From the NCBI GenBank assembly GCA_002238965.1, contig MPNJ01000016.1, positions 1-64,000 on the forward strand: DNA of 64,000 nucleotides, written 5' to 3'. Positions 1 through 64,000 of the stretch are shown here, piece by piece. A model generated the notes under the pieces. The model had not been told where the DNA came from. It worked only from the letters and a program-made list of their open reading frames with translations, and made no database searches. The position numbers and the translations under genes are program-made. This DNA comes from Nitrospinae bacterium bin107. Its GTDB lineage: Bacteria > UBA8248. The stretch's first letter is position 1, and the number at the start of each line of letters is the position of its first letter.

Positions 1-24
1 CAGGGTGAATTTTATCGGCTTCAT
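1..24 (-). CDS. 5' end of a minus-strand gene, truncated by the window edge
   Basis: An ATG (complement of 22-24) reads leftwards off the window as MKPIKFTL. A purine-rich Shine-Dalgarno-like GGGGAGG lies 6-12 bases upstream of it (about 31-37). Only eight codons are visible, so no product can be named. The call rests only on the start codon and its ribosome binding site and could be wrong. Confidence 0.35.
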
Positions 25-200
25 GATCGGCCTCCCCGGGGTGAAGGCGTTCAGGTGGGTGCTCCATTCGCTCGCATGTGGTTTTCGAGCAGGTAATTTT
101 ACCAAGCCAAGGCGGAGCGTCAAGAGGACCCGAACAGGCGCGGGACCCGTCCGGCTGCGGGTGGATGCGGTTTTCTCGTCTTCACGAATCCATCCAACTT

Positions 201-504
201 GGGGTTGTTGAAAACCCCCTGGAAGCGATTTTGGTTGCGTGCATGCTTTTGAAATTCACTCCCCCCTTGAGGGTCGGTCTCCCTCGGGGAAGACCGACGA
301 TGAAGCCGAGCGATATTTGCGAAGGCTGAATCGGTGGGGGGTAAAATGCGTTTTATTGCCATTCCGAATCATACCCCCCACCAGTTCACTTTCGGGCTTG
401 CGCCCTCAGTTCACTGACTCCCCCTCAAGGGGGGAGTGATTCTTCTCTCTCCCCGGCAGGTAATATACGCCCGGTCTCGAAACCAGAACTTTTTCAACAA
501 CCCC
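201..504. mobile_element. Composite MITE-like element, copy 1 (palindromic core inverted relative to copies 2 and 3)
   Basis: The ends are imperfect inverted repeats of the type GGGGTTGTTGAAAA (left 201-219, right 487-504). Nested inside is a second long palindrome at 257-438, which begins CACTCCCCCCTTGAGGG and ends with its inverse. The same two-layer structure occurs at 47175-47529 and 50067-50422. In this copy the inner arms are swapped: the sequence near GCCGAGCG is in the left arm, not the right, so the core is in the opposite orientation. No transposase ORF is present, so any movement would need enzymes in trans. Confidence 0.65.
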
Positions 505-585
505 CTCAAGGGGGGAGTGTTGAAAAACCCTCGTCGGGGGGATGGCTTTTACCCCCTCCTCAGGGGATAAAGGCAACCCCCCCCT

Positions 586-708
586 ACCCCCCCTTGTCAG
601 GGGTCAAACGCGAGTGAGGAACGAGCGTTTGCATAAGCCATTGACGAGAAACACATCGGCTCGCAAAACCTCCCTCTTCGGTCGGTTTTGACCCTGACAA
701 GGGGGGGG
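586..708. repeat. Intergenic inverted repeat, CCCCCCTTGTCAGGG type
   Basis: The left arm (586-607, CCCCCCTTGTCAGGGGTCAAA) is matched by its inverse at 686-708 with one extra G and about 80 bases between arms. A single half of the same motif lies at about 50135-50155, so this is a dispersed family. No coding potential is visible. Confidence 0.6.
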
Positions 709-820
709 CTTTTCCAGTCGAGAAGGCCGCGAACAGACACAGGGGTCTATCCCTGCCAAGTCACCCTGTGGGGAGTCCTCGCATCATATTGCGGGCCGTG
801 TGATCGCCCTCCGCTCTAAA

Positions 821-1011
821 GGGGGTTGTTGAAAAAGTCCTTATGAACGAGGATTCGACTCGACCGGGAAGGGACGGTTTTGTAGGGGCCGCATAGTATG
901 CGGCCCTTTTGGTGGGAAATTGGTGCGGGGCGCATATATGCGCCCCCTACACATTCATATACGCATATACGTCGAACCGAACCGCAGAGTCCGGACTTAT
1001 TCAACAGCCCC
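821..1011. mobile_element. Short MITE-like element abutting the creatininase stop codon
   Basis: About 19-base terminal inverted repeats: GGGGGTTGTTGAAAAAGTCC at 821-840 and its imperfect inverse at 993-1011. The interior holds two small palindromes (about 876-908 and 922-950) of the TGTAGGGGC...GCCCCTACA type. The right end falls on the last base of the neighbouring creatininase stop codon, so the element may supply the end of that gene. No ORF is present. Confidence 0.6.
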
Positions 1012-1835
1012 TAAAGGGGCGGGGCGGTCGCCTTGATGGTGACGGACACGTTCTGAAAGGTTTGTACGAACCTCGTCGTGTTCGCCGCGATGGCCTCAAA
1101 GATTTTCTCTCCCTTCTCAACGGATGCCAGAGTGGCCGCGCCGCCGACGCCCATCGCTTCGCGGTTTTGCCCGTATTCCTCCATCGTCGGCGGAAATGAG
1201 AGCTTTGGATTTTCGACCCGGTTGACGGCGTGGTCCACGGACACGAAGCGGTGCTCGAATTCACCCACCTTGGGTATGGCGTCCACGGCGCGCTCCATCC
1301 GCACCTGTTCGCCGTACTTGAAGAGCATGAAGGAGGTTTCGGATTCGCACCCGTGGCCTACGCCTCCGGGGGGACTCTCGCAAACGTCGCGAATCTCCTT
1401 CCCGGCGATGAGGGCGAGGTCCACGATGGCGACGGCCGCGCCCGTCAGGTTCCTGACCCTTACGACGGCGATCTCTATCGGCGGGAGGTTCGCGACCCGG
1501 TGGCCGTTCAGGATAACGATATGCCTAAAGCCATGGATGACGAGGCTGTTGCACACGTCCTCGACGACGCGCGTGAGCGTCTCCGCGGCGATGGAAATCG
1601 TTCCCGGAAACGCGAGATGATGCGGCGACCACCCGAACCACAGGGGAGCGGCGATGAGGGCGTCGGCCCGCCCGGCCACTTCCTCGGCGGTCGCGATGGC
1701 CTCGGCCGCGTCCGTTCCGATGGGGCAGTGCGGCCCGTGCTGCTCGGTGGCGCCGACGGGCACGAGCGCCGTATCCCCTCGCTCCAGGTATTCCGCCACG
1801 TCCGGCCAGGTCAGTTCCTGTATCCAGCGGCTCAT
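1011..1835 (-). CDS. Creatininase-family amidohydrolase
   Basis: The 274-residue product belongs to the creatininase/creatinine amidohydrolase family, metal-dependent cytoplasmic hydrolases of cyclic amides; the substrate cannot be told from sequence. Visible family signatures are the N-terminal metal motif EQHG (E31, H33) followed by D42, and a glycine/acid-rich ExETS motif in the centre. The usual NGHGGN is altered to NGHRVAN, so the active site is not textbook creatininase. The ATG at 1835 is chosen over a 105-codon upstream extension because it has a GAGGAG site and begins the family-typical sequence. It lies 35 bases downstream of the deaminase, as one minus-strand unit. Confidence 0.82.
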   Translation of the reverse strand: MSRWIQELTWPDVAEYLERGDTALVPVGATEQHGPHCPIGTDAAEAIATAEEVAGRADALIAAPLWFGWSPHHLAFPGTISIAAETLTRVVEDVCNSLVIHGFRHIVILNGHRVANLPPIEIAVVRVRNLTGAAVAIVDLALIAGKEIRDVCESPPGGVGHGCESETSFMLFKYGEQVRMERAVDAIPKVGEFEHRFVSVDHAVNRVENPKLSFPPTMEEYGQNREAMGVGGAATLASVEKGEKIFEAIAANTTRFVQTFQNVSVTIKATAPPL

Positions 1836-1870
1836 GAATTCTCTCCTCGTTGTCTTCCGACTCTTTTCAG

Positions 1871-2338
1871 TTACGACGTGGGCTCCACCCACCCCGACCA
1901 GCTGCGCCTTAAGGCCTCGCATTCGGCCACGCGAACCCCCGTGACGAGTTCGACGGTCTGATTCCCCATCTCCAGGAGTTTTTCGACGGAATAGTCTCCG
2001 TAGTCGGTCCGCCCCATTTCCGCGTGGCGCGCGCCCAGTACGAGCGTCTCGACCTTCGCCAGGACGATGGCCCAGCAGCACATCGGGCAGGGCTCCATCG
2101 CCGTATAGAGCGTCGTGCCGGGCAGGTCGGGCGCGCCCAGATCGCGGCATGCGTTCCGGATGGCGTCGGTCTCGCCGTGGCAGGTGGGGTCGTTGTGGGA
2201 GATGACGCGGTTCTGCCCCCTGCCGATGATTTCCCCGTCCCTGACGATGATGGAGCCGACGGGGGAGTTCCCCGCCTCGAGCGCAAGACGCGACTCCTCG
2301 AGCGTCAATCCCATGAAATGATGATGATCTTCGGACAT
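1871..2338 (-). CDS. Nucleoside/cytosine deaminase (CDA-fold, zinc-dependent)
   Basis: A 155-residue zinc deaminase of the cytidine/deoxycytidylate deaminase superfamily. The zinc-site motifs are complete: HGE (H54, catalytic E56) and PCPMC (C84, C87). Spacing and the C-terminal region resemble fungal-type cytosine deaminase and guanine-deaminase-like proteins more than tRNA adenosine deaminase, but the base acted on is unproven. The start has a GGAGGAA site. It sits upstream of the creatininase-family gene in a two-gene minus-strand operon, which suggests nucleobase or cyclic-amide salvage (inference). Confidence 0.86.
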   Translation of the reverse strand: MSEDHHHFMGLTLEESRLALEAGNSPVGSIIVRDGEIIGRGQNRVISHNDPTCHGETDAIRNACRDLGAPDLPGTTLYTAMEPCPMCCWAIVLAKVETLVLGARHAEMGRTDYGDYSVEKLLEMGNQTVELVTGVRVAECEALRRSWSGWVEPTS

Positions 2339-3407
2339 TGCAGTTCCTCCAGGCTTAAGGCGTGATGAAAACGCAGGCCCCGCGAACGCGCCCGCCGGTG
2401 GCTGTCCTCTCGATGCGCACCCGAGTCAGGATACCCGTCCGGAAACCCAGGCACCGCTCCCGACTCTTGCGCGAGCTCCATAAGTCTTAAGACGTATTTT
2501 CCCACCGATTGGACTTCGATGCGAACGGGCGCGGCTGACGGGGTGGCGGAAATCCAGCCTGGCCTATGACGTGACGGTCGAGGCGAACGGGTTCACGGAC
2601 GCGGACGGGAGGGTGGCCGGTGGGTTCTACGGCCCCAACCACGAGGAGGCGGCGGGGACCTTGGATGATCGGGCGGAGAAGATTCTCGGCGCCTTCGGGG
2701 AGGATAAGATAAAAACGCCGCGCCGGATGAGACGAGGCTTCGGATGGAGGAAACGTCAGTCTCGTCCTCATCGCTCAATTCGTTGTCGCTACCGGTTCTT
2801 TTTTCACGCAGAGCCGTATCATCACTCCGCTTTTTCAGCCCCGCTCCACGACGAACAGACCGCATTCGTACGCGAGGCTGCCGACCCTGAGCCCGCTTTC
2901 AAAGTGGTGATGAAAATTTCGGGAAGCGCCGGGGAGAACCGGGAAACCGTTTCCCCGTTCCCGGGCGGGAGCCTGGCGTACACCTTCTCCCGCTCCCGGT
3001 CCGGGTCTTGCCTATATCTCGGGTTGTGTCGCAACATACCTCGTTGATATATTGATATCACATAATATATATAATAGCCGGAAAAAATCAACTCATGATT
3101 TTGTATTTTTTATATCTGTACTTGGGGCGGCTGCTCCTGAATGCCGAGGTTGCGGCGGATATTCCGCGCCGACGGCCTCATGCCCGCGCGCCGCACGCCC
3201 GGAATCCGCTCACCGGGAGCTTGTTTCGCTTTATTCCCATCGGTAACATCAGGGCCTCCGCCCCCCGGACCATTACGGATTTTTTTGTGTTTGACTATAA
3301 CGATATTGATAAAGACAAAGGCACTATAATACCGCTATAAAGATATATATCGAATACATATTATACTTATATTTTTATTTTCAATCATTTGATATATTAT
3401 TATTGAT
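2339..3407. other. Gene-poor region with a decayed gene fragment and an AT-rich leader
   Basis: About 1.07 kb without an intact gene. The left part holds the remnant annotated at 2550-2708. From about 3045 the composition turns AT-rich, with TTGATAT/GATATTGAT-type words recurring near 3049-3058, 3298-3310 and 3389-3407, just ahead of the LysR gene. Other ORFs here look non-coding. Confidence 0.6.
2550..2708 (+). pseudogene. Remnant of a transferrin-binding-protein-B-like surface lipoprotein C-terminus
   Basis: The frame reads ...YDVTVEANGFTDADG, then GGFYGP, then an E-A-A-G-T-L stretch and ILGAFGEDK. This is the C-terminal barrel signature of TbpB-like and related surface lipoproteins (GxFYGPxAxEvGGxF...GAFG). 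No upstream in-frame domain, signal peptide or start survives and the frame runs on into unrelated sequence, so this looks like a degraded fragment. Recognition is by motif only. Confidence 0.45.
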
Positions 3408-4328
3408 ATGAAAAGAAACAAGTCTTCCCGAATTCCGGCGACCAGCGCCCTGGTGGCCTTCGATAGCGCGGCCCGGCTGGGCAGCCTGTCCCATGCGGCC
3501 GAGGAACTCCGCACCTCGCAGCCCGCGATCAGCCGCCTGGTGGCGAACCTCGAGAAGCAGCTCTCGGTACGGCTGTTCGAGCGTTCCCGGACCGGAGTGA
3601 CCCTGACCGATGCCGGAATCCGTTTCCATGACGCCGTCGCCGCGGGCCTCGGCATCATCCGGTCGGCCGCCAGCGAGATCGCCGCCCGGCCGGGCAGGGA
3701 ACAAGTGGTGATCACCTGCTCTCATGAAATTTCCCACTTCCTGTTGATGCCGCAATACGAACAGCTGCTGGAGGCGCTCGGCGAGCATGTCGAGATTCGC
3801 ATCCTGACCTACCACTACGGTGTGCAGAACCTGCCTCATGAGCCGGTCGCGGACATCGTATTGGCCTGGGAAGCGAACCTCGGGGCGGAAGATCGCGTGA
3901 AGCTCATCAGGGAAGCGGTGAGGCCGCTCTGCTCGCCCGGCTATGCCGAGACCCATGCGGATATTCTGAACGGGCCCGTCAGCGGCTGGAGCGGGCTCAC
4001 GTTTCTCGACCTCACACGGCCCAACCAGGGCTGGGCGTCCTGGGAGGACTGGTTCAGGGCCGCCGGCCGGCCGTCGCAAAGGCCCCGGTACATGGGTCTC
4101 GACAGCTACATCTACGTGCTGGAGGCGGCCGCCGCCGGGCGCGGCATCGCGTTGGGCTGGCAGCATTGGTTCGAGCGGTACCTCGGCACCGGCGCACTGG
4201 TCGAGCTCGCCGACGGCTACGTCGAATACGACAACCATTTTTGCGGCATGTTCACCGAGAAGGGGCGAAGAAATCCCCTCGCGAAAAAATGCCTGGAGTT
4301 CCTCGGGCACTCGGCAAGGTATTCCTAG
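3408..4328 (+). CDS. LysR-family transcriptional regulator
   Basis: A 306-residue protein with the LysR architecture: an N-terminal winged helix-turn-helix (about residues 14-72, including SLSHAAEEL and SQPAISR) and a C-terminal periplasmic-binding-protein-like effector domain. The N-terminus resembles GcvA/AmpR-type members. The ATG follows an AT-rich leader with no clear Shine-Dalgarno site. LysR genes are usually divergent from a target; here the adjacent upstream DNA holds only a decayed fragment, so its target is unknown. An AT-rich promoter beside a GC-rich body hints at an accessory origin. Confidence 0.9.
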   Translation: MKRNKSSRIPATSALVAFDSAARLGSLSHAAEELRTSQPAISRLVANLEKQLSVRLFERSRTGVTLTDAGIRFHDAVAAGLGIIRSAASEIAARPGREQVVITCSHEISHFLLMPQYEQLLEALGEHVEIRILTYHYGVQNLPHEPVADIVLAWEANLGAEDRVKLIREAVRPLCSPGYAETHADILNGPVSGWSGLTFLDLTRPNQGWASWEDWFRAAGRPSQRPRYMGLDSYIYVLEAAAAGRGIALGWQHWFERYLGTGALVELADGYVEYDNHFCGMFTEKGRRNPLAKKCLEFLGHSARYS

Positions 4329-4555
4329 ACGGACGAACGACGATGCGCCGCGCGGCCGTTCTCCGGCCTGGATTCTTCCCCGCCGGGGCCCGGGCGCACA
4401 TGGAAGGCCCGGTGCGGGGTCACCCGACATCCAGAAAAACCGCGAGCGGTTGATCGGATCGGAAACCGCACGCGCAATTCCGGGCAATCGCCGGCGGCGG
4501 TGAAGAGCCGCGTCGGACAAGGCGGCGACGCACAAAGAAATCGAACCGAAAAATG
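4329..4555. other. Intergenic region, nothing recognised
   Basis: Between the LysR stop and the dispersed repeat at 4556 no ORF with coding character, RNA gene or strong terminator is seen. Confidence 0.5.
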
Positions 4556-4718
4556 AATTTCCGAAAATATCGATAAATATGGATAAATTCACGGGGTTTT
4601 TCGCTAAATTACCGCAAATTGTTTCGGGGGGAAATGACGCTGCCGGGGCGCAGCACAGGAAGAATTCTGCCATAATCCGGGTGTGGCTCGATGACGGGAA
4701 ATGCGGGGAGTTGCGGGG
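4556..4718. repeat. Dispersed intergenic repeat, copy A
   Basis: A 163-base segment homologous to 50661-50822 in the same orientation. Shared blocks include AATTTCCG at the start, GATAAATTCACGGGGTTTTT near the start, TCTGCCAT in the middle and ATGCGGGGAGTTGCGGGG at the end (GAATTG in copy B). Conserved blocks alternate with diverged spacers. It lies just upstream of the DUF192 gene and could carry part of its leader. Confidence 0.7.
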
Positions 4719-4772
4719 CCGGATCTCCCCTGGGGGCCGCTCCCGACCGGCTCATTCAAGTGCCTGTTATCT

Positions 4773-5249
4773 ATGAGGTTATCCGTGCGAATGGTATCGA
4801 GAACCGGCATCCTCTGCGCCGTGATGCTCGTCTGGGCGCTGCTCGCGCCCCCATCCGCCGCCGCCCAGACGTTCGAAAGCGGGGTGGTGCGCATCACACA
4901 GGAGGGGCGCGAGGCCGTGCTCCCGGTCGAGATCGCAAGCACCGCCAAGGCCCGCGCACAGGGCCTCATGAACAGGGAGCGGCTGGCCGAGAACGCCGGT
5001 ATGCTCTTCGTTTACCAGGGGGACGCGCGGCGGTTCTTCTGGATGAAGAACACGCGGATTCCGCTGTCGCTCGCCTTCATCGACAAGAGCGGAGAGGTGT
5101 TGGAAATCATACACTTACAGCCCCACAGACCGGGGACGCGGATTCCTTCCTATCGCTCCCGGAACAAGGTGCGCCAAGTGCTGGAAGTGAACCAGGGCTG
5201 GTTCTTGAGGAACGGCTTCGGGCTGGGCGCGCGCGTATCGCTGGAGTGA
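4773..5249 (+). CDS. DUF192 family exported protein
   Basis: A 158-residue protein with an N-terminal signal-like hydrophobic stretch (about residues 10-30, ending SAAA-Q), so probably periplasmic. The rest is a DUF192 domain, with the hallmark GLMNRERL, GMLFVY, FFWMKNTRIPLSLAFID and the C-terminal VLEVNQGWF / GLGARV. The molecular function of DUF192 proteins is not established. The start at 4773 is chosen because it directly precedes the signal peptide; an alternative is 4791. It is convergent with the luciferase-like gene, with only seven bases between stops. Confidence 0.88.
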   Translation: MRLSVRMVSRTGILCAVMLVWALLAPPSAAAQTFESGVVRITQEGREAVLPVEIASTAKARAQGLMNRERLAENAGMLFVYQGDARRFFWMKNTRIPLSLAFIDKSGEVLEIIHLQPHRPGTRIPSYRSRNKVRQVLEVNQGWFLRNGFGLGARVSLE

Positions 5250-5256
5250 GCGCGGG

Positions 5257-6315
5257 CTAGGCTTCCGCCGCCTCGGGCGCTCGCTCGCCCAGGGGCAGGA
5301 GGGGCATGACCTGCGAGGCGAAGCGCTCCATCTCCTCGAGCATGGGATGGAACTGGAGCAGGAACAACTCCACCCCCGCCTCGTGAAACGCCATGATGCG
5401 CTCGGCGATGGTCTCAGGCGATCCGACGAGGCCCGTCGCCGTGCCGCCGTTCGAGCCCACGCCGCCCGCCTTCGCGCTCGTTTTCCTGTGCTGGGCGGCC
5501 CTGTCGACTCCCGTTAGCTTCGGCGGTTCCGTGATGAGCGAGAAAAGGCGGTCGAGTTCCGCCTGGGCCTCCTCGTCGGTGTCGCGGCAAACGATGAATG
5601 AACTCATCCCGTGGCGAATGGATCTCTCATTGGCTCGCGCCTCGTGGTTCACGGCGGACAACAGCGATTTCGCGTCCGCGAGCGAACGGCCGTTGAACAG
5701 GAAGACGTCCGCGGCCTTGCCCGCCAGCTTCACGGCGGCGGTCGATTCGCCCCCGAAATAAAACGTGGGCCAGGGTTTTCGGACGGGCTTGGGCGCGGTG
5801 ACGCCGTCGGTTATCTGGAAATACTTGCCCTGGAAGCTGAATCGCTCCTTCGTCCAGTAGCATTTGAGGATGTGCATGACCTCTTCGGAGAGATCGTAGC
5901 GCTCATCATGCGGCGGGAAGGGGATGCCCGCCATCTCGTTCTCCAGCGCCCACCAGCCCGAGACGATGTTGATGGCGAAGCGCCCCCCGCTGATGCAATC
6001 GATGTTCGCCCCCATCTGGGCGACGAGCGAGGGGTGGCGGTAGGCGCTCTTGGCGGCGATGATGAGTTCGATATTCTTCGTGATGGGCGCCAGCGCCGCC
6101 GCGGTGATCCAGGCCTCGAGAACGGGCGCACCCAGGCCCTTGATGCTGTTCAGGCTCCTGTCGAGGAGCAGGGTGGTCTCGAAGCCCAGTTCCTCCGCTC
6201 GCTGAATGTATCGCGCATTGTGGGCGAAAGAGGCCTCCTTTACCTCCTCGGGCTTTTCGATCCGCCCCAGAAACGTGCCCCACACGGGCGCCCACACACC
6301 CATTTTCAGCGTCAT
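5257..6315 (-). CDS. LLM-class flavin-dependent monooxygenase (SfnG/SsuD-like)
   Basis: A 352-residue member of the bacterial-luciferase-like family, which uses reduced FMN and oxygen. Recognisable features: the N-terminal GVWAPVWG strand, the ISGGRFAINIVSGWW block, HDERYDLSEE, KYFQI and KPVRKPWPTFYFGG. These resemble dimethylsulfone monooxygenase and alkanesulfonate monooxygenase, so sulfonate or sulfone oxidation is a reasonable but unproven role. The ATG at 6315 has a GAGGGGAG site. No flavin reductase or sulfonate transporter is adjacent. Confidence 0.86.
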   Translation of the reverse strand: MTLKMGVWAPVWGTFLGRIEKPEEVKEASFAHNARYIQRAEELGFETTLLLDRSLNSIKGLGAPVLEAWITAAALAPITKNIELIIAAKSAYRHPSLVAQMGANIDCISGGRFAINIVSGWWALENEMAGIPFPPHDERYDLSEEVMHILKCYWTKERFSFQGKYFQITDGVTAPKPVRKPWPTFYFGGESTAAVKLAGKAADVFLFNGRSLADAKSLLSAVNHEARANERSIRHGMSSFIVCRDTDEEAQAELDRLFSLITEPPKLTGVDRAAQHRKTSAKAGGVGSNGGTATGLVGSPETIAERIMAFHEAGVELFLLQFHPMLEEMERFASQVMPLLPLGERAPEAAEA

Positions 6316-6458
6316 GGCGACTCCCCTCGACTCGGTCCGATAAGAGGAATTTAGCATCAATCACGCGGACAAGGAATCACTTGTAACGAGCTTGTTTGGC
6401 AAGAGAGTATGGGGATGCCGAAAAACACTTCAATATCGATGTTTGCTAGAACAATAGA

Positions 6459-6492
6459 AAACCCCGCCTGAGCGTCGGCCCAGGCGGGGTTT
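6459..6492 (-). terminator. Rho-independent terminator of thiC
   Basis: A 12-base perfect stem AAACCCCGCCTG/CAGGCGGGGTTT with a 10-base loop. Read on the minus strand it is followed by TTTTCTATTGTT, and it sits 27 bases past the thiC stop. Confidence 0.85.
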
Positions 6493-6518
6493 GATGCGTC
6501 GAGTCGGTTACGGACGGC

Positions 6519-8375
<1,857 letters not shown>

Positions 8376-8420
8376 TTATTCACTTGTGGCGAAGGGAAAC
8401 CAGAGGATGTGGAAGACCTG

Positions 8421-8494
8421 TCGCTTCCCTACGCCGGCTCTAACCGGTTCAGGTTCGAAGGGTTTGTTCTCAGCCTGCAAGGCACCCCCAGCGA
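8421..8494 (-). promoter_or_regulatory. TPP riboswitch (THI element)
   Basis: On the minus strand the conserved core is complete: GGGGGTGCC, CTGAGA, ACCCTT, GAACCTGA and the 3' block CCGGCGTAGGGA. It ends about 138 bases before the thiC start codon. Binding of thiamine pyrophosphate is expected to repress thiC; whether at termination or initiation cannot be told by eye. Confidence 0.96.
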
Positions 8495-8508
8495 ACTTTC
8501 AATCTAAA

Positions 8509-8537
8509 AGACTAGCAGTCGTCACGCCGGGAGTCAA
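8509..8537 (-). promoter_or_regulatory. Candidate sigma-70 promoter of thiC
   Basis: On the minus strand TTGACT (8532-8537) and TAGTCT (8509-8514) are 17 bases apart, placing transcription start just upstream of the TPP riboswitch. The -10 box is weak; position is the main support. Confidence 0.45.
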
Positions 8538-8758
8538 AAGGTAAAGAGAACGTGCAGGGCGATTTTGTCTGGGTTTCCTGGTGGCGGGGTGGAAGTTTTG
8601 TTGTCATGATGGAGGCATGATGATTCGCATGTCCCTGAGATTACCACGGTCGGGCCGCAACTCCGGGAGCCTTTTCATGCGAAAACCGACTATTCCGGGC
8701 GGTTGCCCTCGCCATGGCGGATTGCCCGATAGTTCTGGCGGCTGATGAGAGAGGAAGA

Positions 8759-10654
8759 ATGCACTCGCTTGTGAAATGGGGTTGGGCTTGCGCAATTGCA
8801 GGAGCCGCATTTTTCATCTTCGCCGGTACGTTTTCGAACCCGTTTCTGCATGACGACATCGCCATCATCGGCGAGAATCCTCTGGTCCGCGAGAGCGGCC
8901 GCATCCTGGAAGCTTTTCAGCGCGACTACTGGGCCGTGCTCGAGACGAACGAGGGAAGAGACCGCCTCTACCGGCCCCTCACCATCGCCTCTCTTGCGCT
9001 GAACCACGCACTTGGCGGACTGAATCCGGTTGGCTACCGAATCATCAACGCCTTGTTGCACGCCTTTGCCTCGCTCGCGCTGTTCTGGCTGTGCGTTCGA
9101 TTCGGCCTCTCGCGCACTGCGGCGGGAGCCGTTTCCCTGCTGTTCGCCCTTCACCCGGTTCATACCGAGGCGGTGAACGCCGTCGTCGCGCGCGCCGACC
9201 TGATGGCCGCCATGGGCGTGTTCGGGGGATTGGGCATCTTGATGGGCGTTGCGCTCCCTAGGGCGAAACCCGGCGAAGTGCAGGGAAGTTCCGATAGGGG
9301 AGGAGAAGGGAGCTCCCCTTATCGAAATTTACTCGCGCCTGTCGGCCTCACGTGCGCGCTTTGCCTTTTTGCGCTGCTGTCCAAGGAAATCGGGGTCGCC
9401 CTGCTGTTCACCGCTCTCTTGTGGTGGCTCTGGGGCCGGTATGTATTGGGAGAGACGGAGCGTCCGCCTCTCAGGAACACGCTCATCGCCGTCTGCGCGC
9501 TCGCCGTCGTGCTCATCATATATGTGTGGATGCGGTATTCCGCCTTGGGGATGCTGGCGCGTCCATATCCGCCGTCGAAACTCGACAACGTCCTGGCGCT
9601 GATGCCGGCTGGAGGGCGAATCTTAGGCGCCATCGGTGTCCTGGGCCGCTATTTCAAGCTCCTGGTCTGGCCGTGGCCGTTGAGCATGGATTATTCCTTC
9701 GCGCAGATTCCGTTGGAAGGTGCGGAGGCCGTGCTCTGGATAATGGTGGGGGCCTTGGGATTTCTGGCGTGGAGCTACGCCGCCTGGCGTCTCAGGAAAG
9801 ACATGCCGTGGGTCGCCTTCGGTCTTGTCGTTTTCATCGGCGCCTACTTGCCCGTGAGTAACCTGCTGATCCCGATGGGCACCATCATGGCGGAGCGAGT
9901 GCTCTATATCCCCTCGGCCGGTTTTCTCATCGCCCTGGCGCCTACGGTGTGTGTGATGCTCAGTGGAAGAGACTGGCGAGTCGCCGCCGCGCTGCTCGTC
10001 GGCGTGTGCATGCTCTTTGGCGCGCTTACGATGAAGCGAAACCACGAGTGGGGCGATGCGCTCCGTTTCTGGCGGCGTACGGCGGAAGTGACGCCGAACA
10101 GTGCCCGTGCGCTCAGGGTGTATGGACAGGCCCTGATCGACCGGAACAGGTTCCGGGAGGCGATAGCGCCGCTCAAGAAATCCGTCGAGATATATCCCGT
10201 CTACGATTACGCCTGGGTGGATTTAGGAATAGCGCAGATGCAAAGCGGTGACGCGGCAGCCGCAGAAATCTCTCTCAAGCGAGCCTTACGGCTGAACGAT
10301 GGGAACGCCGAGGCGCACCTGGCCCTAGGAGCACTGTACATGGGCGCTGAGCGCGGCGATCTGGCGAGGCCCCATTTCGAGCGCGCGATTGGTCTCAATC
10401 CCAGGCTGGCGGAGGCGCGCTTCAATCTGGGCACCCTGTATCTCAAGGCGGGTTCGAGGCGCCTGGCAATAACGCAGTTCAGGGCGGCGCTCAGGATTGA
10501 GCCCGGCCACGGTGGCGTCCACCACAATCTGGCGCTGGCTTTGTATCTGGAGGGTGACCGCGCAGGCGCCCAAAAACATGGGAGAGAGGCCGAGAGGTTC
10601 GGCTCGCCGCTTCACCCGAAACTCAAGAGGGAATTGGGACTCACGCGGCCTTGA
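8759..10654 (+). CDS. TMTC-like integral membrane glycosyltransferase with C-terminal TPR repeats
   Basis: A 631-residue protein. The N-terminal two thirds are polytopic membrane segments with GT-C-type features: an acidic HDD motif after the first helix, then the RLYRPLT and LFALHPVHTEAVN blocks typical of TMTC/DUF1736 O-mannosyltransferase-like proteins. The last roughly 190 residues form tandem tetratricopeptide repeats. Likely role: membrane sugar transfer to proteins or glycolipids (inference). The ATG at 8759 follows GAGGAAG and precedes the first membrane segment; upstream in-frame starts add residues that do not fit. Confidence 0.8.
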   Translation: MHSLVKWGWACAIAGAAFFIFAGTFSNPFLHDDIAIIGENPLVRESGRILEAFQRDYWAVLETNEGRDRLYRPLTIASLALNHALGGLNPVGYRIINALLHAFASLALFWLCVRFGLSRTAAGAVSLLFALHPVHTEAVNAVVARADLMAAMGVFGGLGILMGVALPRAKPGEVQGSSDRGGEGSSPYRNLLAPVGLTCALCLFALLSKEIGVALLFTALLWWLWGRYVLGETERPPLRNTLIAVCALAVVLIIYVWMRYSALGMLARPYPPSKLDNVLALMPAGGRILGAIGVLGRYFKLLVWPWPLSMDYSFAQIPLEGAEAVLWIMVGALGFLAWSYAAWRLRKDMPWVAFGLVVFIGAYLPVSNLLIPMGTIMAERVLYIPSAGFLIALAPTVCVMLSGRDWRVAAALLVGVCMLFGALTMKRNHEWGDALRFWRRTAEVTPNSARALRVYGQALIDRNRFREAIAPLKKSVEIYPVYDYAWVDLGIAQMQSGDAAAAEISLKRALRLNDGNAEAHLALGALYMGAERGDLARPHFERAIGLNPRLAEARFNLGTLYLKAGSRRLAITQFRAALRIEPGHGGVHHNLALALYLEGDRAGAQKHGREAERFGSPLHPKLKRELGLTRP

Positions 10655-10872
10655 GGCGAAACACAGCCTACGCTGGGATGGAGTGGCTTTTCGTATGGAC
10701 TGAATAGGCTTGCTTTCTGCTTCTTACGCGGTATATTTGGGAATGTTTGGGGCTTTCTGTCTTCGATAACTTATAACGGCTGATTTTTTTCCGGCGCCAT
10801 GCTCCGTTGTGGAGCGGTGTCGACGTTGCCTGAGTTTCTACCTTAAGTACGCTGCCTGTGTGAGGTTTTTTC

Positions 10873-12789
10873 ATGTTCTCTTACTTCGTTATGAAGGTGT
10901 TGATCGTCCTGCCGGCGCTCATCGTATTCCTTAGCCTATCCACCGGCTCGATTCACGCCCAGGAGAACGATTACCGAAAAGCTCTCGGCCTCATCAGTGA
11001 GAAGCTACACCAGAGATTCCCGAATCTGCGCGGCGCGGTGGTCGCCGTCAAGGGAGCGGACCTCTACTTGAGCCTGGGTGAGAAAGACAAGGTTGTTAAA
11101 GGCGTCAAGCTCGGCATCTACCGCGAGGGCGCGCCGTTCCGGCACCCGGCGACGGGCGTCGTTCTTGGTAAGCTGGAAGAGGAGATAGGCGAGATCGAAG
11201 TCGTCGAAGTGCGGGAGAAATTCTCCATCGCCCGGCTGGTCCGCCTGGTTCCGGGCGGACAACTCTCCCCGCGCATCAAAGACACGGTGCGCATGTCCGC
11301 CGCGAAAATTCGCCTGGCGATACTGCCTTTCGTCAATCAGACGAAAGAGGCCATCAGCATGGAGACGCTCACGAGGGAACTCGGAAGCCAACTCCTGAGG
11401 AGCGGGCGCTTCGACGTCTACGACGTGGACAGGCTCCAGGTATGGCTTCTGGAGACAGGCATCGCCACGGATGAAATTCTTAAACGAGAGAACCCGATTC
11501 GTCTGCGAAATCAGATTCGGGGCGACATGGCGCTAGAGAACGAACTCCGCGAAATCAGAGGCAAGAAAATCCTCTCCACCCGCCTTTTGTCCCTCACCAC
11601 GAAGGAAGAACTCTTCAAGGCCGTGGCAATTGCGGATGAACTGCCCTTCGAGCAGGGCCCGCCCAAGGTGCAGGAACTTATAAGAGGCGAGGGCGAATCG
11701 CGCGCAGGACCTGCGAACGAGAGCTTCGTGCTCGCCCGCGAGGGCGCGCCCGGCAGGGCTGGCGGCGTGAAAAGCTACTCGTTCGACAAGTTCGCCATCC
11801 GCGGGATGTTTGTAGCGGACGTGGACGGGGACGGGAAGAACGAAATCGTCCTCATCACGCAGACCCAAGTGCTCGTATACCGTTTCGAAAATAACCGGAT
11901 GCGCGAACTCGCGCGCTTCGACGAGGGGGCGGCGAACGATTTTCGCTGGCTCGACGTCGCCGACATGAACGAAGACGGCGCGCCAGAGTTCTACCTCGCT
12001 TCTTATCGCTCGAACGAGTTGTTCTCGATAATCCTGCAGTTCAAGAATGGTGCGTTCACACCCCTCGTCCGGAACGACAGGACGTTTTACCGCGTCTTTC
12101 GCGTCCGGCGGCCTGAGAAAGGCGAGAAGATTCCCGATTCGGAAGCATTTTTGCTCCTGGGCCAGAGCGAAGGGCTCGACAAGGCGTTCGATGGCCCCAT
12201 CCACCGCTATAACTGGTCGGGAGGAAAGCTCGCGCCCGCCGCCCCCTATGCGCTGCCGCCCGATTTGACGATACTGGGCTTCGGCTTGTGGGATATCAAC
12301 AAGGACGGCGCGCTGGAAGTCATCGAAGTGGGGAAGGACGACAAGCTGAGGGTATTTTCGCGGAACGGTAGAGATATTTTCTCCAGTTCTGAAAAATACG
12401 GCGCGCCAGTCTATAAATTCTTCTCCCAGGCCGGCGCCGAGCGCACCGAAGATCAGGCGGATGAGCCGGATATACCCATACGCTCGCGCGTGCTGGTAGA
12501 AGACGTCGACAGGGACGGGGTGGACGAGGTTCTGGTGATCAAAAACGAATACGGGGCCGCCATCGCGCCCGGCCTGGGCGTTTCAGGGGGGCAAATCGCG
12601 AGCCTCATCTGGGACGGGAGCGGGTTGAGCGAAACGTGGCGTTCGAGGAAATTGGGCAGCGGGATCGTGGATTTCACATTTGGCGACGCGGACAACGACG
12701 GTTTCGACGATTTGATTGTGACGGCTGTGAGTTCAGGTCTGTTAGCAGGTACGAAGAGCCGGATTTTCTTCTATAAGATCAGGGAATAA
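10873..12789 (+). CDS. Secreted FG-GAP/VCBS repeat protein with CsgG/FlgT-like N-terminal region
   Basis: A 638-residue protein with an N-terminal signal peptide (about residues 1-32, ending IHAQ). Residues about 35-230 contain an 'IRLAILPFVNQT' strand followed by a helix and 'LLRSGRFDVYDVDRL', the pattern of CsgG/FlgT-type outer-membrane-associated domains. The C-terminal half has at least four calcium-binding beta-propeller signatures (DVDGDGKNE, DINKDGALE, DVDRDGVDE, DADNDGFDD). No lipobox Cys is visible. It is probably periplasmic or outer-membrane-associated; function unknown. It may be functionally linked to the downstream porin, but a 600-base gap separates them. Confidence 0.75.
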   Translation: MFSYFVMKVLIVLPALIVFLSLSTGSIHAQENDYRKALGLISEKLHQRFPNLRGAVVAVKGADLYLSLGEKDKVVKGVKLGIYREGAPFRHPATGVVLGKLEEEIGEIEVVEVREKFSIARLVRLVPGGQLSPRIKDTVRMSAAKIRLAILPFVNQTKEAISMETLTRELGSQLLRSGRFDVYDVDRLQVWLLETGIATDEILKRENPIRLRNQIRGDMALENELREIRGKKILSTRLLSLTTKEELFKAVAIADELPFEQGPPKVQELIRGEGESRAGPANESFVLAREGAPGRAGGVKSYSFDKFAIRGMFVADVDGDGKNEIVLITQTQVLVYRFENNRMRELARFDEGAANDFRWLDVADMNEDGAPEFYLASYRSNELFSIILQFKNGAFTPLVRNDRTFYRVFRVRRPEKGEKIPDSEAFLLLGQSEGLDKAFDGPIHRYNWSGGKLAPAAPYALPPDLTILGFGLWDINKDGALEVIEVGKDDKLRVFSRNGRDIFSSSEKYGAPVYKFFSQAGAERTEDQADEPDIPIRSRVLVEDVDRDGVDEVLVIKNEYGAAIAPGLGVSGGQIASLIWDGSGLSETWRSRKLGSGIVDFTFGDADNDGFDDLIVTAVSSGLLAGTKSRIFFYKIRE

Positions 12790-13389
12790 ATTTTTCGGCC
12801 GCGCATGCGAATTGTCAAGAACAAAGAAACAGCCGATACGTAAGTTGCATAGGTGAAGATGACTTGATTCGGATATTAAGAGTGCAAGGTGCATTTTCGG
12901 GGGCTAGTTGCTCCGTGAATGAATTTTTTTTCTTAAACTCGGGGAGGCCGAACGGGCCGGGAAATTTCGCGCCGTTTGCTCCCGACAAAAGAATTTATGT
13001 AAAAGTTTGATTTTAGAGAGGTTAATCTTTCAGTCCCAATTCGGAAGATAGGGGAAGATTCGTATCATGAAGAAAGGATTTTTTCAATTTCCCTTTGGAT
13101 TGTTTGTTGACAAAGAGGATCTTCTTTTCTATTCTTTGAGAAATGGGGAATGGAATGGCTATTTTCTGTAATAAGAAAGTGTTTACATAAGCGGCAAATA
13201 TTTGGTTCGCTCGATAGAACCTTGTCGACGTACGGGGCAGCATTGATGAGAGGGGGTGATGCGAGAGCGGGAAGCCCTGTTGCAGACGACGAAGCAAGTA
13301 TGTAGTATCATTCGTAGAGCCAGAATAAAAAAATAAAAACGAAGGAACACGGCAACATTCTTTTGAAACCTCGATGAGGAGAAATGCAC
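12790..13389. other. AT-rich intergenic leader of the porin-like gene
   Basis: About 600 bases with no credible ORF, lower in GC than its surroundings. It contains the promoter candidate at 13107-13135 and so implies a 5' untranslated leader of roughly 250 bases, longer than usual. No known riboswitch was recognised. Confidence 0.5.
13107..13135 (+). promoter_or_regulatory. Candidate sigma-70 promoter for the porin-like gene
   Basis: A perfect -35 TTGACA at 13107-13112 is followed after 17 bases by TATTCT at 13130-13135. Confidence 0.5.
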
Positions 13390-14682
13390 ATGAGGAAACT
13401 TCTGTTAGCTCTATTCGCGATGGCGCTCGTCGTGGCGTTTACGGCGCCCTCGTACGCGGCCGACTTCAAGTACACCGGCTTCTTCCGTATTCGCGGAATC
13501 GCCGGCAACAACGGCGACCGGAACGATGACGCGGACGACAGCGCCCAGGGCTTCGACGCCTTGACCCGTCCCCGCTTCACGGCCACGACGGACAAGGGCG
13601 CAATCTGGGCCTTGTGGGAAATCGACTGGTATGAGGCCCGCTCAGAGAACGATAGAACTCCGAATGACGCGAATGCGAACATCCTGTTCGGTCGCAGTGG
13701 CGGCCGCGTAGGCGTGGGCACGAACCGCTGGGTGGTCGATTTCGCAGTTCCGGGCAGCGCCCTCCGTGCCCGCTGGGGCCGGACGGATTACACTTCGCCT
13801 GACAAGCAGATCTTCGACAGCGCAGGTGGCACCCGTTGGCCGGGCCTGGCGGTCTACGGCAAGCTCAGCAAGAACATGTCGCTCAGCATGTTCATGACCA
13901 GGACGGCTTTGAGTGGTAGGGGACGCAATATCGGCCCAGAAGATGAAAACAGGGACAACTACTACGCGTCTGTTGGCATCAAGGTTTCCCCGGCCGTTAC
14001 GCTGACCCCCTGGGTGGCTCTCTCCCGGGACGGCATGGGCAGGTCCCTCACGTACGCCGCCCTGAACGCCAAGACGAAAGTGGGCATCGTGGGTCTGAAC
14101 CTCTCGGGTGTTTCGGTAGGCGGAGACGCGGCCGCTAATACGGATGCTTCCGGTTGGGCGCTTCTGGCGAGCGGCAAGGCCAGCCTGGGCAAGCTGACGC
14201 TCATAGGCACCGCCATCATGCTCTCCGGCGACGACAATGCTAATGACGGCGAAGAGGGCGAATTCGCGAACCTGATGCCCGGCGGCGGCCAGTTCATCTC
14301 CGGCGTTATGGTCACAGACCGCAGCACCACCGGTGGCATCACGAGCTTCCGGGCCCGTTTGCCTGGCGCCGGCGGTACCAGGAATACCAGGTTCCAGAAT
14401 CTGAACGGCGCGGTCGTAATCGGCGGCGATGCTGTATATAAGATAAGCAAGACTTTCAAGGTCGCCGCCGGTGTTCACATCTACCAGTCCGCGGAAGATG
14501 ACATGGAAGGCGACACTGACTACGGCACCGAGTTCAACACCGGCTTCGAGTGGAAGATTTATCCGAAGCTCAGGCTCAGGACTCAATTCGGGTACCTAGC
14601 CACGGGCGACTACGGCATTTCGCCTGGCGACCCGGACGACGACGCCTGGACGGCGATGTTCTCCTTGGATCACTTCTTCTAG
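13390..14682 (+). CDS. Outer-membrane porin-like beta-barrel protein
   Basis: A 430-residue protein with a clean signal peptide (about 1-21, ending SYA-A) and a mature part of alternating hydrophobic/polar strands, GDRND-type acidic loops and a C-terminal LDHFF; the terminal Phe is the outer-membrane insertion signal. It most resembles the alginate-export/porin-type barrels common in 'deltaproteobacterial' genomes, without a specific substrate. The second ATG (13390) is chosen because GAGGAG lies 8 bases upstream; the ATG at 13384 would be too close. A strong terminator follows, so it is probably monocistronic. Confidence 0.82.
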   Translation: MRKLLLALFAMALVVAFTAPSYAADFKYTGFFRIRGIAGNNGDRNDDADDSAQGFDALTRPRFTATTDKGAIWALWEIDWYEARSENDRTPNDANANILFGRSGGRVGVGTNRWVVDFAVPGSALRARWGRTDYTSPDKQIFDSAGGTRWPGLAVYGKLSKNMSLSMFMTRTALSGRGRNIGPEDENRDNYYASVGIKVSPAVTLTPWVALSRDGMGRSLTYAALNAKTKVGIVGLNLSGVSVGGDAAANTDASGWALLASGKASLGKLTLIGTAIMLSGDDNANDGEEGEFANLMPGGGQFISGVMVTDRSTTGGITSFRARLPGAGGTRNTRFQNLNGAVVIGGDAVYKISKTFKVAAGVHIYQSAEDDMEGDTDYGTEFNTGFEWKIYPKLRLRTQFGYLATGDYGISPGDPDDDAWTAMFSLDHFF

Positions 14683-14731
14683 GATCCAGGAGCTTGAAGG
14701 ACCTTCGCGTCCTCACCTGACGCGACGACTA

Positions 14732-14760
14732 CCGGGGGGCTTCGGCCCCCCGGTTTTTTT
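14732..14760 (+). terminator. Rho-independent terminator of the porin-like gene
   Basis: A CCGGGGGGC/GCCCCCCGG-type stem with a TTCG-containing loop, followed by TTTTTTT, about 50 bases past the stop codon. Confidence 0.92.
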
Positions 14761-14792
14761 GTGTGTGAATATATGAGCGGCGGTTTTGTGCT

Positions 14793-14857
14793 GTAGGGAC
14801 AGGCCTCCGCGCCTGTCCTGATGGAGGCGAAGGACAACCACGGAGGGTTGTCCCTAC
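14793..14857. repeat. Small palindromic intergenic repeat (GTAGGGACA...TGTCCCTAC type)
   Basis: Ends GTAGGGACAGGCCTCCG and its imperfect inverse enclose two smaller hairpins (CCTCCGCGCC... and GGACAACC...GGTTGTCC). This belongs to a generic class of REP/MITE-like elements. It lies between the porin terminator and the aminotransferase operon; the rest of the 323-base gap shows nothing else. Confidence 0.55.
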
Positions 14858-15005
14858 GACTACCCTCTCTGTGCGGGCATATCTCCGCACATGCCCGCCC
14901 GCTTTCCAGACGATATCGCTTGAGGGGTTTGGCGGGGGATGGTATATCCTTGGGGCGTAGCCGCGCGTCCGTCCGAAACGACACACATTTGGGAAAGAGC
15001 GAGAA

Positions 15006-16145
15006 ATGAACAAGCACCACCTCATGGCCCCCGGTCCCACGCCGGTTCCCCACCGGGTGCTCGAAGCGATGGCGCGGCCCCTGATTCACCACCGCACACG
15101 GGAGTTCGAGGCGCACTTCGAAGGGGCGCGGCGCGGCCTCGAATGGCTCTTCCAGACGAGCGGCGACGTCATCACCCTCGCCGCTTCGGGTACAGGCGGC
15201 ATGGAGGCAACGGTGGCGAACCTGCTCTCCCCGGGCGATTCCGCGCTCGTGATCGAGGGGGGCAAGTTCGGCGAGCGCTGGACAGAGCTTTGCGCGGCAT
15301 ACGGGGTCGAGGCGGACGTCCTGGAGGTGGAATGGGGCCGTTCGGTCGATCTGAATGTTCTGGAGGCGCGCCTCGAGCGGGGAGGGCGCAAGGCCCTGTT
15401 GATGCAGGCGAGCGAGACCTCCACGGGCGCCAAGCACGATACGCAGGCCATCGCACGCCTCGTGCGCGAGCGTTCGCCCGATACGCTCGTGGTGGTGGAC
15501 GCCATCACGGCTCTTGGCGTGTACGATCTCAAGACCGAGGAATGGGACCTGGACGCCGTGATAACGGGGAGCCAGAAGGCGCTCATGCTCCCGCCGGGGC
15601 TGGCCTTCGTCTGGCTGAGCGAGCGGGCCTGGCGCGCCGCTTCGGAATCGACCTCGCCCAAATATTATTTCGACCTCGCCATCGAGCGAAAGAGCCAGAT
15701 GAAGAACACCACCGCCTGGACGCCTGCGATCTCGCTTCTGGCGGGTCTGGCGGTCGCGCTCGACATGATGCGCGAGGAGGGGCTGGAGAACGTCTTCGCG
15801 CGGCATGCGCAGCTGGCGCGGGCGACGGGGGCGGCCGTCGAGGCTTTGGGGATGACCATATTCCCACGGGACTTGAAGAGCGAGTCCCTCACCGCCGTTT
15901 GCGTGCCGGAGGGAGTGGACGGGAAGGCGATTCCCCTGAGGATGCAGGATGCGCACGGGGTGACCATCGCCGGCGGTCAGGATGTCCTGAGCGGCAGAAT
16001 TTTCCGTATCGGTCACCTGGGTTACGTGGATTCCTCCGACGTGCTGGCCGCGGTCGGCGCGCTGGAGTCGACCCTGGCCGATCTGGGCTATTCACTGGAT
16101 AGAGGGCGCGGCCTCACCGCAGCGCAAGAGGTGTTCAACCAATGA
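15006..16145 (+). CDS. PLP-dependent alanine/serine-glyoxylate aminotransferase family protein
   Basis: A 379-residue class-V aminotransferase of the AGXT/PucG/serine-glyoxylate type. Seen: N-terminal MAPGPTPVP, SGTGGMEA in the cofactor phosphate region, VVDAITALG with the conserved Asp, and GSQKALMLPPG with the Schiff-base Lys. It overlaps serA by four bases (ATGA), as in many genomes where this protein and SerA act in serine/glyoxylate metabolism. Donor and acceptor amino acids are not determined by sequence. First gene of a coupled four-gene operon. Confidence 0.9.
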   Translation: MNKHHLMAPGPTPVPHRVLEAMARPLIHHRTREFEAHFEGARRGLEWLFQTSGDVITLAASGTGGMEATVANLLSPGDSALVIEGGKFGERWTELCAAYGVEADVLEVEWGRSVDLNVLEARLERGGRKALLMQASETSTGAKHDTQAIARLVRERSPDTLVVVDAITALGVYDLKTEEWDLDAVITGSQKALMLPPGLAFVWLSERAWRAASESTSPKYYFDLAIERKSQMKNTTAWTPAISLLAGLAVALDMMREEGLENVFARHAQLARATGAAVEALGMTIFPRDLKSESLTAVCVPEGVDGKAIPLRMQDAHGVTIAGGQDVLSGRIFRIGHLGYVDSSDVLAAVGALESTLADLGYSLDRGRGLTAAQEVFNQ

Positions 16146-17746
16146 ACCAGACGTTTCGCGTATTGATTGCCGAGCCGCTCTCGCCGAGAGCGCATGAGAT
16201 ACTTGAGGACCAAGAGGGCTTTGAAGTCCTCGACTACACCTCCTCCTCGCGGGAGGAAATACTCGAAGCCGTCAAAACCGCCGATGCGCTCATCGTCCGA
16301 AGCGGCACGCAGGTGGATGATGAGCTTCTGGGTACTGGCGAGACGCTCAAGGTGGTCGCGCGCGCAGGGATAGGCGTGGACAACGTGGACCTCGAGGCCG
16401 CCAGCATGCGCGGCATTCTGGTGGCGAACGCGCCCGACGGCAACGTCATCACCACGGCGGAGCACACCATCGCCATGATGTTCTCGCTGGCGCGCAAGAT
16501 TCCATCGGCCGTCTCCTCCCTCAAGGGCGGGAAGTGGGAGCGCAGCCGCTTCGTGGGCAGCGAGCTATCTTCCAAAACCCTGGGCGTCGTGGGGATGGGG
16601 CGCGTGGGTTCGCAGACGGCGACGTTCGCCCGCAGCCTGGGCATGAACGTACTCGCCTACGATCCCTACATCTCCGCCGAAGTGCTCTCCCAGCGCGGGG
16701 TGAGTCCGGTGGACTTCGAGGAGCTTCTGGCCAAGTCCGACTACATCACCCTGCACGTGCCCAAGAACACCGAGACGGGAAACCTGATCGGCCCTGCGGA
16801 AATCGCCCTGATGCGAGACGACGTTCGCATCATCAACTGCGCGCGCGGGGGGCTCATCAACGAGGAGGCGCTGGCCGAGGCGCTCGACAGCGGAAAGGTC
16901 GGGGGCGCGGCGGTAGACGTGTATCAACAGGAGCCTCCCGACCCGAACGACCCGCTCATCGGACGCGACGACGTCGTCTGCACGCCGCATCTGGGCGCCT
17001 CGACCGCCGAGGCGCAGGAGAACGTGGCGATCAGCGTGGCGAAACAGGTGGTGGCGTATCTGACGGAAGGGGTGGTCGGCCACGCGGTGAACCTGCCCTC
17101 CCTGAGTCCCGAGGTGCTCGAGCAAATCGGCCCCCATCTGGATCTGGCCGATCGCCTGGGAGATTTTCTGGCCCAGCTCGCGGGCGGGGGACTACAGACG
17201 CTCGAAGTGGTATACGGCGGCTCCGTCGACATACCGATGAAGGCGCTGGCCGCCTCCGCCATCAAGGGGATGCTGAGCCGGTTCCTCTCCAGCGTCCGCG
17301 TGAATATGGTGAACGGCCTCCTGCTTGCGAAAGAGCGCGGCATCGATGTGAGGACGACGACTCGCACGGAGAATCTGCTCTATACGGACCTGATTGAGCT
17401 TCGCGTGAAGACCGACTCGGGCGAGCGATCCGTGGCGGGGACTTTTCTCCGCAAGAACGATCCCAGAATCGTTCGGATAGACGACTATTCGGTCGACGTG
17501 GCGCTCCGTGGCTATCTTCTCATATTCCGGAACGAAGACCGGCCCGGGATGATCGGAAAGATGGGCACCTTGCTGGGGAATCACAACATCAACATCGCCG
17601 GCATGCAGCTGGGGCGCGTGTGGCAGCATGACATGGCCGTCGCCGTCCTGATACTCGACGATCCGGTGCCCGAACCCGTCATGGAAGAGGTTCGCGCCAT
17701 TCCCCACGTCTATGACGCCTGCCTCGTCCGGTTGGGATTTTCATGA
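16142..17746 (+). CDS. serA: D-3-phosphoglycerate dehydrogenase SerA
   Basis: A 534-residue long-form SerA, the first committed step of serine synthesis. Domains in order: substrate-binding half, NAD-binding Rossmann domain (GVVGMGRVG at about residues 143-151), catalytic Arg in NCARGGLINEE, Glu in the EPPDPNDPL region and the CTPHLGAST His, then an intervening domain and a C-terminal ACT domain (from about residue 460; NRPGMIG-type 'EDRPGMIGKMGTLLG'). The ACT domain suggests serine feedback control. ATGA overlaps on both sides indicate translational coupling to the aminotransferase and hisZ. Confidence 0.97.
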   Translation: MNQTFRVLIAEPLSPRAHEILEDQEGFEVLDYTSSSREEILEAVKTADALIVRSGTQVDDELLGTGETLKVVARAGIGVDNVDLEAASMRGILVANAPDGNVITTAEHTIAMMFSLARKIPSAVSSLKGGKWERSRFVGSELSSKTLGVVGMGRVGSQTATFARSLGMNVLAYDPYISAEVLSQRGVSPVDFEELLAKSDYITLHVPKNTETGNLIGPAEIALMRDDVRIINCARGGLINEEALAEALDSGKVGGAAVDVYQQEPPDPNDPLIGRDDVVCTPHLGASTAEAQENVAISVAKQVVAYLTEGVVGHAVNLPSLSPEVLEQIGPHLDLADRLGDFLAQLAGGGLQTLEVVYGGSVDIPMKALAASAIKGMLSRFLSSVRVNMVNGLLLAKERGIDVRTTTRTENLLYTDLIELRVKTDSGERSVAGTFLRKNDPRIVRIDDYSVDVALRGYLLIFRNEDRPGMIGKMGTLLGNHNINIAGMQLGRVWQHDMAVAVLILDDPVPEPVMEEVRAIPHVYDACLVRLGFS

Positions 17747-19032
17747 GACAGATAACCTCCCCGCGGGCCATTCCGGGTGGTTCGCGCGTTTTCCTGCCGG
17801 GTGAAGCGAAACACAAGAGGGAGGTGGAGGAGAGCCTGCTCGGCGTATTCGAGCAGTGGGGGTTCCGGGAACTCCTCACGCCCGCGTTCGAGTTCTACGT
17901 TCCCCGGGCGGGGTCCGAGGTTCTCGAAGCGCAGACCTACCGGATGGTGGATCTGGAAAGCGGCGGACTGCTGGCCCTCCGGGCGGACATGACACCGCAG
18001 ATCGCAAGAGCGGCCGGAACGATTCTGGCCGCTCATCCCAGGCCCCTGCGCCTCTCCTATGCGGCGAACGTCTTTCGCTATGCCCACGTAGCGGGGGAAT
18101 TGCAGCGTGAGTTCTGGCAGGCGGGCGTGGAGCTGATCGGCCTGGTCTCTCTGGAAGCCGACGCCGAGATGATAGCCATCGCCGTGGAGTGCCTGCAGGC
18201 GAACGGGGTGGATAATTTCCGCATGTCCTTGAGTCATGGCGCATTCCTGCTCGGGATTCTGAACGCCCTGGGTCTGGAAGGCGCGCAAAGGGCCGAGTTG
18301 CTCGAAGCGATTGGGCGCCGAGATTCCTCAGGCGTGGCGAGCCTCCTCAAGGGAGTGCCGAGCGAAAAGACGGACGCCGGACTGCTCGAGCGGGTTCCGG
18401 AGTGTTTCGGCGGAGTCGAGGTGCTCCAAGACGTGGAGGAGAAGACAAGAACACCGGCGGCCAGGGGCGCTGTTCGGGAACTGCTGAAAGTATTCCGGAT
18501 ACTGGAGTTGTATGGCCTCTCTGAGCGCATCATCTTCGATTTGTGCGATTTCAAGGATTTTGACTACTATACGGGGGTGATATTCGAGGGGTTCGTGGAA
18601 GGTTCGGGATATCCCGTATGCGGCGGAGGCCGCTACGACAAGCTCCTGGGATTATACGGCGGCGACGCGCTCGGCACAGGCTTCGCCGTCGATCTGAATC
18701 AGATGCTTCCACTCGTGACGCAAGGGGCGGAGAGCAGAAACGGAACGGATTTCCTCGTCATCGATCTCACGCGAGAGAAGCGCTCGGGCATCGTTCTATC
18801 CCGAAAACTCAGGGCGCGGGGCTGGCGGGTGGCGCGCGATATTATTCGCCGCGACATCGCGGGCTCGCTGGAATACGCGCGGGAGACGGGCGTGTCGAAA
18901 TGCCTCGTCATCGAGCGCGGCGGAAAGAGGGGAGGCCGCGCCAGGCTCCTCGAGCCGGATGGGGAAGATTTGGGCGCATACCCGATTGAGGAAATTCTCG
19001 CCCGGATGGGCGGAAGGGATGAGAGCCGATGA
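17743..19032 (+). CDS. hisZ: ATP phosphoribosyltransferase regulatory subunit HisZ
   Basis: A 429-residue HisRS-like protein without the tRNA-anticodon domain function. HisZ pairs with short-form HisG to catalyse the first step of histidine synthesis. Seen: the class-II synthetase core (ALRADMTPQIAR, RLSYAANVFR, FWQAGVELIG) and a central YYTGVIFEGFV and CGGGRYDKL block. HisG is not in the window. It overlaps serA and purA by four bases each. It could be confused with HisS, but neighbours and the divergent C-terminal part favour HisZ. Confidence 0.9.
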   Translation: MRQITSPRAIPGGSRVFLPGEAKHKREVEESLLGVFEQWGFRELLTPAFEFYVPRAGSEVLEAQTYRMVDLESGGLLALRADMTPQIARAAGTILAAHPRPLRLSYAANVFRYAHVAGELQREFWQAGVELIGLVSLEADAEMIAIAVECLQANGVDNFRMSLSHGAFLLGILNALGLEGAQRAELLEAIGRRDSSGVASLLKGVPSEKTDAGLLERVPECFGGVEVLQDVEEKTRTPAARGAVRELLKVFRILELYGLSERIIFDLCDFKDFDYYTGVIFEGFVEGSGYPVCGGGRYDKLLGLYGGDALGTGFAVDLNQMLPLVTQGAESRNGTDFLVIDLTREKRSGIVLSRKLRARGWRVARDIIRRDIAGSLEYARETGVSKCLVIERGGKRGGRARLLEPDGEDLGAYPIEEILARMGGRDESR

Positions 19033-20351
19033 GCGTTTTAGCGATTCTGGGCGGTCAGTGGGGTGATGAAGGGAAAGGAAAAGTCATCGACTGGCTGGCG
19101 AGTCAGGCGGACGTAGTGGCCCGCTACCAGGGCGGAGCGAACGCGGGGCATACCGTGGTCGTCGAGGGGAATCAATACATTCTCCACCTGATACCGACCG
19201 GGATATTGCACGCAAGGGTCAAGTGCATCATCGGCTCCGGCGTGGTTGTGGACCCGCTGGCGCTGGTGGAGGAGATTGAATACCTCCGCTCCGTGGGTAT
19301 CGAGATCGGGGAGAACCTCGTTCTCGGCAAGCGCGCGCACCTCATCATGCCCTACCACAAGGTTCTCGATTCCCACATGGAAGAGCTCCTGGGCGTCAAC
19401 CGCATCGGAACGACGGGCCGGGGCATCGGGCCGGCCTACTCCGACAAGGCGGCGAGGCTGGGCGTGCGGATTTCGGATCTGTTCGATGAGAAGATTCTGA
19501 GGGATCGCATCCGCGTCAGCCTGGCCATCAAGAAGCGGCTTCTGGGCGGTATCGACCTGAATGAGGAGGAAACGAAGGCGCTTGATGAGACGCATATTCT
19601 GGACGTGTGCTCCCAGGTGCGGAAAAAGCTGAGACCCCATGTGCGGAACACGGATGCGGAAATCAACGACGCGTTGAACGGGAACAAGAAAATCCTGCTC
19701 GAGGGCGCGCAGGGAATCCTCCTCGACCTGGATATGGGCACGTATCCCTATGTGACGTCGAGCAACACCGGCGTGGGCGGGGCGATGAGCGGCCTGGGAC
19801 TGCCCTACAGGCGGCTGAACACGGTGTTCGGTATCATGAAAGCGTATTGCACGCGGGTGGGGCAGGGCCCGTTTCCTTCCGAAATGGGAGATGTGGAAGC
19901 GGGGAAGCTGCGTGAGGAGGGTGGTGAGTTCGGCGCCACGACGGGCAGGCCCAGGCGGTGCGGGTGGTTCGACGCCGTGGCGGCCCGCCACTGCATCCAG
20001 GTGGCCGGTATGGACGCGATTGCGGTGACGAAGCTCGACGTGCTCGACAACCAGGAGACGATTCGGGTTTGCGTGGGCTATGAATTCGAGGGTGAGCGCG
20101 TCACGATCTTCCCGGCGGAGACCTCGATTCTGGAACAATGCAAGCCCGTATATATGGAATTTCCCGGCTGGATGTCCTCCACCGGGGGGATGAGGGATTT
20201 TGACGCCCTGCCTCCCAGGGCGAAGGATTACATCAAGGGTCTCGAGGAGTTGACGGACAGGCCGGTTTGGCTGATATCCACGGGGCCGAGCCGGGATGAT
20301 ACGATATGTATCCACAATCCCTTCGATGGGGACGGGGTGCGTAGAAACTGA
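19029..20351 (+). CDS. purA: Adenylosuccinate synthetase PurA
   Basis: A 440-residue enzyme making adenylosuccinate from IMP, aspartate and GTP, the first AMP-specific step of purine synthesis. Diagnostic motifs: QWGDEGKGK at the N-terminus, GANAGHTVV, GTTGRGIGPAYSDK, the EGAQG loop and TTGRPRRCGWFD near the C-terminus. Length is standard. Last gene of the aminotransferase-serA-hisZ-purA operon, a synteny seen in several deltaproteobacterial-type lineages. Confidence 0.98.
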   Translation: MSVLAILGGQWGDEGKGKVIDWLASQADVVARYQGGANAGHTVVVEGNQYILHLIPTGILHARVKCIIGSGVVVDPLALVEEIEYLRSVGIEIGENLVLGKRAHLIMPYHKVLDSHMEELLGVNRIGTTGRGIGPAYSDKAARLGVRISDLFDEKILRDRIRVSLAIKKRLLGGIDLNEEETKALDETHILDVCSQVRKKLRPHVRNTDAEINDALNGNKKILLEGAQGILLDLDMGTYPYVTSSNTGVGGAMSGLGLPYRRLNTVFGIMKAYCTRVGQGPFPSEMGDVEAGKLREEGGEFGATTGRPRRCGWFDAVAARHCIQVAGMDAIAVTKLDVLDNQETIRVCVGYEFEGERVTIFPAETSILEQCKPVYMEFPGWMSSTGGMRDFDALPPRAKDYIKGLEELTDRPVWLISTGPSRDDTICIHNPFDGDGVRRN

Positions 20352-20479
20352 TCGAGTTTCCCTCATCCCGGCAAATACATCTCGTCCATAGTTTTGTTGT
20401 GATAAAATATCCTGTTGGGATTGTGAAGAATCAACCGAATCATCCGCATGGCCGCCGGCGATTTTCATAAGGAAAAACA

Positions 20480-21376
20480 ATGGCCCCGGAAAATGTGTCC
20501 TTGAGCCTGGCTTTCGCGGCGGGGGTGCTCAGTTTCGCCTCCCCGTGCATCCTTCCGCTGGTCCCCAGTTATCTTTCCTACTTAACGGGTTTGTCCTATG
20601 AGGAAATCAGAGAGAGCGGAGAGGCCGCCCGCGTGAGAAGCGTCATCCTGGTGAATTCCCTGTTCTTCGTGGCAGGGTTTTCTATCGTCTTCATCATGTT
20701 GGGCGCCAGCGTGTCCTATGTGGGAAATATATTGTTTCAGTATCAGGATCACGTCAGGCTGCTGGGCGGCATCATGATCACCATGTTCGGTCTTTATGTC
20801 GGCGATAGAGCTTTTGAATTCAGGGTACAGAGGTTTTTCTCCGAAAAACCGACCGGCGTGAGCGGCGCGTTCGCCGCCCTGGTTTTTCTGGCGGGCTTGG
20901 CGGGCCTGCAAATGGGCTACCCTGCGCTGGGCGGGGTGCTCTCGGCCATCGCGCTCTATGTGTTCGTGGCCGTTTTCGCGCCCGTGCTCTCCTCGGAGAG
21001 CCGCATCATGCTGAAAAGCAAGCCCGCAGGCTGGCTCGGCAGCATGCTGGTCGGCGTCACCTTCGCCGCGGGCTGGACGCCCTGCGTCGGCCCGATTCTG
21101 GGCAGCATTCTCCTGTTCGCCGGAACGCAGCAAACGGCAGGGCAGGGTGTTATTCTCCTGGCAAGCTATTCCGCCGGCCTGGGCGTTCCGTTCCTCCTGA
21201 GCGGCCTGTGCGTGGGGTATTTTTTCCGGTTTTATCAGTCGTTCCGGCGCTATTTCCGCGGGGTGGAAATCGCGAGCAGCGCCATGCTTCTACTCGTGGG
21301 CGGCCTGCTGATCACGAACTACCTGAACGCCATTTCCTCTTATCTCATCTTCTGGACGGGATTTGCAGGCATATAG
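20480..21376 (+). CDS. ccdA: CcdA/DsbD-type transmembrane thiol-disulfide transporter
   Basis: A 298-residue polytopic membrane protein of the CcdA/DsbD beta-domain family, which carries reducing equivalents across the inner membrane for cytochrome c maturation or periplasmic disulfide reduction. The two signature half-motifs are present: SFASPCILPLVPSY near residue 20 and GWTPCVGPILGS near residue 200, each with the membrane-embedded Cys. Longer than the minimal 230-residue CcdA because of a central amphipathic insert. No thioredoxin or heme-lyase gene is adjacent. Confidence 0.9.
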   Translation: MAPENVSLSLAFAAGVLSFASPCILPLVPSYLSYLTGLSYEEIRESGEAARVRSVILVNSLFFVAGFSIVFIMLGASVSYVGNILFQYQDHVRLLGGIMITMFGLYVGDRAFEFRVQRFFSEKPTGVSGAFAALVFLAGLAGLQMGYPALGGVLSAIALYVFVAVFAPVLSSESRIMLKSKPAGWLGSMLVGVTFAAGWTPCVGPILGSILLFAGTQQTAGQGVILLASYSAGLGVPFLLSGLCVGYFFRFYQSFRRYFRGVEIASSAMLLLVGGLLITNYLNAISSYLIFWTGFAGI

Positions 21377-21380
21377 CGAT

Positions 21381-21662
21381 TCAGCGCACCTCGAACGTGG
21401 CCGGTTCCCCGCAAGGCGTCAATTGCTCCTCAAAGATGTCATGGACTCTCGCTAAAGGCGGCCCCTCACGGCACCAGAGCTTGAGGGCTTCGAGCGCAGA
21501 ACTCTCACCTTCGGCGACCAGTTCCACGCTCCCGTCGCTCAAGTTTCTCACCCATCCTGTGAGGCCGAGTTCGCCGGCGACCTCCTGAGCGCTGCCCCGG
21601 TACCATACGCCCTGCACCCGGCCACGGATGATGAGGCGGATCCGCCGCGTCTCTTCTTTCAT
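21381..21662 (-). CDS. acyP: Acylphosphatase
   Basis: A 93-residue acylphosphatase, hydrolysing carboxyl-phosphate bonds. The catalytic pair is visible: Arg in [10 protein letters not shown] and Asn in [12 protein letters not shown]. Size and fold pattern are normal. Convergent with ccdA, with stops only four bases apart. Confidence 0.93.
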
Positions 21663-21841
21663 ATTGAGGCGGCGCTCACCCGGGTTGCGCGCAGGTTTCG
21701 GGTAGATTGGGCATATCCAGCGAGTAGTTGATTCTATGGGCGGAGGCTAACTCGGCGCGGGAGTCCGGGGAATTCAAGATGGGCTCCTTATACGCGTCCA
21801 GGGACGTAATCCGTCTTTATCGTCGGGGCGCCTGCAAGGGA

Positions 21842-22609
21842 CTAATCCGAATCATCGTCTTCTTCGTCTTCCCATTCTTTCTCTCTTTCTTCCTCGCGCT
21901 TTTTCTTTCGCTTCATGATGATTTTCGAGACGATGATGCTGATCTCGAACAACACGATGACGGGGCCTGCGAGAAATACCTGAGTCACCACGTCGGGCGG
22001 CGTGAGCAGAGCGGACAAGACGAATGCGCCGACGATGACGTACCCGCGGTTTTTGGAGAGGAATTCGGGCGTGATGACGCCGATCTGCACGAGCAGAATG
22101 GTGACGATCGGCACCTCGAACACTAGGCCGAACGTAAAAATGAGCTTGAAGGCGAAGGAGATGTAAAAGCCAATCGAAATCTGGGGCGTCAGGTTTTCGG
22201 TGGCGAAGCTCAACAGAAAAGCAAGTCCGTAAGGCAGAATCAGGAAGTAACAGAAAAGGGCGCCGACGATGAAGCTCAGCGTCGAGAAAAACACGAAGGG
22301 CACGATGTAGCGTTTCTCCCTGTGCAGCAGCCCCGGGGCGCAGAAGCGCCAAATCTGAAACAGGATGATGGGAAGGCTGATGAACACCGAGCCGAAGAAG
22401 GAGACCTTGATGTGCGCGAAAAAGGCTTCCGTCGGTGAGAGGAAAACGAGTTTCTGGCCGGCGATGGGGCGCTGCATCAAGTTCAGCAGTTCGGCCGAAA
22501 AAAAATAGGCGCCCAGAAACACGACGAGAATCGTGCCCAGGATGTAGAGTATTCTGTTGCGCAACTCTGTCAGGTGCCCGGTGAGGGGCATGGATGATTC
22601 GCCGCTCAC
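21842..22609 (-). CDS. tatC: Twin-arginine translocase subunit TatC
   Basis: A 255-residue, six-helix inner-membrane protein, the twin-arginine signal-binding core of the Tat export system. Conserved features: HLTELRNR at the N-terminus, FLSPTEAFF, and the long periplasmic loop before FEVPIV and LTPPD. The C-terminal tail (about 25 residues) is extremely charged and ends in Asp/Glu runs, which is unusual. It overlaps tatB by four bases. Confidence 0.96.
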   Translation of the reverse strand: MSGESSMPLTGHLTELRNRILYILGTILVVFLGAYFFSAELLNLMQRPIAGQKLVFLSPTEAFFAHIKVSFFGSVFISLPIILFQIWRFCAPGLLHREKRYIVPFVFFSTLSFIVGALFCYFLILPYGLAFLLSFATENLTPQISIGFYISFAFKLIFTFGLVFEVPIVTILLVQIGVITPEFLSKNRGYVIVGAFVLSALLTPPDVVTQVFLAGPVIVLFEISIIVSKIIMKRKKKREEEREKEWEDEEDDDSD

Positions 22610-23034
22610 GTCTGCTTGTCGTCCTCTCGCGCGGCCCCGGTCTTATCCTCAGCCGCTTCGCTCTCCGTGGCGGCGGTCTCGGCCTCAGGCTTGACGTCGC
22701 CCGGCTCTGGAGCAGGTTCGTCCGCCTCGGTCTGTTTCGGTTCGGCGGTTTGCTCCGCCGCGTCGTCGGTTTCGTCGTGGTCTGTTTCGTCGTCTTCGTC
22801 CGAATCTTCGGAGCCGGCTTTTTTATCCTTTTCCTTTACTTCCTCATCGAGCACGTCGAGATCGTAGTCGTCTTCCATGCTGAAGCTGCTCTGAAAATCC
22901 GACGTGGCGCGCTTGAAGTCGCCCAGGGCCTTTCCGAGCGTGCGGGCCAACTCCGGCAGACGCTTGGGTCCGATGACGACCAGGGCGACCACCATGATCA
23001 CAATCAACTCCGTCATTCCGATACTTCCGAACAA
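22606..23034 (-). CDS. tatB: Sec-independent translocase TatA/TatB-type protein
   Basis: A 142-residue protein: one N-terminal membrane helix (about residues 5-21), the hinge GPKRLPELART, an amphipathic helix, and a long acidic tail rich in Glu, Asp, Ala and Pro. The length and tail favour TatB over TatA (inference). It precedes tatC with an ATGA overlap. A second TatA is not present in the window. Confidence 0.9.
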   Translation of the reverse strand: MFGSIGMTELIVIMVVALVVIGPKRLPELARTLGKALGDFKRATSDFQSSFSMEDDYDLDVLDEEVKEKDKKAGSEDSDEDDETDHDETDDAAEQTAEPKQTEADEPAPEPGDVKPEAETAATESEAAEDKTGAAREDDKQT

Positions 23035-23152
23035 GGCTTCTCTCCTCAGGAAAAGACCAGTTATCTGGTTTATACCAAATCAGACGCGCATGGTGAACGA
23101 GCTTACGGGTAACCGGCTATGATCCTCATGCGCTTTCTGCTACATTTGGAGC

Positions 23153-25075
23153 ATGTTGTTCGAATCACGGCCCATGTCTTCACAAGAACGCAGGATTATG
23201 GCTCAGGAAACGAGACAAGAGAAACGGGTGGCGATTCAAGATTCAGCCGCATTTCAATATCTCCGCAATGCCTTGAACCTCAAGGAGATGGAAGCTTCGG
23301 CAGCGCTCGATATCCTGGAGCCGCTCCTTGAGAAAAGCGCCGGGGGCGGCAAGAGCGCCTCCATCAGTGCGGATGAGGCCGCTCGTTTGCTCTCCACGCC
23401 GTATCTTCCCGATACCACCTTCGCCGTCGTCGATATCGAGACCACGGGCGGGCGTCCCCCCCAGCACCGGATTACGGAATTGGCCGCCGTCAAGGTTCGC
23501 GCCGGCGAAGTGGTGGATTCCCGGGACGTCCTGGTCAACCCGGGCCGGGGGATTCCCTGGAACGTCGTTCGCCTGACGGGCATTACCGACGCCATGGTGG
23601 CGGACAAGCCGGGGTTGATGGAAGCGCTGCCCGGGTTTCTGGACTTCATCGACGGGTGCGTGTTCGTCGCCCATTGCGCGAATTTCGACCTCCATTTTCT
23701 TCAGTATTACGCCCGGGAGTTCCTGGAGCGCGATTTCTCGCCTCAGGTTCTTTGCACTTTTGAATTGGCGAACCGGCTTCTGCCAGGCCAAAAACGCTTC
23801 AATCTGGGAGAGTTGAGCGTGGCCCTGGGGATTCCCGACTCGGAGGAGGGGAGACACCGCGCCTTGAGCGACGCCGAGGCGACGGCGCAGATATTCATCC
23901 GCTTCATGCAGATGTGCCGGCTGCGCGGAATGGACAGCCTCGAATCCCTGCTCGAGTTTCAGCAACCCGACGAGGGTGTTCCTCCACCGATGGCGGAGGG
24001 GGTTCGGCTTGACCCGGCGAAGATTGAATCTCTCCCTCGTGACCGCGGCGTTTTTCGCTTGTATGACAAGGACGAAAGACTCCTGTTCGCGGGCAAGGCC
24101 AATGACATACAGCGAACGGTGCGTGATATGTTCTATCCCAAGAATCGTTCCGCCGGCCGGTTTGCCCTCAGGCTGAAGGGCGTGCGCCATGTGGAGTCGA
24201 AGAGCCTGCGAAGCGAACTGGCCATGAACGTCGAGGCCTTCCGGGCGATGCGAAAATCCAGCCTCGTGAACGGGAACCTTGCCGTAGCGGGCGGGGGGTT
24301 TCTGAGGCTCTCCGGCAATGGCGACCGGCCCGGGATAGCATTTGTGTCCCGTCTCGATCGAGACGGCGCCAGTTACTATGGCCCGTTCCGGAAAAAAGCG
24401 CAGCTCTCCGATTTGCTGGAGGCCATTTGCGCCGCCTTTCCGCTCCCCTATGAAGCGCCGGATGGGTTCCGCGACGCCAAGAAGCGCGGTGGGTCCCGAG
24501 GTATCAGAAAACGGCCCCGTCTGCAGGACTCGGAATATGCGGAACTGTTCGATACGTTGAAGAATCTTCTGGAGGGTCGTCTCCCGAAAGAGGATGAGGG
24601 CGTATTTTCACTTCTGCAGAAAGCCTGGGGAGATGAAGGCCCTTCGCCCGGCAAGCTGAGGCGTTATATCTCCCGTCTTCATCACCTGGTGAAGATGTAT
24701 TCCCTGTCAGGGCCGTCCGTCGAGAGGAGAAGGCTCATCATCGTCGAACCCGGGCAGACGCGCGAGGAGCGATATTGTTATTTCATCAAGGACGGGCTCC
24801 TGGCCCATGAAGTATCCTTCGAGAAAGGCGAACCGCCCGTTCGCGCCCTGGAAGATAAGGTAAACGAGATATTTCTGGACGAAAACCTCGAGGGGCCAAT
24901 GCCGGAACCGATGGATTTGGACGTGGCGGCGGTGTTCGCCGGATGGATGAGGCGGGAGCTGATGGATGGCTTCATGCTGAATCTCGAGGGCCGACCCGGC
25001 CCGGCCCGGGTGATGGAGGCCTTCCTCGGCGCGCTCGACGACCCGCAGGCGGCCGGAACGACGATAACCTTTTGA
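23153..25075 (+). CDS. DnaQ-like 3'-5' exonuclease fused to a GIY-YIG/UvrC-like region
   Basis: About 640 residues. Residues about 80-250 are a DEDDh exonuclease with all motifs (DIETTGG, HCANFDLHFLQ, HRALSDAEATA). The following region begins 'LPRDRGVFRLYDKDERLLFAGKANDIQRTV', the spacing of the UvrC/Cho GIY-YIG domain (Pro-GVY..YVGKA) but with the tyrosines and some key residues changed, so nuclease activity there is uncertain. The remaining part resembles the UvrC/Cho linker. This fusion is known in actinobacterial-type 'DEDD exonuclease' proteins. The start is ambiguous (23153, 23174 or 23198); none has an ideal ribosome site. Confidence 0.78.
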   Translation: MLFESRPMSSQERRIMAQETRQEKRVAIQDSAAFQYLRNALNLKEMEASAALDILEPLLEKSAGGGKSASISADEAARLLSTPYLPDTTFAVVDIETTGGRPPQHRITELAAVKVRAGEVVDSRDVLVNPGRGIPWNVVRLTGITDAMVADKPGLMEALPGFLDFIDGCVFVAHCANFDLHFLQYYAREFLERDFSPQVLCTFELANRLLPGQKRFNLGELSVALGIPDSEEGRHRALSDAEATAQIFIRFMQMCRLRGMDSLESLLEFQQPDEGVPPPMAEGVRLDPAKIESLPRDRGVFRLYDKDERLLFAGKANDIQRTVRDMFYPKNRSAGRFALRLKGVRHVESKSLRSELAMNVEAFRAMRKSSLVNGNLAVAGGGFLRLSGNGDRPGIAFVSRLDRDGASYYGPFRKKAQLSDLLEAICAAFPLPYEAPDGFRDAKKRGGSRGIRKRPRLQDSEYAELFDTLKNLLEGRLPKEDEGVFSLLQKAWGDEGPSPGKLRRYISRLHHLVKMYSLSGPSVERRRLIIVEPGQTREERYCYFIKDGLLAHEVSFEKGEPPVRALEDKVNEIFLDENLEGPMPEPMDLDVAAVFAGWMRRELMDGFMLNLEGRPGPARVMEAFLGALDDPQAAGTTITF

Positions 25076-25265
25076 TTTGTCATTTATTGGCCTCTCGAAG
25101 CGGATTTTCGGGGGTTGCCTGAAAATACTTTTCTTGCGCGCCATTCTTCGGTGTGCTATTTTTCCTATCATCTCTTTCCGGGATTTTCGACAGTGAATTG
25201 AATACTTGTTGTGGGGTGCGGGACGGGTTTGTTCGCTTTTCCCTCTACTAGAAGGTTCCGCGGCC

Positions 25266-26594
25266 ATGGTGGGAAACGGCGATTTTTGGGATCAGCGCAT
25301 CGAACGCATGGCGCGCGATGAACTCGCCTCCCTGCAACTCGAACGCCTCAAATGGCAAGTCCGCCGTTGCTATCAGGAATCCGAATTTTACCGGGAACGC
25401 TTAGAGGCGGCGGGCGTAGGCCCCGATTCGATCCGCACGCTCGATGACCTGCGGAAAATTCCTTTCGTCACGAAGCAAGAACTCAGAGACGAGCAGAAGG
25501 CGCACCCGCCGTTCGGGCGATACACCGTAGCCGGGCCTTCGGCATGGGGCGAACTCCACCCCTCGACAGGCACGACCGGCGTCCCCGTGAGCACGATCTG
25601 GAGCAAGCAAGACGTTGAGAACATCGCAGATTTCACGGCGCGAACGATGTGGAGCTTCGGGGTGCGGCCGGGCGACGTCGTCCAGAACGCGTTCAGCTAC
25701 GGCCTGTGGGTCGCCGGGATGAGCGTGCACTACGCTACCCAGAAGATCGGCTGCTTCGTGATCCCCATCGGCGCCGCCATGACGGAGCGGCAGATACTCT
25801 ACCTCACCACTATCGGCTCGACGGTGCTCCTGAGCACGCCGAGCTATGGTCTGTACATCGGCGAGAAACTAAGCGAAAGCGGCGTGGAGCCCGGCGATAT
25901 CCCACTCAAGATCGGTTCTTTCGGCGGAGAGGCGGGCGCGCAGAACCCCTCCACGCGCTCCCGGATCGAGGCCGCCCTCGGCGTCGATGCCTATGATTAT
26001 TACGGTCTCGGCGAGATCGGGCCGACATTCGCGAGTGAATCGGCGTCGAAGTCGGGCCTCATCTGGGCGGAGGACCACCACGTCATCGAGGTGGTCGACC
26101 CCGAGACGAGAGAGCCGACGCCCGAAGGCGAGGTGGGCATACTCGTCATCACGCATCTGACGCGCGAGGCCACGCCCATGCTGCGCTACTGGACGAACGA
26201 CTTCGCGCGCGTCGACTCTTCCCCGAGCCCTTGCGGAAGAACGCACCTGCGCTCACCCGGGGGGATACTCGGGCGTCATGACGACCTCGTCATCTACAAG
26301 GGGGCGAAGTTCTACCCGGTTCAGGTGGAAGAAGTGGTGCGAAGTTTCTCTGGCCTCAGCAACGAGTTCCGCGTGGAACTGCACCCGGATGAATCGACGG
26401 GGCGGGACCGCTGCGTCGTCGTGGCCGAAGCCGCCGAGGGGGAGGCGAACTCGGGCCTGAGCGATAAATTGCGCGACAGACTCGGGACGGAACTCCTGGT
26501 GACGCCCGAAGTGGAGGTCTTGCCCGCGGGTTCTTTCGAGAGAACGACGTTCAAGGCGAAAAGGTTCGTGGATATGCGCGAATCGCGCGTATGA
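25266..26594 (+). CDS. Phenylacetate-CoA ligase-like acyl-CoA synthetase
   Basis: A 442-residue ANL-superfamily adenylating enzyme of the PaaK type. The P-loop motif is HPSTGTTGVPV, the AMP-binding block is YDYYGLGEIGPTFASE, and the C-terminal hinge is GILGRHDDLVIYKG. It activates an aromatic or other carboxylic acid to its CoA thioester; the substrate is unknown. The ATG at 25266 is chosen over an upstream start because the family N-terminus (FWDQRIERM) begins there. It leads the ligase-thiolase-OB-fold cluster. Confidence 0.87.
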   Translation: MVGNGDFWDQRIERMARDELASLQLERLKWQVRRCYQESEFYRERLEAAGVGPDSIRTLDDLRKIPFVTKQELRDEQKAHPPFGRYTVAGPSAWGELHPSTGTTGVPVSTIWSKQDVENIADFTARTMWSFGVRPGDVVQNAFSYGLWVAGMSVHYATQKIGCFVIPIGAAMTERQILYLTTIGSTVLLSTPSYGLYIGEKLSESGVEPGDIPLKIGSFGGEAGAQNPSTRSRIEAALGVDAYDYYGLGEIGPTFASESASKSGLIWAEDHHVIEVVDPETREPTPEGEVGILVITHLTREATPMLRYWTNDFARVDSSPSPCGRTHLRSPGGILGRHDDLVIYKGAKFYPVQVEEVVRSFSGLSNEFRVELHPDESTGRDRCVVVAEAAEGEANSGLSDKLRDRLGTELLVTPEVEVLPAGSFERTTFKAKRFVDMRESRV

Positions 26595-26614
26595 ATACAG
26601 CGAGGGGGTGAAAA

Positions 26615-27775
26615 GTGCGAGGCGTATCGATCATCGGAGCGGGCATCACGCCATTTGGCGTGCGGGAGGAGAGCCTGGTCGCACTGGGCGCTATCGCCTG
26701 TAAGGACGCGCTAGGGGATGCAGGTCTCACGCCCGAGCGAATCGAGGCGTTTTTCCTGGGGAATTTCGCCGGTCAGGCCTTCGTCGGACAGAACCACATC
26801 GCGCCCATGGTGGCGCACGCGGCGGGGCTGGGCGCAATACCCTGCACCCGTCTCGAGGGCGCTTGCGCCTCGGGGGGGCTCGCCATGCGCCAGGGGGTGC
26901 TGGCCGTGGCTTCGGGGCAGGTGGATTTCGCCCTCATCGCGGGGGTGGAGAAGATGACTTCCGCCGAGACGGACGAGACGGCCTCCATCCTCGCCGCCGC
27001 CGGGGACGTGGCGGTGGAGGCAAGCGTCGGCTCCACGTTTCCCGCCCTTTTCGGTCTCATCGCCAGGCGCCACATGTACGAGCACGGGACGACGCGTGAG
27101 GAGATCGCCCACGTGGCGGTGAAAAACCACGCCCACGGCAAACTCAACCCGAACGCGCACATGCAAAAGGACGTGACGCTCCCCCAGGTCATGGACGCCA
27201 AGCCCGTAGCCGAACCGCTCGGGCTTTTCGATTGCTCGCTCATCAGCGACGGGGCGGCGGCCGTGGTGCTGTGCCCCACCCAAATGGCTTCTGCGCATCA
27301 TGAAAAGCCGGTCGAGGTTCTGGCGTCGGCGCAGGCTTCTGATTCACCCGCTCTCTCTGACAAGCGCGACATCACCTCATTTTACGCCACGCAAAAAGCG
27401 GGAGAGGAGGCATTCTCCCAGGCGGGGTTGAGTCGCGAAGACGTCGACCTGGCCGAGATCCATGATTGTTTCACGGTCGCCGAGATCATCGCGCTCGAAG
27501 ACCTGGGGTTTTTCGCCAAAGGCGAGGGAGGCCGCGGCGCACTCGAGGGAATGACGAAGCTCGGCGGCGCGATGCCGGTCAACACCAGCGGCGGCCTGAA
27601 AGCGAAAGGCCATCCGGTGGGGGCGACGGGCGTGGCTCAGATTCATGAACTCACGCTTCAGTTGCGCGGAGAGGCGCGCGCACGCCAGGTTCCAGGCGCC
27701 GAAGTGGCCCTGGCCCACAATCTCGGGGGTTCGGGCGCCACGTGCGCCGTGCACATCCTCGGAGCGACCGGCTGA
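26615..27775 (+). CDS. SCP-x-type thiolase (acetyl-CoA acetyltransferase family)
   Basis: A 386-residue thiolase-fold enzyme of the lipid-transfer/SCP-x subfamily. The acyl-carrying Cys is in GACASGG, the second Cys motif is IHDCFTV and the C-terminal GHPVGATG supplies the catalytic His. The start is GTG with a GAGGGGG site upstream. SCP-x thiolases typically pair with a small Zn-ribbon OB-fold (DUF35) protein, which follows here. Likely role: cleavage or condensation of a branched or cyclic acyl-CoA. Confidence 0.9.
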   Translation: MRGVSIIGAGITPFGVREESLVALGAIACKDALGDAGLTPERIEAFFLGNFAGQAFVGQNHIAPMVAHAAGLGAIPCTRLEGACASGGLAMRQGVLAVASGQVDFALIAGVEKMTSAETDETASILAAAGDVAVEASVGSTFPALFGLIARRHMYEHGTTREEIAHVAVKNHAHGKLNPNAHMQKDVTLPQVMDAKPVAEPLGLFDCSLISDGAAAVVLCPTQMASAHHEKPVEVLASAQASDSPALSDKRDITSFYATQKAGEEAFSQAGLSREDVDLAEIHDCFTVAEIIALEDLGFFAKGEGGRGALEGMTKLGGAMPVNTSGGLKAKGHPVGATGVAQIHELTLQLRGEARARQVPGAEVALAHNLGGSGATCAVHILGATG

Positions 27776-27800
27776 GCGCAGAAAGGTTGGATGATTGCGC

Positions 27801-28106
27801 ATGGAGACGTTTTTTTGCGCCGGATGCGGGCGGATATATCTCGAGAAGTCGGAGCGCTGCGGGCATTGCGGCGGGGAGATGGAACAAAGACCAGCCTCCG
27901 GTCGTGGAATCGTTTACAGCTTCTCATCGGTTCACATGGGTGCCCAGGGGATGCCGACGCCTTATTTTCTCGTGTTGGTTGAATTGGAAGAGGGGGGGCG
28001 GATTCTCGCCCGACTGGCGGATGATGACGAAAGTCAGCCGTCTATCGGCGGCAAAGTGGTCTTTTCCGGTCTTTCGGATACCGGGCCGGTTTTTCGGATG
28101 TTTTGA
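27801..28106 (+). CDS. Zn-ribbon OB-fold (DUF35) acyl-CoA-associated protein
   Basis: A 101-residue protein with a rubredoxin-like zinc ribbon at the N-terminus (CAGC and CGHC) followed by an OB-fold (GIVYSFSSVH ... VLVELEEGGRILARL). In other genomes this family is encoded beside SCP-x thiolases and forms a complex with them; that pairing is inferred here from adjacency. ATG at 27801 is preferred over the TTG at 27795. Confidence 0.83.
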   Translation: METFFCAGCGRIYLEKSERCGHCGGEMEQRPASGRGIVYSFSSVHMGAQGMPTPYFLVLVELEEGGRILARLADDDESQPSIGGKVVFSGLSDTGPVFRMF

Positions 28107-28118
28107 GGGGTTGTGCGG

Positions 28119-29501
28119 GTGAATGCAATCAACAAGGATGCGATACGCGCCAAGGCGCTCTTCGTAGGCCACATTACTCCGGAAAGAGAGGGTTTGCTCG
28201 GCGGCTTGCGGAATATCGGAATGGAGACGCTTTATTTCGATACTCCCCATAAAGCGCGCGCGCGCATGAATTGGTGCGATTTCATTCTTTACGGGGCTTC
28301 GGCTCCCGCCGAGGCGGCTCCGATGCGGAGAATCGCGGATACGGGCAAGCCCTTCGCCGCAGTGCTGCGCCCCGAGGACAAGGGATTCACGCCCTTGAGC
28401 ATCCGCTCCGGCGCGCGGGCTGTTTTCGTCGACGAAGTGCATCCCGAGGAAGTGTTCCAGTTCTCCCGGACGTTGAACGAGGAGGGAAATCTTCGCAGGG
28501 AGCTCAGGTGGCTTCGCACCGAGGCGAGGGAAGAGTCCGGCGGATGGCGGTTCGTGGGAACAAGCGCGGCCGCCGAGAGGCTCAGGCGTTCGATTCAGCT
28601 TGCGGGGCAGAAATATCGGTCCATTCTCCTGGAGGGGGAGAAGGGGTTGAATTTCAGGCTCGTCGCCCGCGCGCTTCACTCCCAGTATCCTGGGGCGCGG
28701 CACCCGTTTTTGCATTGGGGGCCGAAAATGCGGCGCGCCTCGACGCTGGAAAAGGCCATCAATCGCATGGAAGAAAATCGCGGCGAAGAGGGCGACATCG
28801 TCGAAAAGGGGGGTACGCTCTTTATCGAAGACGCCCAACTCATCAGCAGGGATCTCCAGAAGGCGCTGGCCAGGGCTTTGGGAAAGAAAAGCCTCTCGCA
28901 GGAGTTTCGGGTGATATTCGGGTGTACGCACGACCCGGAAAGGCTGATACAGGATAAAATTCTCAAGCGTCTTTATCGCAAAGAGACGACCCGACTCATC
29001 AAGATTCCCCCACTGCGCGAGAGGAAAAAGGACATCTCGCTCGTGGCCCAGGGGATTCTGGATGAATTCTCGGGCCGCGTCGGACAATCAAGAAGGCGCA
29101 TTACGCCGGCGGCAATGGATTGGTTCTCCGGACAGGAGTGGTGGGGAAATGAATCCGAACTCGAGATGGCCATATGCCGCGCCTTCCTCGTGAGCGAGGG
29201 CAACTCGATTTCACTCGATGATTTGAGCCCCTCTCCCCAAAGGAAGAAAAACGGCGATATCGAGAAATTTTTCCGTGACAGGCTCTCCTCGGTAGTCACC
29301 GCCCTGGGCGACGGGGAAAGCAGCGACTTCTATGACCACACCATCCGCAGCGTCGAAAAACCCCTGCTCGAACTGGTGCTACGCGAAGCGGGCGGGAACC
29401 AGGTGCAGGCGTCGCGTCTGCTGGGCATGAACCGCAACACGCTGAGAAGAAAACTCCTGGAATTCGGCCTTACCAAATCTTCCCCCTCCCGCCGGAGATA
29501 A
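28119..29501 (+). CDS. Degenerate NtrC/sigma-54-activator-like protein with Fis-type HTH
   Basis: About 460 residues. The N-terminal 120 residues resemble a receiver-like domain without a clear phosphoacceptor pattern. The centre keeps the AAA+ layout (GTLFIEDAQ in the Walker B position, KRLYRK..., IPPLRERKKDIS), but the Walker A is GEKGLNF instead of GxxGxGK and the GAFTGA sigma-54 loop is missing. The C-terminus is a good Fis-type helix-turn-helix (NQVQASRLLGMNRNTLRRKL). It probably binds DNA but is unlikely to hydrolyse ATP or remodel sigma-54. It heads a long plus-strand run into cell-wall precursor genes. Confidence 0.82.
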   Translation: MNAINKDAIRAKALFVGHITPEREGLLGGLRNIGMETLYFDTPHKARARMNWCDFILYGASAPAEAAPMRRIADTGKPFAAVLRPEDKGFTPLSIRSGARAVFVDEVHPEEVFQFSRTLNEEGNLRRELRWLRTEAREESGGWRFVGTSAAAERLRRSIQLAGQKYRSILLEGEKGLNFRLVARALHSQYPGARHPFLHWGPKMRRASTLEKAINRMEENRGEEGDIVEKGGTLFIEDAQLISRDLQKALARALGKKSLSQEFRVIFGCTHDPERLIQDKILKRLYRKETTRLIKIPPLRERKKDISLVAQGILDEFSGRVGQSRRRITPAAMDWFSGQEWWGNESELEMAICRAFLVSEGNSISLDDLSPSPQRKKNGDIEKFFRDRLSSVVTALGDGESSDFYDHTIRSVEKPLLELVLREAGGNQVQASRLLGMNRNTLRRKLLEFGLTKSSPSRRR

Positions 29502-29506
29502 TTTTT

Positions 29507-30268
29507 TTGGCGCATCAAGGCGATGGATTCGCCGCCGTCATCCTTGCCGCCGGACAGGGCAGGCGCATGGAATCCCCGCTGGCGAAGGTTTTGCATCCCG
29601 TGGGTGGAGAACCCATGATCCGCCATGTCGTCACCAGGGCGAGAGAGGCGGGCGCCGCGCCCGTCGTCATCGTCGTGGGTCACCGGGCCCGCGACGTTCA
29701 AGAGGCGTTTGCGGGCGATGATGCGGATATCGTTTTCGCCCTTCAGGAAGAGCAACTCGGCACGGGGCATGCCGCCGAGGTCGGCTTGTCCGCCTTATCG
29801 GCCGAAGTGGAGCATCTATATCTCCTGTGCGGCGACGCGCCCCTGATACGAACCGCCACCCTGGGGCAGTTGTCCCGCCTGCATGAAGAGGCGGGCGCGG
29901 CGGCCACCATGCTTACGGCAACCGCCGGAGAACCCCGGGGATACGGCCGCGTGGTGCGCGATGGCGCGCAGCTCATCGGCGTGGTGGAAGAGGCGGACGC
30001 GACGGAGGCGCAGAAGAAAATTACCGAGATCAACACGGGCGCCTACGTCTTCGAGGCCGCTTTCCTGCGGGATGCCCTGCCGAGGATCAGGGCCGAGAAC
30101 AACCAGGGAGAATTCTACCTGCCCGACGTTTTCCCCATCGCGTGCGCCGGGGGACGCGTGATCCTGGGCCTTGAATTGGCGTCGCCCGATGAGGCGCTGG
30201 GCGTGAACACGAAAGCGGACTTGCGCCGGGCGCAGGAAATCCATGAGGAGCGGAAACGCAAGGCCTGA
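29507..30268 (+). CDS. GlmU-type UTP:sugar-1-phosphate uridylyltransferase (N-terminal domain only)
   Basis: A 253-residue nucleotidyltransferase matching the N-terminal half of GlmU: AAGQGRRMES...AKVLHP (nucleotide loop with Arg), EEQLGTGHA, the LCGDAPL metal motif and EINTGAYVF. It should make UDP-GlcNAc from GlcNAc-1-P. The left-handed beta-helix acetyltransferase half of normal GlmU (about 456 residues) is absent and probably supplied by a separate gene in this cluster. The TTG at 29507 is the needed start: GGAG lies 9 bases upstream and the first in-frame ATG falls inside the nucleotide loop. Confidence 0.87.
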   Translation: MAHQGDGFAAVILAAGQGRRMESPLAKVLHPVGGEPMIRHVVTRAREAGAAPVVIVVGHRARDVQEAFAGDDADIVFALQEEQLGTGHAAEVGLSALSAEVEHLYLLCGDAPLIRTATLGQLSRLHEEAGAAATMLTATAGEPRGYGRVVRDGAQLIGVVEEADATEAQKKITEINTGAYVFEAAFLRDALPRIRAENNQGEFYLPDVFPIACAGGRVILGLELASPDEALGVNTKADLRRAQEIHEERKRKA

Positions 30269-30373
30269 TGCACGCACAGCCGCCCGATTTGCTATAATTC
30301 TCCGCGCAAGATAGAAAAACGAGAGAAACGCCCGTTCCGGGGCTATTTTGAGCGAATTTCAGGAAGGTATCTC

Positions 30374-31579
30374 GTGAGAGCGTTGATTCTGGCGGCCGGC
30401 CGCGGGGCCGGTCTATATCCGTTTACGAATACCCGGCCGAAGGCGATGCTGCCGATGGCGGGCGAGATGCTCCTGCATTCGGCGCTCAAGAAGATACGCG
30501 CAGCCGGCGTGAGCGACCTGGTCGTCGTCGTCGGGCACCGCGCCGACAGGATCATCAACGAATTCGGGCAGGGTTCGCGCTACGGAATGACGATTCAGTA
30601 CATCCGCCAGGAGGAGCCCTCGGGAATCCGAAACGCCATCAGTCTCGCGAAAGGGCATTTCCAGGAAGATGAGTCGTTTCTGCTGGTTTATGCGGACGTG
30701 CTGGCGTCCGAGAACATGTACCGCCAGGTCGTGCAGGCGTTCGGCACTTTTCATCAGCCCGTGGCGGCGATTTGCCACACGCCCCATGCCCAGAACTACG
30801 GCACGGTCTACCTCGGCCAGGACATGCAGATAGAGCGCCTGGTGGAGAAGCCCGTGGAGCGCGAGGTGGGCAATTACGTTCTGGCCGGCGTGTTCGTCAT
30901 GCCCTACCGGCTGTTCGATCTGCTGGAGAGCTTAGAGATGGACGAGGCACTCAACGAGTTGTGCACGGGCGAGGGGCTGCGCTCCTCGATCTGGGAGGAA
31001 CCCTGGCTGGACGCCCAGCATCCCTGGGATCTGCTCAAGGGCAACCAGATGGTCATGGACACCTGGAGCGAGGCCCGCGTGGACGGCAGCGTTCGGCTCA
31101 GGGGCGCAGTACAGTTTCGCGGACCCGTGGTGATCGAGAAAAACGTGGTGATTGAATCGGGCGCCTCCATATTCGGGCCGTGCTTCATCGGGGAGAACAC
31201 GTTTCTGGGAAATGGGGTCCTGGTGCGCCCCTACACGGCCATCGGCGCAAACGCGACCATCGGGTTCGGCGTTGAGTTGAAGAATTGCATCCTGTTCAAC
31301 GGCGTTCGCGTGGGACGCCTCTCCTTCGTGGGCGACAGCGTCGTCGGCGAGGACGCCGTGGTTGGTTCGGGGACGATGACGCTGATTCAGAATCTCGACC
31401 AGTCCCCCATCGTGGTGCGCATGCCGGAGGGGAAGGTCGATTCCGGCCTCGACAAGGTGGGGTCTTTCCTCGGCGACGGAGCGCTGGTCGGCGCCTCGAA
31501 CACGCTGGCATCGGGAACCGTCGTCCCGCCCGGTGAAGTCGTCCCGCATCACTACACCTATCCGCGGGGAGAGAACTAG
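30374..31579 (+). CDS. Sugar-phosphate nucleotidyltransferase with C-terminal left-handed beta-helix
   Basis: A 401-residue two-domain protein of the archaeal GlmU/GMPP-like architecture: N-terminal nucleotidyltransferase (ALILAAGRGAG...PKAMLP, YADVL, VGNYVLAGVFV) and a C-terminal hexapeptide repeat helix from about residue 235. The signature loop GxGTRL is GRGAGL here, so the usual Arg is replaced by Gly; catalysis at the transferase site is therefore doubtful. It starts at GTG 30374 behind GGAAGG. Possibly a regulatory or acetyltransferase component of the UDP-GlcNAc pathway. Confidence 0.8.
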   Translation: MRALILAAGRGAGLYPFTNTRPKAMLPMAGEMLLHSALKKIRAAGVSDLVVVVGHRADRIINEFGQGSRYGMTIQYIRQEEPSGIRNAISLAKGHFQEDESFLLVYADVLASENMYRQVVQAFGTFHQPVAAICHTPHAQNYGTVYLGQDMQIERLVEKPVEREVGNYVLAGVFVMPYRLFDLLESLEMDEALNELCTGEGLRSSIWEEPWLDAQHPWDLLKGNQMVMDTWSEARVDGSVRLRGAVQFRGPVVIEKNVVIESGASIFGPCFIGENTFLGNGVLVRPYTAIGANATIGFGVELKNCILFNGVRVGRLSFVGDSVVGEDAVVGSGTMTLIQNLDQSPIVVRMPEGKVDSGLDKVGSFLGDGALVGASNTLASGTVVPPGEVVPHHYTYPRGEN

Positions 31580-31580
31580 C

Positions 31581-33404
31581 ATGTGCGGCATCGCGGGCAT
31601 GGCGGCGAGCGCGAACGTCTCGCAAAAGCTCCTGCGCTCCATAGCCGCCCTCGAATACCGGGGGTACGACTCCTGCGGCATGGCCGTCCAGAGAAACTCT
31701 ACGATAGACATCCGCAAGAACGTGGGCACCGTGGAGACGGTGAACGCCCTGGAGCGCTTCACGGACATGAAGGGCCTGGTGGGCATCGCGCATACGCGCT
31801 GGGCGACGCATGGCGGGGTGACGCAGGCGAACGCGCATCCGCACGCGGACAACGAGAGCCGCCTGGCCGTGGTCCACAACGGCATCATCTCGAACTACAA
31901 GGAACTCAGGGAGAGGCTCTCGCGCGAGGGCGCGGCGTTCCGCTCCGAGACGGATTCCGAGGTCATCGCGCATCTGGTGGCGCAGAAAATCGCGCGAAAC
32001 GGCCAGGACGTGGAAGAGGGCTTCGTCGAGGCGATCGACGAACTCGAGGGCACCTTCGCCCTGGCGGTCATATCTGTCGACGCGCCGGGCCGGATTCTCT
32101 GCGTGAAGCGCGAATCGCCCCTCATCATCGGCCTGGGGGACGACGCCAACTACGTGGGGTCGGATTTCAGCGCGTTCTTCGAGTACACCCGCCGGGCGAT
32201 CATCATGGAAGACGGCGAATACGCGCTCATCACGCCGGAGAGCTACGCGGTCAAGAGCCTGCTCACCAGAGAGCGCGTCGACAAGGAAGTCACCGAGATC
32301 GAGTGGGACGCGGAAAAGGCCCGCCGGGGCGGCTATCCCCATTTCATGCTGAAGGAAATTTACGACCAGCCAAGCACCGTCCAGGCCGCCCTCCAGATTC
32401 CCAGAGAGGATATCCAGGCGCTGGCGGCGATGATTCACGAATCGCGGCAATGCTACCTGGGCGGCGTGGGAACGACCTACTACATCGCGTCAATGGGGCA
32501 GTACTTCTTCAGCCGCCTGGGGGGGCGGTATCTGCCCGTCGTCAGCACGGACGAGTTCGCCCACATCGCGGAGGTCGGGCCCGAGGACGGTTTTTGCGCC
32601 ATCAGCCAGTCCGGGGAGACCTACGACACCCTGAGCGCCCTTCGCCATGCGAAATCGGGAGGCGCGAGGACGGCGGGCATCGTGAACGTGATGGGCTCCA
32701 CCCTGGTGCGCTCGGTGGACGTGCCGATTCTCCAGGGCGCGGGACCCGAAAAATGCGTCATCAGCACCAAGACGGCCCTGAGCCAGGCGGTGGTGTTGCT
32801 GCTCGCCTCGATGGAGCTGGGCCTGCTCGTGGGGCGCTTGAGCGAGGCGGAAGTCATCGCACTGAGAGAGGAGGTCGCCACCTTGTCCGACCTCGTGCTC
32901 GAGACGCTCAACGAGCGCTCGGGCTATTTCCACACGGCGGCGCACGCGCATCAGCACATGAAGAACTGGCTCTACCTGGGCCGGGGCATCTATTATCCCG
33001 CGGCGCTCGAATGCGCGCTCAAAATGAAGGAAGTCACCTACCTCCACGCGGAGGGAATGAGCGCGGGCTTCCTCAAGCACGGCACCATCTCCCTCATCGA
33101 CGAGAACATGTACACCATCGTCCTGATGCCCACGCCCGAAGAGGCCGAGCTGCACGCGCTCACCAGGAGCAGCGCGGAAGAAGTCCGCGCGCGCGGCGGC
33201 TTCGTGCTGGGCTACCGCTTCGAGGGTGACGAAGTGGTGGAAGGGCTGTTCAGCGAGGAGATTGTGCTGCCGAGGGTATCCCCCCTGCTCGCGCCCTTCC
33301 TGCACCTGGTCTCGGGACAGTTGCTGGCCTACTTCCTCGCGGTTGCCTTGAAGCGCGACGTCGACAGACCGCGCGCCCTGGCGAAATCCGTCACCGTCGC
33401 CTAA
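31581..33404 (+). CDS. glmS: Glutamine-fructose-6-phosphate aminotransferase GlmS
   Basis: A 607-residue enzyme making glucosamine-6-phosphate. The N-terminal nucleophile Cys is in MCGIAG; the amidotransferase core has HTRWATHG and HNGIISNY. The two SIS domains carry ISQSGETYDTL and the isomerase residues (the ALKMKE Lys and Glu, LKHG His, and AKSVTV terminal Lys). The cluster AEAYAAGELKHG of typical enzymes reads AEGMSAGFLKHG here, a divergence outside the catalytic residues. It begins one base after the stop of the preceding gene. Confidence 0.95.
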   Translation: MCGIAGMAASANVSQKLLRSIAALEYRGYDSCGMAVQRNSTIDIRKNVGTVETVNALERFTDMKGLVGIAHTRWATHGGVTQANAHPHADNESRLAVVHNGIISNYKELRERLSREGAAFRSETDSEVIAHLVAQKIARNGQDVEEGFVEAIDELEGTFALAVISVDAPGRILCVKRESPLIIGLGDDANYVGSDFSAFFEYTRRAIIMEDGEYALITPESYAVKSLLTRERVDKEVTEIEWDAEKARRGGYPHFMLKEIYDQPSTVQAALQIPREDIQALAAMIHESRQCYLGGVGTTYYIASMGQYFFSRLGGRYLPVVSTDEFAHIAEVGPEDGFCAISQSGETYDTLSALRHAKSGGARTAGIVNVMGSTLVRSVDVPILQGAGPEKCVISTKTALSQAVVLLLASMELGLLVGRLSEAEVIALREEVATLSDLVLETLNERSGYFHTAAHAHQHMKNWLYLGRGIYYPAALECALKMKEVTYLHAEGMSAGFLKHGTISLIDENMYTIVLMPTPEEAELHALTRSSAEEVRARGGFVLGYRFEGDEVVEGLFSEEIVLPRVSPLLAPFLHLVSGQLLAYFLAVALKRDVDRPRALAKSVTVA

Positions 33405-33421
33405 GGACGCGCACTCCCAAA

Positions 33422-35353
33422 ATGCCGAACGCGAAGTTTCAGGGAACGGACGGGGTTCGCGGCCTCGTGGTGGATGAAGATCATCCCCAGGCTTCGGGCC
33501 ATGACGCGCGCGCGGCCTTCGTGGAAAACGGGGTACTGACGCCCCGGTTCATCGAGCACTACGTCTTTGAAGCCGGTAAATGGCTTCTGGAGCGAGCCTC
33601 CGAGCAACTCATCTCTCCCACTGCGGTTGTGCTGGCCTGGGACCCCCGGGACACAGGCGGAGAATTATCCGCCGCGTGCGTGAACGGCCTCCTGCGCGCG
33701 GGCGCGCACGCCCTCTCGCTCGGGGTGATGCCGACGCCTGCGGCCGCGGCCTATCTGGCGGGCGTGGGCGGGGCGGGCGCGGTGATCTTGACTGCCTCCC
33801 ATAACCCTGCGGAACAAAACGGCGTGAAAATCCTGCTCTCCCCCGACTCGATGAAACCCCTGCCGGATCAGGACGCGGCGTTAAGCGACCGCGTCTGGGC
33901 GAGCGAGTGGAGCGCGGTGGCGCAGACGCCCGAGAGCGGACACGGGGTGGAAGCAGCCGCCGAGGCGCGCGCGTTTTATGTTGATTACGTCACCCAGCTT
34001 CCCAACTGCTGGCTGCGCGAGGGCGACCTCGCCCGGTGGAGCCTCGTGGTGGACCCGGCGGCAGGGGCCTGGAGCGGTGTGGCCGCACAGGTGCTGGAGG
34101 AGTCAGGCCCTCTGAGCGTGTGTGAGGTGAACGGTCTGAGTGAGGGCCGCGTGAACGAGAACGGCGGCGTTGTCGCGCTCGAGGGCAGGCGCATCATCGA
34201 AGGAGAGGATGCCGAATTTATCGCCGGCCACGCTGGCGCGCGCGCGCTTTTTGAGGCGGGCCGCGAGCGGCGCGAGGAACTCAAGAGAGGCGACGGCATG
34301 GCGGCGGCCTGCGTCCTGGACGCCGACGGCGACAGGGGCTACGCCCTCGTCTACAATCCGTTTCTCGATGCGCTTCACGTCCTCGATGGCGACGATGCGC
34401 TCGTCCTGCAAGCCCGTTTCCTGAAAGGAGAGGGCGAATTGCCCGAAGGAGGCGTGGCCGCCATTACGATAGAGAGCGATTCGGGCGCGGCGGCGGCCCT
34501 GGCCGAGACGGGGCTTCGGGTCGTCTTCACTCCCGTGGGGGACAAGTGGATATTGAACGAGGCGCGCAGATGGGGGGACCGTTTCGCGCTGGGGGGTGAG
34601 GAATCCGGCCATACAATCGCGCCGGGCCTGTTGGTCAACGCGTTGGGCGAGGGACGCAGAATCGCGGTGGGAGACGGTTTCAAGAGTTTTCTCAACACAA
34701 TTGCTGCAGTGCGGAGTCTTTTCGAGGAGGCGAACCCCGAAGAAGCGTATGCGACTATCGCCGCGCCGTTTCCCCGAGGGTTCAAGAGGTCTTATTATGC
34801 CTACCACGTGGAGCGGAGCCGCTTCGCGCCGGGGACGGAGGCGTGGGAGGCCATCGCCAAGAAACTGATGGAAGTCGCAGAGAGCGCCTTCCCGGGAATC
34901 GCCGCCCCGCGCTTTGCGCCTTTGGAGGACGACGCGGGCGTCATGTATCTCGCCCTGGAAGACGAGTCGGGCGGGCCGCTGGGCGCGGTATACGTGAGGA
35001 ACTCAGGCACCGAGAGCAGGACGGGTGTGGTGATGCGAGGTCCCGCCGAATGGGAAGAAAAGCTCTGCGCCGTGGGGGATGGGGTGTTGCGCGAGATAAT
35101 CATGCGCATGAAGGACTATGACGCTCCCGGCGCGCGGGCGGAGGCGTGCTTGCTCGAAGCCTTGCGAGAGCGCGAGATGGACGCTGTGGCGGCGGATGCG
35201 CTTTTGGATTTGGACTCAGAAGCCCGCTTCGGCGCTCCCCTCAGCCCGCCCGACATACGAAAAGAGGTTCTGCGCGGCGGCCTAGTTCGGGAAGAAGCCG
35301 GAACATTCAGCATCACGCCGCTGGGCGAGTGGTATCTGGAGCAGAAAAAATGA
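33422..35353 (+). CDS. Phosphohexomutase (GlmM-like) with a C-terminal extension
   Basis: A 643-residue alpha-D-phosphohexomutase: phosphoserine loop TASHNP, metal loop DADGDRG, sugar-specificity loop GGEESGH and phosphate loop RNSGTESRTG. The genomic position between glmS and an acetyltransferase makes it the likely phosphoglucosamine mutase, but it is about 190 residues longer than GlmM and its N-terminus (FQGTDGVRG) is followed by an insertion. About 80 residues after the last domain look like a small winged-helix module ending EEAGTFSITPLGEWYLEQKK. Its stop overlaps the next start (ATGA). Confidence 0.85.
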   Translation: MPNAKFQGTDGVRGLVVDEDHPQASGHDARAAFVENGVLTPRFIEHYVFEAGKWLLERASEQLISPTAVVLAWDPRDTGGELSAACVNGLLRAGAHALSLGVMPTPAAAAYLAGVGGAGAVILTASHNPAEQNGVKILLSPDSMKPLPDQDAALSDRVWASEWSAVAQTPESGHGVEAAAEARAFYVDYVTQLPNCWLREGDLARWSLVVDPAAGAWSGVAAQVLEESGPLSVCEVNGLSEGRVNENGGVVALEGRRIIEGEDAEFIAGHAGARALFEAGRERREELKRGDGMAAACVLDADGDRGYALVYNPFLDALHVLDGDDALVLQARFLKGEGELPEGGVAAITIESDSGAAAALAETGLRVVFTPVGDKWILNEARRWGDRFALGGEESGHTIAPGLLVNALGEGRRIAVGDGFKSFLNTIAAVRSLFEEANPEEAYATIAAPFPRGFKRSYYAYHVERSRFAPGTEAWEAIAKKLMEVAESAFPGIAAPRFAPLEDDAGVMYLALEDESGGPLGAVYVRNSGTESRTGVVMRGPAEWEEKLCAVGDGVLREIIMRMKDYDAPGARAEACLLEALREREMDAVAADALLDLDSEARFGAPLSPPDIRKEVLRGGLVREEAGTFSITPLGEWYLEQKK

Positions 35354-36126
35354 GTGCGACGACGCCGGAAACCTATTTCGGAAAGCTCGGCGAGTTTCCC
35401 CACGCCGCCTTCCTCGAAAGCGTGACGCACGCCTGGGAGGCGGTCGGGCGCCTTACGGAATTCGTCCAAAAACTGGTGGATGAAGCCGACGCGCCTGCAA
35501 GCGAAGCCGCAGCACTTCGGGTGGAGGAGGGCCTCGTGGTGAGCGAAGGGCTGCTCGTCACGGAAGAGAACCTGAAAATCTCATCCGTCGGCCTGCTCAT
35601 CGAGGCGGGCGCGCGGGTGGAGCCCGGCGTCGTCATCAAGGGGCCGACGGTGCTTAGCGCGGGCGCGGAAGTGAGGCATGGCGCGTATCTCCGGGGCGGC
35701 TGCCTCATCGGGCCGGGCGCCGTCGTGGGTCATGCGACGGAAGTCAAGAACAGCGCCTTTCTGAACGGCGCGCACGCGGGGCATTTCGCCTACGTGGGGG
35801 ACAGCATTCTGGGGGCCGAGGCGAACCTGGGCGCGGGTGTGAAGCTCGCGAACCTCGAGCTCAGGACGGAAGAAGAGAAAAGAACGGGCGTGGTGAAAAA
35901 CATCGTCCTTCGCGCAGCGGGAGAGCGGATCGATACCGGCCTCACGAAATTCGGCGCCGTGATCGGCGATGACGTCGAGATCGGCTGCAACACGGTGACC
36001 TCACCGGGCGTATTGCTGGGGCCCGGCTCCTGGATCGCGCCGAACGTAACCGTCTCCAAGGGAGTATATCCCGAAGGAACGCTCATCCGCGCTCCCAAGC
36101 CGAGTGTGGGCCGACGAAGGTTTTAA
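35350..36126 (+). CDS. Left-handed beta-helix acetyltransferase (GlmU C-terminal-like)
   Basis: A 258-residue protein made mostly of hexapeptide repeats (IEAGARVEPGVVIKGPTV..., LRGGCLIGPGAVVGHATEVKNS). The block HAGHFAYVGDSILGAEANLGAGVKLANL corresponds to the acetyl-CoA/GlcN-1-P region of GlmU. It is the best candidate for the glucosamine-1-phosphate acetyltransferase missing from the single-domain uridylyltransferase nearby. Start ATG overlaps the mutase stop; an N-terminal upstream extension exists but is out of character. Confidence 0.82.
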   Translation: MSATTPETYFGKLGEFPHAAFLESVTHAWEAVGRLTEFVQKLVDEADAPASEAAALRVEEGLVVSEGLLVTEENLKISSVGLLIEAGARVEPGVVIKGPTVLSAGAEVRHGAYLRGGCLIGPGAVVGHATEVKNSAFLNGAHAGHFAYVGDSILGAEANLGAGVKLANLELRTEEEKRTGVVKNIVLRAAGERIDTGLTKFGAVIGDDVEIGCNTVTSPGVLLGPGSWIAPNVTVSKGVYPEGTLIRAPKPSVGRRRF

Positions 36127-36141
36127 TACGAAATTGGATCC

Positions 36142-38451
36142 GTGGACTATCTGAAAGACTTGAATCCCCAACAGAAAGAGGCGGTGCTGGCGCCGCCGGG
36201 CGCGAACCTCGTGCTGGCGGGCGCGGGTTCGGGCAAGACGCGGGTGATCGTCCACCGCATCCTGCGCCTGCTCGAAGAGGGCATGGCACCTGACCGTATC
36301 CTGGCCATCACGTTCACGAACAAGGCGGCGGGCGAGATGCGGGCGCGTCTTTTCGTATCCCCGGGCACGGGCGCGAGGGGCATCTGGGTGGGCACCTTTC
36401 ACGCCGTCTGCGCAAGAATCCTGAGGGCGGAAGCCGAAGCGGCGGGCCTGTCGCCGAGCTTCACCATTTTCTCGCGCGGGGAGTGCCTCACGCTCATAAG
36501 GCGGTGCCTGGCTGCGGCGAATATCAGCGAGGAGCGCTACCCGCCCCGATCGGTTCTGGAGCAGATAGGAAGCCGCAAGACCTCGCTTGCGGAGGCGGGT
36601 GATTCGGAATCGCCTCCGTTCAGCATCGAAGCCACCGCCCGGAAAATCGCCCCCGCCTATGAACGCGCCCTGCGTGAGGCGGGCGCGGTGGATTTCGATG
36701 ATCTGCTGGCGCGACCATTAAGCCTGTTCCGGCGGCATCCTGACGTTCTCAGGAAATACCAGGAGCGTTTCGAGGAAATACTTGTCGATGAATACCAGGA
36801 CACCAACCCGGTGCAGGACGAACTCGTGGCCCTGCTCTCGCGCGCTCACGGGCGCGTGTTCGCCGTGGGGGATGACGATCAGGGCATCTACGGCTGGCGG
36901 GGCGCGCAGGTGGAGAACATCCTGCAATTCGAGCGCAGGTTCGCAGGCGCTCAGGTGTTCCGCCTGGAGGAGAACTACCGCTCGAGCGGGGCGATACTCG
37001 GCGTCGCCTCGCGCATTGTAGGTGAGGCCGGGGCGCGTCACGAGAAGCGTCTTTTCACACGGAACCCCCCGGGGGAGGCCGTCTGCTACCTGGCGGCGGC
37101 GAACCCCGAAGAGGAGGCGGAAGGCGTCATCAAACTCCTCATGGATGCAGGGGCGGGCGGTGCGATTCCCTGGGGAGACGCCGCCGTCTTCTACCGCATC
37201 AACACGCAGTCGCGTCCGCTGGAGCAAGCGGCCCGAAGACAGGGGATTCCCTACCAGGTGGTGAAGGGCCAGCGGTTTTTCGACCGCGCCGAAGTGCAGG
37301 ACCTGGCCGCCTACTTACGGCTGCTCATCCGGCCCGAGGATGGCGAGGCCTTCTCGCGGGTCATCAACCGCCCGCCACGGGGGCTGGGGGCCGGGCGCCT
37401 GAAGGCGATTGCGGGCGAAGGGGCGCAGGGCGTCACGGTGGCCGATGCGGAGGCCGCCCTTACCCAGGGCCGCATCCGGGGAAACGCCGCGCAAAGTCTC
37501 GGGGACTTGCTTGAGACGATCAAAGCGCTCGCCACCCTGAAGGCGGGCCCCGCGCGCCTGATCGAAGAGGCGCTGGAGCGGACGGGCTACCGGGCCTGGA
37601 TGGAGGGAGCTGTGCAGAGAAGCACGTCGCCGGAGCGCCGCCGCGCCGCCGCGCGCGCGATGGAGGGTGCTAGCGAGTTCGTCGCCGCCGCCCGTGCGTT
37701 CGAAGAGCGGATTCAGGAGGAAGAAGGCGTATCGCCCGAATCGGATGAAGCCAAGGTATTGTTTCTGGAGGAGTTGGCGCTCATGGGCGAGTCGGATGAA
37801 ATGTCCGGAGAAAGCGGCGCGCTTTCCCTGATGACGCTTCATGCGGCGAAGGGCCTCGAATTCGCCGCCGTGGGAATCGTGGGCGTGCAGGAGGGTCTGG
37901 TTCCGCACAGCCGATCCCGCGATGAGCCGGCTTCTCTGGATGAGGAAAGAAGGCTCCTGTATGTGGGCGTCACGCGGGCGAAGGAGTATTTAAGTCTATC
38001 CTGGGCGAAGGAGCGCCGGCCCGACGGCAAGAAAGAGAGCTGGGCGACGCATCCGAGCCGGTTCCTGGAAGGAGTGGGGCCAGAACTCATAAAGCGGGTG
38101 GGCGACCATGCGCCGACCAAGAGGCGCGCACCGCGCGATTTCAGGGCACCGCGCGATTCCACCGACTCGCGCTATGCGGAGATTTTATCCGAAGCGAAGA
38201 CCTCCCGCCGCCCAAAAACGAAGGATGCGCCCATCGTACCCGCCGAGGCGCTCGGCCCCTTTGCGCCCGGCGCGCGCGTCAAGCACAAGAAATTCGGTCT
38301 GGGCGTCATCCGCAAGCGCGAGGGGACGGGAGACCGCACGACAGTTAACGTGGAGTTCGAGAACGCGGGGATGAAAAAACTGGTTTTGAAGTACGCGCCG
38401 CTCTCGCCTGCGGATGAGGGCGTTGACGGGGGAGAGAACCCGGCTGTATAA
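36142..38451 (+). CDS. UvrD/PcrA-family DNA helicase
   Basis: A 769-residue superfamily-1A 3'-5' helicase. Motifs in order: I (LVLAGAGSGKT), II (VDEYQDTN), III (GDDDQGIYGWRG), IV (LEENYRS), V-VI (TLHAAKGLEF, EERRLLYVGVTRAKEYL). The C-terminus has the Tudor-like tail of UvrD/PcrA (KHKKFGLGVIRKRE). It is likely a repair or replication helicase. Starts at GTG; the ribosome site is weak. It lies in the long plus-strand run but is housekeeping and not clearly linked to neighbours. Confidence 0.93.
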   Translation: MDYLKDLNPQQKEAVLAPPGANLVLAGAGSGKTRVIVHRILRLLEEGMAPDRILAITFTNKAAGEMRARLFVSPGTGARGIWVGTFHAVCARILRAEAEAAGLSPSFTIFSRGECLTLIRRCLAAANISEERYPPRSVLEQIGSRKTSLAEAGDSESPPFSIEATARKIAPAYERALREAGAVDFDDLLARPLSLFRRHPDVLRKYQERFEEILVDEYQDTNPVQDELVALLSRAHGRVFAVGDDDQGIYGWRGAQVENILQFERRFAGAQVFRLEENYRSSGAILGVASRIVGEAGARHEKRLFTRNPPGEAVCYLAAANPEEEAEGVIKLLMDAGAGGAIPWGDAAVFYRINTQSRPLEQAARRQGIPYQVVKGQRFFDRAEVQDLAAYLRLLIRPEDGEAFSRVINRPPRGLGAGRLKAIAGEGAQGVTVADAEAALTQGRIRGNAAQSLGDLLETIKALATLKAGPARLIEEALERTGYRAWMEGAVQRSTSPERRRAAARAMEGASEFVAAARAFEERIQEEEGVSPESDEAKVLFLEELALMGESDEMSGESGALSLMTLHAAKGLEFAAVGIVGVQEGLVPHSRSRDEPASLDEERRLLYVGVTRAKEYLSLSWAKERRPDGKKESWATHPSRFLEGVGPELIKRVGDHAPTKRRAPRDFRAPRDSTDSRYAEILSEAKTSRRPKTKDAPIVPAEALGPFAPGARVKHKKFGLGVIRKREGTGDRTTVNVEFENAGMKKLVLKYAPLSPADEGVDGGENPAV

Positions 38452-38470
38452 GGGCGCAAAGGAGGGAGTG

Positions 38471-38755
38471 ATGTCGATTTCGCGAGAAGAAGTGGTTCAC
38501 GTGGCCAGGCTGGCGCGGCTGAATCTCAGCGAGGATGAGATCGGGAAATTCACCGAACAGCTCAGCGCAATACTGGAGCACATCGCCAAGCTGAACGAGG
38601 TGGACACCGAGGGTGTTGCGCCCACCTCGCACGTTCTCGACATCACGAACGTGTTCCGCGAGGATGCGGTCACCGAATCCCCCATCGAGAACATGGCGAA
38701 GATGGCGCCCGATTTCGCAAAAGGCCATTTCCGCGTCCCCAAGGTCATCGAGTAG
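38471..38755 (+). CDS. gatC: Asp/Glu-tRNA amidotransferase subunit GatC
   Basis: A 94-residue small subunit of GatCAB, which converts misacylated Glu-tRNA(Gln) or Asp-tRNA(Asn) to the amide form. Conserved: VVHVARLARLNLSEDEI, the F-x-x-QLSAIL helix, EGVAPTSHV and RED-A. The ATG at 38471 follows GGAGGG. gatA and gatB are not adjacent in this window, so this subunit is separated from its partners. Confidence 0.93.
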   Translation: MSISREEVVHVARLARLNLSEDEIGKFTEQLSAILEHIAKLNEVDTEGVAPTSHVLDITNVFREDAVTESPIENMAKMAPDFAKGHFRVPKVIE

Positions 38756-38770
38756 TTTCCCCCGAACATC

Positions 38771-40234
38771 ATGGCGTACGCCTCCCTTAAAGAATTCGTC
38801 GACGCCCTGGAGCGCGCGGGCGAGTTGCGCCGCGTCAAGGTTCCGGTCGACGTGGAACTGGAGATCACCGAGATCGCCGACCGATCGGTGAAGAGCGGCG
38901 GCCCCGCCCTCTTGTTCGAAAAGCCGGTCACTCCCGACGGGCATGAATACGACGTTCCCGTACTCATCAACGCCTATGCTTCCGAGGAGCGGATGAAGCT
39001 GGCGCTCGGCGTCGAGAGCATGGACGCGGTGGCGGACGAGGTGGCGGAGCTTCTGGAAATCAAACCGCCCGAGGGCATCATCGAGAAGGTGAAGATGCTG
39101 CCCAAGCTCGCGCGGCTCGCATCTTTCTCGCCCAAGACGGTGAGCGCGGCCCCGTGCCAGGAGATCGTCGAGACCGAGAACCCGAACCTCTTCTCGATTC
39201 CCGCCATCAAGTGCTGGCCCGAGGACGCGGGACGCTACATCACCTTCGGGCACATCTACTCGCGAAACCCCCGGACGGGCAGGCGGAACGTGGGCCTCTA
39301 CCGCGTGCAGTTTTTCGACGAGAAGACCGCCGGCATGCACATGCACTTACACCACGACGGGGCGCAGAACTTTCAGGAAAGCTCGAAGATGGGCGCGCGC
39401 ATGGAGATGGCGATCGCATTGGGGGGAGACCCCGTCTACGTCTACGCGGCGAGCGCACCGCTGCCGCCCGCGATAGACGAGTTGAACCTCGCCGGTTTCC
39501 TGCGAAGAAAGAGCGCCGAACTGGTCAAGTGCAAGACGGTGGACGTGGAGGTGCCCGCGGATTCGGACATCGTGGTGGAGGGCTACCTGAACCCCGGCGA
39601 GCTCAGGGAAGAGGGGCCCTTCGGCGATCACACGGGCTGGTATTCCCTGGCGGATGATTACCCCGTCTTTCACGTCACGGCCATCACGAGGAAGCGCGAG
39701 GCCATCTACCCCACCACCATCGTGGGCCGCCCGCCGATGGAGGATTACTGGCTCGGCGGGGCCACGGGGCGCATATTCCTGCCGCTGATGAAGATGCAGT
39801 TGCCTGAGATTGTGGACGTGCACATGCCGGCGGAGGGCGTGTTCCACAACATGGTGATCGTCTCGATCCGCAAGGCCTATCCCTACCACGCGCGGAAGGT
39901 GATGTACGCCCTGTGGGGGATGGGGCAGATGGCGCTGGCGAAGGTCATCGTCATCGTGGATGAGGACGTGAACGTGCACGACATCAGCGAGGTCTCCTGG
40001 AAGGTGCTCGGCAGCATCGACCCGAGACGCGACATGGTGTTCGTCGACGGCCCCGTGGACGCGCTCGAACACGCCGCCCCGCGCCTCCACGTGGGCAGCA
40101 AGGTGGGCGTGGACGGCACGCGGAAGTGGGCGTCGGAGGGTTTCGAGCGCGAATGGCCGCCCGAGATCGTGATGACGGACGAGATTAAGGAGCGGGTCAC
40201 GAGGCGCTGGGAGGAGTACGGCCTTGGCGGCTGA
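38771..40234 (+). CDS. UbiD-family prenylated-FMN-dependent decarboxylase
   Basis: A 487-residue UbiD enzyme. Recognisable regions are GFLRRKSAELVKCKTVDVEVPADSD and the conserved E(G)PFGDHTGWYS with the catalytic Glu-Arg-Glu neighbourhood, then TTIVGRPPMEDYW. It decarboxylates an aromatic or unsaturated acid with prenyl-FMN made by UbiX (not seen here). Followed by a UbiA and a UbiE homologue, so quinone (menaquinone, probably futalosine-derived, or ubiquinone) biosynthesis is the likely pathway. Confidence 0.92.
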   Translation: MAYASLKEFVDALERAGELRRVKVPVDVELEITEIADRSVKSGGPALLFEKPVTPDGHEYDVPVLINAYASEERMKLALGVESMDAVADEVAELLEIKPPEGIIEKVKMLPKLARLASFSPKTVSAAPCQEIVETENPNLFSIPAIKCWPEDAGRYITFGHIYSRNPRTGRRNVGLYRVQFFDEKTAGMHMHLHHDGAQNFQESSKMGARMEMAIALGGDPVYVYAASAPLPPAIDELNLAGFLRRKSAELVKCKTVDVEVPADSDIVVEGYLNPGELREEGPFGDHTGWYSLADDYPVFHVTAITRKREAIYPTTIVGRPPMEDYWLGGATGRIFLPLMKMQLPEIVDVHMPAEGVFHNMVIVSIRKAYPYHARKVMYALWGMGQMALAKVIVIVDEDVNVHDISEVSWKVLGSIDPRRDMVFVDGPVDALEHAAPRLHVGSKVGVDGTRKWASEGFEREWPPEIVMTDEIKERVTRRWEEYGLGG

Positions 40235-40241
40235 GGCGTCG

Positions 40242-41102
40242 ATGGCGAGAAGTTTCCGGCATTTCCTGCGCATGGTGAAATTCGAGCACACCATCTTCGG
40301 CCTCCCCTTCGTGCTGATGGGCGGGGTGATGGCGGCCGGCGGGATCCCTTCCGCCTGGGCCTTGTTCTGGATGGTGATGGCGGCGGTGGGCGCGCGGAAT
40401 TTCGCCATGTCGCTCAACCGCTTCGCCGACAGGGACATCGACCCCAAAAACCCGAGGACGAAAGACCGCGCCGAATTCCAGGCGCTGCTCCACTCGAAAT
40501 CCATCCTCGCGATGCTGGCGGGCTTTCTGGCGCTCTTCGTACTCTCGGCCTGGATGCTGAATCCGCTCGCGTTCGCGCTTTCCTTCGCCGTGGCGGCGTG
40601 CATCGTCTTCTACTCGTATTCCAAGCGCTTCACCTCCTCGACGCACCTGTTCCTGGGCTTCGTGCTGGGATGCGCGCCTGCGGGCGCGTGGGTGGCCGTG
40701 CGCGGCGATCTGGACCCCGTGGCCGTCTTGCTGTTCTGTGGCGTCACCTTGTGGGTGGGCGGGTTCGACCTCATATACGCCTGTCTGGACGTGGATTTCG
40801 ACAACGAGGAGAACATTTACTCCCTGCCGCGTCTGTTAGGCATTAAAGGCGCGCTCATCGTCTCTGCGGTCGCCCACCTGGGGACGATGGCCTGTTTCTA
40901 CGCGGCGGGACTGGCGTTCGGCCTGGGCGCGCTTTACTGGACAGCGCTGGCGGCGGCGGGGTGCCTCCTGTTCTGGGAGCACTGGATCGTGCGACCGGAC
41001 GACCTGAGCCGCGTGGACATATCTTTCTTCAACCTGAACGCCTGGGTGTCCGTGGTCATCGCAACGGGCGCGGTCGCCGACGTGCTCATCGGCGCGGGCT
41101 GA
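40242..41102 (+). CDS. UbiA-family polyprenyltransferase
   Basis: About 286 residues, eight or nine predicted membrane segments. The two Asp-rich motifs are visible: NRFADRDID-KNPRTKDR (N-terminal) and DVDFDNEENIYSLP (C-terminal). It attaches a polyprenyl tail to an aromatic acid acceptor; its place between UbiD and UbiE fits the MqnP or UbiA role in menaquinone/ubiquinone synthesis. Start is uncertain: TTG at 40224 has a stronger GGAGGAG site, while ATG at 40242 has GAGG 5 bases away; the protein core is the same. Confidence 0.9.
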   Translation: MARSFRHFLRMVKFEHTIFGLPFVLMGGVMAAGGIPSAWALFWMVMAAVGARNFAMSLNRFADRDIDPKNPRTKDRAEFQALLHSKSILAMLAGFLALFVLSAWMLNPLAFALSFAVAACIVFYSYSKRFTSSTHLFLGFVLGCAPAGAWVAVRGDLDPVAVLLFCGVTLWVGGFDLIYACLDVDFDNEENIYSLPRLLGIKGALIVSAVAHLGTMACFYAAGLAFGLGALYWTALAAAGCLLFWEHWIVRPDDLSRVDISFFNLNAWVSVVIATGAVADVLIGAG

Positions 41103-41110
41103 GCGCGCGC

Positions 41111-41821
41111 GTGCCGACCCGCATCGAGAAAAAAGAAGTCCAGGCGATGTTCTCGGACATCGCGCCCACCTACGACCTCCTGAACCGACTTCTGAGCTTC
41201 GGCGTGGACCGCCTCTGGCGCAAGCGCGCCGTGGCGAGCCTTCTGAGCTATTCAAGTGGACAAGAAGCCCGCTTTCTCGACCTGGCGACGGGCACGGCGG
41301 ACGTGGCTCTGGAGGTACACCGCCAGGCCGATAGCGGCGCGCGCATCTTCGGCGTTGATTTCGCGTACCCCATGCTCGCGCGCGGCAAGGCGAAGGCGGC
41401 GTCGAAAGGCGCTACGCTTTCCCTCATCCAGGGAGACGGTTTATGCCTGCCCTTCGGGGACGGCGCGTTCGATGGGGTCATCATCGCGTTCGGCCTTCGC
41501 AATTTCGAGGATCGCGAGGCGGGCCTGTCCGAGATGGGGCGCGTGCTGAAAGCGGGCGGCAGGCTCGCCGTGCTGGAATTCGGGCATCCCGAAGGAGTGT
41601 TCGGGCTGTTGTACGCCTTTTACTTCCGGGTGCTCCTCCCGGTCGTGGGGCGGCTCGTCTCCGCGCACCGAAGCGCGTATAATTACCTCCCAAACACGGT
41701 ATACGAATTTCCCGAAGCCGAGAGGCTCTCGGCGATGATGCGCGATGCGGGCTTTCGCGATGTGAGCCACCGCCCGATGACGGGCGGCATCGCCGAGCTT
41801 CACACCGGGGTGCGCGAATAA
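41111..41821 (+). CDS. ubiE: UbiE/MenG C-methyltransferase
   Basis: A 236-residue SAM-dependent methyltransferase of the UbiE/COQ5/MenG family, acting on demethylmenaquinone or the ubiquinone precursor. Conserved: LNRLLSFGVDRLWRK, the glycine-rich FLDLATGTADVAL, FGLRNFEDREAG and LEFGHP. Start is GTG at 41111, eight bases past the ubiA stop; upstream in-frame reading would run into ubiA. Third step of the ubiD-ubiA-ubiE set. Confidence 0.93.
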   Translation: MPTRIEKKEVQAMFSDIAPTYDLLNRLLSFGVDRLWRKRAVASLLSYSSGQEARFLDLATGTADVALEVHRQADSGARIFGVDFAYPMLARGKAKAASKGATLSLIQGDGLCLPFGDGAFDGVIIAFGLRNFEDREAGLSEMGRVLKAGGRLAVLEFGHPEGVFGLLYAFYFRVLLPVVGRLVSAHRSAYNYLPNTVYEFPEAERLSAMMRDAGFRDVSHRPMTGGIAELHTGVRE

Positions 41822-41856
41822 CCCGCGAACCCCGCGCTCCCGAGGGAGGGAAGGGC

Positions 41857-44229
41857 GTGACCCCTCCGCCAGAGACGAACGCCATCGAGCAGGACGAAGC
41901 CGACATTCTGCGGCGCATCGAGAAGCGGCTCCTGTGGCTTTCCACCTACAGCGTTCATTACGCGAACAACCTGCGCGAAGGCTCCGAGAACATCAAGATA
42001 GGCGGCCACCAGGCGAGTTCTTCCTCAATCGTGAGCCTGATGACGGCCATGTTCTTCCGCTGGCTCAGGACGGGGGACAGGCTGGCGATCAAGCCCCACG
42101 CCTCGCCCGTGCTGCACGCGGCCCATGCGCTCCGGGGCGATTTGCCGATGGAGCGCCTGCGGGATCTGCGCGCCTTCGGCGGCCTGCAGGCGTATCCGAG
42201 CCGCTCAAAGGATGAATTCCCCGTCGATTTCTCCACCGGCTCGCTCGGGCTGCCCTCGGTGGCCGCCTCGTTCGCCGCGCTCATGCAGTCCTACATCGAC
42301 GATCATTTCGGCGAAGGCCCGCGGCAGCGCTTCATCTCCCTGGTGGGGGACGCCGAACTCGACGAGGGGAACATCTGGGAGGCGCTGGCGGAGGAATACG
42401 TCGCGCATCTCGGCAACGTCATCTGGGTGGTGGACCTGAACCGCCAGAGTCTCGACCGCGTCGTGCCAGACGGCAAGGCGCAGCAGATTCGCGACCAGTT
42501 CCGCCTGCACGGCTGGCACGTTGTGGAGCTCAAATACGGAAAGCGCCTGCAAACCGCGTTCGCGCTCAGGAACGGCGAATCGCTGAGGCGGCGCATCGAC
42601 GACATGTCGAACAGCGAGTACCAGATGCTCATCGGGAGAAGCGGGGGCGAGATAAGAGAGGGCCTCATGCGCGGTGAGGCGGGCGAGTACAAGGGCCTGG
42701 CGGGTCTTCTGGATCGCTACCCGGACGAGGAGTTGCCCGCGCTCCTGTCCGACCTGGGCGGCCACGACATCGAGTGCATCCTGGAAGCGCTCGAAGAAGC
42801 GGACGGGGTTCGCGACAAGCCCGTGATGATCCTGGCCTACACCATCAAGGGCTGGGGGCTGCCCATCGCGGGCGACCCCATGAACCATTCCCAACTCCTG
42901 ACCGAGGCGCAAATCGCCGAACTGCGCGATTCCGCAGGCCTGGGCGAGGGCGAGGAACTCGCGCCCCTGGCGGGAGATAGCGCAGAGGCCCGCGCGGTCG
43001 AGGCGGCGGTGGCGCGCTACGACGCGAGAGCGGCTCTCGCCAGAGAAGAGGTTGTCCCCGGCCCCATGCCGGAGGAAGTGGGGGCGAACTTCGCCTCCAC
43101 CACCTCCACGCAGGAGGCGTTCGGCGCCATCATGACGAACCTGGCGCGGGAGGATGCGCTCGCGAAGCACATCGTGACCACCTCGCCCGACGTGGCCGTG
43201 AGCACGAACCTGGGGGGCTGGATCAACCGGCGCGGCGTGTATCACCCCGAGGGGAAGGCGGATTTCTTCGCGCTCCAGCAGGTGCAGCGGCTCCTGAAAT
43301 GGGAGGAGTCGCCTGCGGGCCAGCACATCGAGCTGGGGATTTCCGAGAACAATTTAATGTTGTTGCTCGCCGCCTTCGGGGTCTCGAAGGAGCTATGCGG
43401 GGTGCGCGTCTGCCCCATCGGCACGGTGTACGACACCTTCATCAGCCGCTGCCTCGACGCGCTCCGCTACGCGGTCTATAACGGCGGGCGCTTCATCGTG
43501 GTGGCGACGCCGAGCGGCACGAGCCTCTCGCCCGAAGGCGGCGCGCACCAGAGCATCCTGACGCCGGCCATTTCGCTTGAGATGCCGGGGCTGGAAGCCT
43601 ATGAGCCGACCTTCGCCGTCGAGGTCGAGTGGCTGCTCCTGTCCGCCATCGGCCGCGTTCTGGGGGATGCCGATTGCCCGGCGTTTTATCTCCGCCTGAG
43701 CACGAAGCAGGTGGATCAGAACCTCCTGCCCGCAGAGTGGCTCACGGACCCCTTAAAGCGCGAGGTATTGAGAGGGAACGTACTGGGCGGCGGCTACCTG
43801 CTTCACTCGGCGAAGGAGGCGCCCGGCTACAGTGCGGGCGTGAACGCGGTGAACCTCTTCGTGAGCGGGGTGATGACGCCCGAAGCCCTCGCCGCCGCCC
43901 GCGCGCTGGCGGGGGAGGGGGTATACGCGAACGTGTTCGTCTTGACGAGCGCGGACAGGATTTACGCCGAGCACAAGCAGGCGAAAAAAGCGGGCCGCCC
44001 CTCGCGCCTCGAGATGATGGTGGGAGACGAACACCGCGACAACCCGGTCGTCTCCGTGCTGGACGGCCACTCGCTCGCCCTCTCGTTCCTGGGCGGCGCG
44101 CTGGGCGCGGACCAGCGGTGCCTGGGCACCGACCAGTTCGGCCAGAGCGGCCTTCCGCACGAAGTCTATGACGCCCTCCAGATAGGACAGGCGCACATCG
44201 AGCAGGCTTGTAAAGAGGTTTTGGGGTAG
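41857..44229 (+). CDS. Homodimeric 2-oxoacid dehydrogenase E1 (AceE-like)
   Basis: A 790-residue thiamine-diphosphate enzyme with the single-chain (homodimeric) AceE/transketolase-like architecture. The cofactor motif is GDAELDEGN...VVDLNRQSLD (about residues 165-200), and QDP-like DTxGISENNL and the C-terminal LGTDxFGQSG blocks are present. It is shorter than enterobacterial AceE (about 887), so pyruvate versus other 2-oxoacid specificity is open. No E2 or E3 gene is adjacent. The start is GTG behind GAGGGAGGG. The last 25 codons recur as a diverged remnant near 45170. Confidence 0.88.
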   Translation: MTPPPETNAIEQDEADILRRIEKRLLWLSTYSVHYANNLREGSENIKIGGHQASSSSIVSLMTAMFFRWLRTGDRLAIKPHASPVLHAAHALRGDLPMERLRDLRAFGGLQAYPSRSKDEFPVDFSTGSLGLPSVAASFAALMQSYIDDHFGEGPRQRFISLVGDAELDEGNIWEALAEEYVAHLGNVIWVVDLNRQSLDRVVPDGKAQQIRDQFRLHGWHVVELKYGKRLQTAFALRNGESLRRRIDDMSNSEYQMLIGRSGGEIREGLMRGEAGEYKGLAGLLDRYPDEELPALLSDLGGHDIECILEALEEADGVRDKPVMILAYTIKGWGLPIAGDPMNHSQLLTEAQIAELRDSAGLGEGEELAPLAGDSAEARAVEAAVARYDARAALAREEVVPGPMPEEVGANFASTTSTQEAFGAIMTNLAREDALAKHIVTTSPDVAVSTNLGGWINRRGVYHPEGKADFFALQQVQRLLKWEESPAGQHIELGISENNLMLLLAAFGVSKELCGVRVCPIGTVYDTFISRCLDALRYAVYNGGRFIVVATPSGTSLSPEGGAHQSILTPAISLEMPGLEAYEPTFAVEVEWLLLSAIGRVLGDADCPAFYLRLSTKQVDQNLLPAEWLTDPLKREVLRGNVLGGGYLLHSAKEAPGYSAGVNAVNLFVSGVMTPEALAAARALAGEGVYANVFVLTSADRIYAEHKQAKKAGRPSRLEMMVGDEHRDNPVVSVLDGHSLALSFLGGALGADQRCLGTDQFGQSGLPHEVYDALQIGQAHIEQACKEVLG

Positions 44230-44380
44230 GGGGGAGGAATGCGCGTTTTGACGCATGGTGAGCCTGAACCATACCTTCGATATTTGGAATTTGACTTCAT
44301 AAACGCGATGGATAGACTATCGGTATGGGGTGGGATCATGTCCTGACCCGAAGTGAGGTTGTTGAGCAGGAGAGCAGGCC

Positions 44381-44626
44381 ATGGAACAGCTATTGAAGGA
44401 TGATTTTCAATATTACCTCGATCACCAGACCGAACTCGCGGAGAAATACGAGGGGAAGTACATCGTCATCAAAAACCGCCTGGTGCTCGGGACCTACGAC
44501 GACGAGATGGAGGCCGTCGAGAAGACGGCCAAAAAGCACGAACTCGGCACGTTTCTCGTTCAGGAATGCAGTTCCGATCCGGACAGCACGATAGAGACCT
44601 TCCATTCGAGGGTCAGTTTTTCCTAG
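44381..44626 (+). CDS. Small DUF5678-like protein
   Basis: An 81-residue protein whose centre reads EKYEGKYIVIKNRLVLGTYDD, the pattern of short DUF5678 domains, followed by helix and ELGTFLVQECS. The ATG has a GGAG site a few bases upstream and the stop abuts the start of the next gene, so the two form a pair. DUF5678 proteins next to retroviral-type aspartic proteases recur in other genomes; a joint function is unknown. Confidence 0.68.
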   Translation: MEQLLKDDFQYYLDHQTELAEKYEGKYIVIKNRLVLGTYDDEMEAVEKTAKKHELGTFLVQECSSDPDSTIETFHSRVSFS

Positions 44627-45115
44627 ATGCCGGAACCGTCCAGTTTCGCCTTCACGACATATTACGACGAGCGGAAAAACGTCCTCGTTAATGAGGTGCG
44701 AGTCGCCGCCGCTTACACGCCTACGGAAGACTCTCCCGCCCCCGCTTTTCAGGAATACGAGGCGATTTGGGATACGGGAGCGACGCGCACCGTGATTACC
44801 AGGCGGGTGGTGGAGGATTGCAATCTCAAAGCCATAGGCATGAGCCGGGTGCGAGGCGTCAACGATGTCCGCTCGGCCGAGGCGTATTTGATCAATATCC
44901 GCCTGCTGAACGATGTGGAATTCGGCAATCTGCGAGTCATCGGAAACGAACGGTTGAGTGGCGGCGCGGATGTCCTGATCGGTATGGACATCATCGGCGC
45001 GGGCGACTTTGCGGTCAGCAACTACCAAGGGCGCACGACGTTTACCTTTCGCTGCCCTTCGCAAGAGCGAATCGACTTCCTGCCTCCCGAAGAACGGCCC
45101 CCGGAGTACCGCTAG
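44627..45115 (+). CDS. Retropepsin-like aspartic protease domain protein
   Basis: A 162-residue protein with a retroviral-type aspartyl protease signature: hydrophobic-hydrophobic-DTGA (I47 W48 D49 T50 G51 A52) near the N-terminal third and DVLIGMDIIG in the C-terminal half. One such domain dimerises to form an active site in other families. No signal peptide is visible, so it should be cytoplasmic. Immediately follows the DUF5678-like gene without a gap. Confidence 0.8.
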   Translation: MPEPSSFAFTTYYDERKNVLVNEVRVAAAYTPTEDSPAPAFQEYEAIWDTGATRTVITRRVVEDCNLKAIGMSRVRGVNDVRSAEAYLINIRLLNDVEFGNLRVIGNERLSGGADVLIGMDIIGAGDFAVSNYQGRTTFTFRCPSQERIDFLPPEERPPEYR

Positions 45116-45169
45116 AAGTGACCGATTTCCGTATTTTCGGTTGATGTGTTTTCACGATCTCTTTGTGGC

Positions 45170-45249
45170 CTCCCGCACACGAGGTTTACGACGACCTCCA
45201 GATCGGACAAGCGCATATCGAACAAGCGTGTCGCGAGGTTGTGGGGTGA
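45170..45249 (+). pseudogene. Remnant of a second copy of the E1 3' end
   Basis: From 45181 the frame reads EVYDDLQIGQAHIEQACREV-VG-stop, 20 of 22 residues identical to the C-terminus of the E1 gene (44164-44229), mostly with synonymous third-base changes. Just upstream the sequence CCCGCACAC still matches but carries two extra bases, so the frame is broken. The rest of the gene is missing. It looks like an old, diverged copy rather than a recent duplication. Confidence 0.8.
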
Positions 45250-45406
45250 AAGTCACAACCGTCCCTGCGGGCTAGTCTCAATAGAAAAAATCAGGTTTAA
45301 TGTTTCCACAGCCGTGTTCTCATCGCCCTGCGTGATATGTTGTTGGTCAGATTCATCGAACAATTGCGCGCCCTGATCGCGAATTGAAATCGCGAGGAGT
45401 TCTCCG

Positions 45407-47134
45407 ATGCTCACCAAGCTCACAGCCCGCAACTTCAAGCGCTTCGACGAGGTCGAAGTCGAGTTGGGGAACCCGGTGGTGTTCATCGGCCCGAACAATT
45501 CGGGGAAAACCTCCGCAATGCAGGCTCTGGCTCTTTGGGATATCGGCCTCAAGCGCTGGAACGAGAAATACTCCGGGAAACGCACCCCGCAGAATCGACC
45601 GGGCGTCACCATCAACCGCAGGGACCTCCTCGCTATTCCCGTTCCGAGAGCAGCTCTTTTGTGGCGTGAACTCCATACCCGGGTAGTACGAAAAATCGCA
45701 GGAAGTCAGCAAACGAATAACGTACGAATCGATCTCATCGTCGAGGGCGTTAGTCGAGACAAGAAGTGGACTTGCGGCTTAGAATTCGACTATGCGAACC
45801 CCGAATCGTTTTATTGTAGACCGCTCCGTCGAGGCGAGGGCAAGACGCCGAAACGAATGCCGATTCCAGAAGAAGCCGCAACGACGCATATCGCTTTACT
45901 TCCCCCCATGTCAGGTCTGGCGGCTACGGAAACTCGGCTCGACCAAGGCGCTATTAACGTGCGGGTGGGAGAAGGGCGTACGGCGGAAGTGTTGCGAAAT
46001 CTTTGCTACAAAATTCAAAATGAGACTCCCGAACTGTGGGAAAAATTAGTGAGTCAGATCAGTGATCTCTTCGGCTCCGAACTCGCGGAACCACGCTATG
46101 TGGAAGAGCGGGGAGAAATTTTGATGGAATATCGAGAGCATGGGACAAGTCTCGATCTGTCATCCAGCGGACGCGGTTTGCAACAAATTCTGTTGATACT
46201 GGCGTACATGTATGCGAATCCTGGAGCGATTATCCTTTTGGACGAACCCGACGCGCACCTCGAAATTCTCCGGCAGAGTCAAATCTACAAGCTGATCACA
46301 GATGTCGCAGAGGAACGTGGTAACCAGATCATCGCGGCGAGCCATTCGGAAGTTCTTTTGAATGAAGCCGCAGGTAAAGATATGGTCATTGCCTTCGTCG
46401 GACCTCCTCACCGCATCGACGACAAAGGAAGCCAGGTGCAAAAAGCGCTCCGTGAAATTGGGTTTGATCAGTATTATCAAGCCCAGCAGACCGGTTGGGT
46501 TCTTTATCTCGAAGGTTCAACGGATTTAGCGATATTACGGGCTTTAGCCGAGCGCCTAGACCATGAGAGGGCGATGAAGGCTTTGGAACGGCCTTTCGTA
46601 CATTATGTTGGCAATCAGCCGTTACAGGCTGCGCAACATTATCACGGTCTTCGAGAAGCCTGCTCGGATTTGAAGGGTGTAGCTCTTTTCGACCGCTTGC
46701 AAGCGGGTATGCCGGAAAGCGGTGATCTTGAGTGCTTGATGTGGCGAAAGTGCGAAATCGAAAACTATTTCTGCACTCGGGCGACCTTGGAAGCTTATGC
46801 GCGAGGCTCAGCGGACTTAGAAGAACAGAGCCTCTTCACACTGCAAGTTGATAGGCGGCTTGAAGCGATGCGGGGTGCTATCATCGACATTGAAGGCGCC
46901 TTAGAAAGACTCGATAGAGGATCGCCATGGGGAGACGACATCAAGGCGAGTGATGACTTCCTCACGCCGTTGTTCAAGACTTATTTCGACACACTCGAAT
47001 TGCCCAACCTCATGGCCAAGAAGCAGTTTTACGAGCTCGCCTCCCATGTTCCCGAAGAGGAAATCGATACCGAGATCGCTGAAAAGCTGGATGCGATTGT
47101 CCGAGTTGCGGAGAGCGCCAAGCCTGAGTGTTGA
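45407..47134 (+). CDS. OLD-like AAA ATPase with a TOPRIM-type C-terminal region
   Basis: A 575-residue protein. The N-terminal ABC-type ATPase has Walker A GPNNSGKT (residues 28-35), signature region LSSSGRGLQ (about 240), Walker B IILLDEPDAHL and switch SHSEVLL. After about residue 360 comes VLYLEGSTDLAIL, a TOPRIM Glu/Asp-type motif, then 'CEIENYF', as in OLD- and DUF4435-type nucleases. Such ATPase-nucleases occur in phage-defence loci (OLD, Gabija GajA, PARIS); no standard partner lies beside this one. Neighbours are a gene remnant, MITE-like repeats and a pentapeptide protein, so this is an accessory position. Confidence 0.8.
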   Translation: MLTKLTARNFKRFDEVEVELGNPVVFIGPNNSGKTSAMQALALWDIGLKRWNEKYSGKRTPQNRPGVTINRRDLLAIPVPRAALLWRELHTRVVRKIAGSQQTNNVRIDLIVEGVSRDKKWTCGLEFDYANPESFYCRPLRRGEGKTPKRMPIPEEAATTHIALLPPMSGLAATETRLDQGAINVRVGEGRTAEVLRNLCYKIQNETPELWEKLVSQISDLFGSELAEPRYVEERGEILMEYREHGTSLDLSSSGRGLQQILLILAYMYANPGAIILLDEPDAHLEILRQSQIYKLITDVAEERGNQIIAASHSEVLLNEAAGKDMVIAFVGPPHRIDDKGSQVQKALREIGFDQYYQAQQTGWVLYLEGSTDLAILRALAERLDHERAMKALERPFVHYVGNQPLQAAQHYHGLREACSDLKGVALFDRLQAGMPESGDLECLMWRKCEIENYFCTRATLEAYARGSADLEEQSLFTLQVDRRLEAMRGAIIDIEGALERLDRGSPWGDDIKASDDFLTPLFKTYFDTLELPNLMAKKQFYELASHVPEEEIDTEIAEKLDAIVRVAESAKPEC

Positions 47135-47174
47135 GTTACACCAGCATTGCCATGGGCTGGAACTTCCTATCTTC

Positions 47175-47529
47175 GGAGTTGTTAAAAAATCCCTGAGTTC
47201 GTGATTTGTCGTATGGGCCCGACAAATGAAAGAGGATACACCACTCCCCCCTTGAGGGTCGGTCTTTCCCCTCGGGAAGACCGACAGTGAACTGAGGGCG
47301 CAAGCCCGCAAGCGAACTGGTGGGGGGTAGTATTCGAAATGTATCACAACTCGCGATACACCCCCCACCGATTCAGCCTTCGCACAAACCGCTCGGCTTC
47401 ATCGACTCCCCCTCAAGGGGGGAGTGATTCTTTTCTCTCTCGTTTGTTGGCGATGCTATTCAGGGCGAAGTCCGCAACTACGCTGGCGGTGGTGAATCCC
47501 GAGTGAGAAGGGACATTTCCAACAACTCC
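47175..47529. mobile_element. Composite MITE-like element, copy 2
   Basis: Ends are GGAGTTGTTAAAAAATCCC and its imperfect inverse (GGACATTTCCAACAACTCC). The palindromic core 47242-47426 starts CACTCCCCCCTTGAGGG and ends with its inverse, and contains CTGAGGGCGCAAGCCCG in the left arm. It fills most of the gap between the OLD-like gene and the pentapeptide gene. Confidence 0.65.
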
Positions 47530-47640
47530 TTGTAGGGGCGGTTCGCCACTCCTCGTTTCTTTGCCATCCCTCGCTCTTTTCCGTAATGTGAATCGTTGCG
47601 ATTTTGAAAACGAAGAATTGGCAGGGATAGTTCAAGATGA

Positions 47641-49194
47641 ATGAGAAAAGAGATGAAACCGGACATGGTTGAACGCATCATGAAATATCCAATGTGGTGC
47701 GGAGCAGGCTGGATTGTTTTACTCGGTGTTGTGGCTTGGCTTTTCCAAAGTTGGCCGGGAGGTTTCTGGGGTTGGCTAGGGGTCTCATGGGAATGGTTGC
47801 GGGAGACGCCGGGTGGTTATGAATCGGCCTCGACGACGATTCGCAATCTCGGCTTGTTCGCCGCCGCGCCTTTTGCTTTATGGTTCGCCTACTGGCGCGC
47901 CAGGGTTGCAGATCGTCAATCCAAAACAGCGCAGGAAAGTCTACTGAACGAACGCTACCAGAAAAGCGCGGAGATGCTCGGTCATCCCGATATCGGGTCT
48001 GTTCGTATCGGCGGCATTCACGCTCTGGCTCGTCTCGCCAGTGAGTCCCCGGAAACTTTCCATCTGCCGGTTATGCAGCTTTTCGCCGCATTTGTCGTAG
48101 ACCGGACGAGAGGAGAAACAGCGGCGCAAGTCGGATTGATTACGGATTCAGAAAAGCCTGGAACCGAAGAAAGACGTAAAGCGGAATCCGAAAGTTCCGG
48201 AAAGGAAGTAGACGATACGGGTGAAGATTATCGACGAAATATCGAGTCCGCATCGGCGGAGTTTTTCGGTCCGTTCTTTGCTGCCGACAGGGAAGTCGGA
48301 CCGGTTCCCGGATTGGCGAAGGATGTGGAAGAGGTCATGAATCAAATCGCACAACGGAGCCAAAAGCAAATTGCTCTGGAGGGCAAGGAAGCATTCAGGA
48401 TGAATCTCGCCGATGCGTCTCTGCATGGGCTTATCTTTCATGAGGCGGATTTTTCTAATTTCGACTTCACAAAAGCGGATTTGCGTCGTGTGCGGGGCTG
48501 GCGGGCTCGCCTCACTAGCGCTGTTCTTCCAGGTGCTGATTTAAGTGGTGCAAATATGAACGGCGCTGATTTTCGCGATGCCGACATGAGGCGCGTGAAC
48601 CTTACTGCAGCTAGGCTAGAGGGTGCGGACATTAGAAATGCCAAGCTTGGTCTCGTTGATTTGGTAGGTCAAAACCTTTGGAAGGGATCCATTTTCCCCT
48701 CGAAACTGGTAGGCACTCTTTTAGGCGGAGCAGACTTGAGAGGAGCCGATTTGGGCAGGGCGGATATGCGCGGAGCGTCATTAGGAGGCGCGAAACTCGA
48801 TACTGCGAATCTTGGCGGAGCGAACTTGAACGGAGCGGATTTGAGGGCAGCAAGTTTGAGAGACGCACATCTTGGCGGAGCCGATCTGGGCAACGCAAAT
48901 CTCGGTGGTTCAGGCGCTGACCTGAGCAGAGCCGACCTAACGGGCGCAAATCTGGCGAGCGCGAACCTCGGCAACGCGAACTTGGCTGGCGCATATCTCA
49001 GTGATGTGAACGTAAGCGGTGCCGATTTTTCCAACGATTGGAGGAGTGGAACCGCATCTCCAGCACACGGCTTGACGCAACAGCAACTCGATCAGACGAC
49101 AGCGGACCCGAGTAACCCGCCCGATTTAGATGGTGTCCTTGACCCCGAAACGGGCGAGCAACTGGAATGGCGCGGAAAACCCCTCAACGAATGA
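47641..49194 (+). CDS. Pentapeptide-repeat membrane protein
   Basis: A 517-residue protein with two N-terminal hydrophobic segments (about residues 18-37 and 68-90), a conserved region RIGGIHALARLASESPETFHLPVMQLFAAFV, and a C-terminal right-handed beta-helix of A(D/N)LxG pentapeptides from about residue 255 to 475. A short tail follows. Similar membrane pentapeptide proteins are widespread and their function is unknown. ATG at 47641 is the first start of the frame; 47653 is a possible alternative. Confidence 0.83.
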   Translation: MRKEMKPDMVERIMKYPMWCGAGWIVLLGVVAWLFQSWPGGFWGWLGVSWEWLRETPGGYESASTTIRNLGLFAAAPFALWFAYWRARVADRQSKTAQESLLNERYQKSAEMLGHPDIGSVRIGGIHALARLASESPETFHLPVMQLFAAFVVDRTRGETAAQVGLITDSEKPGTEERRKAESESSGKEVDDTGEDYRRNIESASAEFFGPFFAADREVGPVPGLAKDVEEVMNQIAQRSQKQIALEGKEAFRMNLADASLHGLIFHEADFSNFDFTKADLRRVRGWRARLTSAVLPGADLSGANMNGADFRDADMRRVNLTAARLEGADIRNAKLGLVDLVGQNLWKGSIFPSKLVGTLLGGADLRGADLGRADMRGASLGGAKLDTANLGGANLNGADLRAASLRDAHLGGADLGNANLGGSGADLSRADLTGANLASANLGNANLAGAYLSDVNVSGADFSNDWRSGTASPAHGLTQQQLDQTTADPSNPPDLDGVLDPETGEQLEWRGKPLNE

Positions 49195-49250
49195 CATTCC
49201 ACACTAACTAAACCACATCACTTTCGACAATAGAGATGATCTGCAGTTAA

Positions 49251-49285
49251 AGAAGGGCGGCTCGCGAGCCGCCCCTACAAAATTG
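49251..49285. repeat. Small palindromic repeat (GGCGGCTCGCGAGCCGCCCC type)
   Basis: A short perfect palindrome GGCGGCTCGCGAGCCGCC followed by CCTACAAAATTGTT, of the same class as the TGTAGGGGC repeats at 876-908 and 47531-47550. Confidence 0.5.
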
Positions 49286-49361
49286 TTAAAAGCGGATCAA
49301 GGATCCCCTGGCCGTTTAGAACGGGATAAAATCTGGAGCCGCGCTCTCTGTTCCATCTCCA

Positions 49362-49799
49362 TCAACACCATTTCGGGCGGCGTCCGCCGCGGTAGGGCAG
49401 GGCGTGGCCGGTGGCGAGTAGCAGCGTGGCGAGGTCGCGCCCGTCCGCCAGCAGTACGCTCGCCACGACGCGGCGGCCGAACTTGCCGTGCGTCACGTTG
49501 ATGAGCCAGACCTGCTCGCCGATGACGCCCCGCACGAAATCGCGCGCGGCGAGGCCCCTCCGGCGCTCGTACTCGCCGCACTTGGGCCGCCTGATCTCGG
49601 GCGTGTCGACGCCGCGCACCCGCACGTTGGTCTGCGCGATGAGGCCCGGCCAAACCCTGGCCTCGACCTTCACGGTGTCGCCGTCGAGCACTCTCGTCAC
49701 GCGCGCGGGCACGCGCTGCTCGAACGCCGCCGCGTTGGCCGCGAGGGCAAGGGCCAAGGTGATGATTCCGCATGTGATGAAACGGGTCTGGTAGCGCAT
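49362..49799 (-). CDS. SNase-like (thermonuclease family) exported protein
   Basis: A 145-residue protein with an N-terminal signal peptide (about 1-23, ending ANAAA) and a staphylococcal-nuclease-like OB-fold: VTRVLDGDTV, RVRGVDTPEI (catalytic Arg, Asp and Glu region) and a later GRRVVASVLL Arg. It could be a periplasmic nuclease, but many such short proteins lack tested activity. The ATG at 49799 has GAGGAG upstream; a longer frame to 49976 adds unlikely sequence. Confidence 0.8.
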   Translation of the reverse strand: MRYQTRFITCGIITLALALAANAAAFEQRVPARVTRVLDGDTVKVEARVWPGLIAQTNVRVRGVDTPEIRRPKCGEYERRRGLAARDFVRGVIGEQVWLINVTHGKFGRRVVASVLLADGRDLATLLLATGHALPYRGGRRPKWC

Positions 49800-50066
49800 C
49801 TCGGGTCTCCTCGTGTTCCTCGTGTGGTGTCCTCGTGCAGCAGATGGGTCTCGCAAAAAGATTACAGGAGAAAAAGGGATTTGCGAACGGGAGCATGATT
49901 GGGGGAGACGCTTCTTTTTCAGGGTTGCTTCTCGAGCCTTGAGCGGGCGTTCCCGGAATCGCCTGCACCGAGACAAAAGCGCAGCCGGATTGCGCCGGTG
50001 GCGCCTTCGCTAGATTCAAAACGCGGCAATCGCTCCTTCTTCGGCCGCGGCGAACACTCGTTTATC
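49800..50066. other. Intergenic region, nothing recognised
   Basis: Between the SNase-like start and the MITE-like element no RNA gene, clear ORF or repeat is visible, beyond the ribosome-binding and promoter region of the SNase-like gene. Confidence 0.45.
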
Positions 50067-50422
50067 GGGGTTGTTGACAAAGACCCCTTTTCAGGGAGTA
50101 GAAAGGACGCCCCTCTCGACTGGAAAAGCAACCTCCCCTACCCCCCCTTGTCAGGGCTGTTGAGAAACCTCACAAAAGGAGCGCGGTGAATTTCACTCCC
50201 CCCTTGAGGGGGAGTCGAAGAGCTGAGGGCGTAAGCCCGAAAGCGATTCGGTGGGGGGTATAACTCGGAGTGGCGATAAAACGTGATTCACCCCCCACCG
50301 AATCGGCCTTCGCATAAACCGCTCGGCCTCTTCGACTCCCCCTCAAGGGGGGAGTGGTTGTTGGGGGGCTCTGCAAGGGGAGAATGGTTTGGCGCGATCC
50401 GTAAGGACTTTTCAACACCCCC
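50067..50422. mobile_element. Composite MITE-like element, copy 3
   Basis: Ends GGGGTTGTTGACAAAGACCC (50067-50087) and inverse GGACTTTTCAACACCCCC (50405-50422). The inner palindrome (50194-50356) matches copies 1 and 2 and has the same orientation as copy 2. It also contains a half copy of the CCCCCCTTGTCAGGG repeat at about 50135-50153, as in 586-708. Confidence 0.65.
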
Positions 50423-50553
50423 TCCTCGCCCGGACTTGATCGTCCCGCCGGAATGACGGTCAAAACTGCATTTCCTCCCGCCCCGGTCGACGCCGTGTAC
50501 GCATCTGCCCGCATTTGCGGTGATCGTGTTCTCGGAGTGGCGGGGTATGATGG

Positions 50554-50581
50554 GAAGGCCCTCCGTCGGCCTTCGGTTTTT
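50554..50581 (+). terminator. Possible rho-independent terminator
   Basis: Perfect seven-base stem GAAGGCC/GGCCTTC with a seven-base loop followed by GGTTTTT. No gene ends just upstream on the plus strand, so it may be a relic of a lost gene. Confidence 0.4.
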
Positions 50582-50660
50582 CAGGTGTCGAATCAGGCGC
50601 CGATCGCTGGAGGCGGGTGGCCGCTCCGTCGAGGTGCCGATCATGAATAATGCAAATAAT

Positions 50661-50822
50661 AATTTCCGTAAATTCCGATAAAATTAGATAAATTCACGGG
50701 GTTTTTCGATAATTTTCCGGCTATTTTTTTCTTGGGAAAAGGCGCTGCGGAATCCGGGCGCAGGGGAAGTCTGCCATGGTTCGCGCCTCGCGCAATAACT
50801 GCAAATGCGGGGAATTGCGGGG
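50661..50822. repeat. Dispersed intergenic repeat, copy B
   Basis: A 162-base homologue of the segment at 4556-4718, same orientation; conserved blocks AATTTCCG, GATAAATTCACGGGGTTTTT, TCTGCCAT and the terminal ATGCGGGGAATTGCGGGG. No ORF. It ends just before the thiolase terminator. Confidence 0.7.
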
Positions 50823-50827
50823 TTGAA

Positions 50828-50854
50828 AATCCCCCGGGCGAGCGCCCGGGGGTT
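50828..50854 (-). terminator. Terminator hairpin after the minus-strand thiolase
   Basis: A perfect stem CCCCCGGGCG...CGCCCGGGGG lies just past the thiolase stop (50866). Read on the minus strand it is followed by ATTTTC. The T-run is short. Confidence 0.65.
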
Positions 50855-50865
50855 TCATGAATCGC

Positions 50866-52062
50866 TTAATTCTTGCTCAGGACGAAGACGCTGGAGACCG
50901 CGCCGGGGCCGCCGAGGGTGTGGCCGAGCGCGCGTTTCGCGCCCTTCACCTGGCGGTCGCCGCAGCGCCCCAGGAGCTGGTGCGTCAGGTCCGCCACCAC
51001 GCGCGCGCCCGTCGCGCCGATGGGATGGCCGCAGCTTTTGAGGCCGCCCGAGGTGTTCACGGGCAGCTCGCCGCCGAGTCTGCTCGCGCCGCTCTTCACG
51101 AAATCGGGCCCCTCGCCCTTCTTGACGAAGCCCAAATCCTCATAGTTCAGGATCTCCGTAATCGTAAAACAATCATGCACTTCCGCCAGGTCTATCTCCT
51201 CGCGGGGGTTCGTGACGCCGGCCTGCTCGTAGGCCTGGCGCGCGGCTTCCTGCGTGGCCTCGAAGCCGATGAAGCTGAACCTGGGGTTGAACGCGGTGGT
51301 GATGTAGCCAGTCGCGCACGAGAGACCCATGCCGTCGATCAAGACGTAGTCTTTCTTGTCGAAGCGCGATTCGGCCAGGTCCGCCCGGCAGAGCACGACC
51401 GCGGCGGCGCCGTCCGTCGTGGGGCAGCAATCATACAGGCCCAGAGGCTCCGTGACCGGCGGGGCCTTCAGGACCTGCTCCTTGGTGATCTCCTTCCTGA
51501 AGTGCGCGCGCGAGTTCAGGCTGCCGTGGTAGTGGTTCTTCACCGCCACCTCGGCGAGGTCTTCCTTATCCGCGCCGAATTCCTCGAAATACCGCCTCGC
51601 CAGAACGGCGAAACTGCCCGGCGCCGTGCGGCCCTTCGAGTACATAGGATGAAGTTTTTCAACGTGTTGCGCGACCAGGCTGCCCCGCGGCGGGACCTCG
51701 CGCATCTTCTCGGCGCCGACGGCCAGGACGACGTCGTGCATGCCTGAGGCGACGGCCATCGCCGCCATGCGGACGGCCTCCATGCCCGTGGTGCAGTAGT
51801 TCGAGACCCGCGAGACGGGCTTCGGGTAGAGGTTCAGCGCCTCTGCGAGCGAGGGTCCGCCGGTGCCGTCGAAGCCCCAGCCGAGCGGCAGATACGTGCC
51901 CAGCCACGCGGCTTCGATGTCTTCGCCGCTCACGCCTGCATCCTCATAGGCCTCGTAGGCGGCTTCCACCACGAGGTCGTTATAGCTCTGCTCGAAGAGT
52001 TCTCCGAATTTCGTGATGCCCACACCGATGATGGCGACTTTTCCGGCGATGGTTCCGCTCAT
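50866..52062 (-). CDS. SCP-x-type thiolase, second copy
   Basis: A 398-residue thiolase-fold protein with intact catalytic features: acyl Cys in NYCTTGMEAVR, VHDCFTITEI and GHPIGATG. It differs clearly from the thiolase at 26615. It lies downstream of the HMG-CoA-synthase-like/OB-fold fusion on the same strand with only 47 bases between, so the two probably form an operon and the fused OB-fold replaces the separate DUF35 protein seen in the other cluster. Substrate unknown. Confidence 0.9.
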   Translation of the reverse strand: MSGTIAGKVAIIGVGITKFGELFEQSYNDLVVEAAYEAYEDAGVSGEDIEAAWLGTYLPLGWGFDGTGGPSLAEALNLYPKPVSRVSNYCTTGMEAVRMAAMAVASGMHDVVLAVGAEKMREVPPRGSLVAQHVEKLHPMYSKGRTAPGSFAVLARRYFEEFGADKEDLAEVAVKNHYHGSLNSRAHFRKEITKEQVLKAPPVTEPLGLYDCCPTTDGAAAVVLCRADLAESRFDKKDYVLIDGMGLSCATGYITTAFNPRFSFIGFEATQEAARQAYEQAGVTNPREEIDLAEVHDCFTITEILNYEDLGFVKKGEGPDFVKSGASRLGGELPVNTSGGLKSCGHPIGATGARVVADLTHQLLGRCGDRQVKGAKRALGHTLGGPGAVSSVFVLSKN

Positions 52063-52109
52063 GGCTAACTCCTTGAAAAAAGATGTCTTTCTTCAGAAAA
52101 TATAAAGCC

Positions 52110-53513
52110 CTATTCGGCGGGGCGCAGTTTCCAGAAGTAATTATAATACCCATCGCCCTGATGGAGAAGCCTGAAAGTGAGTTCGCACTCCATTCCGATG
52201 TGGACCTCGTCTTTCACCTGGCTCGTCATCTGGCCGTAAAACCGACCGCCGCCCTCGAGTTCCACCGTAGCCATGGTGATGAAGCCCTCGGGCGATGGGG
52301 GCAGGTAGTCATGGATGAAGGTGAAGATTTTGCCCCGGCGGCCCAGTTTCCGCTCATCCCATTCATCCCGCGTACCACAGGCGTTGCAGACCTGCTGGCG
52401 GGGATACTGAAGCTCCCCGCATGAGCGGCAAACCCCCGCCATCAGGCGCATGGTCGCCCTGTTTTCCTTCCACAGGATGCTGGGCGAGGTGAAGGGCTTG
52501 ATTTCTTCCTCGGGTGATAACCCATTGAATTTCAACCATTGTCCATAGTTCGGGATGGCGCGCGCGCGCTCCACGGACCAGCCGACTCCCCGCTGCGTCC
52601 TCAGGGAATGGACCTTGTCCGTCGCTCGGAGCAGGATGGCTTCGCCACCGCTCCCGTGACCCGCGACGATGATGTGCTCGCCCGGTTCCGCGCTCTGGAG
52701 CGCATCGACGAGGGAGAGCAGAGGCGCGGCCGCTCCGGAATCCCCGAGGCGCGCGATGAGGGGGCTTTCGGGATAGGCCGAGTCGGGAAAGCCCAGTTTC
52801 CGGGCGATTGCGGCGTGGGTGCGGGCGTCTGGGGCGTAGACGAGTACGCGCGCGATGTCCTCTCTCGTGGCCCCTGTCTGGCTCAGCAGTCCCTCGACGG
52901 TGGCGACGCTCTGGCGCACATAGCCGTAGTCCTGGATGAACTTGGCGTCACCGGCGGAGACGGCTCCCTCGCCCGGCAGCCGCCACCGGTCGATGAAATC
53001 CTCAGACCATGAGTAAACCGCCTCGATCTCGGCGGCGACGTCCTCTCCCTTGCCGAGCAGCACGGCCGCCGCGCCGTCGCAAAGGCTTAATTCATCGGGA
53101 CTTCCCGGCAGCGCGGGCCTTTTCTCCGCCGCCACCACGGCCGCCGATTTGGAGGAGCCTGCTTCGATGGCGTCACACGCGGCCTTGAGCGCGGACGTGC
53201 CCGCGCGCACCGAGCCGCCTGCATCCAGGGTGAAGAGTGTTTCGGGCAGATCGGCCGCCGCCGCGAGAACGGAAGCGTTTGATTTTTCGGCGTATGGGTG
53301 GGTCGTTGAGGCGAAATAGAGGGAATCGACCTGGGAATCGCCCCAGCCCGCCGCGTTGATCAGCGCCTCCACTCCCATGGTGATGGGGTCCTCGTCGAAA
53401 CCGGCCAGCGGGCGTGAAGCCCTCCGGTTGCCGGTTCCCCATACGGCCCGCACGGTCTCTCCATCCAGGCGATGAAAGGGAATATATGCTCCCACACGTG
53501 TGATACCAGCCAT
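52110..53513 (-). CDS. HMG-CoA-synthase-like thiolase-fold protein fused to a Zn-ribbon OB-fold, catalytic residues missing
   Basis: A 467-residue two-part protein. Residues 1-340 have the thiolase/HMG-CoA synthase fold (SLCDGAAAVLLG, GHGSGGEAILL). The catalytic Cys of the ACKAGTAAL motif is replaced: the stretch reads SVRAGTSAL with Val at the Cys position. The His motif VFHTPF is VLVYAPD, and the Glu of the SESHPY motif reads STTHPY. Residues about 360-467 are a zinc ribbon (CRSCG...CNACG) and an OB-fold (FTFIHDYLPPSP). The ATG at 53513 has an AAGGAGGAG site. It is not a classical synthase; scaffold or ligand-binding role inferred. Confidence 0.83.
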   Translation of the reverse strand: MAGITRVGAYIPFHRLDGETVRAVWGTGNRRASRPLAGFDEDPITMGVEALINAAGWGDSQVDSLYFASTTHPYAEKSNASVLAAAADLPETLFTLDAGGSVRAGTSALKAACDAIEAGSSKSAAVVAAEKRPALPGSPDELSLCDGAAAVLLGKGEDVAAEIEAVYSWSEDFIDRWRLPGEGAVSAGDAKFIQDYGYVRQSVATVEGLLSQTGATREDIARVLVYAPDARTHAAIARKLGFPDSAYPESPLIARLGDSGAAAPLLSLVDALQSAEPGEHIIVAGHGSGGEAILLRATDKVHSLRTQRGVGWSVERARAIPNYGQWLKFNGLSPEEEIKPFTSPSILWKENRATMRLMAGVCRSCGELQYPRQQVCNACGTRDEWDERKLGRRGKIFTFIHDYLPPSPEGFITMATVELEGGGRFYGQMTSQVKDEVHIGMECELTFRLLHQGDGYYNYFWKLRPAE

Positions 53514-53724
53514 TTCTCCTCCTTCAAGTTTTCTTCGGAAATCGGGGTGATTTTTCTCTCGTGCGGGCCAAATAGTCAAGCCGCGCAAGGGTTTTATGGT
53601 TGTTATGGGTGCGCGGCGAATCAGATTTCAGGGTTTTGCATCTCGCACGCCTTCTCTAAATGCCCCAATTCTTCTATGATACAGATGCTCGCCAACTATA
53701 TATTTCATGCGGGAGAAAAGACGA

Positions 53725-53967
53725 ATGAAACTTCACGTTGAATACTGCGAAAAGTGAAACTACGGGCCACGCTATGAGCAGTTGGCTCAGGATCTGAAAA
53801 AACATTTCCCGGACCTGGAAATCGCCGGAAACGAGGATGGAAATTTTCGCGTCGGCTCCTTCGAACTGGTGCTCGATGGTGATCTCTTGTGGTCGAAACT
53901 CGATTCGGGCAATTTCCCCACGGAAGAAGAAGCGGTCAATCTACTCCAAGAGCATGTAAAAGCATGA
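53725..53967 (+). CDS. selW: SelW-like (Rdx family) selenoprotein, UGA read as selenocysteine
   Basis: An 80-residue reading frame starts at ATG 53725 behind GGGAG, runs MKLHVEYCEK, then an in-frame TGA at 53755-53757, and continues NYGPRYEQLAQDL ... to a proper stop at 53965-53967. The TGA falls exactly at the U of a CxxU motif after the first beta strand, as in SelW/Rdx thioredoxin-like selenoproteins. Homology-like sequence continues on both sides in frame (FELVLDGDLLWSK, NFPTEEEAV). Annotation that reads TGA as stop would lose the N-terminus and keep a 61-codon frame from TTG 53782. Its stop overlaps the MOSC gene (ATGA). Confidence 0.85.
53775..53789 (+). promoter_or_regulatory. Candidate bacterial SECIS-type hairpin for selW
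   Basis: TGAGC-AGTTG-GCTCA gives a five-base stem with a G-containing loop, starting 18 bases after the UGA, inside the coding region. Bacterial SECIS elements sit 16-37 bases downstream of the Sec codon with conserved G in the loop. Pairing further down is weak, so this is a position-based call. Confidence 0.5.
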
Positions 53968-54434
53968 CTTTCGAGGGCGAGGTAGTCTCGGTTCACATCG
54001 CCTCGGTGGGCGGCGAACCCATGATGGAGGTCGCCCAGGCGCAGGCTGTCATAGGGTCCGGCCTGGCCGGAGATCGCTACGCCGAGGGCGTGGGAACGTA
54101 TTCCAAGAAGCAGGGGCCCGATCGTGAAGTGACGCTCATCGAAATCGAGGCCATCGAAGCGCTTGTGCGCGACCACGATATCAAACTCGACGTGGGCCAG
54201 AGCAGGCGAAACATCGTGACGCGAGGTGTTCCGCTCAATCACCTGGTGGGGGCGGAATTTCAAGTGGGCGGTGTGAAGATGCGCGGCGTTCGCCTGAACG
54301 AGCCATGCAAATATTTCGAGAATTTACTGGGGATAGAGGGCCTGCACGACGCGCTCATCAATCGCTCGGGACTGAATGCTCAAGTTATAAGCGAGGGTTC
54401 CATTCGCGGAGGCGATGTCGTCAAACGCATCTGA
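53964..54434 (+). CDS. MOSC-domain protein
   Basis: A 156-residue beta-strand-rich protein with the MOSC signature: GLAGDRYAEGVGTYS, DREVTLIEIEAIEAL, SRRNIVTRGVPLNHLVG and a C-terminal LNEPCKYFE with a conserved Cys. MOSC domains are associated with molybdenum-cofactor sulfuration or oxidation; here it is a stand-alone, short version. The start ATG overlaps the stop of the selW-like gene, indicating an operon and likely co-expression. Confidence 0.88.
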   Translation: MTFEGEVVSVHIASVGGEPMMEVAQAQAVIGSGLAGDRYAEGVGTYSKKQGPDREVTLIEIEAIEALVRDHDIKLDVGQSRRNIVTRGVPLNHLVGAEFQVGGVKMRGVRLNEPCKYFENLLGIEGLHDALINRSGLNAQVISEGSIRGGDVVKRI

Positions 54435-54459
54435 ATCAATATTTTCTAGAGATCCTCTA

Positions 54460-55248
54460 ATGTCATTTCCCGTCGTACAGGTGGATGCGTTTACCGATAC
54501 GCCCTTTTCGGGTAATCCGGCCGCTGTATGCATTCTGCCGGCGCAAGTGGACGCAGAGTGGATGCAGCGCGTGGCGGCGGAGATGAATCTCTCTGAAACC
54601 GCTTTCGTGGTGAAACAAGAGGACGGCTACGGCCTGCGCTGGTTCACGCCCTTGAGCGAGGTGGACCTTTGCGGTCACGCTACGCTTGCGAGCGCCCATG
54701 TACTCTGGGAAGGAGGACATCTCGGTTCTGACGAGACGGTCATCTTCCACACGAAAAGCGGGGTTTTGACCTGTGAGCAGAAAGACGAATGGATAGAAAT
54801 GAATTTCCCCATAAGCCGGGAGTCGCCCGCAGCGCCCCCTGACGCCCTGGTGGAGGGCCTCGGCCTTATGCCCCGCTATGTGGGGAAAAGCGAGTTTGAT
54901 TATCTGGTGGAAGCCGATTCCGAGGCGGCGATCAGGTCTCTGGTTCCTGATTTTCAAGTTCTCGAGAACGTTCCCATGCGCGGCTGCATAGTTACGGCGC
55001 GATCCGATGACCCTGAATATGATTTCGTCTCTCGATTTTTCGCTCCAGGGCTGGGTGTGAACGAAGACCCGGTGACGGGTTCCGCCCACTGCTGCCTGGG
55101 GCCATTCTGGGCGGAGCGCCTTAAAAAAGAAGAACTTAACGCTTACCAGGCATCCACGAGAGGCGGGGTGGTGCGTATGAGGATCCTTGGAGACCGCATT
55201 ATTCTGGGAGGCAAGGCCGTGACCGTCCTGCAAGGGGATTTGCTTTAG
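54460..55248 (+). CDS. PhzF-family isomerase/epimerase
   Basis: A 262-residue PhzF/diaminopimelate-epimerase-fold protein. Seen: QVDAFTDTPFSGNPAAVC at the N-terminus, the conserved catalytic Glu in MNLSETAFV, RWFTPLSEVDLCGHATLA, and the C-terminal DPVTGSAHC. The reaction is not predictable from sequence; most PhzF-like proteins are uncharacterised. ATG at 54460 begins directly at the conserved strand; a 15-residue upstream extension is not needed. Confidence 0.88.
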   Translation: MSFPVVQVDAFTDTPFSGNPAAVCILPAQVDAEWMQRVAAEMNLSETAFVVKQEDGYGLRWFTPLSEVDLCGHATLASAHVLWEGGHLGSDETVIFHTKSGVLTCEQKDEWIEMNFPISRESPAAPPDALVEGLGLMPRYVGKSEFDYLVEADSEAAIRSLVPDFQVLENVPMRGCIVTARSDDPEYDFVSRFFAPGLGVNEDPVTGSAHCCLGPFWAERLKKEELNAYQASTRGGVVRMRILGDRIILGGKAVTVLQGDLL

Positions 55249-55529
55249 GCGCGAAGGTCGGTCGACTGAGTCATCAAAGTTACGGCCACGCTCATGAGAA
55301 TTCCAGACTGGTCGACGTCATCTGAGCCTCGTGCCAGTTCACAATGACTCAATACCCTCGTATGGGAATTGAGAATGTAGATATCGGCCGGGATTCCCTG
55401 AAAATCCATAGCAGGAAACTCTCTTGCGCCTTGGAGTCTCAAGGGCTATAACGGGCGGCTTCAATCGCTGGATGAAGTGCTCTGTAATTATTACTTTCAA
55501 GGACATTTTCATTTGCAAGGAGATTTTAG

Positions 55530-56729
55530 ATGGTAGTTGCTTTTGACTCCCAGGCCGTGGGTGCGAATCGTTTGGAAGAGATTCCTTTCTCGGGCATTCG
55601 CAAGGTTTTTGACGCCGTGGCGAAACTGGAAGGCGAGGGGCGCGACGTGATCCACTGGCAGATTGGCCGCACGGATTTCGATACGCCCGAGCACATCAAG
55701 CAAGGAGCCGCAGAATCCCTCGCACGCGGTGACGTGCACTACGCACCCAGCACGGGAGTACCCGCCTTGCGGAAGGGCATTGCGCACAGGACGGAAGTCG
55801 ACACCGGTGTGGAGGTGAACCCCGATACGCAGGTAATCGTTATGGCGGGGGCGAACGAAGGCATCATGGTTTCCATGCTGGCGCTGGTCAATCCCGGCGA
55901 TGAGGTGATCATCGCGCAGCCGAACTGGCATCATTACAAATCCTGCACGGCGTTGGCGGGCGGCGTGCCCGTCGAGGTGATGACGAAAGAAGAGAACGAT
56001 TTCGCGTTGCGCGCCGAGGACATCGAGGCGGTCTTGACGCCCAAGACGAAACTCGTTTGCCTCACTTCACCCGGCAATCCCACAGGCTGCACGATCCCTG
56101 AATCCGAACTCGCGAAAATCGCCGAACTGGCGGTGCAGCGCAATTTCATGGTGATGAGCGATGAGATATATGCGCGCATTTATTACGGCGATGCGCCGTG
56201 CGCCCCGAGCATTTTTTCACAGCCCGGCATGGCGGAGCGTACGGTGATCATCAACGGATTCTCGAAATTCTACAGCATGGACGGCTGGCGTCTCGGCTGG
56301 ACGGTGGCGAGCCCCGAGATTACACGCCACTTGCTCAAGATCCGGCAATACACCACCGTGTGCGTCAACACGTTCATCCAGCATGGCGCGGCGCGCGGCG
56401 TACTTGAGGATCAGGCGCCCATGGAGGCGATGACGCGCGAATTCGACAATAGGCGGCGTGTGATATCAGAAGGCCTGCGAGCTATCGAGGGCGTCACGCT
56501 GGCGGAGCCTACGGGCGCGTTTTACGCGTTCCCGAACGTGAAGGTTTTTGGGGAAACATCGGGCGAAGTGGCGGACTACCTATTGAACGAGCACGCCATC
56601 GCCACGGTGGACGGCGCTGTTTTCGGCGGCGAAGGATACCTCAGGATCGCATATTCCTGCTCGACGGAAGAATGCGAGCGAGGCGTCGAGCGCCTGGCCG
56701 CTGCGTTGGAGCAGCTTCGCAAAGGCTAG
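55530..56729 (+). CDS. PLP-dependent class I/II aminotransferase
   Basis: A 399-residue fold-type-I aminotransferase of the aspartate/alanine aminotransferase-like type. Conserved: LTSPGNPTGC, MSDEIYARIYYG, and INGFSKFYSMDGWRLGW with the PLP-binding Lys. The start has AGGAG seven bases upstream. A strong bidirectional terminator follows. Substrate specificity is not evident. Confidence 0.9.
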   Translation: MVVAFDSQAVGANRLEEIPFSGIRKVFDAVAKLEGEGRDVIHWQIGRTDFDTPEHIKQGAAESLARGDVHYAPSTGVPALRKGIAHRTEVDTGVEVNPDTQVIVMAGANEGIMVSMLALVNPGDEVIIAQPNWHHYKSCTALAGGVPVEVMTKEENDFALRAEDIEAVLTPKTKLVCLTSPGNPTGCTIPESELAKIAELAVQRNFMVMSDEIYARIYYGDAPCAPSIFSQPGMAERTVIINGFSKFYSMDGWRLGWTVASPEITRHLLKIRQYTTVCVNTFIQHGAARGVLEDQAPMEAMTREFDNRRRVISEGLRAIEGVTLAEPTGAFYAFPNVKVFGETSGEVADYLLNEHAIATVDGAVFGGEGYLRIAYSCSTEECERGVERLAAALEQLRKG

Positions 56730-56758
56730 ATTAGTAGTTATTTCATTACGATGTGAGC

Positions 56759-56791
56759 AAAAATGCCCCCACATGCGATGGGGGCATTTTT
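56759..56791. terminator. Bidirectional rho-independent terminator
   Basis: A stem AAAAATGCCCCC/GGGGGCATTTTT with a nine-base loop between the convergent aminotransferase and cupin genes; T-runs on both strands. Confidence 0.9.
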
Positions 56792-56816
56792 GGTTCTGGG
56801 ATGCAAGAATGCTTTC

Positions 56817-57167
56817 TCAAACCCTCCCGTAATCATCTTCGCGACGTTCGACGTCGTCCTCGCCGAAGTAGGCGCCGGTCTGCACCTCGATGAATACGAA
56901 GGGCGAATCTTCTTGGTTTTGAATCCGGTGCCATGCACCTTGCGGGATATCCATGCTCTGGCCGGCGGAAAACGTGATTTCCTCCCCTTCGCGGATGACG
57001 ATGGCCTGTCCCGATATGGCGTGCCAGTGCTCCAATCTGCGCATGTGACGCTGCAGACTGAGGCGATGCCCCGGATGAACGACAACACGTTTGACCTTAT
57101 GATCCGGCTCATCCGCCAATATGGTGAAATGCCCCCAAGGTCTATGTTCGGTATTATCTGTGGGCAT
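56817..57167 (-). CDS. Cupin, mannose-6-phosphate isomerase type II-like C-terminal domain
   Basis: A 116-residue single cupin with the pattern of the isomerase domain of type II phosphomannose isomerase/GDP-mannose pyrophosphorylase: RPWGHFTIL, VKRVVVHPGHRLSLQRHMRRLEHWHAISGQA and GAWHRIQN. The nucleotidyltransferase half of the bifunctional enzyme is absent. It may modify sugar phosphates or only bind one. The ATG at 57167 has a GAGGAG site; the alternative TTG has none. Confidence 0.82.
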   Translation of the reverse strand: MPTDNTEHRPWGHFTILADEPDHKVKRVVVHPGHRLSLQRHMRRLEHWHAISGQAIVIREGEEITFSAGQSMDIPQGAWHRIQNQEDSPFVFIEVQTGAYFGEDDVERREDDYGRV

Positions 57168-57181
57168 CCGGCTCCTCAAAG

Positions 57182-57213
57182 AAAAAACGGCGCCTCGGGA
57201 AGGGGCGCCGTCT
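57182..57213 (-). terminator. Rho-independent terminator of cbtB
   Basis: Minus-strand hairpin ACGGCGCC/GGCGCCGT followed by TTTTTTC, between cbtB and the cupin gene. Confidence 0.88.
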
Positions 57214-57241
57214 CTTGTCTGGCAATATGCTGCCAGGCCTA

Positions 57242-57439
57242 TTAATGGCAGGGGAAGGCGAAGGCGTGGCGGGTATCGTGGGCGGCGTCATGCAAAAGTT
57301 GGGGTTGGGCGAAACCCACGCCGTAGAGGATGAATATGCCGAGAACGATCGCCAATATGGCCGGCTTGACGGCCGCCATACGCCGGATGAGGCCGTCCGA
57401 TACGACTTCTTGATTCACTGCGTTCTCATAGAAAGCCAT
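57242..57439 (-). CDS. cbtB: CbtB-type small membrane protein (proposed cobalt transporter subunit)
   Basis: A 65-residue protein with one membrane segment (about residues 28-46) and the C-terminal His-rich signature LLHDAAHDTRHAFAFPCH of CbtB, the small subunit of a proposed CbtAB cobalt uptake system. The ATG at 57439 has a GGAGGAG site. The large partner CbtA is not adjacent: the downstream gene is a cupin after a terminator. No cobalamin riboswitch is recognisable upstream. Confidence 0.85.
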   Translation of the reverse strand: MAFYENAVNQEVVSDGLIRRMAAVKPAILAIVLGIFILYGVGFAQPQLLHDAAHDTRHAFAFPCH

Positions 57440-57553
57440 TAATCTGCTCCTCCAGGTTCTTTGCCTTACCGTCATGTATGCGGGAGATATTATCATATTT
57501 TCCCGAGAAGTCACTCCACTGCGCCGGTCTCTACCTCCCCGGAGAAATTCAGG

Positions 57554-58330
57554 CTAATCATCGATGATGGCCACCGCACGGCACCAGGCGCCGCTTGCGC
57601 GCTCTATATTGACGGGGAGCATCGAGACGGTGAATCCGGATTCGGGGATTTTATCGAGATTCATGAGCTTTTCCGCATGAATATATTCTCTCTTGCGTCC
57701 CAGGAAATGGCTGCCGAAGAAATCTTTCGTATTTCCCTGGCGTCTGAGTTCCGTCATCTTGGAGACGGGAATGTCGAAACCCCATGCGTCTATCCCCATC
57801 ACCTTGATCCCCTGATCGACGAGCCATTCCGTAGCGTCGACGCTCATGCCGGGGTGGGTTTGTTCAAAATCGGGGGTGTAGAGATACTTCGTGGTGTGAT
57901 CGGTCCGAATGAGAACGATATCCATCGGCTTGAGTGAATAGCCTTTCTCTTCGAGGGCCGCCACTTTCTGCTGCGTTTCCTCCACCGTGATGTTGTGTCC
58001 GCGTTCGGCGTCATGAAAATCGAGGACCACCCCATCGCTAACGCACCATTCGAGTGGGACGAGGTCGATCGTTTTCGAGGGTTTCCCCTCGCATTCAGGG
58101 CCGTAGTGGTACGGGGAATCGAGGTGCGTGCCGCTGTGCGTGCTGATGGCCGTGATGTTTTCGGTCGCGCAGTGCATGTGGTCGGGAAAATAACTGGTGT
58201 CCGGAAACTTGTATGATTTGGCTCGCATGCGTCCGAGTTCGGTGTGGTTTATGTATTGGATAGCGGCCGGGTTGTTCTCCATGGGTGCGTTTTGAAGGGG
58301 AACGCTTAAATCTACGATTCTACGGGCCAT
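57554..58330 (-). CDS. Cyclase/kynurenine-formamidase-like hydrolase
   Basis: A 258-residue member of the Mn-dependent cyclase family (kynurenine formamidase and polyketide cyclase-like). The metal motif HSGTHLDSPYH is intact, with MGIDAWGFD and the C-terminal strand typical of the family. Substrate unknown; many such enzymes hydrolyse N-formyl or amide bonds. It lies upstream of cbtB on the minus strand. Confidence 0.87.
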   Translation of the reverse strand: MARRIVDLSVPLQNAPMENNPAAIQYINHTELGRMRAKSYKFPDTSYFPDHMHCATENITAISTHSGTHLDSPYHYGPECEGKPSKTIDLVPLEWCVSDGVVLDFHDAERGHNITVEETQQKVAALEEKGYSLKPMDIVLIRTDHTTKYLYTPDFEQTHPGMSVDATEWLVDQGIKVMGIDAWGFDIPVSKMTELRRQGNTKDFFGSHFLGRKREYIHAEKLMNLDKIPESGFTVSMLPVNIERASGAWCRAVAIIDD

Positions 58331-58393
58331 TATTAGAGACTCCTCATATATTTGGTTTTGGGTGTTGGCCGCCCGGGGCCTGCAGGGTTTGGA

Positions 58394-58837
58394 TTATTTT
58401 TTATCCAACTTGAGGCCTGGCGGCGGAGCGGCGGCCTTTTCGCCGCGCTTGAGCAAGGGAAAGACCTCATTCGCGGCAATTCGAGCCGCCTGAAGCATAT
58501 AGGGCATGCCGCAGTAAGTGGCCATCTGAATGATAACCTCCATGATCTCGCGTTTCGTCGCTCCGCAGTTCCACGAAGCCTGAATGTGGGTGCGCAGTTG
58601 CGGATGCGCGTTGGCCATCACACATGCGGCCACGGCGCAAAGCTCCCTGGTTTTATGGGACAGGACGTTACGGTCATAAAGCCCGCCGTAGCAGAAGTTC
58701 ATGAAAAGTTCCATGAATTCCTCATCCGCCCATTCAGCCATGTCATGACCGATGCGCTCGGTAAATTCCTTGGTCCACAGGTGCGTGCCGCGTTTGAGGG
58801 CGCTCGCGGGAATTTTGGGTTTTCGTTTCGGAGGCAT
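58394..58837 (-). CDS. Carboxymuconolactone decarboxylase/AhpD-like protein
   Basis: A 147-residue alpha-helical protein of the CMD/AhpD superfamily: FMELFMNFCYGGLYDRNVLSHKTRELCAVAACVM, HIQASWNCGATKREIMEVIIQMATYCG. The usual redox CxxC of AhpD is not obvious, so a decarboxylase-like or structural role is possible. The N-terminus is Lys/Pro rich. ATG at 58837 has an AAAGGAG site. Upstream neighbour of the cyclase gene on the same strand. Confidence 0.86.
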   Translation of the reverse strand: MPPKRKPKIPASALKRGTHLWTKEFTERIGHDMAEWADEEFMELFMNFCYGGLYDRNVLSHKTRELCAVAACVMANAHPQLRTHIQASWNCGATKREIMEVIIQMATYCGMPYMLQAARIAANEVFPLLKRGEKAAAPPPGLKLDKK

Positions 58838-59082
58838 TGTTTCTCCTTTAGTGGATTGATCCCGGAAATTGTCTTGTTCAGAAGTTTTTAATCGAATTGG
58901 CGGAATTGCTAACACGCTCGATATCGCCTGTCAAACTGAAGCGGATAGTTGCCGGGAAGGTGCAATTAACGTTCGGGTAATACGGTCGAAACGATTTTGA
59001 AATACTTCTCACCTAAAAGATGTAAATGATGCTTCGTAAACCTAAACTCTCGGAATATCTAAAACGTATCGGAGGAAGGGGC

Positions 59083-60474
59083 ATGAGAAGAAGGGGTCTC
59101 TACATTGCGGCGGCGTTGGTCTTCGCCGTGGGGGTTTTATCCTTTACCGGCAGCGGCTGGGCACAGGATGTCAAGGCCATGGCGAAGAGCCTGGCGGATT
59201 TACGAGTCGCGGCGGATACTGTTTGGGTGATGGTGGCCGGGTTTCTGGTGTTTTTCATGCACGCAGGCTTTGCGATGCTCGAATCGGGGCTTTGCCGGGC
59301 CAAGAACACCGTCGCCATTCTCTATAAGAATTTCGGCGTCGTCGCCGTCTCGTCCCTGGCATTCTGGATATTGGGTTTCGCCCTCATGTTTGGAGATGGC
59401 AGCTCTATATTGGGAACGAACGGGTTTTTCATCTCGGGGGCTGACAACAGCCCGGCCACGGGTGACGCGTACAAAGGTGTATTCTCATCCCTGAATTGGA
59501 CGGGAATACCGCTATACGCAAAGTTTTTCTTCCAGCTTGTTTTCGCTGCGACGGCGGCGACCATCGTATCGGGCTGTGTGGCCGAGCGAATCAAGTTTTC
59601 CTCGTTCATGATCTTCAGCTTCTTGCTTGTAGCCATTATCTATCCTATCCAGGGCCATTGGATCTGGGGTGGCGGCTGGTTGGGCGGTATGGGTTTTCTC
59701 GATTTCGCCGGCTCCACAGTGGTTCACTCCGTAGGCGGCTGGGCGGGGCTCGCCGGAATCATCGTTCTGGGTCCTCGGCTCGGCAAGTACACCTCCGACG
59801 GCCGAATGCAGGCGATGCCCGGCCACAACATGCCGCTTGTCACGTTGGGGGGGTTTATCTTGTGGCTCGGATGGTTCGGTTTTAACCCGGGCAGCACCAT
59901 GGCCGCCGATGCGGGCTCTATCGCGCGGATCGCCGTGACGACGAACCTCGCCGCCGCCGCAGGTGTAGTTGCTTCCAGCATCACGTCGCGCACCATGTTC
60001 GGCAAAGCCGATCTTTCCATGAGCGTGAACGGCGCACTTGCAGGGTTGGTCGCCATTACGGCGCCATGCGCTAACGTTACTCCACTGGGGGCAGTAATTA
60101 TCGGTCTGATCGCTGGCTTCATCGTCTGCGTTGCGATCCCGTTTCTCGATAAAATCAAGATTGACGATCCGGTCGGCGCTGTTTCTGTGCACTTGGTATG
60201 CGGGATATTCGGCACGCTTGCGCTGGGTTTGTTTGCCGCGCCTTCCATAGACGACGGCGTTGTAGGATTGTTCTACGGCGGCGGCGCAGGACTCTTCATC
60301 AAACAACTAGTGGGAGTTGTCGCGGTCGGTGTCTTTACCTTCGTTTTGTCCTTCGTCCTTTGGCATGTGGTGAAAGGTCTGATGGGCGTGCGCGTTTCCG
60401 CAGAGGATGAATTGGCAGGTCTCGACCTCTCGGAGCATGGTATGGAGGCCTATGCAGGCGAGAGATTGGGTTGA
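59083..60474 (+). CDS. amt: Ammonium transporter Amt
   Basis: A 463-residue ammonium channel with eleven or so membrane segments plus an N-terminal signal-like hydrophobic segment (about residues 7-25, ending SGWAQ). Seen: the central GHWIWGGGWL and SVVHSVGGWAGLAG conduction regions, FNPGSTMA, and the C-terminal ELAGLDLSEHGMEAY that contacts GlnK. ATG at 59083 with GGAGGA; an upstream ATG at 59026 adds a charged stretch and lacks a good site. Followed closely by glnK, so nitrogen status likely regulates both. Confidence 0.95.
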   Translation: MRRRGLYIAAALVFAVGVLSFTGSGWAQDVKAMAKSLADLRVAADTVWVMVAGFLVFFMHAGFAMLESGLCRAKNTVAILYKNFGVVAVSSLAFWILGFALMFGDGSSILGTNGFFISGADNSPATGDAYKGVFSSLNWTGIPLYAKFFFQLVFAATAATIVSGCVAERIKFSSFMIFSFLLVAIIYPIQGHWIWGGGWLGGMGFLDFAGSTVVHSVGGWAGLAGIIVLGPRLGKYTSDGRMQAMPGHNMPLVTLGGFILWLGWFGFNPGSTMAADAGSIARIAVTTNLAAAAGVVASSITSRTMFGKADLSMSVNGALAGLVAITAPCANVTPLGAVIIGLIAGFIVCVAIPFLDKIKIDDPVGAVSVHLVCGIFGTLALGLFAAPSIDDGVVGLFYGGGAGLFIKQLVGVVAVGVFTFVLSFVLWHVVKGLMGVRVSAEDELAGLDLSEHGMEAYAGERLG

Positions 60475-60530
60475 TTCAGGCGAGGGGATACATTACCGGA
60501 TGAGTCCATCTGTCATCTTGAGAGGAATGA

Positions 60531-60872
<342 letters not shown>

Positions 60873-60985
60873 GAATCCGCTTCGCAAGGGAGTCGTTTCC
60901 TGAACGAGGCGATGGCGTGGGCGATTCATAGCCTTCTTAATTTGCCTCTAAATCGATTTCTAAGGCACGAACGTTCGACTTTCGG

Positions 60986-61014
60986 AAAACCGGCCCTGAA
61001 TCTGGGCCGGTTTT
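60986..61014. terminator. Rho-independent terminator after glnK
   Basis: A stem AAAACCGGCCC/GGGCCGGTTTT with a seven-base loop and flanking A/T runs, about 115 bases past the glnK stop. Confidence 0.9.
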
Positions 61015-61146
61015 CTGCGTTTAAATCTCTGGGACAGCGCATTTTTTAATGCGGTATTTTCAATAATATCCTCGAAGTGCCTGTTAATGCTGATATTGAT
61101 AGATAATTTAAAATTTAGGCAAGTCTAAAAATATATTCAGCATGAC

Positions 61147-61176
61147 TTGACTTTATTTTTTTCTTCCGAATAAAAT
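61147..61176 (+). promoter_or_regulatory. Candidate sigma-70 promoter of the di-heme cytochrome gene
   Basis: TTGACT (61147-61152) and TAAAAT (61171-61176) are 18 bases apart in an AT-rich stretch 36 bases before the start codon. Confidence 0.5.
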
Positions 61177-61211
61177 TGCTTTGTTGGTGGTTTTTATAGG
61201 AAACCGAAATC

Positions 61212-63170
61212 ATGATATGCAGCCTCAAAGCGCCCGGGGCGAGACTTGCTCTTCGTGTGAGAAATTTTTTGACGAAACCGGCGTGGCTTCTGGCTACCGG
61301 GTTGTTCTTGATGAGTTCCTACCCCGCTTCGGCACACATCGTCCCTCCTGAGGAATTACACCCCGTTGCCGAAAGCTATCGTCGCGCCAGTTTCATCTTG
61401 AATCTGAATCCTGTGCTCTGGCCACAGGTATGGTCAGATTTGAAACATATCGAAGAAGCGCTGAATGGAGTGAATTCTCCTGGCTCCAAGAAGTTCCCGG
61501 AAGAGTTGGCCATTGCCAAGCGCGTTGCTCAGCCCGTGGCGAGCGGCGATAAAGAACCGGATTTGGTCGCTGCGCGAAAAAATGGGAGCCGGTTGGTATT
61601 TTCCCTGGCCACGCGGGGAGTCGCCTCGCTCATAATCTCGCATCTGGACGCGATCAAGGCGGACTCGGACAGAGCCGAGGTCAAAAAGCGTCTGAGCCAA
61701 GCGCGAAGAATCTCCCAGGCTTTCGCCGGGACTTTGCCGTATCTGGATCCCAAGGCTTGGAAAAAGATGCAAATCCATTGGCTCGAAGCGAGTTCCCATA
61801 TGGGAGCCGCCGGAGTGATGGGAATCGGCGCAAAGCCGATGAATATCGAGAAAATCCGCGAGAGCATCTCATTCATCCGCGGGTACATACATGTGAATTT
61901 CTCCGAGTTTCAGGCCGGAATAGAACACAGGCTCCTGCCCCGACCCAAGGGGAGCGAAACATATACCGAAACTGCGCACGTACCTTGGCGCCTGCCGCCG
62001 GGTTCCAACATCAACAAACAACTCCCGCGTCCGAGACAGATTCTCGGAATGGCGGAGCGCGGTGTCAACGAGGCGGAAACCTTTCTCATCGCTTTTGGGG
62101 ATATGGCTTTCGACAGCGCAGAGATTTTCGGCGAACCCGCGCGCACCTTGGGGATGAGTTGCAACACTTGCCACAACAAGGGCGTGACGAATCCCGAACT
62201 TTTCATCCCCGGTCTTTCCCGGGAAAAAGGCGGCATGGACGTGTCGAACAGTTTCTTCGCAGGCCACGCCAACAACGGTCTTCATGATCCGCTGGACACG
62301 CCCGACTTGCGGGGCATTCGCTTCACGGCCCCATACGGTAGAAACGGCCGTTTCGCCTCACTCAGGGAATTCGTGCGCAACGTCATCGTGAACGAGTTCA
62401 ACGGGCCTGAACCCGACCCGATGATCTTGGACGGCATGATCGCCTACATGAACGAGTTCGAGTTCTTGCCGAACCCGAAACTCAAAAAGAGCGGGAGACT
62501 CAACCCCGAGAAAGTTTCCCGGGCGGCGTTGCGTGGCGAGAAAATTTTTCACCGGAAATTCCCCCAGATGATGGGCGGCATGAGTTGCGCGAGTTGTCAC
62601 ATTCCAAATGCGAACTTCGTGGACCACAAGCGGCATGACATTGGTTCCACGGGCGCGAGCCGGCTGTTTCACGTAGGCGGTATGGATACGCCCACCCTGC
62701 TCTCATCTAAATTCACGTCCCCGTATTTCCACGACGGCAGCCTGCCTACACTGCGGGCCGTGAACGAATGGTTCAACAGGCAATTCAAGTTGGGATTGGA
62801 ACGAAAGGACATCGACGACCTCACCGCCTACCTCGAAGCCGTTGGTGATGGCGTCCAGGGGATTGAAAATACAGTTCACACGCTGGAGTCGGAGTTGGAG
62901 GAGTTCAAATTTTTCCTCTCCACCTATGAGCGATTGAAGCAGAGAAAGAAAAAAGAGTTGATCACCGTCTTGTTGAAAACGGTGGTTCGTGAAGTGCAGG
63001 CCCACAAATGGGATGTTCAGGACAAGGAAAATATGCCGGTTCTCAATAAGATGGAAGAGAAACTGAATGAGGCCTTGAGGGCGCATCTTGCGGGTGACGC
63101 AAAGATGACCGACGACAAAATCGCGGCATATCACGCGCTATATCAGAAAAACCAGGACAAACTGAAATGA
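61212..63170 (+). CDS. Exported di-heme cytochrome c peroxidase/MauG-like protein
   Basis: A 652-residue protein with a signal peptide (about residues 20-44, ending ASA-H). The N-terminal 280 residues are helical and unassigned. The C-terminal part has two c-type heme sites, CNTCH near residue 317 and CASCH near 458, with the DTPDLRGIRFTAPYGRNGRF and DTPTLLSSKFTSPYFHDGSLPTLRAVNEWF blocks of the cytochrome c peroxidase/MauG family. A charged helical tail follows. It overlaps a PhnD-like binding protein gene (ATGA), so the two are probably co-translated. Confidence 0.85.
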   Translation: MICSLKAPGARLALRVRNFLTKPAWLLATGLFLMSSYPASAHIVPPEELHPVAESYRRASFILNLNPVLWPQVWSDLKHIEEALNGVNSPGSKKFPEELAIAKRVAQPVASGDKEPDLVAARKNGSRLVFSLATRGVASLIISHLDAIKADSDRAEVKKRLSQARRISQAFAGTLPYLDPKAWKKMQIHWLEASSHMGAAGVMGIGAKPMNIEKIRESISFIRGYIHVNFSEFQAGIEHRLLPRPKGSETYTETAHVPWRLPPGSNINKQLPRPRQILGMAERGVNEAETFLIAFGDMAFDSAEIFGEPARTLGMSCNTCHNKGVTNPELFIPGLSREKGGMDVSNSFFAGHANNGLHDPLDTPDLRGIRFTAPYGRNGRFASLREFVRNVIVNEFNGPEPDPMILDGMIAYMNEFEFLPNPKLKKSGRLNPEKVSRAALRGEKIFHRKFPQMMGGMSCASCHIPNANFVDHKRHDIGSTGASRLFHVGGMDTPTLLSSKFTSPYFHDGSLPTLRAVNEWFNRQFKLGLERKDIDDLTAYLEAVGDGVQGIENTVHTLESELEEFKFFLSTYERLKQRKKKELITVLLKTVVREVQAHKWDVQDKENMPVLNKMEEKLNEALRAHLAGDAKMTDDKIAAYHALYQKNQDKLK

Positions 63171-64000
63171 GCAGAGTCATGTGTTTCATCCGAGTATTAT
63201 CGCCGAAAGCGCCGGGGTTGTTTCTACCAGTGGCGGCTCTCCTCGTTTTCTCCACGTTCTTGTTCACTCCGGTTCCCGTTCGCGCGGACGATAGGGAGCT
63301 TCGGGTCGCGTTCATTCCGCTCGAGAATCCCGAGAAACTCATCAACAACGTGAAACCGGCGATGAATTTTCTGGAAAAAGAGATGGGGCGCAAGGTCCGC
63401 TATTTCATCACTTTGAATTACTCGGCCGCTGTAGAGGCCATGATTTCGAAAAAAGCCGATGTGAGCTTTATGTCTCCGCTACCTTATGTCCTGGCGAACA
63501 AGTATTCGGGAGTCGAGGCGGTTCTTGGGGAGATATACGACGGAAAACCTTACTACTATTCGAGGATTTTCGTTCGCAAGGACAGCGGCATCAAGGAGAT
63601 CTCCGATCTGAAGGGGAGGACTATCGCCTATGTCGACCCCATTTCGAGTTCGGGTTTTATGTACCCTCAAGACATTTTTGTTCGTGCCGGTCTTGTAAAC
63701 GGGGGAGTGGAAAAGCCTGAGGGCAAGTTTTTCCGAAGAGTTTATTTCGCAGGCGGGGATCAGCAGGCGGTCAACTCAGTGGTTGGTGGTTTCGTCAACG
63801 CCGCCGGAGTAAGCCAATATGCGCTCAATCTCCTTCGTCCCGATCAGCGCGATCAAGTTGTCGCCATCGCGCAATCGGCCAGAATTCCCAGCCACAACGT
63901 AGTTGTGCGCAAAGGGTTGGAGCCTGAAATCAGGCGAAAATTCATCGCGGCGATGTTGAAGATGAACCGGCCTGAAAATCGCAACATGATACGCAGTCTT
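63167..64000 (+). CDS. PhnD-like phosphate/phosphonate ABC binding protein, 3' end cut off
   Basis: At least 278 residues, continuing past the window. A signal peptide (about 1-40, ending VRA-D) precedes the PhnD-type binding-protein core: LRVAFIPLENPEKL, YSAAVEAMISKKADVSFMSPLPYVLA, and DLKGRTIAYVDPISSSGFMYP. PhnD-like proteins bind phosphonates, phosphite or other oxyanions, and some act as sensors. Translation is coupled to the di-heme cytochrome upstream, an unusual partner for a transporter protein. Confidence 0.85.
   Translation, partial: MSRVMCFIRVLSPKAPGLFLPVAALLVFSTFLFTPVPVRADDRELRVAFIPLENPEKLINNVKPAMNFLEKEMGRKVRYFITLNYSAAVEAMISKKADVSFMSPLPYVLANKYSGVEAVLGEIYDGKPYYYSRIFVRKDSGIKEISDLKGRTIAYVDPISSSGFMYPQDIFVRAGLVNGGVEKPEGKFFRRVYFAGGDQQAVNSVVGGFVNAAGVSQYALNLLRPDQRDQVVAIAQSARIPSHNVVVRKGLEPEIRRKFIAAMLKMNRPENRNMIRSL

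What the first reader, a model, noticed from the sequence alone, without database searches (positions are those of the whole stretch)
53725..53967. Hidden SelW-like selenoprotein with in-frame UGA
A complete 80-residue frame contains one TGA (53755-53757) exactly at the selenocysteine position of a CxxU motif, with in-frame SelW-like sequence on both sides, a GGGAG ribosome site before the ATG and a hairpin starting 18 bases after the TGA. Standard gene calling starts at an internal TTG or misses it. This implies a selenocysteine insertion system (SelA, SelB, SelC, SelD) in the organism.
Basis: partly seen in the sequence, partly recalled or inferred. Interest (0 to 1): 0.85.

Follow-up and report, generated by a model that had tools for sequence, protein, structure and literature searches.

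The report
SelW-like selenoprotein gene, UGA encodes selenocysteine
The gene is real: a small redox protein of a known family (SelW-like) whose in-frame UGA is almost certainly read as selenocysteine, in a Nitrospinota-type bacterium that carries the full selenocysteine machinery; it is a clean but ordinary new member of a well-described family.

Summary
Both the observation and the interpretation hold. The frame 53725-53964 (+), stop 53965-53967, encodes MKLHVEYCEK-U-NYGPRYEQ... and matches Pfam Rdx (2e-18) and NCBIfam CXXU_selWTH (1e-21). The same genome has tRNA-Sec, selA, selB and selD; selD itself carries an in-frame TGA at its catalytic Cys position, followed by a very strong hairpin. 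All 16 Rdx genes found in 18 genomes of the phylum have TGA at this site; more distant homologues have TGA or Cys there. A hairpin with an apical loop 22 nt after the UGA and G at loop position 2 fits the published bacterial SECIS model except perhaps for energy (-6 kcal/mol alone; cut-off -7.5). Its codons are frozen even at synonymous positions across the family, and different stems occur at the same spacing in other lineages. The predicted fold is that of SelW/Rdx proteins. SelW-like selenoproteins are among the most abundant known marine bacterial selenoproteins: a new member of a known kind. Side findings: a conserved downstream MOSC-PhzF pair, and one relative with UxxU. Protein-level incorporation was not tested.

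The parts
53711..53715 (+). GGGAG, likely ribosome-binding site, 9 nt before the ATG
   Evidence: Read directly; purine-rich GGAG-type sites precede the ATG in the genus relatives.
53725..53967 (+). selW-like selenoprotein gene (80 aa with Sec, stop TGA 53965-53967)
   Evidence: Rdx E 2.1e-18 and TIGR02174 E 1.2e-21; SelW/Rdx fold; purifying selection on both sides of the TGA.
53755..53757 (+). In-frame UGA codon 11, Sec of the CxxU motif (C8-E-K-U11)
   Evidence: TGA in all 16 phylum homologues; Cys codon in Cys homologues.
53775..53789 (+). Putative bacterial SECIS hairpin TGAGC-AGTTG-GCTCA; apical loop 22 nt after the UGA, G at loop position 2
   Evidence: Codons GAG CAG TTG GCT identical in 16/16 family genes except one TTA; reduced synonymous divergence; different stems at the same 22-nt spacing in other lineages.
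53964..54434 (+). MOSC-domain protein gene; its ATG overlaps the selW stop (ATGA)
   Evidence: Pfam MOSC E 4e-11; overlap kept in the genus; MOSC also follows selW in two other genera.
54415..55248 (+). PhzF-like protein gene, third gene of the cluster
   Evidence: Pfam PhzC-PhzF E 3e-66; same order in L037.

Best explanation
This is a functional SelW-like (Rdx family) selenoprotein gene. SelD makes selenophosphate and SelA converts Ser-tRNA-Sec to Sec-tRNA-Sec. SelB binds the hairpin 18-32 nt past the UGA and delivers Sec-tRNA-Sec to the UGA at codon 11. The product is a small thioredoxin-like protein with a C8-x-x-U11 redox pair that most likely cycles between a selenol/thiol and a selenenylsulfide. 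Shown here by sequence: the frame, the family, the machinery genes, conservation of UGA and hairpin, the predicted fold. Inferred from established biology: decoding, selenenylsulfide chemistry and redox role. Not known: the physiological substrate.
For: Rdx/CXXU_selWTH match across the TGA. Full Sec machinery in the same genome. selD is a second selenoprotein gene with a strong hairpin (-24 kcal/mol, z -4.0) right after its TGA, and that TGA aligns with the Cys of solved selenophosphate synthetases. TGA at the site in all 16 phylum Rdx genes and within 74 of 89 matches over 386 genomes. Cys at the site in the Cys-type homologues read. Synonymous codons frozen in the hairpin: GAG 16/16, CAG 16/16, TTG 15/16, GCT 16/16; family pS 0.35 there against 0.62-0.84 in flanking stretches. 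Loop position constant at 22 nt with different stems in other lineages. Fold matches SelW-related crystal structures, TM about 0.8. The hairpin meets the published bSECIS criteria for loop size, stem length, loop G and spacing (PMC13188914).
Against: No protein-level or expression evidence. The hairpin alone is only -6.0 kcal/mol and the MFE of the longer region in this very sequence pairs differently, so by the published -7.5 kcal/mol criterion the specific hairpin is weak, although the whole 42-nt region reaches -10.5. In L026, L036, L042 and a few others the simple longest-stem search picks a competing stem.
Confidence: 0.96

Rival explanations
1. UGA is a true stop; the downstream part is a separate TTG-started 61-aa ORF or a pseudogene remnant.
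For: A TTG-started ORF 53782-53967 exists.
Against: Conserved sequence spans the TGA from the ATG on; all 16 phylum genes have exactly TGA and never TAA or TAG there; pN/pS 0.04 upstream and 0.13 downstream in the genus; the truncated ORF would lack the whole active site.
Confidence: 0.02
2. UGA is read as another amino acid: Trp by a reassigned code, or non-specific near-cognate read-through, not Sec.
For: None found; an in-frame TGA alone would not tell.
Against: Neighbouring reading frames end at TGA as a normal stop, including selW itself at 53965-53967; homologues have Cys, not Trp, at the site; a dedicated Sec machinery is present.
Confidence: 0.01
3. A sequencing or assembly error turned a Cys TGC/TGT into TGA.
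For: The genome is a multi-contig assembly (60 contigs).
Against: The TGA recurs in all 16 phylum Rdx genes and in public contigs of separate isolates L045-L051.
Confidence: 0.003

Closest known systems
Bacterial SelW-like (SELENOW-like, Pfam Rdx PF10262) selenoprotein, CxxU
   Same: CxxU motif, size, Rdx profile match, downstream SECIS, thioredoxin-like fold. Listed as a prokaryotic family with motif CxxU in PMC13188914 and PMC9312934; [quoted passage not shown]
   Different: Only in details: a somewhat longer middle segment (EIAGNEDGNFR) than the distant bacterial homologues, and the hairpin sequence TGAGC-AGTTG-GCTCA is particular to this bacterial family among the sequences seen.
Cys-type Rdx proteins (e.g. 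PDB 2fa8, 2p0g, 3dex, 2obk)
   Same: Same fold (TM 0.75-0.81) and same active-site position.
   Different: Cys where this gene has UGA; 21-28% identity in the structural alignments.
Mouse SelW (PDB 2npb)
   Same: Same fold (TM 0.72) and same CxxU position.
   Different: Eukaryotic SECIS lies in the 3' UTR; here it is in the coding region just after the UGA.

Membership tests
SelW-like selenoprotein (Rdx, CxxU) | Match to the Rdx / SelT-SelW-SelH profile above the curated cut-off | tested here: met
   PF10262 66.7 bits (cut-off 22.6), TIGR02174 76.8 bits (cut-off 34.2)
SelW-like selenoprotein (Rdx, CxxU) | CxxU with U encoded by in-frame UGA, Cys in other homologues | tested here: met
   C8-E-K-U11; homologues with TGA or Cys codon
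SelW-like selenoprotein (Rdx, CxxU) | Thioredoxin-like Rdx fold | tested here: met
   pLDDT 89, best PDB matches are SelW-related proteins
SelW-like selenoprotein (Rdx, CxxU) | Selenium at residue 11 of the expressed protein | not testable with these tools
   Needs mass spectrometry or 75Se labelling
Bacterial SECIS (bSECIS model, PMC13188914 Fig. 2A) | 3-9 nt apical loop and 4-16 bp stem | tested here: met
   5-nt loop, 5 bp stem
Bacterial SECIS (bSECIS model, PMC13188914 Fig. 2A) | G in one of the first two loop positions | tested here: met
   Loop AGUUG
Bacterial SECIS (bSECIS model, PMC13188914 Fig. 2A) | 16-37 nt from UGA to apical loop | tested here: met
   22 nt
Bacterial SECIS (bSECIS model, PMC13188914 Fig. 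2A) | MFE <= -7.5 kcal/mol | tested here: inconclusive
   Hairpin alone -6.0; 42-nt region -10.5 but with a different MFE pairing
Sec-decoding organism | selA, selB, selC, selD in the genome | tested here: met

The most novel reading that the evidence does not exclude
In this genus the selW stop overlaps the start of a MOSC-domain gene (ATGA). If MOSC translation is coupled to ribosomes that complete selW, then decoding the UGA at codon 11 would gate MOSC (and perhaps PhzF) expression by selenium supply: a selenocysteine-dependent translational switch. The evidence neither supports nor excludes it beyond the conserved overlap.
Probability: 0.08. Interest if true: 0.45.

Novelty: new member of a known kind. 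Interest (0 to 1): 0.2.

Why it matters
It corrects a gene that ordinary gene calling truncates or misses and shows that this Nitrospinota-type lineage is Sec-decoding, with at least two selenoproteins (SelW-like, SelD). A search of the held paper library for 'Nitrospinota' with 'selenoprotein' found nothing, but the family and mechanism are well known. The recurrent selW-MOSC-phzF neighbourhood gives a modest lead on the unknown function of bacterial SelW-like proteins.

Tried and rejected
Folding energy as proof of the SECIS: rejected, since z-scores of longer windows are -0.6 to -1.7; conservation was used instead. A synonymous-recoding control gave only modest support per sequence (3.5% of recodings fold as well for this gene; 0.8-33% for others). 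A scan of the window for other TGA read-through genes by codon usage gave no convincing second candidate (a crude method). A search for more UxxU cases in 85 + 40 genomes of two other phyla found none. A profile scan of viral contigs could not run, because the alignment lacks a conserved stretch. Literature on SelW with MOSC gave nothing relevant.

Full report
Observation. The sequence is as described. ATG 53725 opens a frame whose eleventh codon is TGA (53755-53757) and which closes at TGA 53965-53967. GGGAG lies at 53711-53715. A plain ORF list shows only a 61-aa TTG ORF from 53782. Read with TGA as Sec, the product is MKLHVEYCEKUNYGPRYEQLAQDLKKHFPDLEIAGNEDGNFRVGSFELVLDGDLLWSKLDSGNFPTEEEAVNLLQEHVKA. 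It matches Pfam Rdx over residues 3-75 (E 2.1e-18) and NCBIfam TIGR02174 CXXU_selWTH (E 1.2e-21).

Machinery. In the same assembly (4.37 Mb, 96% complete) tRNA-Sec is on contig C32 (75.9 bits against a gathering score of 47; ARAGORN calls SeC, anticodon tca). selA (576 bits) and selB (385.7 bits) lie next to each other on C14, and selD (333.9 bits) is on C32. selD has one in-frame TGA at KAGG-U-GSK; in the alignments to solved selenide, water dikinases it falls on their Cys. The 48 nt from that TGA fold at -24 kcal/mol, z -4.0, with an apical loop GGA. So the genome has two clear selenoprotein genes.

Homologues. All 16 Rdx genes found in the 18 held genomes of the phylum have TGA at the site. 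Over 386 genomes, 74 of 89 matches contain TGA and 15 do not. The Cys-type sequences that were read have CxxC in the same alignment column, e.g. YCSECNY in L067. Several public relatives carry Nitrospinota or Nitrospinae titles (L046-L049, L051), which is the basis for naming the lineage. selA is present in most same-family genomes that have this gene; G004, G014, G015 and G016 have no full-length hit, three of them being 67-79% complete.

Hairpin. TGAGC-AGTTG-GCTCA at 53775-53789 has its loop 22 nt after the UGA. The codons GAG CAG TTG GCT are identical in 16 of 16 family genes except one TTA, while synonymous divergence in the family is 0.35 here against 0.62 downstream and 0.84 upstream. 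In other lineages quite different stems (CCGCC/GGCGG, GCTGCA/TGCAGC, CGTC/GACG) sit at the same spacing, with loops such as AGTTT, GGTCT and AGGCT. This satisfies the published bSECIS criteria of stem, loop, loop G and spacing (PMC13188914). The energy criterion is not clearly met by the hairpin alone (-6.0), and in this sequence the MFE of a longer window is another pairing. I regard conservation as the stronger evidence.

Fold and function. AlphaFold2 on 19 sequences gives pLDDT 89 with order beta-alpha-beta-beta-beta-alpha, and the top PDB matches are SelW-related proteins from Bordetella, Agrobacterium, Streptomyces, Vibrio, Pseudomonas and mouse SelW. A thiol/selenol redox role is inferred from the CxxU motif; the function of bacterial SelW-like proteins is unknown in the literature read (PMC1088965, PMC13188914).

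Neighbourhood. The stop overlaps the ATG of a MOSC-domain gene (53964-54434), followed by a PhzF-like gene (54415-55248). The overlap is kept in the genus, and selW-MOSC-PhzF also occurs in another genus (L037); MOSC follows in a third (L035), and a PhzF-like frame comes directly after selW in a fourth (L036, judged by sequence likeness). Coupling to selenium supply is possible but untested.

Known status. [quoted passage not shown] it is listed in current reviews. The finding is correct and ordinary in kind.

Noticed in passing
L044 1486-1722 (-), genome G012, sister genus in the same family: SelW homologue with two in-frame TGAs 9 nt apart (MKMHVEYUQRUNYK..., UxxU). The hairpin loop is 22 nt after the second and 31 nt after the first, both inside the 16-37 nt range. 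It is the only two-TGA case among 74 TGA-type matches, and none was seen in 125 genomes of two other phyla. The reviews read list SELENOW-like only as CxxU. Real diselenide-type site or base error: undecided.
   Followed up: partly
53964-55248: MOSC and PhzF-like genes follow selW in several genera; the ATGA overlap suggests an operon with translational coupling.
   Followed up: partly
L018 1471 onward (genome contig C32): selD is itself a selenoprotein gene with TGA at codon 20 and a very strong downstream hairpin (z -4.0).
   Followed up: yes
8409-8499 (-): TPP riboswitch (Rfam RF00059, 72 bits).
   Followed up: no
47641-49194 (+): 517-aa protein with a long run of pentapeptide-like repeats (A-D/N-L-x-G), judged by eye.
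   Followed up: no
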